Of a stretch of DNA of 53,978 bases, positions 1 through 53,978 are shown piece after piece. The notes beneath the pieces are model-generated. The model saw only the letters and a program-made list of their open reading frames with translations. It was not told the origin of the DNA and did no database searches. Made by a program: the position numbers and the translations under genes. Origin of the DNA: Anaerolineae bacterium (GTDB taxonomy: Bacteria; Chloroflexota; Anaerolineae; Aggregatilineales; Phototrophicaceae); NCBI GenBank assembly GCA_025454525.1, contig JALOOG010000041.1, positions 1 through 53,978 of the forward strand. The letters run 5' to 3'. The first letter of the stretch is position 1, and every line of letters starts with the position of its first letter.

Positions 1-2364
1 CGAAAGATCGGCACGCTGCTGTAAGATGCTATCCTCAGTGGCACCACTACCCCGAAATTCAAAGGCACATGATCCCGTCCGCGCAAAGGCCAGATCACAC
101 AAGCGGCGCTCACCACTGGCCCCACGAATGCCCCAAAAATCTGCAAGCCCGTCCACCGGATTCAGATCCTCCTCAAAACTCCGATTCCGCAATAATTCGA
201 TCGCGCCGGGAGCGGGGGTATCGGTCAGCGTGGGTGGGATCGGGGTTTCGGTCTCGGTCGGTGGGATGGGAGTCTCCGTTTCAGTGGGCGGGATCGGCGT
301 TTCAGTCTCGGTCGGTGGGATCGGCGTCTCCGTTTCAGTGGGCGGGATCGGAGTCGCGGTGGGGAGCGGTACGCCGTCAATGGTGATCGTCGCTGTGACC
401 AGTTGGCCGTCTGGATTGGTGATCGTGAGGGTGGAGGTGCCGGGTTCGGCCCCGCTTGCATCCACAGTGACGGTGATCGAGGTCGGGCTGTTGAACATAA
501 GGTTGCTGATGATCACGCCATTGGTTGCGGTAACAGTCAAGCGCCGACGACAATTGAGATCCGTCAGCGGCGAAGCGGGGGTATCGTAAAACCCTTCGCT
601 GTTGGGGGCGGTGCCGGTGATCGTGATTTGCGTCGGGGGTTGATTATTAAACACGGTCGCGATCGATCCACCAGGGACTATCGCGGGCGGAGGGGCATTT
701 AATCGGGCGACCTGTAACGCATACGAGTTCAACGCTTGATTGTATTGTTGGATCGTCCACAAGGTCATGTCATCACAGGGATCTAAGATCATCACCGAGT
801 AATCCCCCCAACGCCGGCCATCGGCGGTCGGAGTCTCACCGGACGGGTTATAATCGCTCACCCCGGCAGCATAGGTGGTCGGTGTGCGGAGCGTATTTGG
901 TGCATCTCCTACCCAACGTCCGGCATAACCCGCGCTGATTCGGGTATTATTTCCGGCCAAGCTAAAGCCTAAGGCGGCATGGCCTTGTCCATTGACCATG
1001 ATACTAGGCATCCAATAGTAGATCGCGGTTGAAGCTGGATTGCCGTTAACCAACTTGCCCGCTTGCATTTGCGTCAAGGTTTGCCCGCTGACCGATAACT
1101 CATACCACCGGATGCCTACCCGCCGGCCGGGGGTGGTCAATTGGGCAGTTGTGCCATCGCTATTCATGGTGATATTTTGGGCTGTCCACAAACGGCCGTT
1201 TCGCATGATCGCATCAAACAAGCGATCATCTAATGCGTCTAATTGGCCATTGGTGTCGCCTGTATTGCCTAAATGGGGGATATTGGCCGGAAAACTGGTT
1301 AATTCCACTGTAAGCGAGATATTCGGGGAGATCGTTGGGGTGGTGCTGCCGGGGTTGGTGATCGTCAACATGGTCAAGCGACCGAACACAATATCGCTCC
1401 CAATGAAATAGCCGAACGTGGCATTCGGATCGTAGTTATAGACCCCGCGCGGACTCCAGATCCCACTATCGCGATTATTGTCAAAGTTGGTATCGACGAT
1501 CAGATTACGAAACGCGGTGACAAACCCCGGGACGGCTAACAGATTCGACTCGATCGCTTGGGTTAAAAATGCCTTCCGGATCACAAAGACGGTGCTACGC
1601 TCATCTTCATCGCTACAAGCGACGTTCCCTCCGATGTATAACGCTTGCTGATCCATGCCTAGCGACGGGTAATCAAAGAAACAATCCGCATCGCCGGGGG
1701 TGGGAGCAAGATCCGCCTCATAGTAGTAAAATGTCCAGACGGTGGCCCCGGTGATCACCGATCCGTCGCTCACGGCCAATAAGACGCGGTTGTCGTCAAA
1801 GGTGGCCGGGTTGGTGAGATCGATATTGGCCGGTTGATCGATGATCGCGATAAACCAGCGGCGTGTATGCAGATCATAACGTACACGCGGATCGGTGACG
1901 CGAGTCGTCTCAATGGGCGCGGTTTGTACGTCATCAAAAAACGCATCGATCGTGGTGTCTAATGCACCGATTTGTCCGGTGTTTTTACTCATCACCCGGA
2001 TGCGACCGTTGACCGTAAGCAGTAGTTGGATCGGCCCCACCGCGCCCATTGTATCCGGCGGAAAACTTAAGGTATCGGATAAGGTGGCCGCTGTATACTG
2101 TACCCCGATCGTTTGCGGGGATTGTCCGGTGATCGGGGCGGCGGGTAAATTCAACGCCTCTGGAAGGGTGAGACGCGGGTCAAGATGACGATAACGCCCA
2201 TCACCAACCTCAGACTCTTGTTTAACCGACCATTCCGCTTGCGTTGCCTTCCGCATGATCTCATCGGTGGTGCGGCGAATCAGCGCGGACTCTGCTTGCA
2301 TGTGATCGATCGGCGTAACACTGAACAGGATGATCCACAGGATCAAGAATAAAAAGTATCGCAT
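1..2364 (-). CDS. Large secreted surface protein, truncated at the left window edge
   Basis: The reading frame is open from an ATG at 2364 to the window edge, giving 788 visible residues with the C-terminus missing. The N-terminus (MRYFLFLILWIILF) is a clear signal peptide. Residues about 35-555 form a region I cannot assign to a named family; it contains a PDTMGAVGP segment of a kind seen in large exported bacterial proteins. Residues about 560-660 look like an Ig/TIG-type beta domain (STLTITNPDGQL). A Pro/Thr/Glu linker of PIPPTET and PIPPTETET units follows at about 667-713. The last visible residues (ELLRNRSFEE onward) resemble the start of a carbohydrate-binding or galactose-binding-like domain. 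It lies 48 bp after the CDF transporter gene and may be co-transcribed. Surface adhesion or glycan binding is an inference only. Confidence 0.8.
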   Translation of the reverse strand, partial: MRYFLFLILWIILFSVTPIDHMQAESALIRRTTDEIMRKATQAEWSVKQESEVGDGRYRHLDPRLTLPEALNLPAAPITGQSPQTIGVQYTAATLSDTLSFPPDTMGAVGPIQLLLTVNGRIRVMSKNTGQIGALDTTIDAFFDDVQTAPIETTRVTDPRVRYDLHTRRWFIAIIDQPANIDLTNPATFDDNRVLLAVSDGSVITGATVWTFYYYEADLAPTPGDADCFFDYPSLGMDQQALYIGGNVACSDEDERSTVFVIRKAFLTQAIESNLLAVPGFVTAFRNLIVDTNFDNNRDSGIWSPRGVYNYDPNATFGYFIGSDIVFGRLTMLTITNPGSTTPTISPNISLTVELTSFPANIPHLGNTGDTNGQLDALDDRLFDAIMRNGRLWTAQNITMNSDGTTAQLTTPGRRVGIRWYELSVSGQTLTQMQAGKLVNGNPASTAIYYWMPSIMVNGQGHAALGFSLAGNNTRISAGYAGRWVGDAPNTLRTPTTYAAGVSDYNPSGETPTADGRRWGDYSVMILDPCDDMTLWTIQQYNQALNSYALQVARLNAPPPAIVPGGSIATVFNNQPPTQITITGTAPNSEGFYDTPASPLTDLNCRRRLTVTATNGVIISNLMFNSPTSITVTVDASGAEPGTSTLTITNPDGQLVTATITIDGVPLPTATPIPPTETETPIPPTETETPIPPTETETPIPPTETETPIPPTLTDTPAPGAIELLRNRSFEEDLNPVDGLADFWGIRGASGERRLCDLAFARTGSCAFEFRGSGATEDSILQQRADLS
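225..365 (-). repeat. Coding tandem repeat (PIPPTET/PIPPTETET linker)
   Basis: A 48-bp higher-order unit encodes a 7-residue and a 9-residue Pro/Thr/Glu block and is repeated about two to three times within the secreted protein gene. Such linkers usually space extracellular domains. The near-identity of the units suggests recent expansion or slippage. Confidence 0.8.
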
Positions 2365-2412
2365 CGTGGTTTCTCACTACTCGGTTAGGAGATCTCAATT
2401 AACTCTAGCGTA

Positions 2413-3318
2413 TCATCGATCGCGTTCTAAGGAAATGTCCGCAATCGAAGCCGGATCGCCCAACGGTTCAAGATGCGTCCCGATGATCGCATGGGGTAAG
2501 GCGATACGAATCGTGTCTTCAAGTTCATCCAGCAGATGATGACCTTGTGCAACCGTCCATTCTGGTGGGACAAGGATATGCACCGAGATAAAACGACGCG
2601 CCCCACTTTGACGAGTCCGCAAAGCGTGATAGCCGATCCCATGATCTTGTTCATAACGCTGTAGGATCGCTTCGACTTGGGCGCGATCTTCCGGTGGGAT
2701 CGCGGTATCCATGAGGCCATAAAACGACCGTTGTAATAAGGTCAGGCCGGAGCGCAAAATATTAAGTGCGACGAACAAAGCGATCACGGGATCTAACCAT
2801 GTCCAGCCGGACAGGGCCACTAAGCCGATCCCGATCACGATGCCGCCCGAAGTCCAGACATCGGTCATCAAATGTTGTGCGTCCGCTTGCAAAGTGACCG
2901 AGTGACGGGTGTGCGCTACCCGAAATAACACCCGCGCAACAGCCAAGTTGATCGCGGCCGCGATCACCGTGATGATCAAACCGATGCCGATCTGCTCTAA
3001 GGGTTGCGGATCTAACAGACGTTGAATGCTGGGGATCGCGATGCTAAAGGCGGCGAATAAGATCAACGATCCTTCAAACCCACTGGAAAAGTATTCGATC
3101 TTGTCGTGGCCGAAGGGATGATCAGCATCAGGTGGACGCGCCGCGATAGTCAAAGCGATCAAGGCTACGATAGCGGTCGCAAGATTGACCAATGATTCTA
3201 ACGCATCGGATAATAAGCTGACCGATCCGGTTAAAAAATAGGCGCTCAATTTTAGCCCGATCGTGAGGATCGCGGCTGCGATCGAAAGCCAAGCAAAACG
3301 GGTCAATGAGCCGTTCAT
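2413..3318 (-). CDS. Cation diffusion facilitator (CDF) family metal transporter
   Basis: This 301-aa protein has the CDF layout: about six TM segments, then a C-terminal cytoplasmic domain from about residue 210. Family signatures are SDALESLVN in TM2, [13 protein letters not shown] in the TM2-TM3 loop, and [11 protein letters not shown] in TM5, with the HxxxD metal-binding pair. CDF proteins export divalent cations (Zn, Fe, Mn, Co) in exchange for protons. The TM2 site reads E/N where the Zn transporter YiiP has D/D, so metal preference cannot be read directly. The ATG is preceded by AGGAAAGGAT. The gene lies 33 bp downstream of the GNAT gene, probably in one transcript. Confidence 0.9.
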
Positions 3319-3351
3319 GGTGATCCTTTCCTGCGCGGTCGCCTGCGCGGG

Positions 3352-3939
3352 TCAACGCACCTCGCGCCGCATGGTGGTGACAGCTGTGAAACCAAGCGAT
3401 TTGAGATAGGGATATTCTTGGGTTTTGGTCGCCACAAATCCGACGCGCTCATAGAGACGGCGTGCATCGGGATTGGTGTCGATCACATCCAAGCGGATCG
3501 ATTGATAACCGTGTTCCCGCGCAAATTGATACAAACGATCTAACAGTTGTGTGCCGATCCCGCGCCCGCGTGCTGCACGGCTCACCGCGATTCCATCCAT
3601 CAGTAATTCACCAGGGACAGGGCGACGATGCCCTAAAAATGACAAGCCAAAGCGCCAGACACCCCTGATTAGCCCAAAGTGCTGAATCAAACTGTGGATG
3701 CGAATGGTCACCAGTTGGCTGGAGTCATGGCAAAAGCCGGCCACACCTAACAAGTGATCCCCTTCATAGGCGCTGATGCAACAATTGGGATCGAGTCCCG
3801 CTTGGATGATCGCAATGGCGCGCTGATCGTTTCCTAAGATCGGGTTTAACTTGCGTCCGAATGCCTCATAAAACAGGGTCGCTGCTTGGGAGTGGAGATG
3901 TGCGGGTAAACCGATCGTGATTTGATCATAAGTAGTCAT
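3352..3939 (-). CDS. GNAT family N-acetyltransferase
   Basis: A 195-aa protein with a single GNAT fold in its C-terminal half. The acetyl-CoA pyrophosphate-binding motif A is RGRGIGTQLLDRL, followed by the motif B-like segment TNPDARRLYERVGF. The substrate is unknown; GNAT members acetylate amines on small molecules or proteins. It is first in a likely minus-strand operon with the CDF transporter (33-bp gap) and perhaps the large secreted protein. An AGAGGT stretch lies about 12 nt upstream of the ATG. Confidence 0.88.
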   Translation of the reverse strand: MTTYDQITIGLPAHLHSQAATLFYEAFGRKLNPILGNDQRAIAIIQAGLDPNCCISAYEGDHLLGVAGFCHDSSQLVTIRIHSLIQHFGLIRGVWRFGLSFLGHRRPVPGELLMDGIAVSRAARGRGIGTQLLDRLYQFAREHGYQSIRLDVIDTNPDARRLYERVGFVATKTQEYPYLKSLGFTAVTTMRREVR

Positions 3940-4099
3940 CGGTGATTTTGACCTCTAGCGCGATGATGATAATGATGACAATGAATACAGTGTTTTGTGA
4001 TGCTGGTGGAAGGTGGAAGGATTAAGCGGTAATTTTTTAAGCATGATCGGATTCTCTGCCTATTTTGCATTGATGATCATAACACACATGGACAAAAAA

Positions 4100-4216
4100 G
4101 AGGAAAGTTTCTTGTGTACAACCCTAGCCTAGCTCTCCCATATATGGGAGGAAACTGCCCCGCGGGGTATGGGGTGGTGTGTCTCCATGGATGAGGTACT
4201 TTTTTGAGGTTGCTTA
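4100..4216 (+). repeat. Dispersed intergenic repeat, copy 1
   Basis: Aligns by eye with copies at 12064-12181 and 26451-26574. Shared blocks are GGAAAGTTTCTTGTGTACAA, CCTAGCTCTCCCATATATGG (a palindromic core), the GTCTCCATGGATGAG block and a terminal GAGGTT. It lies about 95 bp upstream of the kinase start. It is the most diverged of the three. Confidence 0.7.
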
Positions 4217-4277
4217 TATTCCTATATTTACCTCTACAATCTCCGATTCACTATTCGCGCAATATCCCTAACTTTAT

Positions 4278-4283
4278 TATAAT
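4278..4283 (+). promoter_or_regulatory. Putative -10 box for the histidine kinase
   Basis: A perfect TATAAT lies 29 nt upstream of the ATG at 4313. The region 17-18 bp upstream (TTCGCG) is a poor -35 match, so this is a -10-only prediction. Confidence 0.45.
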
Positions 4284-4312
4284 CTTCGCATCTTTCAACA
4301 GTGGATCGTCTC

Positions 4313-7078
4313 ATGAACTGGCAATGGGTTAACGTCGTTTTCTGCCTTAGCGCTACTGCGATCTCGGTTTTTTTGGGAATTTACGCATGGCAACGTCCAA
4401 ATGTGTTAGGTTCACGTTGGTTTAGTACGATGGTGTTGGCAGCCGGTTGGATCGCGTTTTGGTACGTGTTTCAATCATTAGCCGGAAATGACCTTGCCGC
4501 CTATCTCACCTTTAGCAAATTTGAGTATATCGGCTTGACCTTTATCTCGATGCTTTGGTTCGGTTTTGCACTCACTTTCGGCGGCCATGGCTACCTACTC
4601 ACCCGACGTTGGATCGCGTTACTGGCTTTGATTCCGGTGATCACGATCGTGTTGGCTTGGACAAACGAATGGCATGGCTTGATCTGGGCCGAACCGCGTT
4701 TTACCTATGTGTCGATGCCGCCACTCTACACCCCAAGCTATGGCTCATGGTTTTGGATCTATGTGATCTATTCATACACCGCCTTTTTCGTCGGCACAGT
4801 GGTGCTGATCTTGGTGGCCTTGCGATCATGGCGTTTATATCGTCTACAATCGAGTCTGATCCTATTTGCAACGGGTATTCCATGGGTTGGCAACCTGATT
4901 GAGATCATCGACATCACACCATTTCCCGGGCTGTATATGCAAGCGCTGTTCCTGACGATCTGTAATATCCTTTTGGGGTTTGCGGTTTTTCGATTGCGAT
5001 TGCTGGACATTATGCCACTCGCGCACAATCTCATCCTACAGAACATCCCCGACGGTGTGATCGTGGTCGATACACAAGACCGGATCGTCGCCCTCAATGC
5101 GATGATGACTCGCTATATTCATACCCCGAATGCGGTGGGAAAACCGTTAGCAGAGGTGTTTAGCGCTTTCGCTTCTGTCGTAGAAGCCCTTAAACCCATT
5201 GAAGACGGGAAATTAGACCGCAAGATCGGGGATCAACATATTCAGATCCGTGTGACACCACTACATGATCATCGCAATCAAGTACGCGGACGTTTGTTTA
5301 TCCTGAATGACATTAGCGCCCGTGTCCGAGCCGATCAAATTCAATATGAGCAGCAGATCTTCACCGAGACGATCCGTCAGATCACCAATCAACTCAACAG
5401 CACCTTAGACTTAGAGCGCGTTTTGAGCCTAATTGTGGAAAGCGCAAAGGTGGTTTTGCCCAACGATCGCACGGATATGATCTTGCTTAAAGCGGATGGT
5501 GAAACCGCCCATGTCTGGCAACATACCGGAATCATTGCCGCGGATATGTTGGTGTTGGCAGGGTTAAGCTTTAAGTATCGTGATTTTCCGTTATTAGCAA
5601 CGGCCGCCGATCAAGGTATCGTGATCGTGCCGGACACCCGTCAAGAAGCACGTTGGTTACAGGTGCCAGCACTCACCGAAATTCGTGCGATCGCGATCGC
5701 TCCGATTTATGTTAAGGGCAAGATCGGCGGTTTTATCAGCCTTAATAGCTTTACACCGGATCGCTTCGATCAACGCATCGGGGATCGCTTGCAGATCTTC
5801 GCGGTACAAGCTGGGATCGCGTTACAAAACGCGCAACTTTACGAACAGGTCAAACATCAGGCCGATGAATTGAATCGGCGGGTCGACGCACTCACGATCA
5901 CGCAAGCAGTTTATGATGAGATCAAGCCCGCGCTCAAAGTGCAGAATCTAATTGACCTTGCGTTAGATGCGATGGTGCGTTTATCGGGTGCGGACGGTGG
6001 TTTTATCGCCTTATTGGACAGCGGTCAATTGAAGTTGATCCAACATTTTGGACTCTATGACAAAAAGATGTTAGAGCAGGATCTACTCGCTTCTCAAAGT
6101 GGCCTGACCCGCGCCCTGTCCGAACGTCGGCCTATGTTGATCCAAGATGATCCGTTGCTCACGAGTGCGATGCCCGGCGCACGCGCTCAAATCCAACTCC
6201 CGATGACCAAATCGGATCAAGAATTGATCGGGATTGCGGTGGTTGAAACGCGATCCCCAACGCGCTTTACACCAGATCGGTTTCAATTGATGGGCTTATT
6301 GTTAGATCGGGTGATTTCGGCATTGGAAAATGCCCGCTTGATCGAAGCGATCGAAGCCAACGCCAATCAACTCCAAGCGTTGTATCAGCATGTGAGTCAC
6401 TTAGAGCGCCTCAAAAGTGATATGATTCGCATCGCGGCCCACGACTTACGTAACCCGATCGGCGTGATTCGCGGTTATACCCAGATCTTGTTGATGGAAC
6501 AAGAGGGGGGCGAATACCAACACTTTTATGAAGCGATCGAACGCGCTTCTAAACGCATGTTACAGATTGTCGAGGATATTTTGTCCTTAGAGCGGATCGA
6601 ACGGATCGGCACGATGGTTCAAGATCCGCTGCCCTTACCCACCTTGACAGAAGAGATCATTGGTGAGTTTTTATTGCTGGCCACGCAAAAAAATCAACAG
6701 ATCGAAACCCATTTTGAGGCTTACAACTGTCAAGTAAAAGGCGATGTGGCACAAATTCGTCAAGTGATCACCAATTTTATCAGCAACGCGATCAAATATA
6801 CCCCTGAAGGGGGTCAGATCAGGGTGAAATTGACTTGTGAGGAGAACTTGGTCAAATGGCAAATACACGATACGGGATATGGGATTCCCAAAGACCTACA
6901 AAAACGCTTATTTGAGCCATTTTATCGCGTCAACACCCGCGAAACCCGACAAATTGAAGGCACAGGATTAGGTTTGTATCTGGTCAAGAATATCATTGAA
7001 CGGCATCACGGGGCGATCTTATTTGAGAGTGTTTATGGGCAAGGCAGTATGTTCGGTTTTGCCTTGCCCTGTGAGTAA
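4313..7078 (+). CDS. Membrane sensor histidine kinase (7TM-PAS-GAF-GAF-HisKA-HATPase)
   Basis: About 921 aa. Residues about 1-230 form seven hydrophobic segments of the His-kinase N-terminal 7TM sensor type. A PAS domain follows (LILQNIPDGVIVVDTQDRI), then two GAF-like domains at about 365-520 and 540-690. The HisKA box is MIRIAAHDLRNPIG, with the phosphoacceptor His near residue 710. The HATPase_c domain shows the N box (ISNAIKYTPEGG), G1 (DTGYGIP) and G2 (GTGLGLYLVKNI). It should autophosphorylate in response to a membrane, redox or ligand cue. No response regulator is adjacent. An upstream GTG (4301) is possible, but the ATG at 4313 suits the promoter. It converges with the MBL gene with a 4-bp gap. 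Confidence 0.92.
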   Translation: MNWQWVNVVFCLSATAISVFLGIYAWQRPNVLGSRWFSTMVLAAGWIAFWYVFQSLAGNDLAAYLTFSKFEYIGLTFISMLWFGFALTFGGHGYLLTRRWIALLALIPVITIVLAWTNEWHGLIWAEPRFTYVSMPPLYTPSYGSWFWIYVIYSYTAFFVGTVVLILVALRSWRLYRLQSSLILFATGIPWVGNLIEIIDITPFPGLYMQALFLTICNILLGFAVFRLRLLDIMPLAHNLILQNIPDGVIVVDTQDRIVALNAMMTRYIHTPNAVGKPLAEVFSAFASVVEALKPIEDGKLDRKIGDQHIQIRVTPLHDHRNQVRGRLFILNDISARVRADQIQYEQQIFTETIRQITNQLNSTLDLERVLSLIVESAKVVLPNDRTDMILLKADGETAHVWQHTGIIAADMLVLAGLSFKYRDFPLLATAADQGIVIVPDTRQEARWLQVPALTEIRAIAIAPIYVKGKIGGFISLNSFTPDRFDQRIGDRLQIFAVQAGIALQNAQLYEQVKHQADELNRRVDALTITQAVYDEIKPALKVQNLIDLALDAMVRLSGADGGFIALLDSGQLKLIQHFGLYDKKMLEQDLLASQSGLTRALSERRPMLIQDDPLLTSAMPGARAQIQLPMTKSDQELIGIAVVETRSPTRFTPDRFQLMGLLLDRVISALENARLIEAIEANANQLQALYQHVSHLERLKSDMIRIAAHDLRNPIGVIRGYTQILLMEQEGGEYQHFYEAIERASKRMLQIVEDILSLERIERIGTMVQDPLPLPTLTEEIIGEFLLLATQKNQQIETHFEAYNCQVKGDVAQIRQVITNFISNAIKYTPEGGQIRVKLTCEENLVKWQIHDTGYGIPKDLQKRLFEPFYRVNTRETRQIEGTGLGLYLVKNIIERHHGAILFESVYGQGSMFGFALPCE

Positions 7079-7082
7079 TGGT

Positions 7083-8054
7083 TTACGCGGGGGTGAAGCG
7101 GAAACCGCCTTCGCCTTGCATCGAAATATAACCAATACCAGGGAAGGGGAAGTGATAACCGCTCACCAATAATTTTTCATTGGTGGCACGTTCTAACAAC
7201 GCCCGGCGGGTGGCAGCCGCCATATCGGGGATCGCATCAAACCCCATGTACCAATCTGGGTTTGCTAATGAGATCGCCGCATGGTTCGCCGTGTCCATCA
7301 GGTGTAGGAGTGAACTTCCCTCTGAATTGAGCAGGAATACGGTATGGCCGGGGGTGTGTCCCGCCGCCAAGATCGCTTGAATGCCGGGGATCACTTCATC
7401 TTCTGGATTAAAGAGCTGGACTTGATCCGCGTCCATCATCGGTTTTAAGAGGGCATTGGCCGAGGCGATAAAACCATCTGCCAATTCGTTTCCGGTGGTG
7501 GTTTGCAAGAAGTCGTATTCCGGCTGCGAGAGGTGATAAGTCGCATTTGGATATAATGGAGCCACGGTGTCGGATAAGCCCGCCACATGATCCGGATGAT
7601 GATGCGAGATTAAGACATCGGTGATGTCAGCGGGGGCAATTCCCAATAATTCAAGCGTGGGGATCAATTTACCGCTATTCGGGGGATTGGCATCAAGGGC
7701 GATCCCATTGAGGCCGGTATCGATCAAGATCTTGCGATCAGCGGTTTCAATCAAAGCGATGTTGAGCGTGGCACTTTGTGGGCCGGTGGGGAGATTGTTG
7801 GCCATGAGGGCCGCGTCAACCGCTTCTGGTGCGGCATTCACCGCAAATAAACTTTGATCCAAGTTGGTTGCACCATCTTGAAGGATCGTTACTTGGAATG
7901 CACCTACAGTGGTACGATAAAATGCGCTTGCCGCGGGTTTCACCGGAGCATGATTATCAGCCCGTAATAGATTTTGAGACCAAGAAGTCGCCCATACTGC
8001 ACCCATCGCGCCTAAACCAAATCCTTTTAACAAATTGCGACGTGAAATGCTCAT
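7083..8054 (-). CDS. Tat-exported metallo-beta-lactamase-fold hydrolase
   Basis: About 323 aa from the preferred ATG at 8054, which has GGAAGGA 9 nt upstream; an ATG at 8072 overlaps that ribosome binding site. The N-terminus (SRRNLLKGFGLGAMGAV) is a twin-arginine signal. The MBL metal ligands are visible as SHHHPDHVAG, then AAGHTPGH, an LMDTANH Asp region and a late His (SGYHFPF). The layout is like lactonase and other small-molecule MBL hydrolases, which bind two metals, usually Zn or Fe. The substrate is unknown. It should fold in the cytoplasm with metal bound and then be exported. Confidence 0.9.
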   Translation of the reverse strand: MSISRRNLLKGFGLGAMGAVWATSWSQNLLRADNHAPVKPAASAFYRTTVGAFQVTILQDGATNLDQSLFAVNAAPEAVDAALMANNLPTGPQSATLNIALIETADRKILIDTGLNGIALDANPPNSGKLIPTLELLGIAPADITDVLISHHHPDHVAGLSDTVAPLYPNATYHLSQPEYDFLQTTTGNELADGFIASANALLKPMMDADQVQLFNPEDEVIPGIQAILAAGHTPGHTVFLLNSEGSSLLHLMDTANHAAISLANPDWYMGFDAIPDMAAATRRALLERATNEKLLVSGYHFPFPGIGYISMQGEGGFRFTPA

Positions 8055-8275
8055 TGTAACCGATCCTTCCATAAAGTGTAAGCTGTGCTGTTACTCACTA
8101 TATCCAAATGGTGCATAATTGACAACTGATGATCGATCAAGGGGAACATCAGCGCTTTGCAAGGCGCGATTGGATTTTTCTGGATTGAACGCCATCCATT
8201 TTGAAGCGATACCCCTAGATTTAAGCCCTGCAAGTCTATCAAAAATGCGCTATGCTATAGGATAGCAAGCACAAA

Positions 8276-8281
8276 AAGGAG
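8276..8281 (+). promoter_or_regulatory. Ribosome binding site of the PA14-SH3b gene
   Basis: AAGGAG is spaced 7 nt from the ATG at 8289 and fixes that start, even though the resulting signal peptide is short. Confidence 0.7.
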
Positions 8282-8288
8282 CAGCACG

Positions 8289-9287
8289 ATGTATAAGCGA
8301 ATTACGACCCTTGCGATCTTGCTGCCAGTTCAGGCACAAGTGTTTAGTGGCACCAACTGGCAGGCCCAATATTTTAACGATCCCAACTTTACCACGCTCA
8401 TCACCTCTCGGGTTGAAAACAACCCGATCAATATCAGTTGGGGATCGGGCGGGCCCTTTGACGGAGTGGTCGATAACTTTTCGGTGATCTGGACAGGGAT
8501 ACAATCGTTTCCCAACACTGGCACCTATCAATTTACGATCAGCCGCGATGAAGATGCGGAAGTGATCTTTAACAACGCGGTGATCATCCCGTTCCAAAAT
8601 GGGATCGGCACGACCACCTACACCGCTAGCGTATCAGTGAACGCGGGTAATTATCCGATCACCGTGCGTTATCGGGAAGTCACTGGCAACGCCTTTGTGG
8701 TTTTTAATTATACGTTTGGGGGCGGTGGCGCGGGTGGGACTCCGGTCGCTACAGCCACACGCACTATCACACCCCTTCCGGCGATTCCCCCCGGCGCGTT
8801 AACTGCCACGGTGATCCGCGCATCGGTGTTAAACGTGCGTGATGCGCCTTCTTTGGGCGGTGGACGCTTAGGCACGATCTTACGCGGTCAAACCTATCAG
8901 GTGGTGGGACGTAACGAAAATGCCACTTGGTTCTTGTTACAATTATCGGGTTATCAGGGGTGGGCATGGGGGTATTACCTGTTTGTCAACGGGAATGAAT
9001 TTAACGCCCCTGTGCGTAGTCCCTTCGGGACGATCGGTGTCCCCCCAGGGGTGATTGATACCGGAGTCGTGGCGCAATCAGAGTCTACAATGCGCTTAAG
9101 GTCTGAACCCAACGTAGCCTCTGCACAAATTGGGCGGATCACTTGGGGCGGATTCTTGCCGGTGATCGGGCGGACTTCTGATGGATTTTGGTATCAAGTC
9201 GTCTGGAAAGGCACGGTCGGTTGGGTCTATTCGCCATTTTTACGGATCACACAAGGCGATCTCAATAGCGTGCCGATCGTGCGTTAA
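8289..9287 (+). CDS. Secreted PA14-like / double SH3b protein
   Basis: A 332-aa protein with a short signal peptide (MYKRITTLAILLPVQAQ), whose hydrophobic core is only about seven residues. Residues about 20-145 match the PA14 pattern (NWQAQYFND, DEDAEVIFNN, YPITVRYRE), a beta-barrel fold usually linked to glycan binding. A Gly/Thr/Pro linker leads to two SH3b domains at about 165-235 (VLNVRDAPSLGGGRLG) and 258-325 (MRLRSEPNVASAQIG), which typically bind peptidoglycan or other wall polymers. A wall-associated glycan-binding role is inferred. Its TAA overlaps the stop codon of the convergent phosphoesterase gene. Confidence 0.85.
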   Translation: MYKRITTLAILLPVQAQVFSGTNWQAQYFNDPNFTTLITSRVENNPINISWGSGGPFDGVVDNFSVIWTGIQSFPNTGTYQFTISRDEDAEVIFNNAVIIPFQNGIGTTTYTASVSVNAGNYPITVRYREVTGNAFVVFNYTFGGGGAGGTPVATATRTITPLPAIPPGALTATVIRASVLNVRDAPSLGGGRLGTILRGQTYQVVGRNENATWFLLQLSGYQGWAWGYYLFVNGNEFNAPVRSPFGTIGVPPGVIDTGVVAQSESTMRLRSEPNVASAQIGRITWGGFLPVIGRTSDGFWYQVVWKGTVGWVYSPFLRITQGDLNSVPIVR

Positions 9288-10063
9288 GGGATCGCATAGT
9301 ACAAAAGCGGGCCGCCATCCGTAATCCCGCCATCGATCCCAATACAATGATCTGCTGCATAACGATGTACCTCGGTCACCTGCACATCGGGTATTGCCAA
9401 CGCTGTCCCGATGCGTGAGTGACCGTGGATGATACATCTCCCGCCGAATTGCTTGAGCATCGGGTGAATGACGGACTCGCCTTCGCGCCAAAACACCCGA
9501 TGCGCGCTAAATTCCTTCAACCATTGATCCCACACTTGCGGGTCAAAGCTCCGTAAGATCTCGGTGAAACGTGCATTGACGGCTTCGATCGTCTCACCAT
9601 AGTTGCGGTAAAAGGGCGTGTCCGCGTGCATGATCAGATGATCACCGATCAAGACCATCGCCGGAAGATGCGTGATCCAAGCGACCTGCTCTGGCGTGAG
9701 TCCAAGTAAATCGGTTTCGATCCCGCCGCCCATCTGCCAAGTTTGATAAAAACTCTCGCCTGTGCCGGTGTTGGTGAGGCTCCCAAAACGATGCGCTGCT
9801 AAAAACACCCCTTCATGATTGCCTAGCAACGCGGTGACTCGGCCGCCATGATGCTCGGCTTGGATCTCTAAACTGATCAAAAAATCTAACACTTTGAGTC
9901 CATCCGGCCCACGATTGACGTAATCCCCAATAAAACAGAGGTGTGTCTCTCCACCGCACCAGGTGAGATCATCGTTAATCACCCACAATTCGCGTTTGAG
10001 GAGCTTGATCAGCGGCTCATAATGTCCATGAATATCTGCGATCACGTAAGTTGGTCTGGTCAT
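9284..10063 (-). CDS. PPP-type metallophosphoesterase
   Basis: A 259-aa calcineurin-like enzyme with the metal-binding signatures ADIHGHY, GDYVNRGPDG, LGNHEG, a MHAD segment and IHGHSRIG. These identify the PPP group, which includes bacterial Ser/Thr protein phosphatases and dinucleoside polyphosphate hydrolases of the ApaH/PrpE type; sequence alone does not separate them here. A Ser/Thr kinase lies 5 kb away, so a phosphatase role is possible but unproven. It starts 16 bp after the polytopic glycosyltransferase-like gene, probably co-transcribed. Confidence 0.88.
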   Translation of the reverse strand: MTRPTYVIADIHGHYEPLIKLLKRELWVINDDLTWCGGETHLCFIGDYVNRGPDGLKVLDFLISLEIQAEHHGGRVTALLGNHEGVFLAAHRFGSLTNTGTGESFYQTWQMGGGIETDLLGLTPEQVAWITHLPAMVLIGDHLIMHADTPFYRNYGETIEAVNARFTEILRSFDPQVWDQWLKEFSAHRVFWREGESVIHPMLKQFGGRCIIHGHSRIGTALAIPDVQVTEVHRYAADHCIGIDGGITDGGPLLYYAIP

Positions 10064-10079
10064 CAGCGGTTCGCCTCAT

Positions 10080-12044
10080 TTAAGGATATGCAATCGGGTC
10101 AAGCAAGATCTGGTCGTTTTCTCCCACGCGCAAGATCGCACCTGTGCGCTCATCTATAGCACGTAAGGTGACTTCCCACACGACAGGCATCGATACAGGT
10201 GGCAAGGGTAACACGATCACATCACGAATTTGATCGCCTTCACGCCAACAAGTGGGCAGATAACCGCCCGCCTGCGCGTACCATCGGAACGGGTCAGCGA
10301 TAATTTCCCCGTCAATGGAATTTTCGGCGCGTGCGATCAACTCAAATTGATACGGGCGTTCGGTCGGTCGAATCCCACTCCAATGAAATTCAAAGGTGAT
10401 GGCTTGTGCGCTGGGATCGGCGATAAAACGATATTGATCTAAACGGATCGCGCCGCGCTCACTCGCTAAGGTGAGCGTGGCCGGTCGAAAGGCCAAGCTA
10501 TCGCCTAAAGTGCCAATGTCAGCACGCGGGCCGGTCGGTTGTGGGTTGAGATCTAACGGCACGACGCTTAACACGGTAGCCATGACCGCGACCATCACCG
10601 CTTGCATCACAATCAACGGCGCTTCACCTAAATGTTTTAACGAACGTGCTAAACTGATCACCAAAAACGGCGCGTAGAACGAGAGAATGCGGCCGTTTTC
10701 ACCCTGCACAATGCCGATCACATTTACGATCAAAATCGTGACCCACAGGGCGATCGTCAACACATCGATCGCCGTCTCACCACGCCGCCAAAGCGCGATC
10801 GCTAAACTCCAGAGCGACAATGCGATCAACGGAAAGCCCATAAAGAGGAACAGATCATACGGATGTAAGATCAACCATGCAGCGTAATCGCGTTGTACCA
10901 GATCACGATGACTCGCGAGGCTCACTTGCCAAAGATCAAACGGGGTGAGTCCGGTATAGAGTAGAAAAGCGATCCAAATACTCAATAAGCCGATCGCGAA
11001 CCAAATTCCCGCGATCACGGTGCTGATAAACGGGTGGGTGCGACGGGTATACCAATCGCCCAAGGTGAACACCCCGAACAAAAATAACACGGGTAACACG
11101 GCGAAATTGAGGAAAGTTGTGATCGACATAACGGCCCCGGCCGCTAGGATCGCCGGAATCTGATCGCGTCGCAATCCATAGACCAAGAGTGCGAAAGCCA
11201 ACGCACATAAGGCGGGGTACACCGTGTTCCAAGTGGGCGCAAATAACGCGATTGTCGGGATCAATGCCCACCAGAGCGTCACACGCCGGGCTTGATGTGG
11301 ATCGTCGGTGAGCAGTCGAGTCGCCCAAAACACAGGAAACAGTCCCAAGGCGGCCAAGAAGGGCATGAATAATCCGAGGCCGGCACTGAGGATCTCCGCG
11401 TCGGTATAGCGCATCACTTGGATATCACTGCATTGATAAGCGCGCCATTGATCGCTAAGTGGGGCGCGGATTCCAGTGAACAGGGGGTGATCGAACACGT
11501 TGGCGGCCCAATAGTGGAATAAGGCTTGCCCGGGTGGACTGGTGGTAAAGTGGATCAGGTTCGCAGCTTCGGCCTCTTGCATGATCATCGGCCAACGTCT
11601 TAAGGCGGCCGATGCGCCTTCATCAGCGATGATCCGCGTGGCGATCGCGCTTCCACCGGTTTGAACCGGGGATACCGTGCGTGTAAACAGCAAAAAACCC
11701 GGATCGCCACGGACTCCGACCACGGCAAACGTAATCACACACGATCCGATCAACGCCCATAAGAGCGTCTGTTTGGTGTGTCGTCGGACGATCCACGCGC
11801 CGATCAAATACACGATCAAGGCGATGATCAACAGGATCACGCCATTGGGGGAATCGGGAAGCGCATAGAGCCAATCCCAACCTGCCCCCCCCCGTAAACC
11901 GGGGTAAAGATCGAGACTGAAGATGATTAAAAAGATCAGGGTCGCCCCTGCAAGTAAAAAAGTCACAGTGTCATTTGCCTTTCGAGTCGCGGCTAAATGA
12001 TAACCTTGTTTGCTCGCTTTGGGAGTCTGAATTTTAAATGGCAT
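10080..12044 (-). CDS. Polytopic membrane protein, probable lipid-linked-sugar glycosyltransferase
   Basis: About 654 aa from the ATG at 12044; an upstream in-frame TTG at 12053 is possible. Residues about 25-490 contain roughly a dozen TM segments, with a long extracytoplasmic loop after TM3-4 (TTSPPGQALFHYW), an arrangement like GT39/GT-C glycosyltransferases. The C-terminal ~130 residues form a soluble beta-rich domain (FEFHWSGIRPTERPYQFEL). That layout resembles the C-terminus of the GT-C protein at 47022-48809. The glycosyltransferase call rests on topology, not on a clear catalytic motif. No obvious ribosome binding site is seen. Confidence 0.6.
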   Translation of the reverse strand: MPFKIQTPKASKQGYHLAATRKANDTVTFLLAGATLIFLIIFSLDLYPGLRGGAGWDWLYALPDSPNGVILLIIALIVYLIGAWIVRRHTKQTLLWALIGSCVITFAVVGVRGDPGFLLFTRTVSPVQTGGSAIATRIIADEGASAALRRWPMIMQEAEAANLIHFTTSPPGQALFHYWAANVFDHPLFTGIRAPLSDQWRAYQCSDIQVMRYTDAEILSAGLGLFMPFLAALGLFPVFWATRLLTDDPHQARRVTLWWALIPTIALFAPTWNTVYPALCALAFALLVYGLRRDQIPAILAAGAVMSITTFLNFAVLPVLFLFGVFTLGDWYTRRTHPFISTVIAGIWFAIGLLSIWIAFLLYTGLTPFDLWQVSLASHRDLVQRDYAAWLILHPYDLFLFMGFPLIALSLWSLAIALWRRGETAIDVLTIALWVTILIVNVIGIVQGENGRILSFYAPFLVISLARSLKHLGEAPLIVMQAVMVAVMATVLSVVPLDLNPQPTGPRADIGTLGDSLAFRPATLTLASERGAIRLDQYRFIADPSAQAITFEFHWSGIRPTERPYQFELIARAENSIDGEIIADPFRWYAQAGGYLPTCWREGDQIRDVIVLPLPPVSMPVVWEVTLRAIDERTGAILRVGENDQILLDPIAYP

Positions 12045-12063
12045 CAATAGCAAACGGATCAGA

Positions 12064-12181
12064 GGTAGGTATAGAAAAGTTTCTTGTGTACAACCTCACC
12101 CTAGTCCTCCATACATGGGTAGGGAACTCGCTTGCGTAAGATGGGTTGCTCCGTCTCCATGGATGGGATATCCGAGGTTAT
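12064..12181 (+). repeat. Dispersed intergenic repeat, copy 2
   Basis: Shares GGTATAGAAAAGTTTCTTGT, a CATACATGGG core, GTAAGATGGGTTGCTCCGTC, TCCATGGATGGGATA and a terminal GAGGTTA with copies 1 and 3. It begins about 20 bp upstream of the divergent minus-strand ATG and ends 159 bp upstream of the ABC binding-protein start. Confidence 0.75.
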
Positions 12182-12270
12182 TAGGGAGCGCTGCATCTGG
12201 CGGATACGATCATTCAAATTGATGCACAAAGTCAATACAATGCGATCAAGGTGCAGATCTTTCGTAAGAA

Positions 12271-12279
12271 TGTTACAAT
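12271..12279 (+). promoter_or_regulatory. Extended -10 promoter of the ABC binding-protein gene
   Basis: TGTTACAAT fits the extended -10 form TGnTATAAT with one mismatch. It lies 61 nt upstream of the ATG. No good -35 is seen, as often in extended -10 promoters. The 296 bp between the divergent genes otherwise hold only repeat copy 2. Confidence 0.5.
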
Positions 12280-12340
12280 GTTTTCCCTCTAAAGTTTTGG
12301 CACTAACAATTTTGACCAAAAAAAATTTCACGGAGGCCCC

Positions 12341-13888
12341 ATGTTCCAATCAATCGCAAGTCGTGTCCCTCGCTTGATCGCCTTGGTGTTGATCGCAATG
12401 ATGACCCTGATCCCGTTGCAAGCGCAAGAATCGACTGGGGGGACGTTGCTGGTCGGCATGAACGCACCCGTCAATCTTGATCCCGCCAGTGGTTCAAATG
12501 ACCCAGAAGTGCTGTTTAATAACACGCTTTACGACACCTTATTGGACGTGCTGCCCGACGGCACGATCGTCGAAAATCTCGCAACCGCCTATACCATTAG
12601 CGAAGACGGACTCACCTATACCCTCACTTTGGCAGAAGGGGTGATGTTCCATGACGGCGCGGCGTTTAGCTCCGCGGATGTGCTGTTTACGTTTAATCGT
12701 TTGCAAGAACTCGAATCGGCGGCCTTAGGGTTGTTAAGCGGTGGAAATTTTGAAATTGCTGCACCCGACGCGCAAACAGTGGTGTTCACACTCACGGAAC
12801 CGAATGCCGATTTTCTGTATGGCTTGGCCGGACGTTTGACCTCGATCCTCAAAGACGGCACGACGGAACCGAATGTCGTGGTTGAAGGTGATACCCCCTA
12901 TCAGAACTTCAACGGCACAGGTGCATTTCGCTTGACCGATTACCGGGCCGGAGAGCGCGCTGTGTTTATCGCCAACGCCGATTACTTCCGCGAAGGTGAG
13001 CCGAAACTGGCCGGACTCGAATTTGTGTTTATTGAGGACGCACAAGCGCAAGTCGATGCGTTGATTACAGGCGAAGTCCATTTCATCTTCAAGTTGCCGA
13101 TCAACCAAGCGATCCAATTAGAGGCCCAAGACGGGATCACCCTGCTAGAACGCGCCACGAATCAACATGGCGTGATTCGAATCCGTTCAGATGAAGGTTT
13201 TATCGGGGCTGATCCACGCATCCGGCAAGCGTTCAAATTGGCAACCGATCGCGAAGAACTCAATTTGATCCTGCAAGAAGGACGGGCGGTGATCGGCAAT
13301 AATGACCCGATCGGCCCAGCTTTTGGCCTGTACTATGATGCGACGATCACCACGACCGATTATGACCCCGCGCAAGCGTGTGCCTTGATCCTTGAGGCCA
13401 CCGGACAAGAACGCATTAGCCTTGATTTTTACGTGGTGGATGCGTTGGGGTATCCGGATATGGCCACGGTGTTACGTCAACAATGGGCCGAAGGCTGTAT
13501 TGATGTGAACATCTTGGTGCGGCCGGAAAACGTCTACTATGGCAATAACGAATGGATGGAAGTCGAATTGGGCTTGACCGGATGGGGCGATCGCCCGATC
13601 CCACAACAATACTTGATCGAAGCCTACATCACGGGCGGGATCTACAACGAGTCGCATTGGTCAAACGAGGCTTTAGACGCATTGGTCGCTGAAGCAGGTC
13701 GTACCACTGATCCGACCGCCCGTGCGGAATTATACCGACAGATCGCGCAAATTTTCGCCACCGATGGCCCGATCATCGTGCCGTATTTCGCGCCGATTTT
13801 TGGGGCGGTTCGTAACGAGGTGCAAGGCCTAGAGATGGCCCCGTTCCCCGGCAATACCGATTTCCGTAACGTCATGTTGGGCAACTAG
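12341..13888 (+). CDS. ABC transporter substrate-binding protein, family 5 (peptide/opine type)
   Basis: A 515-aa protein with a signal peptide ending at PLQAQES, followed by the SBP_bac_5 architecture: SGGTLLVGM-like N-terminus, NLDPASGSNDPEVLFNNTLY, YTLTLAEGVMFHDG, GTGAFRLTDYRAGE, and a C-terminal GGIYNESHWSNEALDAL segment. Family 5 proteins bind oligopeptides, dipeptides, nickel or opines outside the membrane. GGAGG lies 4 nt from the ATG, rather close. The following gene is a DppC-type permease, separated by a 46-bp gap that contains a perfect 32-bp palindrome. No lipobox Cys is seen, so anchoring is unclear. Confidence 0.92.
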   Translation: MFQSIASRVPRLIALVLIAMMTLIPLQAQESTGGTLLVGMNAPVNLDPASGSNDPEVLFNNTLYDTLLDVLPDGTIVENLATAYTISEDGLTYTLTLAEGVMFHDGAAFSSADVLFTFNRLQELESAALGLLSGGNFEIAAPDAQTVVFTLTEPNADFLYGLAGRLTSILKDGTTEPNVVVEGDTPYQNFNGTGAFRLTDYRAGERAVFIANADYFREGEPKLAGLEFVFIEDAQAQVDALITGEVHFIFKLPINQAIQLEAQDGITLLERATNQHGVIRIRSDEGFIGADPRIRQAFKLATDREELNLILQEGRAVIGNNDPIGPAFGLYYDATITTTDYDPAQACALILEATGQERISLDFYVVDALGYPDMATVLRQQWAEGCIDVNILVRPENVYYGNNEWMEVELGLTGWGDRPIPQQYLIEAYITGGIYNESHWSNEALDALVAEAGRTTDPTARAELYRQIAQIFATDGPIIVPYFAPIFGAVRNEVQGLEMAPFPGNTDFRNVMLGN

Positions 13889-13900
13889 ACAGGGTAAAAC

Positions 13901-13932
13901 GATCTGCGTGGGGCCATGGCCCCACGCAGATC
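13901..13932. repeat. 32-bp perfect palindrome between binding protein and permease
   Basis: The half-site GATCTGCGTGGGGCCA is followed immediately by its exact reverse complement, with no spacer. In RNA it would form a very stable GC-rich hairpin between the two ABC genes. There is no T-run, so it is not a canonical Rho-independent terminator. It could stabilise the upstream message, attenuate read-through, or be a protein-binding site. Confidence 0.95.
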
Positions 13933-13934
13933 TC

Positions 13935-14804
13935 ATGAGGATGATAGTCAAACAAACTTTTGAGGTGTTACGACAATTGAGCGCCCGTCCGCTCTCGCTG
14001 ATCGGGATGCTGATTGTCCTGTTGTTCTTATTGATCGCGTTGCTGGGGCCCACCCTTGCGCCTTATCCGTATGATGAATTTGCACGCGATGCCGACGGCA
14101 TGGTGCAGCGGCGCGTCCCACCGTCTTTAGCGTTTCTCTTCGGCACCGATCAATTCGGCCGCGATGTTTTTAGTCGCGTCTTGTGGGGAGCGCGTGAGAT
14201 CATCGTGATTCCCGGCATTGCGACCACGATTGCAGTGATCTTAGGGACAAGTTTAGGGCTATTGATCGGCTATTTCGGCGGTTGGATCGATGAGTTGATC
14301 TCACGCGGCTTTGATAGTCTGTTAGCGATTCCGGCCTTGGTGTTAGCGTTGGTGGTATTGACCACGATCGGATCATCGGGTATCAGTGTGATCTTGGTGA
14401 TCGTGATCTTGTATACGCCGATCGTCACCCGCGTGATCCGGAGTGCAACGCTTAGCTTACGCACGGTTGGCTACGTTGAGGCGGCAAAGTTACGCGGTGA
14501 ATCGACAGCCTTTATCTTGTTTCGGGAGATCTTGCCGGGGGTCTTGCCCGCCTTGGTGGTAGAGGCGGCCTTACGCTTTTCGTATGCGATCTTCTTGACG
14601 GCCTCGTTAGGGTTTTTGGGACTCGGTGTGCAACCGCCTTCACCGGATTGGGGCTATATGGTCAATGAAGCCCGTGAGACCTTTTCACGCACGCCGTGGG
14701 CTTTGTGGTTTCCAGCGGGGGCGATCGCGTTGTTGGTGATCGGCGTGAATCTGTTGGCTGACGGGCTTCGGCGCATTTTCCGCTATGAAGGTTCGTTGAT
14801 TTAG
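13935..14804 (+). CDS. ABC transporter permease, DppC/OppC type
   Basis: About 289 aa from the ATG at 13935; a GTG at 13908 would lie inside the palindrome and add nine residues of palindrome-derived sequence. The N-terminal TM with a following LAPYPYDEF segment is the OppC_N pattern. The FGTDQFGRDVFSRVLWGAR segment and the EAAKLRGES EAA loop, which contacts the ATPase, are classic DppC/OppC motifs. Five or six TM segments are present. The partner DppB permease and both ATPases are absent nearby, so they must be encoded elsewhere if the transporter works. Confidence 0.92.
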   Translation: MRMIVKQTFEVLRQLSARPLSLIGMLIVLLFLLIALLGPTLAPYPYDEFARDADGMVQRRVPPSLAFLFGTDQFGRDVFSRVLWGAREIIVIPGIATTIAVILGTSLGLLIGYFGGWIDELISRGFDSLLAIPALVLALVVLTTIGSSGISVILVIVILYTPIVTRVIRSATLSLRTVGYVEAAKLRGESTAFILFREILPGVLPALVVEAALRFSYAIFLTASLGFLGLGVQPPSPDWGYMVNEARETFSRTPWALWFPAGAIALLVIGVNLLADGLRRIFRYEGSLI

Positions 14805-14840
14805 ACCGATCGCGGTGGATTCAGATTGCACGGATCGGTC
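14804..14840 (+). terminator. Possible hairpin after the ABC permease gene
   Basis: GACCGATC and GATCGGTC form an 8-bp stem with a 21-nt loop, starting at the stop codon. Only a short AT-rich stretch follows, so terminator function is uncertain. Confidence 0.35.
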
Positions 14841-14864
14841 ATTTCCGATTACATTGTCCCTACT

Positions 14865-14892
14865 TTGCCACGCGGTCAGTTACGCATATAAT
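14865..14892 (+). promoter_or_regulatory. Sigma-A-type promoter of the Ser/Thr kinase gene
   Basis: TTGCCA at 14865-14870, a 16-bp spacer and a perfect TATAAT at 14887-14892. Transcription would start near 14899, about 25 nt before the TTG start codon. Confidence 0.65.
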
Positions 14893-14924
14893 CAGACCAA
14901 AACATCGATCAAAGGGGCGCGGCC

Positions 14925-17474
14925 TTGGGTGTACAAAATTTATCGGGACGGGTGCTGGGACAATACGAATTGCGCGAATTATTGGGCGCAGGCGGCATGG
15001 GCGCGGTGTATTTGGCTTATCAACGCACCTTAGAGCGTCAAGTCGCAGTCAAGATCCTCAATGTCACACTGATCACCGATCCCGATTACGTCGCCCGCTT
15101 TTATCGAGAGGCCAAAACCTCCGCCGCCTTAGAACATCCCCATATCGTGCCGATCTACGATTACGCCACCCAAGACGGGATTAGTTACGTCGTGATGCGC
15201 CTCTTAACGGGCGGATCATTGGCCGAACGTCTGGCTTATAGCTTGAGTCATCAGCGTCCGCTGCCCGGTTTGACCGAGACGGCGGTGATCGTGCGGCAAT
15301 TAGCCAACGCCTTAGATTATGCCCATTCGCGCGGGGTGGTACATCGCGATGTGAAAACCAATAACGTCATGTTTGACGAACAAGGCACCTCGTTTCTGGT
15401 GGATTTTGGCATTGCGAAATTGATGCACGCCACCAGTGCCTTGACCGGAACGGGCATGACCGTCGGTACACCGTCCTACATGGCCCCGGAACAATGGCGC
15501 GGTGACGATGTGCAACCGTCCGCCGATCAATACTCGTTAGCGGTGCTGACCTATCACACCCTCACCGGGCGGATGCCATTTGAGGCCGAAACTCCTTACG
15601 CACTGATGCACAAACATCTGAATGAAGAGCCAACTCCGCTGACCGTCTTTCGCGCCGATCTGCCGGATGCCGTGCGCGGTGTCTTAAATCGCGCCCTCTC
15701 TAAAGACCCTAACCAACGCTATCCGACCGTAACCGCTTTTGCCGAAGCGTTTCAACAGGCGGCGCAAGGCAGTACCGAAGGGAGCGCCGCCTCACACTTT
15801 TTTGTCACGCCCCTTCCGAAGCGCAACTTGTTACCGGATTTACCGACAGTCAGCGATCAAGTGATCACCCCCGATCGTCCGGTAACGCCTTCACCACGAC
15901 AAGAGACCGAAATTGTCAAAGATCCCGCCGCACGCAACCGATTATCGCTGGGGTGGTTGTTGATCGGTGTGATCTTGGCGCTGTTGATCGGACTCGCCGG
16001 GTTATGGGTGTTTGATCCGTTAAATCTGATTCGCGAGAGTGGCACTTTGGTGGGATTACCACCCACCAACACGTTAGACAGCCGTTCCGCCGCGCAACGC
16101 ACCCGTGAGGCGATCTTCACTCAAACCGCGACTCAATGGACGATCACGCCGACTCCAGACGTTGATGCGACCCTCAACGCGGAGTTGACGGCCTTGTTTG
16201 CCTTAGATCTCACACAAACAGCCACACAATGGACATCGACTCCTACCGCCAGCCTAACGATCAGCCCGACTCCCACCGCGATTCCGTCAGAGACGGCGAC
16301 GTTAGATGTACGCAACGCCGCGCAAGCGACCCGCGCCGCTTTCTTGACGCTCACCGCCACTTTATGGACGGCCACACCGTCACCTGATGTCACCCGCATG
16401 ATCGGCGCGGAATTAACCGCGCTCTTTGAGCAGGATCTCACCATGACGGCCACACTCTGGACTCCGACTGCTACCCATACCGCTACCCCGACCGATCGCC
16501 CGACTCGTACCTCCACTTTTACCCGTACACCGACTTCCACGATCACCCCTAGCGCGACTCCTGAACCGTTGGCACAATGCCCGAACACCCGTCCGAATCG
16601 TTTGTATCCGGGGGGACAAGGCTTTGTGTTATCAGATGATACCCGTAGCGTTAACGTGCGTGCCGGGGCTGGGTTGGATAACCCGATCTTGGATCGCATC
16701 CCGATCAATACGCAATTTGTGGTGTTAGAAGGGCCGGAATGTAACGGGGATTTTGCGTGGTATCAGATCGAATACATGGGCGATCGTCAAGGATGGATCG
16801 CCGAAAGCGACAGCGAGATCTATTTTATTGCACCCTATCTCTTACACCCCGGAACCGGTGATACGCTGTTGACCACTTGCGCGATGTTACGCGGAGATGA
16901 TTTTGAGCTTGGCACTCAAAACGATTGGTTTTTCAATAGCACCGATACCTATGAGATCGCGGTGCGCGATGGCGCATATCTCATGCAGATCTATCCAAGG
17001 GCGGAGGGAAGTTCATTAGATCCGCAAGGGGAAGGGAATCCGGTGTTATGGGGCAGCTTACGCGAATTTGAATTTGAAAACGGGAGTGTAGAGGCGATCT
17101 TAAGCGCAGATCCGTTTAATGTGCGTTCAGGTACGATCACCGGACTATGGTTACGCTTCCAAGGGGATAATTACTACTTGGCCTTTATGTTACGCGGGGA
17201 TGGGCGCTATCGCATCGCACGTTATAGCGTCGAACAAGGGTATGAGGATCTGGTCGGATGGACGCGCAGTGCGGCAATCAATACGGGAGACGGTGCGTTT
17301 AACACCTTACGCATCGATCTTGATGGGCATCGCGCCGATGTCTTTGTGAATGGGGTCTACCTTGCCAGTCCGATCGATGATACTTGGGAGCGGGGACGCT
17401 TGGCCTTTTGGGGCGCTTCACGTCAAACCCCGGCCACATTTAGTTTAGATTATCTCCGTGTCTGTCGCTTATAA
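14925..17474 (+). CDS. Transmembrane Ser/Thr protein kinase with repeat and SH3b ectodomain
   Basis: 849 aa from a TTG start supported by AAAGGGG upstream. Residues about 14-275 are a Hanks-type kinase: GAGGMGAVY P-loop, K43 in VAVKIL, catalytic VHRDVKTNN (D142), DFG in VDFGIAK, and YMAPEQ. A juxtamembrane linker leads to one TM at about 340-363. Outside are two copies of a Thr/Ala-rich repeat (about 385-540, marked by TATQWT/TATLWT and AELTALF), an SH3b-like domain (about 551-636, VNVRAGAGLDNPILD), and a C-terminal concanavalin-like domain (about 640-849, FNTLRIDLDGHRADVFVNG). PASTA repeats are absent. Sensing of wall or glycan ligands is inferred. DUF5317 follows after 11 bp. Confidence 0.92.
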   Translation: MGVQNLSGRVLGQYELRELLGAGGMGAVYLAYQRTLERQVAVKILNVTLITDPDYVARFYREAKTSAALEHPHIVPIYDYATQDGISYVVMRLLTGGSLAERLAYSLSHQRPLPGLTETAVIVRQLANALDYAHSRGVVHRDVKTNNVMFDEQGTSFLVDFGIAKLMHATSALTGTGMTVGTPSYMAPEQWRGDDVQPSADQYSLAVLTYHTLTGRMPFEAETPYALMHKHLNEEPTPLTVFRADLPDAVRGVLNRALSKDPNQRYPTVTAFAEAFQQAAQGSTEGSAASHFFVTPLPKRNLLPDLPTVSDQVITPDRPVTPSPRQETEIVKDPAARNRLSLGWLLIGVILALLIGLAGLWVFDPLNLIRESGTLVGLPPTNTLDSRSAAQRTREAIFTQTATQWTITPTPDVDATLNAELTALFALDLTQTATQWTSTPTASLTISPTPTAIPSETATLDVRNAAQATRAAFLTLTATLWTATPSPDVTRMIGAELTALFEQDLTMTATLWTPTATHTATPTDRPTRTSTFTRTPTSTITPSATPEPLAQCPNTRPNRLYPGGQGFVLSDDTRSVNVRAGAGLDNPILDRIPINTQFVVLEGPECNGDFAWYQIEYMGDRQGWIAESDSEIYFIAPYLLHPGTGDTLLTTCAMLRGDDFELGTQNDWFFNSTDTYEIAVRDGAYLMQIYPRAEGSSLDPQGEGNPVLWGSLREFEFENGSVEAILSADPFNVRSGTITGLWLRFQGDNYYLAFMLRGDGRYRIARYSVEQGYEDLVGWTRSAAINTGDGAFNTLRIDLDGHRADVFVNGVYLASPIDDTWERGRLAFWGASRQTPATFSLDYLRVCRL

Positions 17475-17485
17475 CGGGATCTGAG

Positions 17486-18091
17486 ATGACGCTGTTTATC
17501 TTGTTTTTGATAATTGGCTTGGTGATCGGACTGCTCACCCGCGGCGATCTGCTCAAGTTAGGTGAATTGAAATTCAAACAACCCGGCCTCTTGATCCTAG
17601 CGTTGCTGATTCGTTTGCCGTTGCAGTTTTCACCGGAATTTAGTCAAGCGGTGGGTGGGGCGGTGGGCGGACTGTTACAAGTGATCGCGTTTAGCGCCGC
17701 GATCGCGTTTGCAATTGCTAATCGCGATCAACGGGGTATGTTCTTGATCGCGTTAGGTGCGTTGTTCAATATTTTGCCGATCGCCACCAATGGCGGTTAT
17801 ATGCCCGGGGATCGGGCGATGTACGCACAATTGTTGATCGCGGATGGTCAACTGGAGCGCGCTGAATGGGTCGATAGCGCCGATATTTTGCTTCATACTC
17901 GTCGGATCACCCCAGAAACGCATTTTTGGTTTTTATCTGATGTGATCCCCGTGCCGCGTTTGATCTTCACCCGTCCCTACATGATTAGCCCCGGAGATGT
18001 GTGTATGGCTTTGGGGATCATGGTTCTGGTGATCGCGACCATGCACCGCCGACCTACGTTAAGGCTCAGTTTAGAGGATATTAAGGCTTAA
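17486..18091 (+). CDS. DUF5317 family membrane protein
   Basis: A 201-aa hydrophobic protein with about five TM segments. It matches my recollection of DUF5317: N-terminal GLLTRGDLLKLGEL, a central ATNGGYMPGDRAMY segment, then FLSDVIPVPR and a final YMISPGDVCMALGI helix. No function is known for the family. It lies 11 bp after the kinase stop, so the two are probably co-transcribed. Confidence 0.8.
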   Translation: MTLFILFLIIGLVIGLLTRGDLLKLGELKFKQPGLLILALLIRLPLQFSPEFSQAVGGAVGGLLQVIAFSAAIAFAIANRDQRGMFLIALGALFNILPIATNGGYMPGDRAMYAQLLIADGQLERAEWVDSADILLHTRRITPETHFWFLSDVIPVPRLIFTRPYMISPGDVCMALGIMVLVIATMHRRPTLRLSLEDIKA

Positions 18092-18170
18092 GACAGCGAA
18101 ATTTATACACATTTTGCCTTTTGAGGTTGATTGTGAAAAAAAACCTTAATTCTTAAACGTTTCACCTCGC

Positions 18171-18198
18171 TTGACTTTGGTTTGAATTGAGTTAGAAT
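18171..18198 (+). promoter_or_regulatory. Promoter of the 29-aa peptide gene
   Basis: TTGACT at 18171-18176, a 16-bp spacer and TAGAAT at 18193-18198. One of the clearest promoters in the window. Transcription would start near 18205, about 50 nt before the ATG. Confidence 0.7.
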
Positions 18199-18256
18199 AG
18201 GGTTTAGATAAAGCAATCACGTTTACACAATCACAATGAATTAAGGAGTACACATC

Positions 18257-18346
18257 ATGAAATCACGTTTGATTAACGTTGTTCTCGGATTAGCCGCTTT
18301 AGTCGCGATTATGGTTGCGATGGGCGCTCCTTCGATGAATTGGTAA
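18257..18346 (+). CDS. Small hydrophobic peptide (29 aa), unrecognised
   Basis: ATG at 18257 to TAA at 18344-18346, with an ideal AAGGAG 8 nt upstream (18243-18248). The peptide begins MKSRLINVVLG, has a single hydrophobic helix (LAALVAIMVAM) and ends GAPSMNW. It has its own promoter and is followed at 18 nt by a Rho-independent terminator, giving a ~200-nt transcript. The next gene is on the opposite strand, so it is not a leader peptide for a downstream gene. It could be a small membrane protein, a secreted peptide with a short tail, or an RNA that happens to carry a translated ORF. I recognise no family. Confidence 0.65.
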   Translation: MKSRLINVVLGLAALVAIMVAMGAPSMNW

Positions 18347-18363
18347 TTTCACACGCTTCTGCT

Positions 18364-18402
18364 CCCCATGAAACCGCTGTTTATGGGGGCGTTGCTTTTT
18401 TT
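18364..18402 (+). terminator. Rho-independent terminator of the small-peptide unit
   Basis: CCCCAT and AAAC pair with GTTT and ATGGGG around a short loop (18364-18388). A T7 run at 18396-18402 follows. Confidence 0.8.
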
Positions 18403-18420
18403 ACTTAAATCAACTTTTTT

Positions 18421-18478
18421 AGCTTTTCAAAAAAATAGCCTGTCCATCCTCGTTTTAGAAGATGGGCAGTTTTTTTTA
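18421..18478. terminator. Bidirectional terminator between the small peptide and GT2 genes
   Basis: CTGTCCATC and GATGGGCAG form a 9-bp stem with one G-U pair. A T8 run follows on the plus strand and an A-run precedes it, which acts as a T-run for the minus strand. It lies just after the stop of the minus-strand GT2 gene. Confidence 0.75.
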
Positions 18479-18483
18479 TGCCT

Positions 18484-19191
18484 TTAGCGTAGATGCTCTT
18501 TACGAATCACCAATTCCCCCCATAATCGTAACAGATCTGTCCCGGTGCGAAAGATGCGACCAAAGCGGAAAAATTGAGACCGTCCATGCACCCGATGATG
18601 ATGTGAGACCGGGGCCTGCACGATCTTAAACCCGTGATCTTGGATCTTTTTCATCATCTCCACACAGATCACCCCGCTATTGCGAGTCAACTTGACCTTA
18701 TCGAACACGCGGCGATGGATAATCCGAAAATCGCAATCGACATCGCGCACCTTGAGTCCAAACATCCGACTGACCACCTGATGATAGATCCCGCCGATCA
18801 AGATCCGATACCACGGATCGCTCCGTTGGGTTTTGTAACCTTGCGCCATATCGATTCCGGGCGCGATCAACGGGTACAAATTGCGGAGATCGCGCACATC
18901 GTATTGTGCATCCCCGTCGGTATAGAAGATCCATTCTTTGGTCGCACTCTCAAACCCGGTGCGTAACGCCCCTCCGTAGCCGCGATTCTGGACGTGATGC
19001 ACCACGCGCACGCGGGGGTAATCGGCGGCGAGGCGATCCAAAATTTGCGGCGTAAAATCTTGGCTGCCGTCGTTGATCACGATGATCTCATAATCGTCGG
19101 TGAGTTCTTCGGCAATCAACATGGCGGAAACGATCATACTGGCGATCGTCCCCATATCGTTATAAGCTGGAAAAAAGATCGAAAGTCCCAT
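18484..19191 (-). CDS. Glycosyltransferase family 2 (polyprenyl-phosphate sugar transferase-like)
   Basis: A 235-aa GT-A enzyme resembling dolichyl/polyprenyl-phosphate mannosyl- or glucosyltransferases. The N-terminus SIFFPAYNDMGTIA and VINDGSQD bind nucleotide-sugar, YTDGDAQYD carries the DxD-type metal site, and DVDCDFRIIHR is typical of the DPM1-like subgroup. No TM segment is evident. It is last in a three-gene operon with the methyltransferase (5-bp gap) and the LPG-synthase-type membrane protein. It likely charges a lipid carrier with a sugar. Confidence 0.9.
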   Translation of the reverse strand: MGLSIFFPAYNDMGTIASMIVSAMLIAEELTDDYEIIVINDGSQDFTPQILDRLAADYPRVRVVHHVQNRGYGGALRTGFESATKEWIFYTDGDAQYDVRDLRNLYPLIAPGIDMAQGYKTQRSDPWYRILIGGIYHQVVSRMFGLKVRDVDCDFRIIHRRVFDKVKLTRNSGVICVEMMKKIQDHGFKIVQAPVSHHHRVHGRSQFFRFGRIFRTGTDLLRLWGELVIRKEHLR

Positions 19192-19196
19192 CAGAG

Positions 19197-19937
19197 TTAT
19201 GTCCTATGTGCGGGTTTGCGCGCCACCATGATCAACGAGACTCCCGCTGGAAAGCGTTGTCCTGCGCCAATCCAAGCGCGTTCTAAGCTCAAAATAGCCC
19301 CTAAAAGGGTGTTGATCGGCTCAGCGGTCGGTTTAACATCCGATTCGCCGGCTTGGGTGCTTTGTAACTTACGGATCAAATAGATCAACGGTAATAAAAA
19401 GCTGTTGGCATAAGTCAGGCGGATCGGTTCGAGTCCGGCCGCACGCACCCGCTCCGTGAGGGTTTGGGCGGTGTAGCGCCGTAACACGTTCCATGCGACA
19501 TCATGTGAACCGCTTAAGGCGGGCATGGCCGCGGCCCGAATATAGACGTATCCATCGGGACGGGTGATCCGTGCCAATTCTCGGATCGCCCGTTGATCAT
19601 CCGGGACGACCACCAACACATCAAACGAACAGACCAGATCAAAATAGTCATCTGGATAGGGGATCGCTTGAATGTCCGCTTGAGCGACCCGCCCATCTAG
19701 GCGTTTGCTGGTATACTGCACCGCGTAACGGGCGTAATCAAAGGCAAATACCCGCCCCCATGTTTGTAACATCGCGAGATTACCGCCGGCCCCGCAACCC
19801 GCATCCAAGATTCGCAGATCGCGCCGTGCGCCGATCACCGGATTTAACAAGGTCTGAGTGATGCCACGCATCCCGCGAAACCACCAATGCGAAGCCTCTA
19901 ATTCATCCATTTCTTGGTAGAGTGATAAGTTATCCAT
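19197..19937 (-). CDS. Class I SAM-dependent methyltransferase
   Basis: A 246-aa Rossmann methyltransferase. Motif I is RILDAGCGAGGN, the acidic residue after beta-2 is in FAFDYAR, and motif II/III is FDLVCSFDVLVVV. It opens with an EASHWWFRGM segment often seen in envelope-glycan-associated methyltransferases. It lies between the flippase-like and GT2 genes, suggesting it modifies the same lipid-linked or glycan substrate. AAAGGCG precedes the ATG. Confidence 0.88.
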   Translation of the reverse strand: MDNLSLYQEMDELEASHWWFRGMRGITQTLLNPVIGARRDLRILDAGCGAGGNLAMLQTWGRVFAFDYARYAVQYTSKRLDGRVAQADIQAIPYPDDYFDLVCSFDVLVVVPDDQRAIRELARITRPDGYVYIRAAAMPALSGSHDVAWNVLRRYTAQTLTERVRAAGLEPIRLTYANSFLLPLIYLIRKLQSTQAGESDVKPTAEPINTLLGAILSLERAWIGAGQRFPAGVSLIMVARKPAHRT

Positions 19938-19950
19938 GTTCGCCTTTCGC

Positions 19951-20934
19951 TTAACGGGCGGCCGCCACTTGGCGCAAGCTGACTCGTTGTGACCATAACC
20001 CGATCAAACCCAGTAGGGTTGTAACAAATAAAGTGGCGGCGTGAAAGGTGACTCCAACCGCCACGGCCGGCGCATAATCCGCCGGATTGAGGGAGGCGAT
20101 TAAACCCGCCGCCCATAAACCCACGACGACTCCCGTCTCAAATTGCCCGACATTGCCCGGCAAGGCCGGCAAAGCCATCGATACCCCGACCAAAAAGATC
20201 ATCGCGATCGCACTCGCTAAGGACGGTGCGGGAAACAGAATCCACAAGATCGTCCATCCTGCCAAAACATCCACCAACCACCCGATCACCGTCCATCCCA
20301 ACGCGCTTGATAAGATCGACGCTTGTCCGATCGGACGCAACCCGCTGATGAAATGCTCAAAACGTGCCTCTAAGCGCAACCGCTCTAAAGCCGATCCACG
20401 CAACCGACGCAACGGAGCGCGAAACCAATCCGGTTTGACTGCGATCACGATCAATCCAATCGCGCCGATCACCACGGAGAGCGCGATCCCCGTGCCGAAA
20501 GTCGCGATCTCCGGCCGGGCCGGGAGCAATAGCAAGGTGAGGCCGAATAAACCCAACAAAGCCAACAGATCAAATAAGCGTTCCACCACCACCGTACTTA
20601 AGGTCAAAAAGGCGGGGATCGGGGGATCAAGGCGCGTGGTCATCCAAGCGCGGGTGAGATCTCCGGCGCGTAAGGGTAACAGTGAATTGACAAAATAGCT
20701 GATGTTGCTGATATGAAAGCTATGCCACAAAGAGAGCTGCTGCGGGAGCAGCACTTGCCAACGCAACGCACGGGTGAGCATACTCACCAACAACAAGGCG
20801 ATACACGGCAACACATACAGATAATTGGCACGGGCAAATTGTGCGCTCACTGCCGCGAAATCACGCCCAAGCATCAGGTAAATTAGGGTTAAACTCAGCA
20901 GCACACCTGCGGAGAAGATCACACGATTTTTCAT
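19951..20934 (-). CDS. Lysylphosphatidylglycerol synthase TM-region family protein
   Basis: A 327-aa protein with about eight TM segments, matching the LPG_synthase_TM/UPF0104 family: ALRWQVLL, LPLRAGDLTRAW, VVERLFDLLALL and ALPALPGNVGQFETG. Stand-alone members are usually treated as flippase-like membrane proteins. It is first in the three-gene operon with the methyltransferase (13-bp gap) and GT2, consistent with moving or anchoring a polyprenyl-linked product. Confidence 0.88.
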   Translation of the reverse strand: MKNRVIFSAGVLLSLTLIYLMLGRDFAAVSAQFARANYLYVLPCIALLLVSMLTRALRWQVLLPQQLSLWHSFHISNISYFVNSLLPLRAGDLTRAWMTTRLDPPIPAFLTLSTVVVERLFDLLALLGLFGLTLLLLPARPEIATFGTGIALSVVIGAIGLIVIAVKPDWFRAPLRRLRGSALERLRLEARFEHFISGLRPIGQASILSSALGWTVIGWLVDVLAGWTILWILFPAPSLASAIAMIFLVGVSMALPALPGNVGQFETGVVVGLWAAGLIASLNPADYAPAVAVGVTFHAATLFVTTLLGLIGLWSQRVSLRQVAAAR

Positions 20935-21009
20935 TCAATCTCCAAGTAGCATCGATCGGCATCATCTTACCGGAGATCGGCTTGATTGCGTATGGTGTGG
21001 TTGTCTGTT

Positions 21010-21038
21010 TTGCACAGAATGGTTAGAAAATCTATACT
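21010..21038 (+). promoter_or_regulatory. Sigma-A-type promoter of the PAS histidine kinase gene
   Basis: TTGCAC at 21010-21015, a 17-bp spacer and TATACT at 21033-21038. It sets transcription near 21045 and rules out upstream in-frame starts as far as 20986, supporting the ATG at 21124. Confidence 0.7.
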
Positions 21039-21123
21039 CTCTCTAGACAAACACCCTTATACTGAAAGTTCAAACAAATACGCATTCTTAAGGCATAACC
21101 CGCCCGGTAAAGGTGAAAACGTT

Positions 21124-22623
21124 ATGGAAACTGTGGGACTCATCGAAAAGGTCATGTTGGCAGTCCCGGATCTGATCTACATCTATGATTTACAGGCGCA
21201 TCGCAATATCTATACCAACCGCGAGTTGTTTCATATTTTGGGGTATCGTCCAGAAGAACTCCATATCATGGGAGAACACGCTTTCGCCCGCTTGGTGCAT
21301 CCGGATGACATCCCATTTTTTAGCCGGATGCTTGAGATTCAGTTGGCCCTCAAAGAGAGCGAAGTCTTGGATTATCAATATCGTATGATGCACGCCGACG
21401 GATCCTATCGTTGGTTACACGCCCGCGAAACCGTCTTTCAACGCGATCTGACTGGACGAGTAGAACAATTATTTGGTATCGCCCAAGACATCACCGAACA
21501 GAAAAACATCACCGATGCGCTCCGAATCAGTGAAGAATGGTATCGGCTCGCCGTCCAGAACTTGCCGGACGCGATCTTATTACAAGACCGAGATCTCACC
21601 TATGTCTGGATGATTCATTCGCTTCCGAAGTTGCTGCCAGCTCAAGTCGTGGGGCAATCTGATCATCAATTGAAGGAGCATTTTCCGCATTTAGCCCCGT
21701 TGATCCCGATCAAACAACAAGTGATGCACACCCGTCAATCCGAACAGGTGGAAGTGGCCGTCGTCGCCGATGATGCGACGCATTATTACGAGATCACCTT
21801 GATGCCACGCGAACAACCTGACGGCACGGTGATCGGGGTATCGATGTATGGACGTGAGATCACCGAAAAGAAACGCATGGATTTATTACAATTGGAACAG
21901 GAACGTTTAAAAACAGCCTTAGCCAAAGAACAAGAGATCAATGAATTTAAAAGTCGGTTGATGCTGCGAGTCTCCCATGAATTTCGCACACCGTTTACGG
22001 TGATGACCAATTCCGTCGAGATCCTTGAACGCCACTTTGACCGCCTGACCCCAGAAGCACGTTTCCAACGCCTCCAATTGATCCATAACGAGATCCAACG
22101 GGTCGCCCGCATGTTAGACCAGATGACCCAGACCCTCCGTAATCAACTCCACAAACCCACCCTACAACCGTCACAATTTGACCTGTCCCAATTGTGCCAA
22201 GAGGTGATCACCACATTGGAGCAAACCATGGGGCAAGCGCATCAGCTTCGTTTTGAATGGGAGGGCGTTTGTCATGAATTTACGGGGGATCGGGAGATGA
22301 TCTACTCGGTGATCAATAACCTAATCAGCAATGCGATCAAATATTCACCCGAAAACAGCGAGATTGTGATCACCATGCGCGATCAAGCTCCGGAGCAAGT
22401 GACCCTCCAAGTGCGCGATCACGGTTATGGGATCGCATCGCATGAGATCTCCCAGATCTTTGAGCCGTTTTTCCGCGGTCAACATCCGATCAAGATCACC
22501 GGAATGGGGTTGGGTCTTAACATTGTCAAAGAGATTATCGATCTGCATGGGGGTACGATTCAAGTTCACAGCGAAGCGGGACGCGGCACGATCTTTACGA
22601 TCAACTTACCGTATATGAGGTGA
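21124..22623 (+). CDS. PAS-domain sensor histidine kinase (soluble)
   Basis: 499 aa from an ATG with AAAGGTG upstream. A PAS fold with a PAC segment covers about 1-125 (PDLIYIYDLQAHRNIYTNRE, YRWLHARETVF). A second PAS covers about 135-255. A coiled-coil leads to HisKA (MLRVSHEFRTPFTVM, phosphoacceptor His285), then HATPase_c with ISNAIKYSPENSE, DHGYGIA and GMGLGLNIVKEI. No TM segments are present, so it should sense a cytoplasmic signal such as redox state or a ligand. The response regulator converges just downstream and is the natural partner candidate. Confidence 0.92.
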   Translation: METVGLIEKVMLAVPDLIYIYDLQAHRNIYTNRELFHILGYRPEELHIMGEHAFARLVHPDDIPFFSRMLEIQLALKESEVLDYQYRMMHADGSYRWLHARETVFQRDLTGRVEQLFGIAQDITEQKNITDALRISEEWYRLAVQNLPDAILLQDRDLTYVWMIHSLPKLLPAQVVGQSDHQLKEHFPHLAPLIPIKQQVMHTRQSEQVEVAVVADDATHYYEITLMPREQPDGTVIGVSMYGREITEKKRMDLLQLEQERLKTALAKEQEINEFKSRLMLRVSHEFRTPFTVMTNSVEILERHFDRLTPEARFQRLQLIHNEIQRVARMLDQMTQTLRNQLHKPTLQPSQFDLSQLCQEVITTLEQTMGQAHQLRFEWEGVCHEFTGDREMIYSVINNLISNAIKYSPENSEIVITMRDQAPEQVTLQVRDHGYGIASHEISQIFEPFFRGQHPIKITGMGLGLNIVKEIIDLHGGTIQVHSEAGRGTIFTINLPYMR

Positions 22624-22656
22624 AATTGGAAAATCGGGACGCTGATTTTCCAATTT
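22623..22656. terminator. Bidirectional hairpin between histidine kinase and response regulator
   Basis: AAATTGGAAAATC and GATTTTCCAATTT form a perfect 13-bp stem with an 8-nt loop. It starts at the last base of the kinase stop and ends 10 bp before the response regulator stop. Confidence 0.7.
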
Positions 22657-22666
22657 GCCCTTCAGA

Positions 22667-23047
22667 TCACACACTGGTGGGACGGATGTAATTAAGAAAT
22701 TGTTGAACTGTTTTGATCAATTCGCCGCGCCCGACAGGTTTCGGAATGTAACCATCGCATCCGGCGTTAAGCGCTTCTTGGCGATCCCGGATTAAGGTGT
22801 TGGCGGTAAGGGCGATGATCGGTAAGTGTTGAGTGCGGGTATCAGCGCGGAGTCGGCGGGTGACTTCGAGTCCATCAATATCGGGGAGATTAATGTCCAT
22901 CAAGATCAAATCGGGGGTTTCGGAAAGTGCGAACGCTAACCCCTCGAACCCGTTTTTGGCCCGTACCACTTTATAGCTATCTAACATCTTTTGAACAAGC
23001 CGAAAATTCATCGGATCGTCCTCTACGTACAGAATCTTAGCAGACAC
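22667..23047 (-). CDS. Single-domain response regulator (CheY-like)
   Basis: A 126-aa receiver domain with no output domain. The acidic pocket is EDD at 9-11, the phosphoacceptor is Asp51 in LILMDINLPD, the switch Thr is in IALTANT, and the conserved Lys is in YIPKPVG. This subtype is common as a phosphorelay intermediate (DivK-like). It converges with the PAS histidine kinase, so it would be expressed from its own promoter. Pairing with that kinase is inferred from position. Confidence 0.92.
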   Translation of the reverse strand: MSAKILYVEDDPMNFRLVQKMLDSYKVVRAKNGFEGLAFALSETPDLILMDINLPDIDGLEVTRRLRADTRTQHLPIIALTANTLIRDRQEALNAGCDGYIPKPVGRGELIKTVQQFLNYIRPTSV

Positions 23048-23214
23048 GCAAAAATACCCTTCTCAAGCGCTTAGAGGAGTGAGGCGATTGTCGCTTGGAT
23101 CTAAAAAACCTTAGCTCCATTATAAAAATTTTGCTTCTGATTTCAAATGTCGGTTTGTTTCAGTTCTTCTTACAAACGCACAAGCCCTAGTCTGGTCAAA
23201 CGGGACGGATCGTC

Positions 23215-23220
23215 TATAAT
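23215..23220 (+). promoter_or_regulatory. -10 box 7 nt from the ATG (leaderless candidate)
   Basis: A perfect TATAAT ends at 23220 and the ATG begins at 23228, so transcription should start at or one base before the A of ATG. No Shine-Dalgarno is present. The -35 region (CTGGTC) is weak. Confidence 0.6.
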
Positions 23221-23227
23221 TTGCCGC

Positions 23228-25063
23228 ATGATGACACCTAACCCCAACCCGACTCGTTCCTTTGACCGTTACACATGGGCTGTAATCGCGCTTGTGTGTT
23301 TGACTTTTGCGCTCACCGCATGGATCAGCGATGCGGTCTTTGATCGTTTACCGCATCTAGAAGATGAAGTCGCTTACCTGTTTCAAGCTGAGGTGTTCGC
23401 ACGCGGTGACATTGTGATCGATCGCCCCGTCCCCAACACACCCTTTTGGAAGCCCTTTGTCGTCGATCATTCCAGTGGCACACGCTTCAGTAAATACACG
23501 CCCGGTTGGTCGTGGTGGCTTTCCTTGGGAGTGCGCCTTGATCAAGCGTGGATCATCAATGCGTGGTTTGCAACGTTGAGTGTGGCCTTGATCTACCGAC
23601 TCGGACGCGAGATCTTCAACCGCGATGTGGGCTTGATCGCGGCGCTACTGGTGACCTGTTCGCCCATGGCGCTGTTACTCAACGGCACATTGATGTCGCA
23701 CACTTCCGCATTGACCTTTGTCACCTTGTTTATGTGGGCCTATTGGCGCTTAAGTCGGACCGCGGCCAGTCACCCCTTACTCTGGGGATTGTTGGCGGGT
23801 TTTGCGTTAGGATCCTTGGTGATCAACCGGCCCTTAAGTGGCATCGCGATCGCATCCCCGTTCATCCTGTGGAGTGTGATCCGATTAGGACAAGCGTTGA
23901 TCCGCGATCGCACCGCATTTTTTCCGATTTTGCGCCCCTTGATTGCGTTATCCGTGATCACGTTGATCATCAGCGCCGCAATCCCATTCTATAACTATGT
24001 GGCCACCGGCGATCCGCTCAAAAACCTGTACACCCTCGTTTGGGAATATGATAAGGTCGGTTTTGGCCCGGATTATGGCAAAAGCGGCCATACCCTCGAA
24101 AAGGGCTTGCGTCACATGCGTTTCGATCTTTCGCTCACCGCGGCGGATCTGTTCGGTTGGCAATTCGGCGCAGTTGACACCTCTTTACAGCGCCGTTTAA
24201 TCGGTGAGATTGAACCCGGTGCGCCGCCCGCCGATAGTTTCTTCCCGAATTTAGGTGTAAGTTGGATTCTGCTCTTGCCGGGGCTATTGGTCGCTTGGAA
24301 ACGTAATTGGGCGTGGATCTGGGTGTGGATCGTGGTCGTCTGGGCGGCCGCGTTGATGTTCCCAGAGACCAGTCGCAATTTTGCGCTCCCATGGACGATC
24401 CTCGGCGGATTGTTGTTATTCGCGCCGTTGATCCCGCTGTTACGTCAACAAGACACCGAAGCGCAATGGACATGGTTGTTATTGGCTTGCGCGGTGATCT
24501 TGGTCGGTGTTCATTTAGCCTATTGGATCGGTTCACAGCGGTATAGCACCCGCTATTATTTTGAGGCGATCGGGGTGTTAGCGTTGATCAGCGCGCTGCC
24601 TTTAGCTTGGTTGATGCGTCAGTTCCCAACGTATAAAACGCTGATTTACGCGGGCCTATTCGCGGTCTCCTTATGGGGATTTGTCACCTATAGTACCCCA
24701 CGCATTGATGCCTTACGAGGCTTTAACCGGATCACCCCCACGTTGATCGAACAGGTCAACGCCCGTCGCACCACCGATCGGCCGGTGTTGGTGTTAATCA
24801 CGGCCCCTGCGGTCAGTTGGCGGTCTTATGGCGCGTTGATGATCGCCACCAATCCGTATTTTGACAGCCCGATCGTGGCTGCATGGGATACAGGACGTTC
24901 CCGGGAACAACTCTTAGCGCTGTTCCCAGATCGTGAGGTGATCGAAATGGGCGCAACCAATCGACAAGGCGGAGATCATTCTTGGTTTTTAGCCGATTGT
25001 GAAGGCGGAGTCAGTAGCCCACAAACCTGTACGATCGCCAATCCGCCGCGCATGTGGGAATAA
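23228..25063 (+). CDS. GT39-like membrane glycosyltransferase
   Basis: About 611 aa from the ATG at 23228; 23231 is an equivalent ATG. Around eleven TM segments follow an N-terminal extracytoplasmic loop carrying LPHLEDEVAYLFQA, the acidic pair expected of PMT/ArnT-type GT-C enzymes. The RFSKYTPGWSWWLSL and HPLLWGLLAG segments also fit the family. These enzymes move sugar from a polyprenyl-phosphate carrier to an acceptor outside the membrane. The C-terminal ~120 residues are soluble. It converges on the methyltransferase with a 5-bp gap. Confidence 0.85.
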   Translation: MMTPNPNPTRSFDRYTWAVIALVCLTFALTAWISDAVFDRLPHLEDEVAYLFQAEVFARGDIVIDRPVPNTPFWKPFVVDHSSGTRFSKYTPGWSWWLSLGVRLDQAWIINAWFATLSVALIYRLGREIFNRDVGLIAALLVTCSPMALLLNGTLMSHTSALTFVTLFMWAYWRLSRTAASHPLLWGLLAGFALGSLVINRPLSGIAIASPFILWSVIRLGQALIRDRTAFFPILRPLIALSVITLIISAAIPFYNYVATGDPLKNLYTLVWEYDKVGFGPDYGKSGHTLEKGLRHMRFDLSLTAADLFGWQFGAVDTSLQRRLIGEIEPGAPPADSFFPNLGVSWILLLPGLLVAWKRNWAWIWVWIVVVWAAALMFPETSRNFALPWTILGGLLLFAPLIPLLRQQDTEAQWTWLLLACAVILVGVHLAYWIGSQRYSTRYYFEAIGVLALISALPLAWLMRQFPTYKTLIYAGLFAVSLWGFVTYSTPRIDALRGFNRITPTLIEQVNARRTTDRPVLVLITAPAVSWRSYGALMIATNPYFDSPIVAAWDTGRSREQLLALFPDREVIEMGATNRQGGDHSWFLADCEGGVSSPQTCTIANPPRMWE

Positions 25064-25068
25064 ACTGC

Positions 25069-25857
25069 TTAGGACTCATTGGGTTGACCGATCAAGTAGG
25101 TGATCGGGAAGGGCGGCGACTCGATCTTGCCGATCTCCCAACGATACTCCGGAAAGGGCGCAACCATCGCTTGTAATTCATCCACCGTATATGATCGTAA
25201 ACTGGACACGATCCCGTCCCAAACATTGGTGATCGGGATCACCGGAATCAAATATGTCCATAAAAATCGCGATAACTTCGGGGGTTTGATAAAAGGGGTG
25301 GTTGCTAAGATCCCAAACACAATTAGAAAAGGCGCGGCGCAAATTTGAAACAGCGATCGCTCGGTGATCTCAAAGATCCCGATCACTCGCCGCTGATTGA
25401 CCATATTCGCCAAGATTTGACTCGCTTCTTCTGGTTTAAAATGATGAAATGAGGTGAAGATCGTCACCATGCCTTCGAGGTCGGGCGGTATCTGACGGGC
25501 ATCGATCGACTCGCTACGATATTCGATCGACTCTGGAAATTGCGTGCGTAAATGCTCAAAGTGTGCCATATTCGGGTATTTATCGGTGAGGATCACACGC
25601 AACTTTTTTTCAGAGAGCGGGATCAATTGCGACCATGGCCCTCCACCGCCTGAACACAGATCGATGATCGTCGCTGTTTGATCGGTAAGCGCCTCCAAGC
25701 GAGGTAAGATCGGCGTGTAATAGCGAAACAGATGACTGGCAAAATTGAGGCCGTCAGTGATCAGATCACGAAACAGTGCCGGAAACCACACTTGATCGGT
25801 AAACTCAAATAGCTGTTTTCGTGGGATTTGAAGAAACCCGTTTTTTTTGTTCGGCAT
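25069..25857 (-). CDS. Class I SAM-dependent methyltransferase-like protein
   Basis: About 262 aa from the ATG at 25857 (a TTG at 25869 is also in frame). Motif I is TIIDLCSGGGGPW, the post-beta-2 acid is in ILTDKYPN, and a TSFHHF segment occupies the motif IV position. A hydrophobic stretch at about 165-200 (PFLIVFGILATTPF) suggests membrane association. The start lies 53 bp inside the upstream STAS-like gene in another frame, so translation is probably coupled. The substrate is unknown. Confidence 0.8.
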   Translation of the reverse strand: MPNKKNGFLQIPRKQLFEFTDQVWFPALFRDLITDGLNFASHLFRYYTPILPRLEALTDQTATIIDLCSGGGGPWSQLIPLSEKKLRVILTDKYPNMAHFEHLRTQFPESIEYRSESIDARQIPPDLEGMVTIFTSFHHFKPEEASQILANMVNQRRVIGIFEITERSLFQICAAPFLIVFGILATTPFIKPPKLSRFLWTYLIPVIPITNVWDGIVSSLRSYTVDELQAMVAPFPEYRWEIGKIESPPFPITYLIGQPNES

Positions 25858-26236
25858 AGACGATCTCAAGTGCTTCCTCTACCGTGGATGCAAAAATAGG
25901 CGCATCTTCCGGGCGACCGATCACCTTTTCGACAATTTGCGCGGAATGTCGGATAAAACCGATCAAGATACTGCTCCGCGACACCATCACCATTTTACCC
26001 TGATTTTTCGGCCGGATTTGGATCGTTTTCCGAAAATGTGGGATCGGATTGCCCGAGGGGAGCGGTGTTTTGAGGATCACCACCACATCCACCCAATGCG
26101 GTTTCGCATTGATCATGTCTGATCCCTGTTTCATCGCCTGATTAAATTCGTCCCAATTCCAGACATGATCGTAGAGAGCGGTCAGGATCGTTTCTTCGGG
26201 GTCGTGCCAAGTCAGTTTGATCGTCATCTTATCCAT
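25805..26236 (-). CDS. Small STAS-like protein, function unknown
   Basis: 143 aa. The pattern of short beta strands and helices (KPHWVDVVVILKTPL, GKMVMVSRSSILIGFIRH) and the C-terminal STVEEALEIVY helix resemble SpoIIAA/STAS-type small proteins common in Chloroflexota, but no diagnostic motif is present. Its 3' end overlaps the methyltransferase start by 53 bp, tying the two together. A promoter lies directly upstream and leaves a very short 5' leader. An ATG at 26227 is an alternative start. Confidence 0.65.
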   Translation of the reverse strand: MDKMTIKLTWHDPEETILTALYDHVWNWDEFNQAMKQGSDMINAKPHWVDVVVILKTPLPSGNPIPHFRKTIQIRPKNQGKMVMVSRSSILIGFIRHSAQIVEKVIGRPEDAPIFASTVEEALEIVYAEQKKRVSSNPTKTAI

Positions 26237-26254
26237 CCAGACAAATATAAGGAT

Positions 26255-26283
26255 ATTTTAAATCGGCGAAAGACAAAAATCAA
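26255..26283 (-). promoter_or_regulatory. Sigma-A-type promoter of the STAS-like/methyltransferase pair
   Basis: On the minus strand TTGATT (26283-26278), a 17-bp spacer and TAAAAT (26260-26255). Transcription would start near 26248, about 12 nt before the ATG. Confidence 0.55.
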
Positions 26284-26423
26284 TCAACTAGACTAGGTGT
26301 TTAGTCCCAGAGTAGGGTGGTACAGTTATCGCTATGCAAAAGGAGCAATTCAGGGACAGATACTTTATCGTAGCCCCACCCCGACAGAAGTAACATCAGG
26401 AAATTGTCCGTTAAAAGCTTTAA

Positions 26424-26588
26424 ACCACAGAGGACACTGGGAGCGCAGAAGTAGGTATAGGAAAGTTTTTTGCGTACAACCCCACCCTAGCTCTCTCCAT
26501 CATGGGACGGTAACTTGTCCGCGCAAGATGGGTTGCTCTGTCTTGATGGGTGAGATACTTTTCCGAGGTTACTTGTTTCCTCTGTGGT
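26424..26588. mobile_element. MITE-like element with terminal inverted repeats around repeat copy 3
   Basis: The left end ACCACAGAGGACAC (26424-26437) and right end GTTTCCTCTGTGGT (26575-26588) are inverted repeats matching at 13 of 14 positions. They enclose dispersed repeat copy 3. No transposase is encoded and no clear target-site duplication is seen, so mobility is inferred only from structure. The ACCACAGAGGA word also occurs in a variant form at 44175-44193. Confidence 0.5.
26451..26574 (+). repeat. Dispersed intergenic repeat, copy 3
   Basis: Contains GGTATAGGAAAGTTTTTTGC, CACCCTAGCTCTCTCC, the block GCAAGATGGGTTGCTCTGTC and GATACTTTTCCGAGGTTACTT, all shared with copies 1 and 2. It lies about 110 bp upstream of the phosphorylase start, in the same orientation relative to the downstream plus-strand gene as the other two. 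Confidence 0.75.
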
Positions 26589-26647
26589 ACAAAGCGTTTC
26601 ACCGGAACCTTCCTATCCCTACTTCAAGCGTAATTGGTGCGATTCGT

Positions 26648-26675
26648 TATAATGGAAAGAAAAAAGTTTAAGGAG
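26648..26675 (+). promoter_or_regulatory. -10 box and ribosome binding site of the phosphorylase gene
   Basis: TATAAT at 26648-26653, then AGGAG at 26671-26675, 8 nt before a GTG start at 26684. No strong -35 is seen. Confidence 0.55.
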
Positions 26676-26683
26676 TCCCCATC

Positions 26684-29149
26684 GTGAACCTGTTTCAGGC
26701 CCCTATCACCCCCATTGAACGCACGGTCGAGGGTTTTAAACGCGCTTTTCATGATAATCTGTACTATATTCGTGGACAAGCCGCTTACACCGCTTCGGAT
26801 TACGACTTTTACATGGCCTTGGCCTATACCATTCGCAGTTATCTGTTGTATGAATGGCAGCAAAATGTGAACGCCTATTGGGATCAAAATCCCAAGTTTG
26901 TGTATTACTTCTCCGCTGAATATTTGATGGGTCAACAGTTGACGCAAAACCTGTTGTATACCGATATGAACACGATCGCCCGTCAGGCGCTAGAGGAGAT
27001 CGGGCTGGATCTAGAGGCGTTGATCAAGTTGGACATTGAACCGGGGCTTGGCAACGGAGGCTTGGGTCGACTCGCGGCGTGTTTCATGGACTCGTTAGCG
27101 ACGCTCAATATCCCCGCATTGGGCTATGGCATCCGCTATGAGTTCGGCATCTTCCGGCAATCGTTTCGCGAGGGATGGCAGATCGAAGGGCCGGATGAAT
27201 GGCTCTATTACGGCACACCGTGGGATTTCGCACAACCGGATGATCGCATCGAAGTCCAATTCGGCGGATTCACCCGTCATTACACCGACTCGACCGGGGC
27301 GTATCGGGTGGAATGGGTCGGAAGTCAGAAGGTGATGGGTGAACCGTATCATATGCTGGTGCCAGGCTATCAGACCAAGACGATCAACTTATTACGCTTG
27401 TGGCAAGCGCGGGCTACCCAAGAATTTGATTTTCAACTGTTTGATGTGGGAGATTATGTGCGGGCGGTGGAACAAAAGACGCTCACCGAAAATATCAGCA
27501 AAGTTTTATATCCGAACGATAACACGCCACAAGGCCGCGAATTACGGCTTAAACAACAATATTTCTTTGTCAGCTGTTCCTTACGTGATATTTTACGCCG
27601 CTTCTTGATTAAAAATACCCAGTGGGATGATCTGCCGAAGATCGCCGCGATCCAACTCAACGACACGCATCCGGTGATCGCGATCACCGAATTGATGCGC
27701 CTGTTGATGGATGATCATCATCTCGGTTGGGAACGTGCGTGGACGATCACCTCACAAACTTTTGCCAGCACCCAACATACATTATTACCGGAAGCGTTGG
27801 AAAAATGGCCGGTGAGCTTGTTTGAGCGTCTGTTACCGCGTCATCTGGAGATCATCTACGAGATCAATCGGCGCTTTCTAGAAGAAGTGGCCCAAAAATT
27901 CCCGCGTGATGAGGCCCGGTTAGCGCGCATGTCGCTAATCGAAGAGGGTGAAGGCCGCTTGATCCGCATGGCGTATCTGGCGTGTGTCGGGAGCTTTTCG
28001 ATCAATGGTGTGGCGGAGTTGCAGACTCGTCTCCTAAAAGAGCGGGTGTTTCGCGATTTTTATGAGATGTACCCGGAAAAATTTAACAACAAGACCAACG
28101 GAGTCACGCCCCGCCGCTTTATGCGGTTGGCTAATCCCACCCTAAGCGAGTTGATTACCCGTAAGATCGGCGGCGATTGGTTACGCGATCTGGATCGGTT
28201 ACGTGAATTAGAGCGCTATGCCGATGATCCGGACTTTCAAGAACGTTGGCACGCGATCAAACAAGGGAATAAAGTCCGCTTAAGTGAGACGATCAAGGCG
28301 CACTTGGGACTCACCGTCCATAGCGAGATGCTGTTTGATGTGATGGTCAAACGCTTACATGAATACAAGCGGCAATTGTTGAAAGTGTTGCATATCATCA
28401 CCTTATACAACCGTCTCAAAGCAAATCCGAATCTTGATTTGGTGCCACGGGTGTTTGTGTTCGGAGCGAAGGCCGCGCCCGGTTATCGCACCGCAAAGTT
28501 GATCATCAAGTTGATCAATGCGGTGGGTGAAACGATCAATCACGATCGGCGCATTAGCGATCGTTTGCGCGTGGCCTATCTGCCGAATTTCAATGTCACC
28601 TTAGGGGAATTGATCTATCCGGCGGCGGATCTCTCGGAGCAGATCTCGTTAGCGGGCAAAGAAGCCTCCGGCACGGGCAATATGAAATTTGCGCTCAACG
28701 GCGCGTTGACGATCGGCACGTTGGACGGGGCAAATATTGAGATCCGCGAACAGGTGGGCGCGGATAACTTCTTCTTGTTCGGACTCACCACCGAAGAAGT
28801 ATTCGCGCTCAAAGAACGCGGGTATCGTCCGATGGAGTATTACGCCCGTGATCCCGAATTACAACAAGCGATCGATCAGATCGCGATGGGACGCTTCTCT
28901 AAAGATGAGCCGAATCGCTTTGAGGAACTGCTCAATAGCTTACGGTATCGGGATGAGTATCTGTTATTTGCCGATTATCGGAGTTATATCGACGCGCAAG
29001 ATCGAGTCGATGCGCTGTATCGTCACACGGCCATCTGGACACAAAAATCGATCTTAAACACGGCGCGCTCCGGCTTTTTCTCATCGGATCGCACCATCCG
29101 GCAATACTGTGATGAGATCTGGCGTGCGAAGCCGTTGGTATTGCGCTGA
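26684..29149 (+). CDS. glgP: Glycogen/alpha-glucan phosphorylase (GT35)
   Basis: An 821-aa enzyme of normal family length that releases glucose 1-phosphate from alpha-1,4-glucans. Signatures include [52 protein letters not shown] and the PLP-lysine region [20 protein letters not shown]. Translation starts at GTG 26684 behind AGGAG. The FGGY kinase gene overlaps its stop codon by one base (TGATG), suggesting translational coupling. The pair would feed storage glucan and another sugar into central metabolism. Confidence 0.96.
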
Positions 29150-30582
29150 TGACGTTGTTGGTATTGGATCTCGGCAGCTCATCGGCTCGGGCCGCGTTGT
29201 ATACCGATCAATTGCAAGCGATCACCGTAGCGAGTGAGCCGTATCGATTTGAAACCGATAAGTTGGGTGCATCCACGGTCGATCCGATCCGCTTACAGGA
29301 CGTGATGGAACGCTGTATAGACTCAGCCCTTAGACATCCGGCCGCTGCCACGATCCGCGCCGTGGGCATCGCCACTTTTGCCGCGAGTCTGCTAGGAGTT
29401 GATCGGCATAGCGCACCACTTACGGAGGTCTATACCTATGCTGATACACGCGCCGCCTCGGATCTCTCGCATTTAGGGGATCAGGTGGATCTGATGGCGG
29501 CGTATCAGCGCACAGGATGCCCTCCACATACTGCCTATCATCCGGCGCGTCTCAGTTGGTTGCGCCGCGTTGATCCGAGTCGGTTTGAAGCGGTGCAACA
29601 GTGGATCGATTTTGGCACTTATCTGATGCGTCAATGGTTCGGGATCGCGCCATGCAGTTATTCGATCGCCTCATGGAGTGGCTTATTCGATCGGGTCGAA
29701 TTGCGATGGGATGAGGTGTGGTTGAATCACTTCGGGTTAACACCAAGCCACTTCCCACCGTTAGCGGATTACACTGCCTATCTAAGTGGCTTGCGGCCGG
29801 AGTACGCCGATCGTTGGCCGGCCTTACGGGCCGTGCCGTTTTTTTTACCCGTGGGGGATGGTGCAGCGGCGAATGTGGGTGCGGGCGCAGTCGAAAGCGG
29901 TCAGATCGCGCTCACCTTGGGGACAACCGGGGCGGTACGATCGGTGAGCGCGGCACACACGCCGATTCCGGCGGGGCTATGGGCTTATCGGGTGGATGCG
30001 ACGCATCATCTGATCGGCGGAGCAACTTCTGAAGGCGGCAATGTGTTCGCGTGGCTCAAAGACCATTTGCGCTTACCTGACGCGGATCATCTCGAAAACG
30101 CCTTAGCGGCCGCGATACCCGATAGCCATGGGTTAACTTGGTTGCCATTCTTGGCAGGGGAACGTAGCCCCGGTTGGCGGAGTGAGGCCGTCGGCACATT
30201 GCACGGCTTACGACTAGCGACACCGCCGATCGCGATCGTGCAGGCGGCATTAGAGGGAATCGCGATCCGGTTGGCGTTGATCGCGGAGCAGTTAGGGCCG
30301 TCTGCTACGCCGATCCGCGTGACGGGGGGCGCGTTGAGCGCCTCGCCCGCGTGGACACAAATGATCGCCAACGCGATCGATCGGCCGTTGGCGGTGTTAG
30401 CCGAAAGCGCGATCACATCACGGGGAGTCGCCTTATTGACGTTATGCGCGTTAGAGGGCTTGCCGTTGCACATCTATCCACCGAATATTGACCGGATCAT
30501 TATGCCACAATCAGACGCGGTTTCACGCTTACGAGACTATCGGGCGCGTCAACAACGGCTTTATGATCAGATCATGGGATGA
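29149..30582 (+). CDS. FGGY family carbohydrate kinase (gluconokinase-like)
   Basis: 477 aa with the two-domain FGGY layout. The N-terminal phosphate-1 loop is LLVLDLGSSSARAALY, and SGLFD, GDGAAANVGAGA, LTLGTTGAVRSV and VTGGALSASPAW mark the sugar- and ATP-binding segments. The family phosphorylates gluconate, xylulose, glycerol and similar substrates. The short N-terminal domain and PFLAGERSPGW are like gluconate kinases, but the substrate is not settled. It overlaps glgP by one base. Confidence 0.88.
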   Translation: MTLLVLDLGSSSARAALYTDQLQAITVASEPYRFETDKLGASTVDPIRLQDVMERCIDSALRHPAAATIRAVGIATFAASLLGVDRHSAPLTEVYTYADTRAASDLSHLGDQVDLMAAYQRTGCPPHTAYHPARLSWLRRVDPSRFEAVQQWIDFGTYLMRQWFGIAPCSYSIASWSGLFDRVELRWDEVWLNHFGLTPSHFPPLADYTAYLSGLRPEYADRWPALRAVPFFLPVGDGAAANVGAGAVESGQIALTLGTTGAVRSVSAAHTPIPAGLWAYRVDATHHLIGGATSEGGNVFAWLKDHLRLPDADHLENALAAAIPDSHGLTWLPFLAGERSPGWRSEAVGTLHGLRLATPPIAIVQAALEGIAIRLALIAEQLGPSATPIRVTGGALSASPAWTQMIANAIDRPLAVLAESAITSRGVALLTLCALEGLPLHIYPPNIDRIIMPQSDAVSRLRDYRARQQRLYDQIMG

Positions 30583-30603
30583 GGAGCATCGCCCTCACCC
30601 CAT
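30574..30603. terminator. Bidirectional hairpin between FGGY kinase and MurF genes
   Basis: ATGGGATGAGG and CCTCACCCCAT form an 11-bp stem with one mismatch and an 8-nt loop, spanning the kinase stop codon and ending 4 bp before the convergent murF stop. Confidence 0.5.
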
Positions 30604-30607
30604 GAGA

Positions 30608-32245
30608 TCAGTAGGTATCTGGCAGGTCGTTCAGGAATAACACGGTGTCGCCGGCCTTCAGATGTTCACGATACCAGTTGACCGCTTGCGAGAGGGTATC
30701 GACCACTTGCAAGCGATCCGATGGGAAGCCGGCCTCTTGGAGTCCAGCATAGATCGGTTCAGTCTGGACTCTACCTACCAAGATCACATCGGTTGCATAT
30801 TGCGCGGCTAAGACCCCTAAGCGCCGATTTTCCCGCTCATGCAGATCGGCTAATTCCACCATGCCGGGCGTGATCAACAGGCGTTTTCCGGTCTGGTGCA
30901 TCGCCAAGACTTTGAGCGCGCTCACAATGCCGGAGGGATTCGCACTATACGCATCATTGATGATCGTGATGCCTTCCGCGGTCGTTTGTCGGACAAGTCG
31001 ACTCTCCGACGGTTTTAAGAGGCGGGCGCGGGCAGCAATTTCCTTTAAGGTCATCTTTTCGTGCAAAGCCACGGCGGTCGCTAACAAGATATTCGTCACA
31101 TTGTGTTCACCGATCACAGTGGTCTGAAAGCGTTCGCTGTGTCCGGTACGGGTATCAGTCACTGTGAAGGTGAGTCCGTCAAGGCTTTCATCGATCTCCG
31201 TCGCAATCAGATCGGGCGGGTTGGGCTGATCTAACGCGGCCGTTTTGCTGACGGTGATGCGGGTATTCGGATAACCCTTCTCATACATTTCGCGCACATA
31301 GGGGTTATCCCAGTTAAAAATGCCCACACCGTCCGGGCGAAGCGCTTTGATGATCTCATATTTGGCTTGCGCGGTGTTTTCAAGGCTGCCGAAACGCTCT
31401 AAATGCTGTGGCCCCACTTCTACCACAATGCTGATGTCCGGCGGGGTGAGATTCGAGATCCGTCCGATCTCCCCTTGGAAGTAAGCGCCCATTTCGACCA
31501 CAAAGTAATCGATCGCATAGTTGTTCGCGAGGTCGTGATTGATCGCGATGCACACGCCCATCATGGTATTGTAGCTTTTGGGGGTCGCATAAGCGTGATA
31601 GCGCCCGTTGAGGATGTCCGCGATAAAGTTTTTGGTGGTCGTCTTGCCATAACTTCCGGTGATCCCGATCACCCGTGGATTGACCTCATGTAAAACGCGG
31701 CGGGCATTGGCGATAAACCGTTGACGAAAAAACGCCTCCACCGGAGTCATCAGCAGGTTGCCAAGCGCTAAAGAGAGCGGTACGGTCAAATAGAGCGCGA
31801 GTCCGATCCCAATCACGCCGATCAAGCCCACTTCCGGCAAATCATGCGCGATCGGATGCAGCCACGTTAAGCTTAGCAGACTGATCACACCGATTACGGT
31901 GAAGGTTGCGCCTAACAAACGGGTGGCTCGCGGAGTGCGATTAAACCGTTTTTTGATCTCGCCTTCCGACGGCGGGATCACACCGACAAGCGCGGCGATG
32001 ATCGCGATGATCGTCGGTAGGATCATGCCGCCTTCCGAAAAAAATACCCCGAATAATGCGCCTAAAAAGGCGGCCAAGATCGGGCGGCGTAAAAACCACC
32101 GATCGCGCCGGGCGATGATCCAACGTAAATAGCGATGACTCTTGTATTCTTCGATCTGATAGAAGCGCGCTTGCCGATAGGCATAGATGCACGCGCCGAT
32201 CGTCCAGATTAACCCGATGAGGATGAGGCCGGGGTTAGGGGTCAT
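30608..32245 (-). CDS. murF: MurF-type Mur ligase with N-terminal membrane domain
   Basis: A 545-aa protein. Residues about 1-175 contain four or so TM segments in place of the usual soluble MurF N-domain. The ligase core starts near 185 with the ATP loop GITGSYGKTTTKN, followed by SYNTMMGVCIAIN, VVEMGAYFQGEIG, a NWDNPYV segment, NDAYSANPSG and TPGMVELADLHE. MurF adds D-Ala-D-Ala to UDP-MurNAc-tripeptide. The membrane anchor would place this step at the inner face of the membrane. GGAGG lies 4 nt before the ATG. Specific activity as MurF rather than another Mur ligase is likely but inferred. Confidence 0.87.
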   Translation of the reverse strand: MTPNPGLILIGLIWTIGACIYAYRQARFYQIEEYKSHRYLRWIIARRDRWFLRRPILAAFLGALFGVFFSEGGMILPTIIAIIAALVGVIPPSEGEIKKRFNRTPRATRLLGATFTVIGVISLLSLTWLHPIAHDLPEVGLIGVIGIGLALYLTVPLSLALGNLLMTPVEAFFRQRFIANARRVLHEVNPRVIGITGSYGKTTTKNFIADILNGRYHAYATPKSYNTMMGVCIAINHDLANNYAIDYFVVEMGAYFQGEIGRISNLTPPDISIVVEVGPQHLERFGSLENTAQAKYEIIKALRPDGVGIFNWDNPYVREMYEKGYPNTRITVSKTAALDQPNPPDLIATEIDESLDGLTFTVTDTRTGHSERFQTTVIGEHNVTNILLATAVALHEKMTLKEIAARARLLKPSESRLVRQTTAEGITIINDAYSANPSGIVSALKVLAMHQTGKRLLITPGMVELADLHERENRRLGVLAAQYATDVILVGRVQTEPIYAGLQEAGFPSDRLQVVDTLSQAVNWYREHLKAGDTVLFLNDLPDTY

Positions 32246-32547
32246 GGGGCCTCCAATCCTGTTACGACGGTCAACCCCATCCCCAACCCTTCCCCATACA
32301 TGGGGAAGCGAGTCAAGAACTCGGCGAGGAGGAGATTAGGCGTGGGGGAGGGAATCAGGGACTCGGTAGACGGGTGTTTAAGGGTGAAAAGGGAAAGTGG
32401 TGTGTGTATCGAATGAAGATCATTCGTGAAGTTGTCCATAAGCGATCCTGTGAAGAGACAAGCATCGAAAAAGTGTTACCAGTCGATGATAACACGGTGG
32501 GGGAAAACACGGGAAGATCACATTGTACCCATTGCTGACGATATGAT
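32246..32547. other. Intergenic region upstream of murF
   Basis: 302 bp. It carries the short palindromic repeat at 32272-32340, then low-complexity G/A-rich sequence. No convincing gene or promoter was seen; two ORFs of 65 and 89 codons here lack family features and overlap repeat sequence. Confidence 0.5.
32272..32340 (+). repeat. Short member of the CCCCATACATGGGG repeat family
   Basis: CAACCCCATCCCCAACCC leads into a palindrome, CTTCCCCAT-AC-ATGGGGAAG (32289-32308). The block matches the core of the intergenic copies and the start of the insertion in the DUF4058 gene. It begins 27 bp upstream of the murF ATG. Confidence 0.65.
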
Positions 32548-32877
32548 TTATTCCGTCAGATCGGAGTCTTCGGGGGGTAACGTGGCGAGATAATCCTTCA
32601 GGCGATCGTAACGTTCCGCCCATAAAACGCGGAAGGACTCCAACCATGTATCTAACTCCGCTAAAGGTGTGGGATCTAAGGCATACCAACGCTGTTGAGC
32701 CGCTTGACGCACCTGTACCAAACCCGCCTCGCGCAAGACGCGCAAATGTTTCGACACGTTCGGCTGACTTTTGCCCAATAACGTCACCAATTCACCCACA
32801 TGATGCGGGCGCTCCCGTAACAGATCAAGGATCTGTCGTCGGATTGGATCAGACAAGGCTTCATAGATCGTGTTCAT
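32548..32877 (-). CDS. ArsR family transcriptional regulator
   Basis: A 109-aa winged-helix repressor. The N-terminal ALSDPIRRQILDLLRERP and the recognition helix region GKSQPNVSKHLRVLREAGLV are classic ArsR features, followed by a beta-wing (AAQQRWYAL). No metal-binding ELCVCDL motif is present, so it belongs to the metal-independent class often paired with SRPBCC proteins. It lies 113 bp downstream of the AHSA1 gene on the same strand and probably represses that promoter. Confidence 0.92.
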   Translation of the reverse strand: MNTIYEALSDPIRRQILDLLRERPHHVGELVTLLGKSQPNVSKHLRVLREAGLVQVRQAAQQRWYALDPTPLAELDTWLESFRVLWAERYDRLKDYLATLPPEDSDLTE

Positions 32878-32990
32878 CGCTCTGGTTTCAATTCGACTCG
32901 ATCAAAAGATAAGATGACATGAATCTGCCCAAGTGCAAAGGGATCGATTAAGCGGGCGGGGTATGCACTGCTGACCCCGCCCATCAGAGA

Positions 32991-33476
32991 TTATACTCCG
33001 GCTAAATAGGCCTCAAGGCGTGCGATCGTATCGCGGAAACCTTCGGTCATGCCCATGTCTAACACCATACGCAACTGTTCGGCGCTCTCGTATTCGCTAT
33101 GACTGGTCACTTGAGTGCGTCCATCCCCTAGATCGGCAAATTCTACCGTATTGAGACTCGCGGGAAACTCTGGGTTGATGTTGCCCGTGGCATCGGTGAA
33201 ATAATCGCGGTAAACGATCAATTCTGGTGCGCGGATCTGCTCATAAACCCCTTTGCCACAGCTTTGTTGACCTTCGTCACTTTGCATACAGTAGATCCAT
33301 TCACCGCCCACCCGAAAATCTAACTCACAGATCGGCAGACTCCAACCCGTGGGGCCCCACCAATGTTTAAGGTGTTCAGGGCGTGACCACATTTCAAACA
33401 CCCGTGTACGCGGGGCCTTAAACACCATTACGGCGGTAAACACACGATCGGTATGGCTCACGGTAAAATGATTCAT
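32991..33476 (-). CDS. SRPBCC/AHSA1 domain protein
   Basis: About 161 aa from the ATG at 33476, which has GAGAGGAAA upstream; an in-frame TTG at 33494 is less likely. The AHSA1-type fold is visible as VFKAPRTRVFEMWSRPEHL, HWWGPTGWSLP, FRVGGEWIYCM and a final GMTEGFRDTIARLEAYL helix. The family binds hydrophobic ligands in a deep cavity; the ligand here is unknown. Pairing with an ArsR regulator is a recurrent arrangement in bacteria. The promoter and a probable operator lie just upstream. Confidence 0.9.
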   Translation of the reverse strand: MNHFTVSHTDRVFTAVMVFKAPRTRVFEMWSRPEHLKHWWGPTGWSLPICELDFRVGGEWIYCMQSDEGQQSCGKGVYEQIRAPELIVYRDYFTDATGNINPEFPASLNTVEFADLGDGRTQVTSHSEYESAEQLRMVLDMGMTEGFRDTIARLEAYLAGV

Positions 33477-33519
33477 GGTGGCGTTTCCTCTCAATAGACG
33501 CTGATCACAAGTTAGCTTG

Positions 33520-33549
33520 AATATACCACATGGGTTATATAACTGTCAA
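33520..33549 (-). promoter_or_regulatory. Promoter of the AHSA1-ArsR unit with an embedded operator palindrome
   Basis: On the minus strand a consensus TTGACA (33549-33544), an 18-bp spacer and TATATT (33525-33520). The spacer and -10 are covered by an imperfect palindrome at 33521-33540 (ATATAaCCCATGtGGTATAT on the minus strand), symmetric at 16 of 20 positions and centred on CATG. Its size and position are those of an ArsR-type operator. Confidence 0.65.
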
Positions 33550-33773
33550 GGCATATATGGATCGGAAAATGAAACAAGCCCATCGCTTAAACCGTTGTGT
33601 TATGCTTGCATGATCGTTTAGAGATATCATTACTCATTAAGGTTATTTCTCTGTTCTTATTCCATGCTCACTGTATTATATCATTTTCAACTATTTTCAC
33701 CCTAGCACCCTCTAGCATTTTCAGGGCGATCGCACGGGCCTAAGGATTGCCGTGTAATTGACCCCCTAAGCTA

Positions 33774-33802
33774 CTGACAATCCCGATCGGGTGATCTATA
33801 AT
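33774..33802 (+). promoter_or_regulatory. Near-consensus promoter 8 nt from an ATG (leaderless candidate)
   Basis: CTGACA (33774-33779), a 17-bp spacer and a perfect TATAAT (33797-33802). The ATG is at 33811, so the transcript should start at or within two bases of it. No Shine-Dalgarno exists. It would drive the acyl-CoA carboxylase operon. The remaining ~200 bp between here and the divergent AHSA1 promoter is AT-rich with nothing else recognised. Confidence 0.75.
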
Positions 33803-33810
33803 CCGTACCT

Positions 33811-34245
33811 ATGATTGAACATCCACCCACACGCCCGTACTGGCTGATCGCGATTGGGGGTCTCTTGATGTTGCATCAAGGGATCGCCGCCATGCAAGCG
33901 TTAACGATCGCCACTGCTCCAGTCAGCCTCTCCGCGCCGTTCGAGTTTGTGACGCGCAGTTTGTGGAGCTTGGGATTCGGCGTGATGATCGTGCGTTTAT
34001 GGCGATCCCCAAGCAGTCTCGGCACGTTTGGAGGGGCTTTGGTGTTATTAACGGTGTTTTGGCTGTATACGCTGGGACACGCGGCGCTCTGGGTACGAGC
34101 AGACTATGAGCGTCAACGTTGGCCCTTTTTGGTGATTTGCTGCTCACTTTGGATACTTATTGCAAGTGCTGTCTACCTCCGTCGGAGGCACGGCTTATTT
34201 ATGGAGAATCATGATCATGACGATCAACCTAAACCCCAAAATTGA
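33811..34245 (+). CDS. Small four-TM membrane protein, unrecognised
   Basis: 144 aa with four hydrophobic helices (about 11-30, 45-63, 70-90, 105-125) and a charged His/Asp-rich tail ([14 protein letters not shown]). I do not recognise a family. It is first in the acyl-CoA carboxylase operon and overlaps the carboxyltransferase start by 35 bp, suggesting translational coupling. The upstream promoter implies a leaderless start at 33811. Confidence 0.7.
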
Positions 34246-35773
34246 TCATTTACGTCAACTACGCGATCAGAGCCGACAAGGAGGCGGCCCCGAACGGATC
34301 AAGCGTCAGCACGACTCCGGACGCAACACCGCCCGCGAACGGCTGGACATCTTGTTAGACCCCGGCAGCTTTCATGAGATTGACGGCTTTGTGGAACACC
34401 GTTCGCGTAACTTTGGGATCGATAAACAACGTCACCCCGGTGATAGTGTGATCACCGGCTGGGGGACGATCGACGGCCGCTTGGTGTATGTCTACTCGCA
34501 AGATTTTACCGTGATCGGCGGATCGGTGAGTGAAGTCCACGCCCAAAAGATCTGTAAGATCTTAGACATGGCGATGAAAAACGGCGCGCCCGTGATCGGT
34601 CTTAATGACTCCGGTGGGGCGCGTATCCATGAAGGGGTCGAAAGCTTAGGCGGTTATGCGGATATTTTCCTCCGTAACACCTTAGCCAGTGGTGTCGTGC
34701 CACAATTAAGTGTGATTATGGGGCCTTGCGCGGGCGGATCGGTGTATAGCCCTGCCTTGACTGATTTTATCTTCATGGTGAAGAACACCAGCTATATGTT
34801 TATCACCGGCCCGGATGTGGTGAAACAAGTCACCCATGAAGATGTCTCGTTTGAGGATCTGGGTGGTGCGAGTGTTCATGCCTCAAAAAGTGGTGTCTCG
34901 CATGTCGTGGGCGAAAATGAGACCGAAACGCTGATGTTGGTGCGTGAACTGCTCACCTACTTACCCCAAAATAACCTTGAAGACCCCGCCTTGATCGCCA
35001 CCACCGATGATCCCTTACGCGCTGATCCTGAACTAGACACGATCATCCCAGATAACCCCAACAAACCCTATGATGTGAAAGACGTGATCACCCGCATCGT
35101 GGATCAAGGCAACTTCTACGAAATTCATCAAGATTATGCGGCGAATATCGTGGTCGGTTTTGCCCGCTTAGGCGGTCACAGTGTCGGGATTGTGGCCAAT
35201 CAACCGATGGTTTTGGCCGGCGTGTTGGATATTGATGCCAGCATCAAAGCGGCCCGGTTTATCCGCTTCTGTGATTGTTTTAACATCCCGATCATTACCT
35301 TGGTGGATGTCCCCGGCTATCTGCCCGGCACCGATCAAGAACACAATGGCATCATCATGTCTGGGGCGAAACTCTTATTTGCCTATTGCGAGGCCACCGT
35401 GCCGAAACTCACCGTCACCATGCGTAAATCGTATGGCGGCGCGTATTGCGTGATGAGTAGCAAACACATTCGGGGCGATCTCAACCTTGCATGGCCCACC
35501 GCCGAGATCGCGGTCATGGGGCCAGAAGGCGCGGTAGAGATCATCTTCCGGCGTGAGATCAGCGCGGCCGCCGATCCCGCAGCGCGCAAAGCGGAATTGA
35601 CCGCCGAATATCGCGAAAAATTCGCCAATCCATACATTGCCGCGAGTCGCGGTTACATTGATGACATCATTGAACCGCGTGATACCCGCGCCCGGTTGAT
35701 CAACGCGCTCAACGTGTTCCAAAATAAACGCGATCAAAATCCGCCCAAAAAGCACGGCAATATCCCGTTGTAA
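34211..35773 (+). CDS. Acyl-CoA carboxylase beta subunit (propionyl/acetyl-CoA carboxyltransferase)
   Basis: About 520 aa; the ATG at 34211 follows GGAGA, and 34217 is also possible. It transfers carboxyl from carboxybiotin to an acyl-CoA. N-half motifs: [32 protein letters not shown] and [18 protein letters not shown]-half motifs: [15 protein letters not shown] and [15 protein letters not shown]. The overall layout is PccB/AccD5-like. The residue after GGAY, reported to influence acyl-chain preference in actinobacterial homologues, is Cys here, so propionyl versus acetyl preference is open. The biotin carboxylase and biotin carrier subunits lie 1.8 kb downstream in the same direction. Confidence 0.93.
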
Positions 35774-35790
35774 ACGACAGGGGAGACACC

Positions 35791-36606
35791 ATGAAACAGT
35801 TACCGTTCCAAAACACGGAGTTTCTCAAAAACAATCAATACACGGGTGCGGACAAATTGGCCGCACGCATCCGGTTTCATCAAAAGTTTGGGAGCGCAAA
35901 GCGGGATCTGCATCTGTGGCAAATGGATTACATCCTGCCCGTAGCCCCGCCGCAAGCCGCTGTTTTGGAATGTGGTGCCGGACGAGGTGACTTTTGGCAG
36001 AAAAATGCCAAGGTGATCCCGTCTGGTTGGCAGATCACCCTTAGCGATCTCTCCGAAGGCATGTTAGATGACGCAAAAGCCTATCTTGGCGCGGATCTAG
36101 CGGCGCGGTTGCAATTTGAGGTGTTTGATGTCCAACAGATCCCACACCCAGAAGCCCAGTTTGACGTGGTGATCGCGAATCACATGCTCTATCATGTGGC
36201 GGATCTACCACGCGCCTTGAGCGAGATCCGCCGAGTCTTAAAACCAGAAGGGGTGTTCTTTGCGCTTACCAATGGCACGGATCACCTGCAAGAACTTGAA
36301 GCGATCCACCAACGGATCAGCGGATCGCCGGGATTGATGATGGTACGCGGCGCGTTTGATCTAGAAAACGCGGTGGAAAAGTTGCAAACCGTGTTTCAGG
36401 ATGTCAAGATGTTACGCTTTAAAGATGCGCTACGGGTGACAGAATTGCCAACGCTGTTAGCGTATCTTGCGTCTACGATCGATGATGCTGATACCGTGTT
36501 CAATACACCCGAAAATCAAGCGTATCTGGCCGAATTGCAAGCCCAGATCGATCGGGATGGGTTTATCCCAGTGACGAAAACACTCGGCCTGTTGATCGCA
36601 AGGTAG
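35791..36606 (+). CDS. Class I SAM-dependent methyltransferase
   Basis: 271 aa. Motif I is AVLECGAGRGDFW, post-I TLSDLSEGMLDDAK, motif II FDVVIANHMLYHV and motif III IRRVLKPEGVFFAL, typical of the Methyltransf_11/25 type that acts on small molecules. AGGGGAGACACC precedes the ATG, 17 bp after the carboxyltransferase stop. There is no obvious reason for it to sit between carboxylase subunit genes; the substrate is unknown. Confidence 0.9.
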   Translation: MKQLPFQNTEFLKNNQYTGADKLAARIRFHQKFGSAKRDLHLWQMDYILPVAPPQAAVLECGAGRGDFWQKNAKVIPSGWQITLSDLSEGMLDDAKAYLGADLAARLQFEVFDVQQIPHPEAQFDVVIANHMLYHVADLPRALSEIRRVLKPEGVFFALTNGTDHLQELEAIHQRISGSPGLMMVRGAFDLENAVEKLQTVFQDVKMLRFKDALRVTELPTLLAYLASTIDDADTVFNTPENQAYLAELQAQIDRDGFIPVTKTLGLLIAR

Positions 36607-36614
36607 ATGAGATC

Positions 36615-37532
36615 ATGTATTCCGCTCTGTATGTCCAACACCTGCTACAAGGCCCCTTTCCCCAACGGACTGATCCATGGGGTGAGGATGATCATTACTT
36701 CCAACAGTTACACAGTGGCTTGATCGCGGCCTTGGTTCAGCAGTTGATGGAATTGATGTTGCGCGGTTATGTGATCGGCACGAGTTTTGACCCCCACCCT
36801 AACCCTCCCCCATACATGGGGGAGGGGACTGGCCCGCGTGGCATGGACTCCCCGAATACGGGGGAGGGGACTGGCCCGCGTGGCACGGACTCGCCGAACA
36901 TGGGGGAGGGGATCGGCCCGCGTGGCATGGACTCCCCGAACATAGGGGAGGGGATCGGCCCGCGTGGTGTAGCAGAGAGCGCGAGATTAGGGGCGATCAC
37001 GGCAACGACTCCGCTTGAGGCCTTATGGATTCGCGATGGACAAACGGGGGATTTGATCACGATTATCGAGATCCTATCTCCGGGAAATAAAACCTTGCGA
37101 GGGATCAGCGATTACGCCGATGACCGTCACGAATATCTGTTAAGCGGGGTGAACTTTGTGGAGATCGATCTCACGCGCTCCATACGACGCGCCACAGATC
37201 ACGATCTCACCCGTCTTTATGCTTATCATCTGGCGGTGTATTTGCCACATGATGGGTTACGGATCATCGGGATGGCGTTTGATCAACCGCTCAAACGTTT
37301 TGCCCTACCCTTAAAAGGGGAGGTGATCGGGGTCGATCTCGCGTTGGCATATCAAGAAGCATATCAAAAACGCCAGATTGCGGCGCAAATGGTCTTAGAT
37401 CACCATTACACCTTAGCGCGGTTGCCATTTCCGACCCTAATCAGTAGCACCGAAACCCAAGCCTTGATCGAACAGGTCAACGCTTGGGTCGATCAGCTTG
37501 AGGTCTTAAAAAATCAGAGCGGATCGCTGTAA
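36615..37532 (+). CDS. DUF4058 family protein with an in-frame repeat insertion
   Basis: 305 aa. The N-terminus (DPWGEDDHYFQQLHSGLIAALVQQL) and the core (TIIEILSPGNKTLRG, then FVEIDLTRSIRR) identify DUF4058, a family of unknown function frequent in cyanobacteria, Planctomycetes and Chloroflexota. Between them, residues about 57-118 are encoded by 42-bp tandem repeats giving GEGTGPRGMDSPN units, where other members, as I recall them, have a conserved segment with a PDV-type motif. The insertion starts with a copy of the dispersed CCCCATACATGGGG repeat. Whether the protein still folds is uncertain. It lies between the methyltransferase (8-bp gap) and the biotin carboxylase gene (44-bp gap). Confidence 0.85.
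   Translation: MYSALYVQHLLQGPFPQRTDPWGEDDHYFQQLHSGLIAALVQQLMELMLRGYVIGTSFDPHPNPPPYMGEGTGPRGMDSPNTGEGTGPRGTDSPNMGEGIGPRGMDSPNIGEGIGPRGVAESARLGAITATTPLEALWIRDGQTGDLITIIEILSPGNKTLRGISDYADDRHEYLLSGVNFVEIDLTRSIRRATDHDLTRLYAYHLAVYLPHDGLRIIGMAFDQPLKRFALPLKGEVIGVDLALAYQEAYQKRQIAAQMVLDHHYTLARLPFPTLISSTETQALIEQVNAWVDQLEVLKNQSGSL
36790..36969 (+). repeat. Tandem 42-bp repeats derived from the dispersed palindromic repeat
   Basis: After a leader of CCCCCACCCTAACCCTCCCC come three full 42-bp units (36815-36856, 36857-36898, 36899-36940) and a partial fourth. Each contains GGGGGAGGGGA, GGCCCGCGTGG and GGACTCCCCGAA or close variants. The unit length is a multiple of three, so the DUF4058 frame is kept. Confidence 0.9.
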
Positions 37533-37576
37533 AGCACTATCAAAACAGAATGATCAAGAATAAATAGGATTAAACT

Positions 37577-39112
37577 ATGAGTGACCATTCACCACAACAA
37601 AAGAATATTCAAAAGATTTTGATCGCCAATCGCGGTGAGATCGCGGTGCGGATCATCCGCGCTTGTCGGGATCTTGGGATTCCCAGTGTGGCGGTGTTTT
37701 CGGATGCAGATCGCACGGCCCTGCATGTGCGGTTTGCCGATCAAGCGGTGCATATCGGCCCGCCCGCCCCGCGTGAAAGCTACTTACGGATCGAAAAGAT
37801 CATTGAAGCCGCCCGCAAAACCGGCGCGGACGCAATTCACCCCGGTTATGGTTTTTTGGCAGAAAATGCAGATTTTGCCCAAGCGTGCGCGGATGAAGGC
37901 CTCACCTTCATTGGGCCTTCGCCTAGCGCGATTACCGCGATGGGCAATAAACAGACCGCCCGCGAAACCGTCAAAAAGTACAATGTGGCGGTTGTGCCAG
38001 GGACTGAACCGGGCATGAACGATGATGACATCATCGCACTCGCTGAAAGTCAGATCGGTTTTCCGCTGATGGTGAAGGCCGAGGCCGGCGGAGGCGGAAA
38101 AGGGATGCGTACCGTCCATAATCGTGAAGAACTGCCTACCGCTTTAGCCAACGCCCGCCGCGAGGCCGAAAGCGCGTTCGGAAATGGGCGAGTGTATGTC
38201 GAAAAGTTACTGGTCGGCGCACGCCATATCGAATTTCAGATCCTAGGCGATATGCACGGTAACATCATCCACCTTGGCGAACGCGAATGTTCGATCCAAC
38301 GTCGTCATCAAAAGCTGGTGGAAGAATCGCCGAGTCCGTTTTTGGACATGGAACTACGCCGTCGGATGGGTGAAATGGCGATCAATGCGGCGCGTTCGGT
38401 GAACTATGTGAACGCCGGCACGATCGAATGTTTGATGGACAAAGATAAAAACTTCTACTTCCTAGAGATGAACACCCGTCTACAGGTGGAGCATCCGGTG
38501 ACGGAATTGGTCACCGGGATCGATATTGTCAAAGAGCAGATCCGCATCGCCCGCGGCCGGCGCATGAGTCCCACCGAAAGCATCCTTGAGCCGAAAGGCT
38601 GGGCGATCGAATGCCGGATCAATGCAGAAGACCCGTATAACAATTTTATCCCTAGCGTGGGCAAGATCACCACGCTGTTAACGCCTGTGGGGCCCGGTGT
38701 GCGTGTCGATAGTGGGGTCTACAATGGTTTTGAGATCACCCCGTATTATGACAGCATGATCGCAAAATTGATCGCCCATGGGGAATCGCGCTCCGAAGCG
38801 ATGTTACGGATGCGTCGGGCCTTGGGCGAATACGTGATCATGGGTTTGAAGCACAATATCCCGTTCCATTTGAACCTCCTCAATAGCTTTAGCTTTATCG
38901 CTGGCCAATTTGATACCAATTTTGTCGAAGATCGTTTTAGCATGGACACTTATGAAGCGCCACCCACGGATGCCGAATTAGAGGCCGTAGCGATCGCGGC
39001 GACTCTGGTCGCACATCGCAATCAACAACTGGCCGCGCAAGGGGTACAAGCCTCTGCCCGCGATGTCAGCAATTGGAAATGGATCAGTCGTTACGAAAGA
39101 ATGCAGCGATGA
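37577..39112 (+). CDS. accC: Biotin carboxylase subunit of acyl-CoA carboxylase
   Basis: 511 aa. It uses ATP and bicarbonate to carboxylate biotin on the carrier protein. The N-domain has KILIANRGEIAVRIIRA, AIHPGYGFLAENADFA and FIGPSPSAITAMGNK. The ATP-grasp domain has the KAEAGGGGKGM loop and MNTRLQVEHPVTE. The C-domain has WAIECRINAEDPYNNFIPS. It is about 60 residues longer than a stand-alone AccC, in a C-terminal extension. AGGA lies 8 nt before the ATG. Its stop overlaps the carrier gene start (ATGA). Confidence 0.95.
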   Translation: MSDHSPQQKNIQKILIANRGEIAVRIIRACRDLGIPSVAVFSDADRTALHVRFADQAVHIGPPAPRESYLRIEKIIEAARKTGADAIHPGYGFLAENADFAQACADEGLTFIGPSPSAITAMGNKQTARETVKKYNVAVVPGTEPGMNDDDIIALAESQIGFPLMVKAEAGGGGKGMRTVHNREELPTALANARREAESAFGNGRVYVEKLLVGARHIEFQILGDMHGNIIHLGERECSIQRRHQKLVEESPSPFLDMELRRRMGEMAINAARSVNYVNAGTIECLMDKDKNFYFLEMNTRLQVEHPVTELVTGIDIVKEQIRIARGRRMSPTESILEPKGWAIECRINAEDPYNNFIPSVGKITTLLTPVGPGVRVDSGVYNGFEITPYYDSMIAKLIAHGESRSEAMLRMRRALGEYVIMGLKHNIPFHLNLLNSFSFIAGQFDTNFVEDRFSMDTYEAPPTDAELEAVAIAATLVAHRNQQLAAQGVQASARDVSNWKWISRYERMQR

Positions 39113-39603
39113 AATATATTACTACAATCAACGATAAAAAGTTTGAAATTGAGATCCGCAACGATGGATCGGTGTGGGTCAATGGGGAATCGCGTGATGT
39201 CGATTTTTTGGCGCTGAATAATTCGTTGTATTCGATCATCATGGAAAACCGCTCTCATGAAGTGGTGGTTGAAGAACGAGACGGTGCGTATGAGGTATTG
39301 GTCAGCGGCCGCTTATACAACGGCACGGTGTTAGATGAGCGTAGTCAATTGATGCGCTCACGGCGCGGCGGATTAGAGGCCGATAGTGGTGAGATCTCGA
39401 TCAAAGCGCCGATGCCGGGCCTGATTGTGGCGATTCCAGTGAGCGAAGGCCAAGAGGTCAAAAGCGGTCAAACGCTGTTGATCTTGGAGTCGATGAAGAT
39501 GCAAAACGAGATCAAGGCCCCCCGTGACGGCACGGTACATCGCATCAGTGTGCAACAAGGTGAAACGGTGGAACAAAAGCGCGTGATGGTGACTTTGATC
39601 TAG
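39109..39603 (+). CDS. Biotin carboxyl carrier subunit
   Basis: About 164 aa from the ATG that overlaps the biotin carboxylase stop by 4 bp. Residues about 90-164 are a biotinyl/lipoyl domain with KAPMPGLIVAIPVSEGQEV and the biotin attachment motif ESMKMQ (Lys130). The N-terminal 85 residues form a beta-rich region (WVNGESRDVDF, SHEVVVEERDG) like the linker and BT-type part of longer carboxylase alpha chains. With the upstream genes it completes a three-component acyl-CoA carboxylase. Confidence 0.93.
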   Translation: MKYITTINDKKFEIEIRNDGSVWVNGESRDVDFLALNNSLYSIIMENRSHEVVVEERDGAYEVLVSGRLYNGTVLDERSQLMRSRRGGLEADSGEISIKAPMPGLIVAIPVSEGQEVKSGQTLLILESMKMQNEIKAPRDGTVHRISVQQGETVEQKRVMVTLI

Positions 39604-39615
39604 ATCGATCCACGG

Positions 39616-39650
39616 CAGGATTCGGCGCGCTTACACGCCGGATCCTGTTT
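39616..39650. terminator. Bidirectional terminator between the carboxylase operon and L,D-transpeptidase
   Basis: CAGGAT and CGGCG pair with CGCCG and ATCCTG (39616-39647), an 11-bp stem with one T-G mismatch and an 8-nt loop, followed by a short T run. Confidence 0.7.
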
Positions 39651-41286
39651 AGCGCAAGATCTCAACGATCACACCGTTTTCGACCCAGTTGTAGAGCAGT
39701 TGGGCGTTGGTGTTGTTGAGCAGGATACAGCCATAGGTGACTCGTGTGCCGATGCTGTTTTGCCACAACAATTGACCCCCGCCGCGAGTCGGAAACCCAT
39801 GAAACCCGTTCGTGAAAGCGGCATTCGGCACGGGTTGATACACCCCGATGAAATACGGCATCCACAAGTTCCAATTGCCCGCATAGGCATTTTCTTCGCG
39901 TAATAACACCTGATACACACCCGGCCAAGTTGGGCTACTCGCAATTCCGGTACTTGACCCCCAATCCCATTTCAGCGCGCCATTTTCATAAACCCGCGTG
40001 CGCTGTTCGCTAAGGCTCACTTCGATCCGCTTGTCGGGGATCGGCTCAAATGGGAAAAATTGATCAGGGGACGGGATCGTCAAGGTCTGTCCGATCGTCA
40101 AGGTGCTGACCCCCGGATTCGCCCGCTCCACCCAAGGATATGGCACGCCGTAATCCCAAGCGATGCTGATGATCGTCTCACCTGCTTGTACGGTGTGGGT
40201 GCGATCGCGATGATAAACGCGGATCATGGTCTCCGTTTGACCCGCGATGATCGCCGCTTGTAACGCGCTCACCGCCCGATCATAATCTAAGTAGCGGGTG
40301 TCATCCAAGTTGGCGGCCGCTTGTCGCTCTAAAAAGGCGCGGGTTTGCATCGTGTCTAAGTCTAATCGGAATCCGGTGGGATGAGCGGGATCGGGGGTGA
40401 GCGTTAACCAACTTCCCCAAGTCTCTGGGACTTCTGCCCAATACACGCTATCCCCCGTCACCGGATCGAAGACGCGCACAGTTAACTGATTCAGTAAAAG
40501 CGATCCCACTTGAGCGATCAACGGGCCGGAGTCGGTGATCGCAGGTTGGGTCGAAAACATCACCAGCATTAAGTGACCGTCTGAGAGGGCCTGTGCGGCA
40601 TTTTCGTAAAGCGGCGCGAGAGTCACGTCGAGGTCTAAGGCGCGGCCGTTGATCGGCGGTGTCGCTTCGATCGCCCCGTTGATCACCTGAATACCCGCAT
40701 TTCGAGCGGGGGTCTCTAGATCAGCCCGTAGCGAGTCAAGTCCGTTTTGCATCGCGTCCAGATCGATCATCAACACGGGTTCGATCGTGATCGGGCGTAA
40801 CAGCGCCTCAAACCCGCGTGCTTGATCGGCCCGTTGGGCGGTTGCCTCTGGATCTAAGGTGATCCCTAATTGCGACGGATCGACATTCCAAGTCTGTTCG
40901 GTTTCGGGATCGATCAAGGTGATCACTTGCCAATCGGAACGCAAGCGATCAGCTGCTTCGGATGCGGATAACCCACCTAAATCAATGCCTAATGTGTAGG
41001 TATTGGGGGGGATACCGCGTCCATAAGCGGCGAAAATCATCAAACTGACCACGCTACATAGCGCGATGCTCCCCATGATCACCCCCCCCGCCGCCGCGAC
41101 GATCCACCAACGCGATATTTTGGGACGCGGCCGCGCTCTCATCGGGACGGGTTGTGAGCGCGGGGGGATTGGCTTAGCAGCAGGATGTGTCGCACGCACA
41201 GGCCGGATTTTACCCGTCGGCATGGCCCGCGTGTGGATCGGGCGCGGACGAGGGGGTTTAGCGATCGGTTGTTTAGGACGATTCAT
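39649..41286 (-). CDS. L,D-transpeptidase (YkuD) with PG-binding and LysM domains
   Basis: About 545 aa from the ATG at 41286; a TTG at 41298 is possible. A basic Pro/Arg-rich cytoplasmic tail (about 1-60) precedes one TM (AAAGGVIMGSIALCSVVSLM). Then come a PG_binding_4-like region (LGIDLGGLSASEAADRL), a LysM (HTVQAGETIISIAWDYG) and the YkuD domain. The catalytic stretch has HGFPTRGGG and VTYGCILLNN: the Cys is present, but the usual SHGCIR form reads TYGCIL. These enzymes make 3-3 peptidoglycan crosslinks or attach proteins to the wall from outside the membrane. Confidence 0.88.
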   Translation of the reverse strand: MNRPKQPIAKPPRPRPIHTRAMPTGKIRPVRATHPAAKPIPPRSQPVPMRARPRPKISRWWIVAAAGGVIMGSIALCSVVSLMIFAAYGRGIPPNTYTLGIDLGGLSASEAADRLRSDWQVITLIDPETEQTWNVDPSQLGITLDPEATAQRADQARGFEALLRPITIEPVLMIDLDAMQNGLDSLRADLETPARNAGIQVINGAIEATPPINGRALDLDVTLAPLYENAAQALSDGHLMLVMFSTQPAITDSGPLIAQVGSLLLNQLTVRVFDPVTGDSVYWAEVPETWGSWLTLTPDPAHPTGFRLDLDTMQTRAFLERQAAANLDDTRYLDYDRAVSALQAAIIAGQTETMIRVYHRDRTHTVQAGETIISIAWDYGVPYPWVERANPGVSTLTIGQTLTIPSPDQFFPFEPIPDKRIEVSLSEQRTRVYENGALKWDWGSSTGIASSPTWPGVYQVLLREENAYAGNWNLWMPYFIGVYQPVPNAAFTNGFHGFPTRGGGQLLWQNSIGTRVTYGCILLNNTNAQLLYNWVENGVIVEILR

Positions 41287-41321
41287 CAGATTACTCAAAT
41301 TTTTTTGATACGCTACACTCC

Positions 41322-41327
41322 ATTATA
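41322..41327 (-). promoter_or_regulatory. -10 box upstream of the L,D-transpeptidase gene
   Basis: A perfect TATAAT on the minus strand, 35 nt upstream of the ATG at 41286. No good -35 at the expected spacing. Confidence 0.45.
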
Positions 41328-41389
41328 GGGCCGTTTTGGATCAAAAAAATCCGCCGTAGGGTGGACGTAGGGCAAGCGCCGCCTAATTC

Positions 41390-42001
41390 TTACCGATTTT
41401 CAACCTTTGCGGCCGATCGATAGCGCAATTGGGCCACTTTGCCGACTCCGCGTGCGATAAAATAATTCACACCGAAGCTGATCGCCGCGCCGGCAAACGG
41501 GATGATTTTAGAGAAAAATTTTTGTAAAAACCGTCCGATCAACGTCGTCAGATAACCTGTAGCGGTTTCAGTGGCCTGAGCGACACCCGTCATGATCAAG
41601 GAAGTCCGGATCTTCTCTTCCGCCTCACTTACTTGGGCATGGCCATAAGCAGCGGCGATAAACTGCACAAGGTTGGCTTGAACTTGAAGCGACAAAAAAA
41701 TATCCAGTGGAAGGGTGATCGGTAAGAAGAAAAACCCGCCGACTCCGGTAAACAGTCCGATCACCCCACATTTTAAGGCCTGCTCATGGATGATCCGGTT
41801 GATCAACTCATCTTGAGGCGCGTTGGGAAACTTGGATTGCAACTGTTGATAATACGCCTCTAGCTTTTCGATGTCCGGTGTGGCCAAGTGTGTGATCCGT
41901 TGGCTGATCCAATAGCCCATCGCGATAAAGGCGATCACCGAGATCACACAGATCACCGCGGTGATCAATGCAAAGGTAGAGAGAATTTGTCCAAGATCCA
42001 T
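41390..42001 (-). CDS. EcsC/DUF697-like membrane protein
   Basis: 203 aa. An N-terminal TM (LITAVICVISVIAFIAMGYW) is followed by a helical region and a pair of hydrophobic hairpins (CGVIGLFTGVGGFFFLPITL and the IPFAGAAISFGVNYFIARGV stretch), the pattern of EcsC/DUF697 proteins. The molecular function of this group is not settled. It is last in a tight three-gene unit, 3 bp after the alpha/beta hydrolase stop. Confidence 0.7.
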   Translation of the reverse strand: MDLGQILSTFALITAVICVISVIAFIAMGYWISQRITHLATPDIEKLEAYYQQLQSKFPNAPQDELINRIIHEQALKCGVIGLFTGVGGFFFLPITLPLDIFLSLQVQANLVQFIAAAYGHAQVSEAEEKIRTSLIMTGVAQATETATGYLTTLIGRFLQKFFSKIIPFAGAAISFGVNYFIARGVGKVAQLRYRSAAKVENR

Positions 42002-42004
42002 CGT

Positions 42005-42766
42005 TTAAGCCTGTCTATAAAAGTAATCGATCACCCGCGTTGCATCAACAAGGCGATCTAGGTAACTGTAATGACCCGCGCCTTGATACACTACCAAGCC
42101 CGCGTCTGGGATCGTCTGTTCTAAATATTGTCCCTGCCATAAGGGGGTATCGGTGTCTTGATCGCCCCAGATCAACAAAGTCGGGCGCTGGACTCGCGCT
42201 GCATAAGGCCGGAGATCCTCATTCACCACTTGGACAAACGTCGCCCGCATCACGCCGGAGATCTGCTGATAATCGCTTGATCCATAGCGCCCGTTATACC
42301 AAGCTTGCAATTGATCGGCGATCGGTTTTAAGCCGACTCCGCGCAAGCCATCACGCAAGCGCTTGTAGACGGTCAAGCGGGCGCGGGTGGGCCATGGTAA
42401 CGGGGTGCGAATGCCCGCACTATTGGCTAACACGATCTTCTGGATTCGATCGGCGTGATCCGCGCCCAAGATCAAGCTCAAACGTCCGCCGAAAGAATGC
42501 CCGAACAAGTGGGTTTTTGCGAGTCCGTGCGCGTCTAGATAGGCTAAGACAAAGCGCGCATAATCGTACACCGTCCACGCGATCGGCGGGGCCTCACTTT
42601 GACCGAATCCGGGTAAATCCAATAAATAGACGCGATACCCTAACGGCGCAAGTCGCTCACCCAACGGACGGATCAAGCTGATATTTGCGCCCCACCCGTG
42701 TAACATCACGATCGGCTCACCCTCACCGATCACCTCCTGATGAATCTGGAGATCGGCGATCTTCAT
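42005..42766 (-). CDS. Alpha/beta hydrolase
   Basis: 253 aa with a complete alpha/beta-hydrolase triad: oxyanion HGWGAN, nucleophile FGHSFGGRLS, acid in IWGDQDTDTP and His in YQGAGHYSYLD. No signal peptide is seen. The substrate is unknown. Its ATG overlaps the stop codon of the MurA-like gene (ATGA), so the two are translationally coupled. Confidence 0.92.
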   Translation of the reverse strand: MKIADLQIHQEVIGEGEPIVMLHGWGANISLIRPLGERLAPLGYRVYLLDLPGFGQSEAPPIAWTVYDYARFVLAYLDAHGLAKTHLFGHSFGGRLSLILGADHADRIQKIVLANSAGIRTPLPWPTRARLTVYKRLRDGLRGVGLKPIADQLQAWYNGRYGSSDYQQISGVMRATFVQVVNEDLRPYAARVQRPTLLIWGDQDTDTPLWQGQYLEQTIPDAGLVVYQGAGHYSYLDRLVDATRVIDYFYRQA

Positions 42767-44031
42767 GAAATTTCCACGCGAATCTGTGCGCCAAGTTGGG
42801 TTAATTTTTCGATCACGCCCTCAAAGGAGCGACCGATCGTTTCGGCATTATCGATCACGGTGGTGCCATGTGCCACTAAGGCCGCGCCTAACATGCCTAA
42901 GCCGATCCGTACATCGGGCGAATCCACATAGATCGCGTGAAGTGGTGTATGGCCGACGACAATCACACGATGTGGATCACATAACACAATTTGCGCGCCC
43001 ATCGCGTTGAGTTTATCGACAAACAACAAACGATCGTTAAACAGTTTTTCGTGGATCAAGGTTGTGCCGCGGGTTTGCGTGGCGGCCACAGTCGCAATCG
43101 ATACCAGATCAGACGGGAAACCCGGCCATGGCGCGGTTTCAATTGATGAGTCCACGTCTTCTTCCCGATTCGGCGCGGTGAGTAGCGCGTGATTGGGGAC
43201 AAATAGCGCGTGTTCATCCAGATGCAAGGTGATCCCTAAACGCTGATAGCTGCGGGCGATCATACGTAAGTCTTTGCGGCCGATGCCATTAATTTCGATC
43301 CGCCCACCACAGATCGCGCCGATCGCGGCGATGCTGGCCGCCTCAATATGATCAAACGACACGGTAGCTTTTGCGCCGTGTAATTGGTCTGTCCCCCATA
43401 CCCGCAAGACATTTGAGCCGATCCCCTCAATTTGAGCGCCCAATAACTCTAAAAAGTAAGCAAGTTCTTGGATATGCGGCTCACTGGCGGCATTGTGGAT
43501 CACGGTTTCTTTGCCTAAACAAGTGGCTAACATCAAAACCATCGCGGTGGCCGTCACGCTAGATTGAGTCAAGATGATGTCTTGGTATTCCCACTTAGCC
43601 ACGCGGATCTCAATTGCACCTTCAGCGATCGTCAAATTTTGGCCCAGATCGCGCAACGCCTCTAGATGCGTGCGAATCCGGTGGAGTGGAAAATCGATCT
43701 CCATACGGACATATCCGCGTCGGATCAAAATCGGTGCAAGGTATAACAGCGCTCCGACAAACCCTTGCGTCTGTTCGGCAGACAAGGTGCGGCGTGTGAT
43801 CTGGGGGGTATGAAGTTGCCAATGGTGCGGCGCGATCGTTTGGATGTCTGCACCTAGCCATTGTGCCAGATCCCGCATGAATGACACGCTGATCGTGTGG
43901 GGGATGTTGTGTAAGGTGACGGGATGTTCAGTCAGCAGCGACGCGCCTAATAATGCTAAGGCGGCGTTGGTGCTGCCGGCTGGCTGATAACTCCCGTTGA
44001 GGGCATGGCCCCCTTCAACCCGAATACGCAT
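42763..44031 (-). CDS. MurA-like enolpyruvyl transferase-fold protein lacking key catalytic residues
   Basis: About 422 aa from the ATG at 44031, which has GGGAG 6 nt upstream; the ATG at 44043 overlaps that site. Two EPT inside-out domains are present, with a MurA-like opening RVEGGHALNGSYQPAG and AAPWPGFPSD-type segment (TAPWPGFPSDLVSI), which keeps the catalytic Asp. DVRIGLGMLGAALVAHG keeps the late Arg. However, the usual GAKNAAL reads GSTNAAL, and the Cys-loop region (GGCxIGxRPVD in MurA) reads MEIDFPLHRIRTH. It may be an inactive paralogue or have another substrate. It is first in an operon with the hydrolase and EcsC-like genes. Confidence 0.85.
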   Translation of the reverse strand: MRIRVEGGHALNGSYQPAGSTNAALALLGASLLTEHPVTLHNIPHTISVSFMRDLAQWLGADIQTIAPHHWQLHTPQITRRTLSAEQTQGFVGALLYLAPILIRRGYVRMEIDFPLHRIRTHLEALRDLGQNLTIAEGAIEIRVAKWEYQDIILTQSSVTATAMVLMLATCLGKETVIHNAASEPHIQELAYFLELLGAQIEGIGSNVLRVWGTDQLHGAKATVSFDHIEAASIAAIGAICGGRIEINGIGRKDLRMIARSYQRLGITLHLDEHALFVPNHALLTAPNREEDVDSSIETAPWPGFPSDLVSIATVAATQTRGTTLIHEKLFNDRLLFVDKLNAMGAQIVLCDPHRVIVVGHTPLHAIYVDSPDVRIGLGMLGAALVAHGTTVIDNAETIGRSFEGVIEKLTQLGAQIRVEIS

Positions 44032-44054
44032 AAGGACTCCCATTTTTGCGCCGA

Positions 44055-44060
44055 ATTATA
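44055..44060 (-). promoter_or_regulatory. -10 box upstream of the MurA-like operon
   Basis: A perfect TATAAT on the minus strand, 23 nt upstream of the ATG at 44031. It leaves a leader of about 17 nt that includes GGGAG and would exclude most of any longer start. Confidence 0.5.
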
Positions 44061-44303
44061 GCGCATCCTAAAGCGAATCTAGAAGATCGTGTCTTTTCAG
44101 GGATAGCGATTGACATTACAGCTCACTTTGACTAGTCATATCCATATCCGCCAGATTCAGCACTCCTTCTTTTCAACCGCAGAGGATACAGAGTGGTTTG
44201 TCCGACAAATAGCTAAAATACACGCTGTCATCGAAAGGGTAAATCACTTCAAAAGACATCGGCGAAAAAACGAGACAAATGTTACGAATTTTTCGCTCAT
44301 CTG

Positions 44304-44312
44304 TGCTAAGAT
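44304..44312 (+). promoter_or_regulatory. Extended -10 upstream of the 23-codon ORF
   Basis: TGCTAAGAT fits TGnTATAAT with one mismatch in the hexamer; transcription would start near 44319. Confidence 0.4.
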
Positions 44313-44348
44313 CATCTTATCGTTATTGGATCATGAAAGGAGCGCATC

Positions 44349-44420
44349 ATGATGAAGAAAGATCCCCAATCAATTTTTTTCATGCGTGTGATTTTCATGA
44401 CGATGCCGCCGCCGTTTTGA
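44349..44420 (+). CDS. Possible 23-aa peptide upstream of the SLATT-like pair
   Basis: ATG at 44349 with AAGGAG 6 nt upstream, ending TGA at 44418-44420. The peptide begins MMKKDPQ and ends MTMPPPF. It lies 107 bp before the SLATT-like gene on the same strand. A terminal Pro-Pro-Pro is a known ribosome-slowing sequence, so a leader-peptide role is conceivable. It may equally be a chance ORF. Confidence 0.4.
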   Translation: MMKKDPQSIFFMRVIFMTMPPPF

Positions 44421-44527
44421 TCGTGATTACAAATACGTGTGCCGCTTTTTTGCGAAATTTCGGTTTTCTACCGATACTTAAACTGAGTGTGTTAATCGTT
44501 AACCTGTCATCCAAGTGAGTTGAACTT

Positions 44528-45157
44528 ATGCAACTTCAACAACCTGTCACCCAAGAAAAATTGAACTATCGTCAAAATTTGCCCGAATGGTTTCGGCAAC
44601 TGCCCAAAATACGCTTTCCCGCGCCGAATGAGGAATTTCAGTTGGTGGATCGCGCCCAACTGGACGCATTGATCGGGGATATGGACAATGAGGCCAGACA
44701 ACGCCTTTATACCGATCTAGATGTGTTAAATCTTGAGCTTTTGCCCTTGTTTCGGGAGCGTGATTATCTGGCCAAGTATCATCAGAATCGCTATCGCCTC
44801 TATCAGATCATCTACATGCTGTTAGCAGCAGCAGCGACCTTAGTCGGTTCACTTTTGGCCTTAGCGCTCAATACCAGCCCGCAATTGGTCTCGTTTCTCT
44901 CGTTTGTCGAGACCTTGATCGCCCTGCTCACCTATTTGATCGTCAATTTGAGCGGACGCGAACCCGCCTTACCCGCGTGGTTAGACAATCGCCGTCGGGC
45001 GGAGACCTTGCGTCGGGAGTATTTTCGCTACCTGATGAACCTTGCGCCTTATCGAAGTATCAAGGGCTTTGAGCGGCGTATGGTCTTAGCGCGCCGCGCA
45101 GCAGACATGAATCGCGGTGTGTATCCTGAAACTGAACAATCGGAGCAACGGGCATGA
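44528..45157 (+). CDS. DUF4231/SLATT-like two-TM protein A
   Basis: 209 aa. A soluble N-terminal region (about 1-80) is followed by LAKYHQNRYRLYQIIY, two TM helices (about 97-118 and 123-143), and a C-terminal helical region with WLDNRRRAETLRREYFRYL, the signature layout of DUF4231/SLATT proteins. SLATT domains are predicted pore-forming effectors in bacterial conflict systems, usually next to nucleotide-signalling genes; none are present here. The start codon sits in the loop of an imperfect hairpin (GTTGAA and TTCAAC flank it). It overlaps protein B by 4 bp (ATGA). Confidence 0.72.
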   Translation: MQLQQPVTQEKLNYRQNLPEWFRQLPKIRFPAPNEEFQLVDRAQLDALIGDMDNEARQRLYTDLDVLNLELLPLFRERDYLAKYHQNRYRLYQIIYMLLAAAATLVGSLLALALNTSPQLVSFLSFVETLIALLTYLIVNLSGREPALPAWLDNRRRAETLRREYFRYLMNLAPYRSIKGFERRMVLARRAADMNRGVYPETEQSEQRA

Positions 45158-45780
45158 GCAGCAAACTAAATCGTGACGACTTAGAGATGCGTTATCGTCT
45201 GTTTGAGCATTTCGCGCTCAACGATCAACGCAGTTTTTATAAATCCGCCTCTCAACGCAATCGCAAGGCCGGCCAACAGGTCAACGTTTTTCGTGCGATG
45301 TTCTCGTTTCTCACAGGGGTATCCGCGGCCATTGTGGGCTTGATCGTGCAGGGGTATTTTGTGCCGGGGACGCAATGCGCGCTTGATCCCGCTAATCCAA
45401 CCTGTACCGGGTTGCAATTTGTGACCGGGATTCTCACCTTAGCGGCCATTAGTTTTCCGGCCTTTGGCGCATTTTTTAGCACTTTGTCCGATCTCTACCA
45501 ATGGGATCGCTTGATCGCGATCTACGATACCTCCCGTGAAAATTTGCAGGTCGCCGATGCGCTTTCCCCCTTAGATGAAATGCCGAATGAGATCTATCAG
45601 ACCACCTTAGAAGGGTTCGCGGAAGCAACGCTCATGGTGATGAGCGATGAAACCGCGCAATGGGGGCAATCGATCCGTACTCCCGAATCGATCGAACAAT
45701 TTATCAAACGTCAAAGCGAGGCTGCGAAAGCGATCAGCAAAGAGGACACTTCTGGCACAGATCCGAACGCCACAGAATAG
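45154..45780 (+). CDS. SLATT-like two-TM protein B
   Basis: 208 aa. The N-terminal RSFYKSASQRNRKAGQQ precedes two TM helices (about 47-70 and 90-110), followed by a WDRLIAIYDTSRENLQVAD segment and a C-terminal helix containing DETAQWGQSI, features like those of SLATT-superfamily proteins. It overlaps protein A's stop by 4 bp, so the two are translationally coupled and may form a hetero-oligomeric membrane complex. The family call is weaker than for protein A. Confidence 0.6.
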   Translation: MSSKLNRDDLEMRYRLFEHFALNDQRSFYKSASQRNRKAGQQVNVFRAMFSFLTGVSAAIVGLIVQGYFVPGTQCALDPANPTCTGLQFVTGILTLAAISFPAFGAFFSTLSDLYQWDRLIAIYDTSRENLQVADALSPLDEMPNEIYQTTLEGFAEATLMVMSDETAQWGQSIRTPESIEQFIKRQSEAAKAISKEDTSGTDPNATE

Positions 45781-45841
45781 AATATCGCGCCCGATTGTGG
45801 TTAAATAGGGCGCAATCACAGACTCTTTTCTTAGGCGAACT

Positions 45842-47020
45842 ATGCAACCGACATTAAACGGAATCCGTGTGTTAGATTTTACCCGTGTGTTAGCGGGGCC
45901 CTTCTGCACCATGTTATTAGGGGACATGGGGGCCGAAGTGATCAAGGTGGAATCGCCCAAGGGAGATGACACCCGTCACTGGGGCCCCCCTTGGCTAGGG
46001 GACGAAAGCGCTTATTATCTCGCGGTGAATCGCAACAAACGCAGTTTGACACTCAACTTAAAAAGCCCCGAAGGCCAACAGATCGCAAAAACGTTAGCGC
46101 GTCAAAGTCAGATCGTGATCGAAAACTTTAAACCGGGGCAAATGGCACAATTCGGACTCGATTACGAGACACTCAAACGCGATCACCCCGCTTTGGTCTA
46201 TGCCAGCATCACCGGCTATGGGCAATCCGGCCCCTATGCGGATCGCCCCGGTTACGATCAGGTGATCCAAGCGATGAGCGGCCTGATGTCGATCACCGGA
46301 TCAGCCGACGGTGAACCGTACAAGGTCGGTGTGGCCGTCACTGATGTGCTAACGGGCATGTTTGCCCTTTCGGGGATCTTAGCGGCGTTGCGTCATGCAG
46401 AGATCACCGGACACGGCCAAGTGTTAGATTTTGCGCTGTTCGACTCGCAATTGGCCGGATTGGTCAACGTAGCGAGTAATGCGCTGATTTCGGGCGCGAT
46501 CCCGCGTCGTTACGGCAGCGCGCATCCCAATATCGTCCCCTATCAACCGTTTCGGGCCATGGACGGTGAATTGGTGGTTTCGGTGGGCAATGATAGCCAA
46601 TTCGCCGCGTTATGCGACTTGATCGCACAACCAGAGTTAAAGGCCGATCCGCGTTATCAGACCAATCCGGCGCGGGTGGCCCATCGCGAAAGTTTGATTC
46701 CGGTGTTACAAGCCGCTTTTGAAACACAAACCGTGGCGACTTGGGTGAATGCGCTCAATGAACGCGGTATCCCGTCCGGGCCGATCAACAATGTGATCGA
46801 AGCCTTAGACGACCCGCATGTGCAAGCTCGGCAGATCGTGCGTGAAACTGAACTCCATAATGGCCACACCTTGCGCTATGTGGCTTCACCGTTACAAGAT
46901 GCCGGTGAGATCCGCTATCCCCCACCGGCCTTAGGTCAACACACCGAGTCGATCTTGACTGAATGGCTAGGCTATGGGCCGGAACAGATCGCCGATTATC
47001 GCGCACGGGGGGTGATCTAA
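45842..47020 (+). CDS. Family III CoA-transferase (CaiB/BaiF)
   Basis: 392 aa. The family signature runs from GIRVLDFTRVLAGPFCTMLL and GAEVIKVESP through NRNKRSLTLNLKSPEG to SITGYGQSGPYADRPGYD. The catalytic Asp that forms the acyl-anhydride is in VAVTDVLTGMFAL. These enzymes move CoA between carboxylic acids (carnitine, formate/oxalate, bile acids, succinate and others); the substrate is not evident. The GT39-like gene begins one base after its stop. Confidence 0.93.
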   Translation: MQPTLNGIRVLDFTRVLAGPFCTMLLGDMGAEVIKVESPKGDDTRHWGPPWLGDESAYYLAVNRNKRSLTLNLKSPEGQQIAKTLARQSQIVIENFKPGQMAQFGLDYETLKRDHPALVYASITGYGQSGPYADRPGYDQVIQAMSGLMSITGSADGEPYKVGVAVTDVLTGMFALSGILAALRHAEITGHGQVLDFALFDSQLAGLVNVASNALISGAIPRRYGSAHPNIVPYQPFRAMDGELVVSVGNDSQFAALCDLIAQPELKADPRYQTNPARVAHRESLIPVLQAAFETQTVATWVNALNERGIPSGPINNVIEALDDPHVQARQIVRETELHNGHTLRYVASPLQDAGEIRYPPPALGQHTESILTEWLGYGPEQIADYRARGVI

Positions 47021-47021
47021 C

Positions 47022-48809
47022 ATGGCGCGGGTGTGGATCGGCGCGGTGATCCTGTTGATCGGCTTTATGATTCGCGTGGATGATCTAGGGGCGCGTCCGC
47101 TATGGATCGATGAAGGCTTTTCGTATTTTGCAGTGCGTGAGCCGGATCTGTTAACGGTGTTAGCGCGGGATGTGCATCCTCCGTTGTATTTCGCCGCGTT
47201 GAAAGTGTGGGCGGGCTTCACCGGCACCTCGGAATTTGCCTTACGCTATTTTTCACTCTTATTCGGGTTACTGAATATCGCGCTGATCGCGCCCTTGACT
47301 CGCGAAATTGCGCGCTTGCGGGGCATCACCGATCCGATCGTGCCGTTGATTGCGGCCTTACTCATGGCTGTGGCCGAAATGGAGTTTTACACCGCGCAAG
47401 AAGTCCGGAGTTACACCCTGCATATCACTTGCGCGATCGTGTCGATGTGGGGGTTTCTACGGTGGTTACGAACGGGTGAGCGTTTCGCGTGGGCATGTTG
47501 GTTAATCGGCATGACCGCCTTGATTTACACCCATTATCTCGGCATTTGGACGGGAATCGTCCAGGGCCTGTACGCGCTCCTCTGGTTACGTGGAAAACAG
47601 CGCATCACCGTGATCGGATCATTGTTGATTCCGGCGGCCTTGTTTAGTGTCTGGTTATTCGGGATCGTCTTGCCTTATCAGACGGTCAAAGCGGATAGCG
47701 ATGCGACCATGGATGCGTCTACACTAGAGACGTTATTCGCCTATATACAGGATTATTTAACTGGACAATGGGCGCTCATGTTAGGTCTCTTGATCTTAGG
47801 TGGGATCGAATTTCGTGAAGGGCGCTTTTACCCACGCTTGGCGCACGGGGTGTCTTTATTGGTTTTATGGATCGTCGTGCCGATCGCGCTCACCTTTATC
47901 GGGAATCTGCAATTTTCGATCCTCACCAATTACCGGATCTCGTTAGTCACCGTGCCATTGGTCTTGTTATGGACGTTGGGCATCAGCACCTTTCGTGGGC
48001 AAGCTCGCGCCTTTTTGATCGCGGTGATCGCCTTCTATGGGATCATCAGCGTTGATTTTCAGCGGGTCGAATTGCCTTGGGATCAATTTGCGGCCTTGAT
48101 CACCGATTACGCTCAACCGGATGATCTGGTGATGATCGACATGAAAGGGGTCGATTTTTCACTAGAATATTACTTAGAGCGTCAACGCGCCCCCGGAGTA
48201 GGGATCATCTCGTTACGGCAATATGTTGAATGGGATCAAAGCGCGATTCACACCGAGTTGATCCCGTTACTGAACGCGAGTCCGACGATCTGGGTCGCCC
48301 GTTGGAACGATATGCCCACCGGACTTGATCTGATCGCGCCGGGGTATGTGCAGACCGCTTATCAAACGATCGATTACCGTGGCAATCAGTTGGAAGCCTA
48401 TCGTTTCGACCGGATTCCGGCCGATCAACAGGTGATCCGCTATCAAAACGGCATGATCTTACGACAATTCCGTGCCTATGCCGATCCGTTGCGGGTGGAT
48501 CTGTGGTGGAGTGCCGATCAAACGTTGATGCGGAGTTATACCGTGTCCGCCGTGTTATTAGACGGTGAAGGCCGCTTGGTGGCACAACATGACGCGCTCC
48601 CATTTTTGAATCAGCGCCCGACCGAGACATGGACAAGCGGTGCGTGGGTATATGACCCAAAGCCATTGACCGCCTTACAAGCGATCCCGTCCGGGGAGTA
48701 TCAGATCGGGATCGTGGTCTATTTTTGGACGCAAACCGGCCGACTCCGGCGGGTGTTGACCGACTCTGGTTTGGATATTGCGATGATCGGCACACTCACT
48801 CAGCGATAA
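47022..48809 (+). CDS. GT39-like membrane glycosyltransferase
   Basis: 595 aa. The first extracytoplasmic loop carries RPLWIDEGFSYFAV, the acidic catalytic segment of GT39/GT83-type enzymes, then DVHPPLYFAALKVW and EFYTAQEVRSYTLH. About ten TM segments end near residue 345. The remaining ~250 residues are extracytoplasmic, with a beta-rich terminal domain (DPLRVDLWWSADQTL, YQIGIVVYFW). The end overlaps the convergent nitroreductase gene by 14 bp. It is 1 bp after the CoA-transferase, probably co-transcribed. Confidence 0.87.
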   Translation: MARVWIGAVILLIGFMIRVDDLGARPLWIDEGFSYFAVREPDLLTVLARDVHPPLYFAALKVWAGFTGTSEFALRYFSLLFGLLNIALIAPLTREIARLRGITDPIVPLIAALLMAVAEMEFYTAQEVRSYTLHITCAIVSMWGFLRWLRTGERFAWACWLIGMTALIYTHYLGIWTGIVQGLYALLWLRGKQRITVIGSLLIPAALFSVWLFGIVLPYQTVKADSDATMDASTLETLFAYIQDYLTGQWALMLGLLILGGIEFREGRFYPRLAHGVSLLVLWIVVPIALTFIGNLQFSILTNYRISLVTVPLVLLWTLGISTFRGQARAFLIAVIAFYGIISVDFQRVELPWDQFAALITDYAQPDDLVMIDMKGVDFSLEYYLERQRAPGVGIISLRQYVEWDQSAIHTELIPLLNASPTIWVARWNDMPTGLDLIAPGYVQTAYQTIDYRGNQLEAYRFDRIPADQQVIRYQNGMILRQFRAYADPLRVDLWWSADQTLMRSYTVSAVLLDGEGRLVAQHDALPFLNQRPTETWTSGAWVYDPKPLTALQAIPSGEYQIGIVVYFWTQTGRLRRVLTDSGLDIAMIGTLTQR

Positions 48810-49413
48810 ACGGGGCGGTTTCGCCAAAGCGATCGCTAAACACAAACGCACTTAGAGGCTTGCGTTCACGCGGTAAGACCTCTCGTTGTTGGTGTTTTTC
48901 GGAGAGGATATCGATCGTCCCTTGATACCCCAAAGCAGCGCCGGCCAACACGCGGTAGCCGTCCGGAATTTGATAGATCGTTTGAGCATGATCGGGGTGG
49001 ATACCGGCCATTTGTCGGATCACCAGTTCCATGGAGGTCGCTTGCACGGTGAGGTTTTGCATCGCTTGGCCTAGGTCATACAGCGCGTGATGATTCGGGC
49101 TACCGTCCGCTTCAAACGTAAGGCGGGCGATCATCAACATCAACACTGGGGCGCGCTTGGCCCAAGTCTGATTGCTATCAGTGAGACAAGAGAGCAATTT
49201 TGCATAGGAATCCGGTTGCGCTTGAGTCGCGAGGATAAAAAACCAAGGTTGATCGTTAAAACACGATTGTGACCAGCGGGCGGCCTCAAACAAACTCAGA
49301 AGCTGCTCATCGGTCACGGGGCGATCGGCAAACGCGCGCGGACTCCACCGTTCGCGTAACAGGTCATGGATCGGGTGATCGTTATCAGCGGGTTTACGAA
49401 TGAGATCGGTCAT
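48796..49413 (-). CDS. Nitroreductase family protein
   Basis: About 205 aa from the ATG at 49413 (AGGAAA 7 nt upstream); a longer frame to 49593 would add 60 residues of basic, non-family sequence. FMN-binding features are LLRERWSPRAF, LFEAARWSQSCFNDQPW and LGQAMQNLTVQATSMEL, matching oxygen-insensitive nitroreductases that use NAD(P)H. The physiological substrate is unknown. The stop lies 14 bp inside the convergent GT39-like gene. Confidence 0.92.
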   Translation of the reverse strand: MTDLIRKPADNDHPIHDLLRERWSPRAFADRPVTDEQLLSLFEAARWSQSCFNDQPWFFILATQAQPDSYAKLLSCLTDSNQTWAKRAPVLMLMIARLTFEADGSPNHHALYDLGQAMQNLTVQATSMELVIRQMAGIHPDHAQTIYQIPDGYRVLAGAALGYQGTIDILSEKHQQREVLPRERKPLSAFVFSDRFGETAPFIAE

Positions 49414-49621
49414 CAGGTTTCCTATTCTTTTTTGGCAATTCGCGCCTATAATAACAAAAAAGCGGCCATTTAAAATTGGATCTAACGCTGATGATCTCTG
49501 ATTATTTTCACCTGCACTTATAGCGGCGCATCGCCGCAACTTGTGATCCCTCTTTTTGACCCGTTTGACCCGTTTCTGCATTTTTTTAATCACCCAACAC
49601 CTAGATCAGGATGAATTGAGC

Positions 49622-50707
49622 ATGTTTGATAAACTTGAAGGCATTGCCAAGCGTTACACAGAATTAGATACCTTGATGAGCGATCCGGCGGTCATGGCCG
49701 ATTATGAGCGGATCGTGGAATATTCCAAAGAACGCGCCGATATTGAGGAGATCGTGCAGAAGTATCGCGTGTATAAGCTAAAATCGCATCAACTGCAAGA
49801 CGCGAAAGCGCTGTTATACGAAGAAAATGACCCCGAATTGCGCGCCATGGCCAAAACCGAGATCGATGAGCATGAAGTGGCGATCGAACAATTAGAGGAA
49901 GAACTCAAGCGCTTGTTATTGCCCAAAGACCCCCGCGATGATAAAAACGTGATCGTCGAAATTCGGGCCGGTGCAGGCGGAGATGAAGCGGCGATTTTCG
50001 CGGCCGATCTGTTCCGGTTATACACCCGTTATGCGGATGCGCGGGCTTGGAAAGTGGCGGTTACGGCTGAAAATGAACTCGGGCTTGGCGGTTACAAACG
50101 GATCGAATTTGAGATCAAGGGCAAGGGGGCCTTTAGCCGCTTTAAGTATGAAAGTGGGGTGCATCGGGTGCAGCGCGTCCCAGTCACCGAAAGTCAAGGA
50201 CGCATCCATACCAGTACCGCGACCGTGGCTGTTTTGGCCGAAATGGATGAGGTTGATATTGACCTCAATATGAATGATGTGCGCGTGGATGTGTTTCGTA
50301 GTCAAGGCGCGGGTGGACAATCGGTAAATACCACCGACTCCGCGGTACGCATGACGCATATCCCTAGCGGGATCGTGGTCGAATGTCAGGATGAGCGCAG
50401 CCAATTGCAAAACCGGATTCGCGCTAAACAGATCTTGTTAAATCGTCTGTATGAGATTGAAGCGGAAAAACAGCGCTCCGAACGTGAGGCCGAACGCCGT
50501 GATCAGGTGGGATCAGGGGATCGTTCCGAAAAGATCCGCACCTATAACTATCCCCAAAATCGCGTGACCGATCATCGGATCAATGTGAGTAGCTACAATC
50601 TGCAAGCGTTTATGAACGGGGACGGATTAGACGACTTCATCGATGAATTAGCCACCCGTGAACAGGCCGAACGGCTCTCGGTGGGCGATACTGAAACCGA
50701 GGACTAA
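49622..50707 (+). CDS. prfA: Peptide chain release factor 1
   Basis: 361 aa from the ATG at 49622, the standard RF1 length. It recognises UAA and UAG stop codons in the ribosome. The PxT specificity motif appears as [12 protein letters not shown], and the catalytic GGQ is in [18 protein letters not shown]. It overlaps the MBOAT gene by one base (TAATG). prmC, whose product methylates this GGQ glutamine, lies two genes downstream. Confidence 0.97.
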
Positions 50708-52143
50708 TGTCCCCGGTTTCACTAGAGTTTGGGTTGTTTTGCGCGGTGGTGATCGCGCTGTACTATCGCGTTTGGCCTTCGCATCGTTGGGCGGTCTTGC
50801 TCTTGGCCGGCTGGTTTTTTTATGCGACTTGGCATCTGTTCTATGTGCCGTTGTTGATCGCGATCAGTGGGCTGTTTTACTTTTGTGGCCGGCGGATTGA
50901 TGAAGCCAGTACGCCGATCGGGGCGCGAGTCGCTTTGATCGGCGGGGTGATCACCAGCTTAGCGATCTTGGTGGTGTTTCAATATAGCCATTTTTTTGCG
51001 TCTGCGATCGTAACCGATACTTTTACGCGCATCATTGTGCCGATCGGCATTTCGTTTTACACCTTTCAGGGGATCGGCTATCTGGGGGATGTCTTTCGTA
51101 AGGTGATCCCTCCGGAACGCGATCCACGTTACTTCATGACGTTTATCGCGTTTTTTCCGATCCTCACTTCAGGGCCGATCGAGCGTGGCGCGCATTTAAT
51201 CCCACAATTGCGGGCCGAAACGCGCTTTGATCCCGTGATCGCGATCAGTGCGCTACGCTTGATCTTATGGGGCGTGTTTAAGAAGTTGGTAATTGCAGAT
51301 CGCTTAGCGATCTACGTGAACGCGGTCTACGATCAACCGCAAGCGTATAGCGGCGCGGTTTTGTTGATCGCTACGCTGTTTTACACCGTACAGATCTATG
51401 CGGATTTTTCGGGTTACACCGATATTGCACGAGGTGTAGCGCGTTTATTCGGGATCGATCTGTTTGAGAACTTTCGACAACCCTATTTTGCGATGTCGAT
51501 TCGTGATTTTTGGACTCGTTGGCATATCAGCCTTTCGACTTGGATTCGGGAATTGATGTTTATGCCCTTGAGTCGCACCCTGTTACGGCGATCCGGCGGG
51601 CGCTATTCACGGGCGATCCAAGCGGTGAGCAACTTGATTGTGATGACACTCGTCGGCTTATGGCACGGACCAAGCTGGACATTTGTGATCTGGGGGGCGT
51701 TGCATGGGGTGTATATGAGCGTTGAAAGTCTGCTCAATTGGCGCGTGAAGTTGGTTAAAATCAGCACGCCACGTCAACAGATCGAACGGGTGGGCCGAGT
51801 CATCCTAACGTTGATCTTGGTGATGATCGCGTGGGTGTTTTTTCGAGCGAAGAGTCTTGCGGATGCGGGTTACATCCTAACGCATTGGATCGCGCCGTCC
51901 AATGGAGATCTCACCCAACCGTTTACAGGGGGGCTATTGCCTAATGGAGTCGAATTTGCGCTTGCGATCGGCTTGATCGGCGTGTTGATTATCAGTGATC
52001 TGATCGGCCCGACGTTATTAGAGCGATTCGGGCGTTTAGGGTGGGTGATCCGTTGGGCGGTCTATTATGGATTCGGCATGGCGATCTTGTTTGCGTCATT
52101 ATATGGCGCGGGTTCAGCACAATTTATCTACTTTCAGTTTTAG
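50707..52143 (+). CDS. MBOAT family O-acyltransferase (AlgI/DltB-like)
   Basis: 478 aa, with about eleven TM segments. The family region includes YFMTFIAFFPILTSGPIERG, GYTDIARGVARLFGI, NFRQPYFAMSIRDFWTRWH and the catalytic-His segment LWHGPSWTFVIWGALHG. Such proteins transfer acyl groups to exported polysaccharides or wall polymers. It lies between prfA and prmC, 1-bp overlap upstream and a 9-bp gap downstream, an unexpected intrusion in a usually adjacent pair. The usual SGNH/AlgJ partner is not seen here. Confidence 0.93.
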   Translation: MSPVSLEFGLFCAVVIALYYRVWPSHRWAVLLLAGWFFYATWHLFYVPLLIAISGLFYFCGRRIDEASTPIGARVALIGGVITSLAILVVFQYSHFFASAIVTDTFTRIIVPIGISFYTFQGIGYLGDVFRKVIPPERDPRYFMTFIAFFPILTSGPIERGAHLIPQLRAETRFDPVIAISALRLILWGVFKKLVIADRLAIYVNAVYDQPQAYSGAVLLIATLFYTVQIYADFSGYTDIARGVARLFGIDLFENFRQPYFAMSIRDFWTRWHISLSTWIRELMFMPLSRTLLRRSGGRYSRAIQAVSNLIVMTLVGLWHGPSWTFVIWGALHGVYMSVESLLNWRVKLVKISTPRQQIERVGRVILTLILVMIAWVFFRAKSLADAGYILTHWIAPSNGDLTQPFTGGLLPNGVEFALAIGLIGVLIISDLIGPTLLERFGRLGWVIRWAVYYGFGMAILFASLYGAGSAQFIYFQF

Positions 52144-52152
52144 GCAAAAAGC

Positions 52153-52962
52153 ATGACGATCGGGGACTTATTAAACGCGGCCAAAGGACGCTTAGCGGGG
52201 CGATCGCCTTCCGCGAGTCTGGACGCGCAAGTGTTATTGGCGGAAATTTTGGGCGTGAGTCGGGCGCATCTCCTAGCGTATGGTGAAACGTCGGTTTCAT
52301 CCGAACACGCGCAACAATATCAGGCTTGGATTGAACGGCGCGTTATGGGTGAACCTGTCGCTTACATCCTCGGACACAAGGCGTTTTACGATCGCGAGTT
52401 GATCGTCTCTCCGGCGGTGTTGATCCCGCGTCCAGAAACCGAATTGTTATTAGAGCTGGCGTTGACACTGGTGAAACAGAGCGCGGTGGATGTAGGAACC
52501 GGAAGTGGTGCGTTAGCGGTGACACTGGCGGCCTTGCGTCCGGAGGTGACGGTGTATGCCGTGGATGTCAGTCCAGAGGCCTTAGCGATCGCCCGTCAAA
52601 ATCAGCAAGCGCCGGTGACGTTTTTTGAAGGTGATCTGTTGATGCCCTTGATTGAACGCGGGATCAAAGTCGATTTAATCATGGCGAATTTGCCGTACAT
52701 CGCACACGATGAAGTCCCAACCTTAGCGGTTAGCCACTATGAGCCGATCCTCGCCTTAGACGGTGGTCAAGACGGCTTGACGTTGATCCGGCGGTTATTG
52801 GAGCAAGCGCCACAAGTTTGTCTACCGGGGGCTTGGGTTTTATTGGAGATCGGCGCGGATCAAGGGGCCGCGATGAAAGAATTGGCACAACCGATCGCGC
52901 AAGAGGTCACGATCTTACAGGATTATGCGGGCTTAGATCGGATCGTGCGACTTCGGTTTTAA
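52153..52962 (+). CDS. prmC: Release factor glutamine methyltransferase
   Basis: 269 aa. The N-terminal helical domain (SASLDAQVLLAEILGVSRAHL) is followed by GEPVAYILGHKAFYDREL and LIPRPETELLLELAL, both diagnostic. The SAM site is AVDVGTGSGALAVTLA. The catalytic NPPY motif is NLPY here (MANLPYIAHDE), which keeps Asn, Pro and Tyr. The product methylates the GGQ glutamine of the release factor encoded two genes upstream. Confidence 0.95.
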   Translation: MTIGDLLNAAKGRLAGRSPSASLDAQVLLAEILGVSRAHLLAYGETSVSSEHAQQYQAWIERRVMGEPVAYILGHKAFYDRELIVSPAVLIPRPETELLLELALTLVKQSAVDVGTGSGALAVTLAALRPEVTVYAVDVSPEALAIARQNQQAPVTFFEGDLLMPLIERGIKVDLIMANLPYIAHDEVPTLAVSHYEPILALDGGQDGLTLIRRLLEQAPQVCLPGAWVLLEIGADQGAAMKELAQPIAQEVTILQDYAGLDRIVRLRF

Positions 52963-53083
52963 TCTGATAAACAGGCGAGATCAGGTAAAATCGATAATCA
53001 AATATAATTCACCTCTTATAGAATCAACCATATTTGTTGCTTCATGCTCATTTGTGAGCAAGCGCACCCTCAAACGAAAGTTC

Positions 53084-53096
53084 TGATACAATGGCC
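53084..53096 (+). promoter_or_regulatory. Extended -10 box, copy 1 of TGATACAATGGCC
   Basis: TGATACAAT fits an extended -10 and is followed by GGCC. The same 13 bases recur at 53896-53908. It ends 51 nt before the ATG of the SHOCT protein gene. Confidence 0.5.
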
Positions 53097-53147
53097 AATT
53101 CCCTGATACATATTGTTGACAACAGTTGATGCTAAAGGATTGGGATT

Positions 53148-53708
53148 ATGTGGCGTGGAATCGTGAGCATTATTGCTTTACTGCTGATGGGTGGATCAGC
53201 AATCATCATCACCACCCTATTGGTGATCCCCAGCATGGGTTTTCACATTCTTGTCCCCGTACTCCAACCCCTACATCAAGCCTTAGCTTGTGAAGCGGGC
53301 GAAACACTGAACTATGAATACGAGTTTTTTGACAACACGACCACCGTTCATTTTCGCTGTGTGAATGCTGCTGGAAGTGCGCGCGATGTAGACCCCGTTT
53401 TACGCACCCCTGCCAATTACGCGATCGGCGTGTTTTGTTTGGGTGGGCTGTTGCTACTTGTGCCATTTTTCTTTGCGTTACGGCAAGGCACGATGAAAGA
53501 AGCTGAATCAGCGGTTGGGCAGGCGCTTCAACAAGGGATTGAAGAAATGCAAGCGATGACTCAAAGTCAAAGTAGCTTGACGACGCTGACATCTTCTGGT
53601 CAACAGCAACTTGATGCGTTAGAAAAATTGCGGCAGCAAGGACACATCACGCAAGAAGCCTATGAAATTGCCAAAAAGCGGATTTTCGACATCTTTAGCG
53701 CAAGTTGA
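53148..53708 (+). CDS. Membrane protein with C-terminal SHOCT domain
   Basis: 186 aa. Two TM helices (about 5-27 and 89-110) flank an extracytoplasmic loop with two Cys (ALACEAGET and HFRCVNAA) that could form a disulfide. A Gln/Ser-rich stretch leads to LDALEKLRQQGHITQEAYEI, the SHOCT motif commonly found at the ends of bacterial membrane proteins and thought to mediate oligomerisation. Its wider function is unknown. The start is set by an ATG 51 nt after an extended -10; no strong Shine-Dalgarno is seen. Confidence 0.8.
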   Translation: MWRGIVSIIALLLMGGSAIIITTLLVIPSMGFHILVPVLQPLHQALACEAGETLNYEYEFFDNTTTVHFRCVNAAGSARDVDPVLRTPANYAIGVFCLGGLLLLVPFFFALRQGTMKEAESAVGQALQQGIEEMQAMTQSQSSLTTLTSSGQQQLDALEKLRQQGHITQEAYEIAKKRIFDIFSAS

Positions 53709-53895
53709 CAGCTTTCGTAATTCTGATCAGTGGCAGGCGCTTCATATCGCCTACAATGGTGAACTATTATGGACAAGTGATTACGGAAGGTTAGGTTGCG
53801 ATCGAGTCACCCAATGGGATGTGCATCGCATATCGAATGTATCCCCTAGAAGCGTTGTATGCTCATTGGACATATTAAGCATCCTTGATCTGTTT

Positions 53896-53908
53896 TGATA
53901 CAATGGCC
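53896..53908 (+). promoter_or_regulatory. Extended -10 box, copy 2 of TGATACAATGGCC
   Basis: Identical over 13 bases to 53084-53096. It ends 53 nt before the ATG at 53962. Confidence 0.5.
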
Positions 53909-53961
53909 GAAATAAATCAGTGGATGATCGCGAATAAGTTGCTTGATTAAGAGGGAATGAC

Positions 53962-53978
53962 ATGAAAAATTTTAAAAT
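53962..53978 (+). CDS. Start of a gene running off the right edge
   Basis: An ATG preceded by GAGGGAATGAC (Shine-Dalgarno-like) and by a promoter box at a normal distance. Only MKNFK is visible, so nothing can be said about the product. Confidence 0.45.

Follow-up and report, generated by a model that had tools for sequence, protein, structure and literature searches.

The question raised by this locus is whether a 29-codon open reading frame at positions 18257-18346 (plus strand) of the window, by which we mean the whole 53,978-nucleotide stretch analyzed, is a gene, and if so what its product, MKSRLINVVLGLAALVAIMVAMGAPSMNW, does. A sequence-only reading had described it as a stand-alone transcription unit for a hydrophobic peptide too short for most gene-calling cut-offs, and the elements it listed are all present: a promoter-like site at 18171-18198 (TTGACT at 18171-18176, a 16-bp spacer and TAGAAT at 18193-18198, together matching 10 of 12 consensus positions), a Shine-Dalgarno AAGGAG at 18243-18248, 8 nt 5′ of the ATG at 18257, and an intrinsic terminator at 18363-18402, composed of a hairpin (18363-18389) and a run of seven T (18396-18402), all on the plus strand. 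Promoter-like sites in the region are no more frequent than in shuffled sequence (3 vs. 2.3 ± 1.6), nor are terminator-like sites (2 vs. 1.6 ± 1.2), so these consensus matches on their own prove little. The hairpin is nevertheless stabler than its shuffles, with a folding energy of −17.3 kcal/mol (z = −3.15). A second hairpin at 18430-18480, flanked by T runs on both sides (z = −4.85 on the plus strand and −3.49 on the minus strand), is likely a bidirectional terminator, and probably ends both the peptide unit and the next gene, a convergent glycosyltransferase (18484-19191, minus strand). With no gene to be regulated following on its strand, the locus is not an attenuator leader, as had been concluded before. 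The “stand-alone” description is no more than a possibility: we looked for a terminator-like site between the upstream gene (end at 18091) and the peptide gene and found none, so read-through from upstream is possible.

That upstream gene was overlooked in the earlier reading, as was the link of the peptide to a family found in several phyla. At 17486-18091 on the same strand lies the gene for a 201-aa membrane protein of the DUF5317 family (Pfam PF17248; E = 7.5e-27; 94.6 bits vs. a cut-off of 25), which keeps all the invariant residues (G91, N95, G104, M106, P107, D152, G170, and D171), is predicted with high confidence by AF2 (pLDDT 93.7), and is the only DUF5317 copy in the genome. The peptide ORF starts 166 nt downstream of it. 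A Ser/Thr protein kinase gene with an SH3b domain (14925-17474, plus strand) ends 12 nt 5′ of the DUF5317 gene; it is the nearest signaling gene to the pair, and the spacing suggests that the kinase and DUF5317 may share an operon. PADLOC matches to this kinase reflect a kinase domain of a common type. The glycosyltransferase gene was uninformative as a synteny marker, being nearly genome-specific.

Several other features of the window were recorded. Upstream of the kinase, at 12341-14804, a solute-binding protein of the oligopeptide type is encoded together with one OppC-type permease. Neither an OppB nor an ATPase gene adjoins the pair, which could serve peptide uptake or represent an incomplete transporter. 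A large, secreted-looking protein encoded at 1-2364 (minus strand) contains Thr/Pro-rich tandem repeats (ETPIPPTET), and the kinase has low-complexity stretches similar to these. Near its own middle, the ORF at 36615-37532 carries in-frame repeats (GEG.GPRG.DSPN), perhaps an inserted repeat.

DUF5317 is patchily distributed, occurring in 3 of 151 genomes among relatives of the window's genome (its own included) and in 119 of 400 genomes of the phylum. We searched 98 Chloroflexota DUF5317 neighborhoods plus the window (99 loci, spanning more than a dozen taxonomic families) for Shine-Dalgarno-led ORFs of 20–62 aa encoding a hydrophobic core and, 4–19 residues before the end, a G-A motif. Such ORFs numbered 45 at ≤1.8 kb from DUF5317, spread over 43 of the 99 loci and every one on the strand of DUF5317; 322 kb of more distant sequence held 13. 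A contig scan using the window's DUF5317 sequence as sole query gave no match, and a five-sequence DUF5317 alignment as query yielded 79 named loci. In these, 66 of 66 nearby matches (again ≤1.8 kb) lie on the DUF5317 strand, compared to two far-away matches in 403 kb. Taken together, 111 of 111 nearby matches share the strand of DUF5317, a sum in which some loci are counted twice and for which we give no p-value, as the two sets overlap and related loci are non-independent. Most signaling-type DUF5317 loci carry an ORF of this kind.

The family ORFs encode 24–52 aa, with a basic start, about 15 hydrophobic residues, a [small]-x-G-A motif, and a tail of 5–10 residues that often ends in W or F. 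Examples are MKTYAVRLVVAGGALLATLLASGAPIHWWGP (L097), whose gene follows that of DUF5317 just as the window's does, MREVYWQVGYLLLVLVALVLASGAPNDWPGP (L095), MKTKLNLIAASLSSLNRQHIQLFFVLLTLTMLVLGAGAPEDGGGVGR (L041), and MRKWTLLRWLLAVAAIVVAGGAPTKWA from a contig titled Actinobacteria (L267). Variants were also found in contigs titled Spirochaetaceae, Clostridiales, Eubacteriales, Bipolaricaulota, Fraserbacteria, and Desulfovibrio, all metagenome bins whose titles may be wrong for single contigs. Peptide genes can occur in tandem, with up to five copies in one locus. Five tandem matches were seen in L237 (4305-4870) and three each in L226 and L066; the four L237 copies that were aligned encode identical or near-identical peptides with mostly silent differences.

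Does the window ORF belong to this family, or does it resemble it by chance, unexpressed, with DUF5317 the only real gene of the pair? Its product reads MKSR, LINVVLGLAALVAIMV, A-M-G-A, and PSMNW, which is the build by which the family is defined (basic N-terminus, core free of acidic residues, [small]-x-G-A, and a short tail often with W or F). On both strands of the whole 54-kb window, it is the sole match to the family rule (a Shine-Dalgarno-led ORF of 20–62 aa with hydrophobic core, GA, and short tail), which was learned mainly from other genomes and returns 0.1 matches on average in simulated windows, both strands included. It also has a strong Shine-Dalgarno sequence, lies on the right strand less than 170 nt from the genome's only DUF5317 gene, well within the 1.8 kb used for the family, and is found by the family profile at E = 8.6e-8, a value to be read with the window peptide itself being part of the alignment. 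In favor of chance, the exact peptide has no close homolog, and the locus is absent from nearly all relatives, so selection on the window copy is not measurable. Identity to other family members is low (17–41%), and neither the peptide as a single-sequence query nor 271 bases of window DNA recovered a homolog in 40 relatives. We attribute these failures mostly to limited sensitivity, not to absence of the family; the tBLASTn search that had been proposed as a test is misleading for the same reason, since a single peptide query matches nothing though the family exists. With the profile, 60 relatives of the window's genome gave no convincing match, and since DUF5317 is itself present in only 3 of 151 relatives, the two are absent together, which counts in favor of a partnership. 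We therefore consider a chance ORF very improbable; the build and position of the sequence make a strong case for a real gene and for its membership in a family of short hydrophobic peptides that is unannotated and distributed over several phyla.

The dN/dS-type comparison suggested earlier was run on the family, as the window copy has no close relative. The 25 closest Anaerolineales pairs have a pN of 0.14–0.29 vs. a pS of 0.42–0.86; for the eleven Anaerolineales peptides, the medians are 0.30 and 0.71, and over all pairs the changes at codon positions 1, 2, and 3 number 939, 588, and 1462. Among the 16 close pairs compared in Bacillota, 15 have the smaller value for pN. With pN < pS in nearly all pairs, the peptide family is coding. 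This bears directly on whether the locus is instead a regulatory small RNA or a leader peptide, its ORF incidental or translated for control only. The short transcription unit, complete with terminator, would suit such a role; the convergent orientation of the next gene, together with the protein-level selection and frame conservation seen in relatives, makes it the least probable reading of all those we weighed. The abundant small RNA raised in the sequence-only reading likewise lacks support, as there is no Rfam match near threshold and the protein is what relatives conserve. The two other possibilities it named, a small membrane regulator and a secreted peptide signal, are the two leading readings here.

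Genomic context gives clues to function. Of the 36 Chloroflexota proteins scanned that are encoded 5′ of DUF5317, 19 are HD-GYP proteins and eight are TPR-BTAD, MalT-like regulators. In Anaerolineales, the 3′ side holds Os1348-like proteins (matching NF038399 below cut-off) and a PAS-GAF-HD-GYP protein; proteins of about 90–120 aa following DUF5317 in L060-L067 and L091 (Anaerolineales and others) resemble Os1348/NHLP-clan RiPP-like proteins, also below the curated cut-off. DUF5317 is fused to an MFS permease (MFS_3) in four loci (L103, L116, L140, and L156), a permease that could export the peptide, and to PAS-GAF-GGDEF in another (L239); in the Actinobacteria-titled contig (L267), the peptide gene is followed by one for a SpoIIE phosphatase. 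In a separate setting, DUF5317 has an M20 peptidase on one side, an FtsH-like protein on the other, and no peptide (L107, L111, L113, L121-L123, L128, and L133). By the strict or relaxed rule, a peptide is present at 104 of 126 loci with HD-GYP or TPR-BTAD neighbors vs. 0 of 15 with FtsH/M20 neighbors (Fisher p = 1.5e-10, with loci treated as independent), so the peptide goes with DUF5317 in signaling settings and not with DUF5317 as such. In the window, the upstream Ser/Thr kinase is a candidate for such a signaling neighbor.

Bacillota provide a second phylum. DUF5317 scores above cut-off in 90 of 299 genomes of this phylum, represented by a contig titled Bacillota (L262), and we examined 60 of the loci. 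An HD-GYP gene accompanies DUF5317 on the same strand in 57 of them, and a peptide of 24–33 aa, e.g., MKKATIIKVLLALLALALAGGANLTWG, is encoded in 50, usually just 5′ of the HD-GYP gene. The rule was loosened after the Bacillota peptides had been seen (a stricter one, allowing no K or R in the 15-residue core, retains only five near an HD-GYP gene), which makes 50 of 60 a replication, not a blind test; the stronger figure is the strand ratio, 50 matches on the same strand vs. one on the opposite. In 48 of the 60 loci, a fourth gene, of about 210 aa, precedes the peptide gene in the same orientation (L273-L332; e.g., L330:4851-5495, minus strand) and may be part of the same module; its homolog in L255 has no Pfam match.

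The build of the peptides and a model of DUF5317 suggest how the two might work together. Across 77 family peptides, aligned in a register that was chosen automatically and misplaces a few, position P3 is a small residue in 74–76, P1 is G in all 77, and P1′ is A in 71; the mean net charge before the core is +2.8 and the median hydrophobic run is 15. The [small]-x-G-A motif with a core of about 15 residues fits cleavage by signal peptidase I to a peptide of 5–10 residues, which in the window would be APSMNW (codons at 18326-18343, plus strand) if the cut falls after G23 (A21-M22-G23|A24). For DUF5317, the positive charges in loops 1 and 3 predict, by the positive-inside rule, that residues 102–168 are outside; invariant G104, M106, P107, and D152 fall within this stretch, and N95, G170, and D171 at the ends of the helices next to it. 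A fold search of the PDB with the AF2 model returned generic helical bundles at best (Foldseek E = 2.6 or Z = 7.1), which does not allow the fold to be named.

Our main reading, to which we assign a probability of roughly 55%, is that the peptide is a signal-peptide-like precursor and the dedicated partner, or ligand source, of the adjoining DUF5317 membrane protein. The basic start would hold its N-terminus inside while the core of about 15 residues enters the membrane, leaving the tail outside (N-in/C-out) on the same face as the invariant DUF5317 residues (NGGxMP, LxD, and SxGD; predicted outside). Signal peptidase I would probably cut at [A/G/S/T]-x-G-A, and DUF5317 would sense the tail, freed or tethered, and relay the signal, elsewhere to an HD-GYP phosphodiesterase, diguanylate cyclase, TPR-BTAD regulator, or SpoIIE phosphatase, and in the window's genome perhaps to the upstream Ser/Thr kinase. 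A role of DUF5317 as input domain is suggested by its fusions to PAS-GAF-GGDEF and MFS and by its HD-GYP neighbors in Bacillota. The ligand role and the tail cleavage are putative, as is the kinase as output in this genome. Counting against the ligand model, the usual HD-GYP partner is missing (the window's genome has no HD-GYP [HD_5] or MASE9 match), so that linking the kinase is guesswork, and identity within the family is low. The invariant G-A could also be a helix-packing motif instead of a cleavage site, and the tail varies rather little between phyla (K/R or N before W/F), unlike those of fast-evolving, strain-specific pheromones.

These last points fit a different role, that of a small single-pass protein akin to MgrB, AcrZ, or KdpF: the peptide would remain membrane-bound, never released, and serve DUF5317 or the HD-GYP protein as a regulatory or assembly subunit. 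One hydrophobic segment with a conserved small-residue G-A motif, the constant genetic linkage to membrane proteins, and a tail that varies rather little between phyla, with K/R preceding W/F, all speak for such a subunit. On the other side, a core of median 15 residues is short for a helix that spans the membrane stably, the [small]-x-G-A motif suits signal peptidase I, and tandem copies better suit a secreted signal than a subunit in 1:1 ratio; we consider retention in the membrane unlikely, though it is the most serious competitor to the ligand model. Far less probable is a toxic peptide, either a type I toxin or a small bacteriocin, with DUF5317 as its immunity protein. A 29-aa product with one hydrophobic helix, its own promoter-like site and a terminator does resemble type I toxins, and tandem copies exist; yet no Rfam match suggests a known antitoxin RNA, PADLOC has no match for the peptide or DUF5317, DUF5317 is fused to signaling and transport domains, and the linkage to HD-GYP and TPR-BTAD regulators would be left unexplained.

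Most known peptide signaling is from Bacillota and uses TPR or histidine-kinase receptors. If the ligand model is true, DUF5317 gains a function, where its Pfam entry (PF17248) gives none, and membrane HD-GYP enzymes gain a candidate ligand; genes of fewer than 30 codons would then hide conserved parts of signaling, here unannotated peptides that across many phyla are linked with a single membrane protein and with c-di-GMP turnover. More tentatively, at somewhat less than even odds, this may be an undescribed and widespread mode of peptide signaling in Chloroflexota, Bacillota, and several other phyla, with a peptide of 5–10 residues, cut from a tiny, unannotated precursor, sensed by DUF5317 at the outer membrane face and controlling c-di-GMP enzymes, transcription factors, or protein kinases. 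Literature searches, with most subscription papers outside their scope, found no description of DUF5317, PF17248, or an associated peptide, nor of MASE9 with HD-GYP or of Chloroflexota peptide pheromones.

Among known systems, small membrane proteins of the MgrB, AcrZ, and KdpF type have about 30–50 aa, one hydrophobic helix, and a larger membrane protein as partner. The peptide family is like them in size, helix, and partner, and differs in its signal-peptide-like core, [small]-x-G-A motif, tandem gene copies, and linkage to DUF5317 in several phyla. MASE9-HD-GYP c-di-GMP phosphodiesterases are related through context: HD-GYP genes, some with a MASE9 match, are the usual neighbors in Bacillota and many Chloroflexota, and have no match in the window's genome. 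Thermotoga maritima, which has both DUF5317 and MASE9, has been reported to use a peptide signal (PMC6022435).

The closest architecture is that of RRNPP propeptides, which are small, with a basic start, a hydrophobic middle, and the signal at the C-terminus (PMC10075063), a definition the window peptide matches. As in RRNPP/SHP precursors (Rap-Phr, Rgg-SHP, and PlcR-PapR), the last 4–10 residues are likely the signal and the gene lies beside that of the putative receptor (PMC10075063); some Chloroflexota loci also adjoin a TPR-containing BTAD regulator. The constant partner, however, is the DUF5317 membrane protein, usually with HD-GYP, and not a TPR receptor of 250–500 aa; the family's TPR-BTAD neighbors have about 1000 aa, and the window copy adjoins no TPR gene, its neighbors being DUF5317, the Ser/Thr kinase, and the glycosyltransferase. 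Rap-Phr systems show tandem duplication of pheromone sequences within the propeptide (PMC11343458), a different kind of repeat from the tandem peptide genes described here. With the architecture but no TPR receptor, the peptide may act in a pheromone-like way without being a member of RRNPP.
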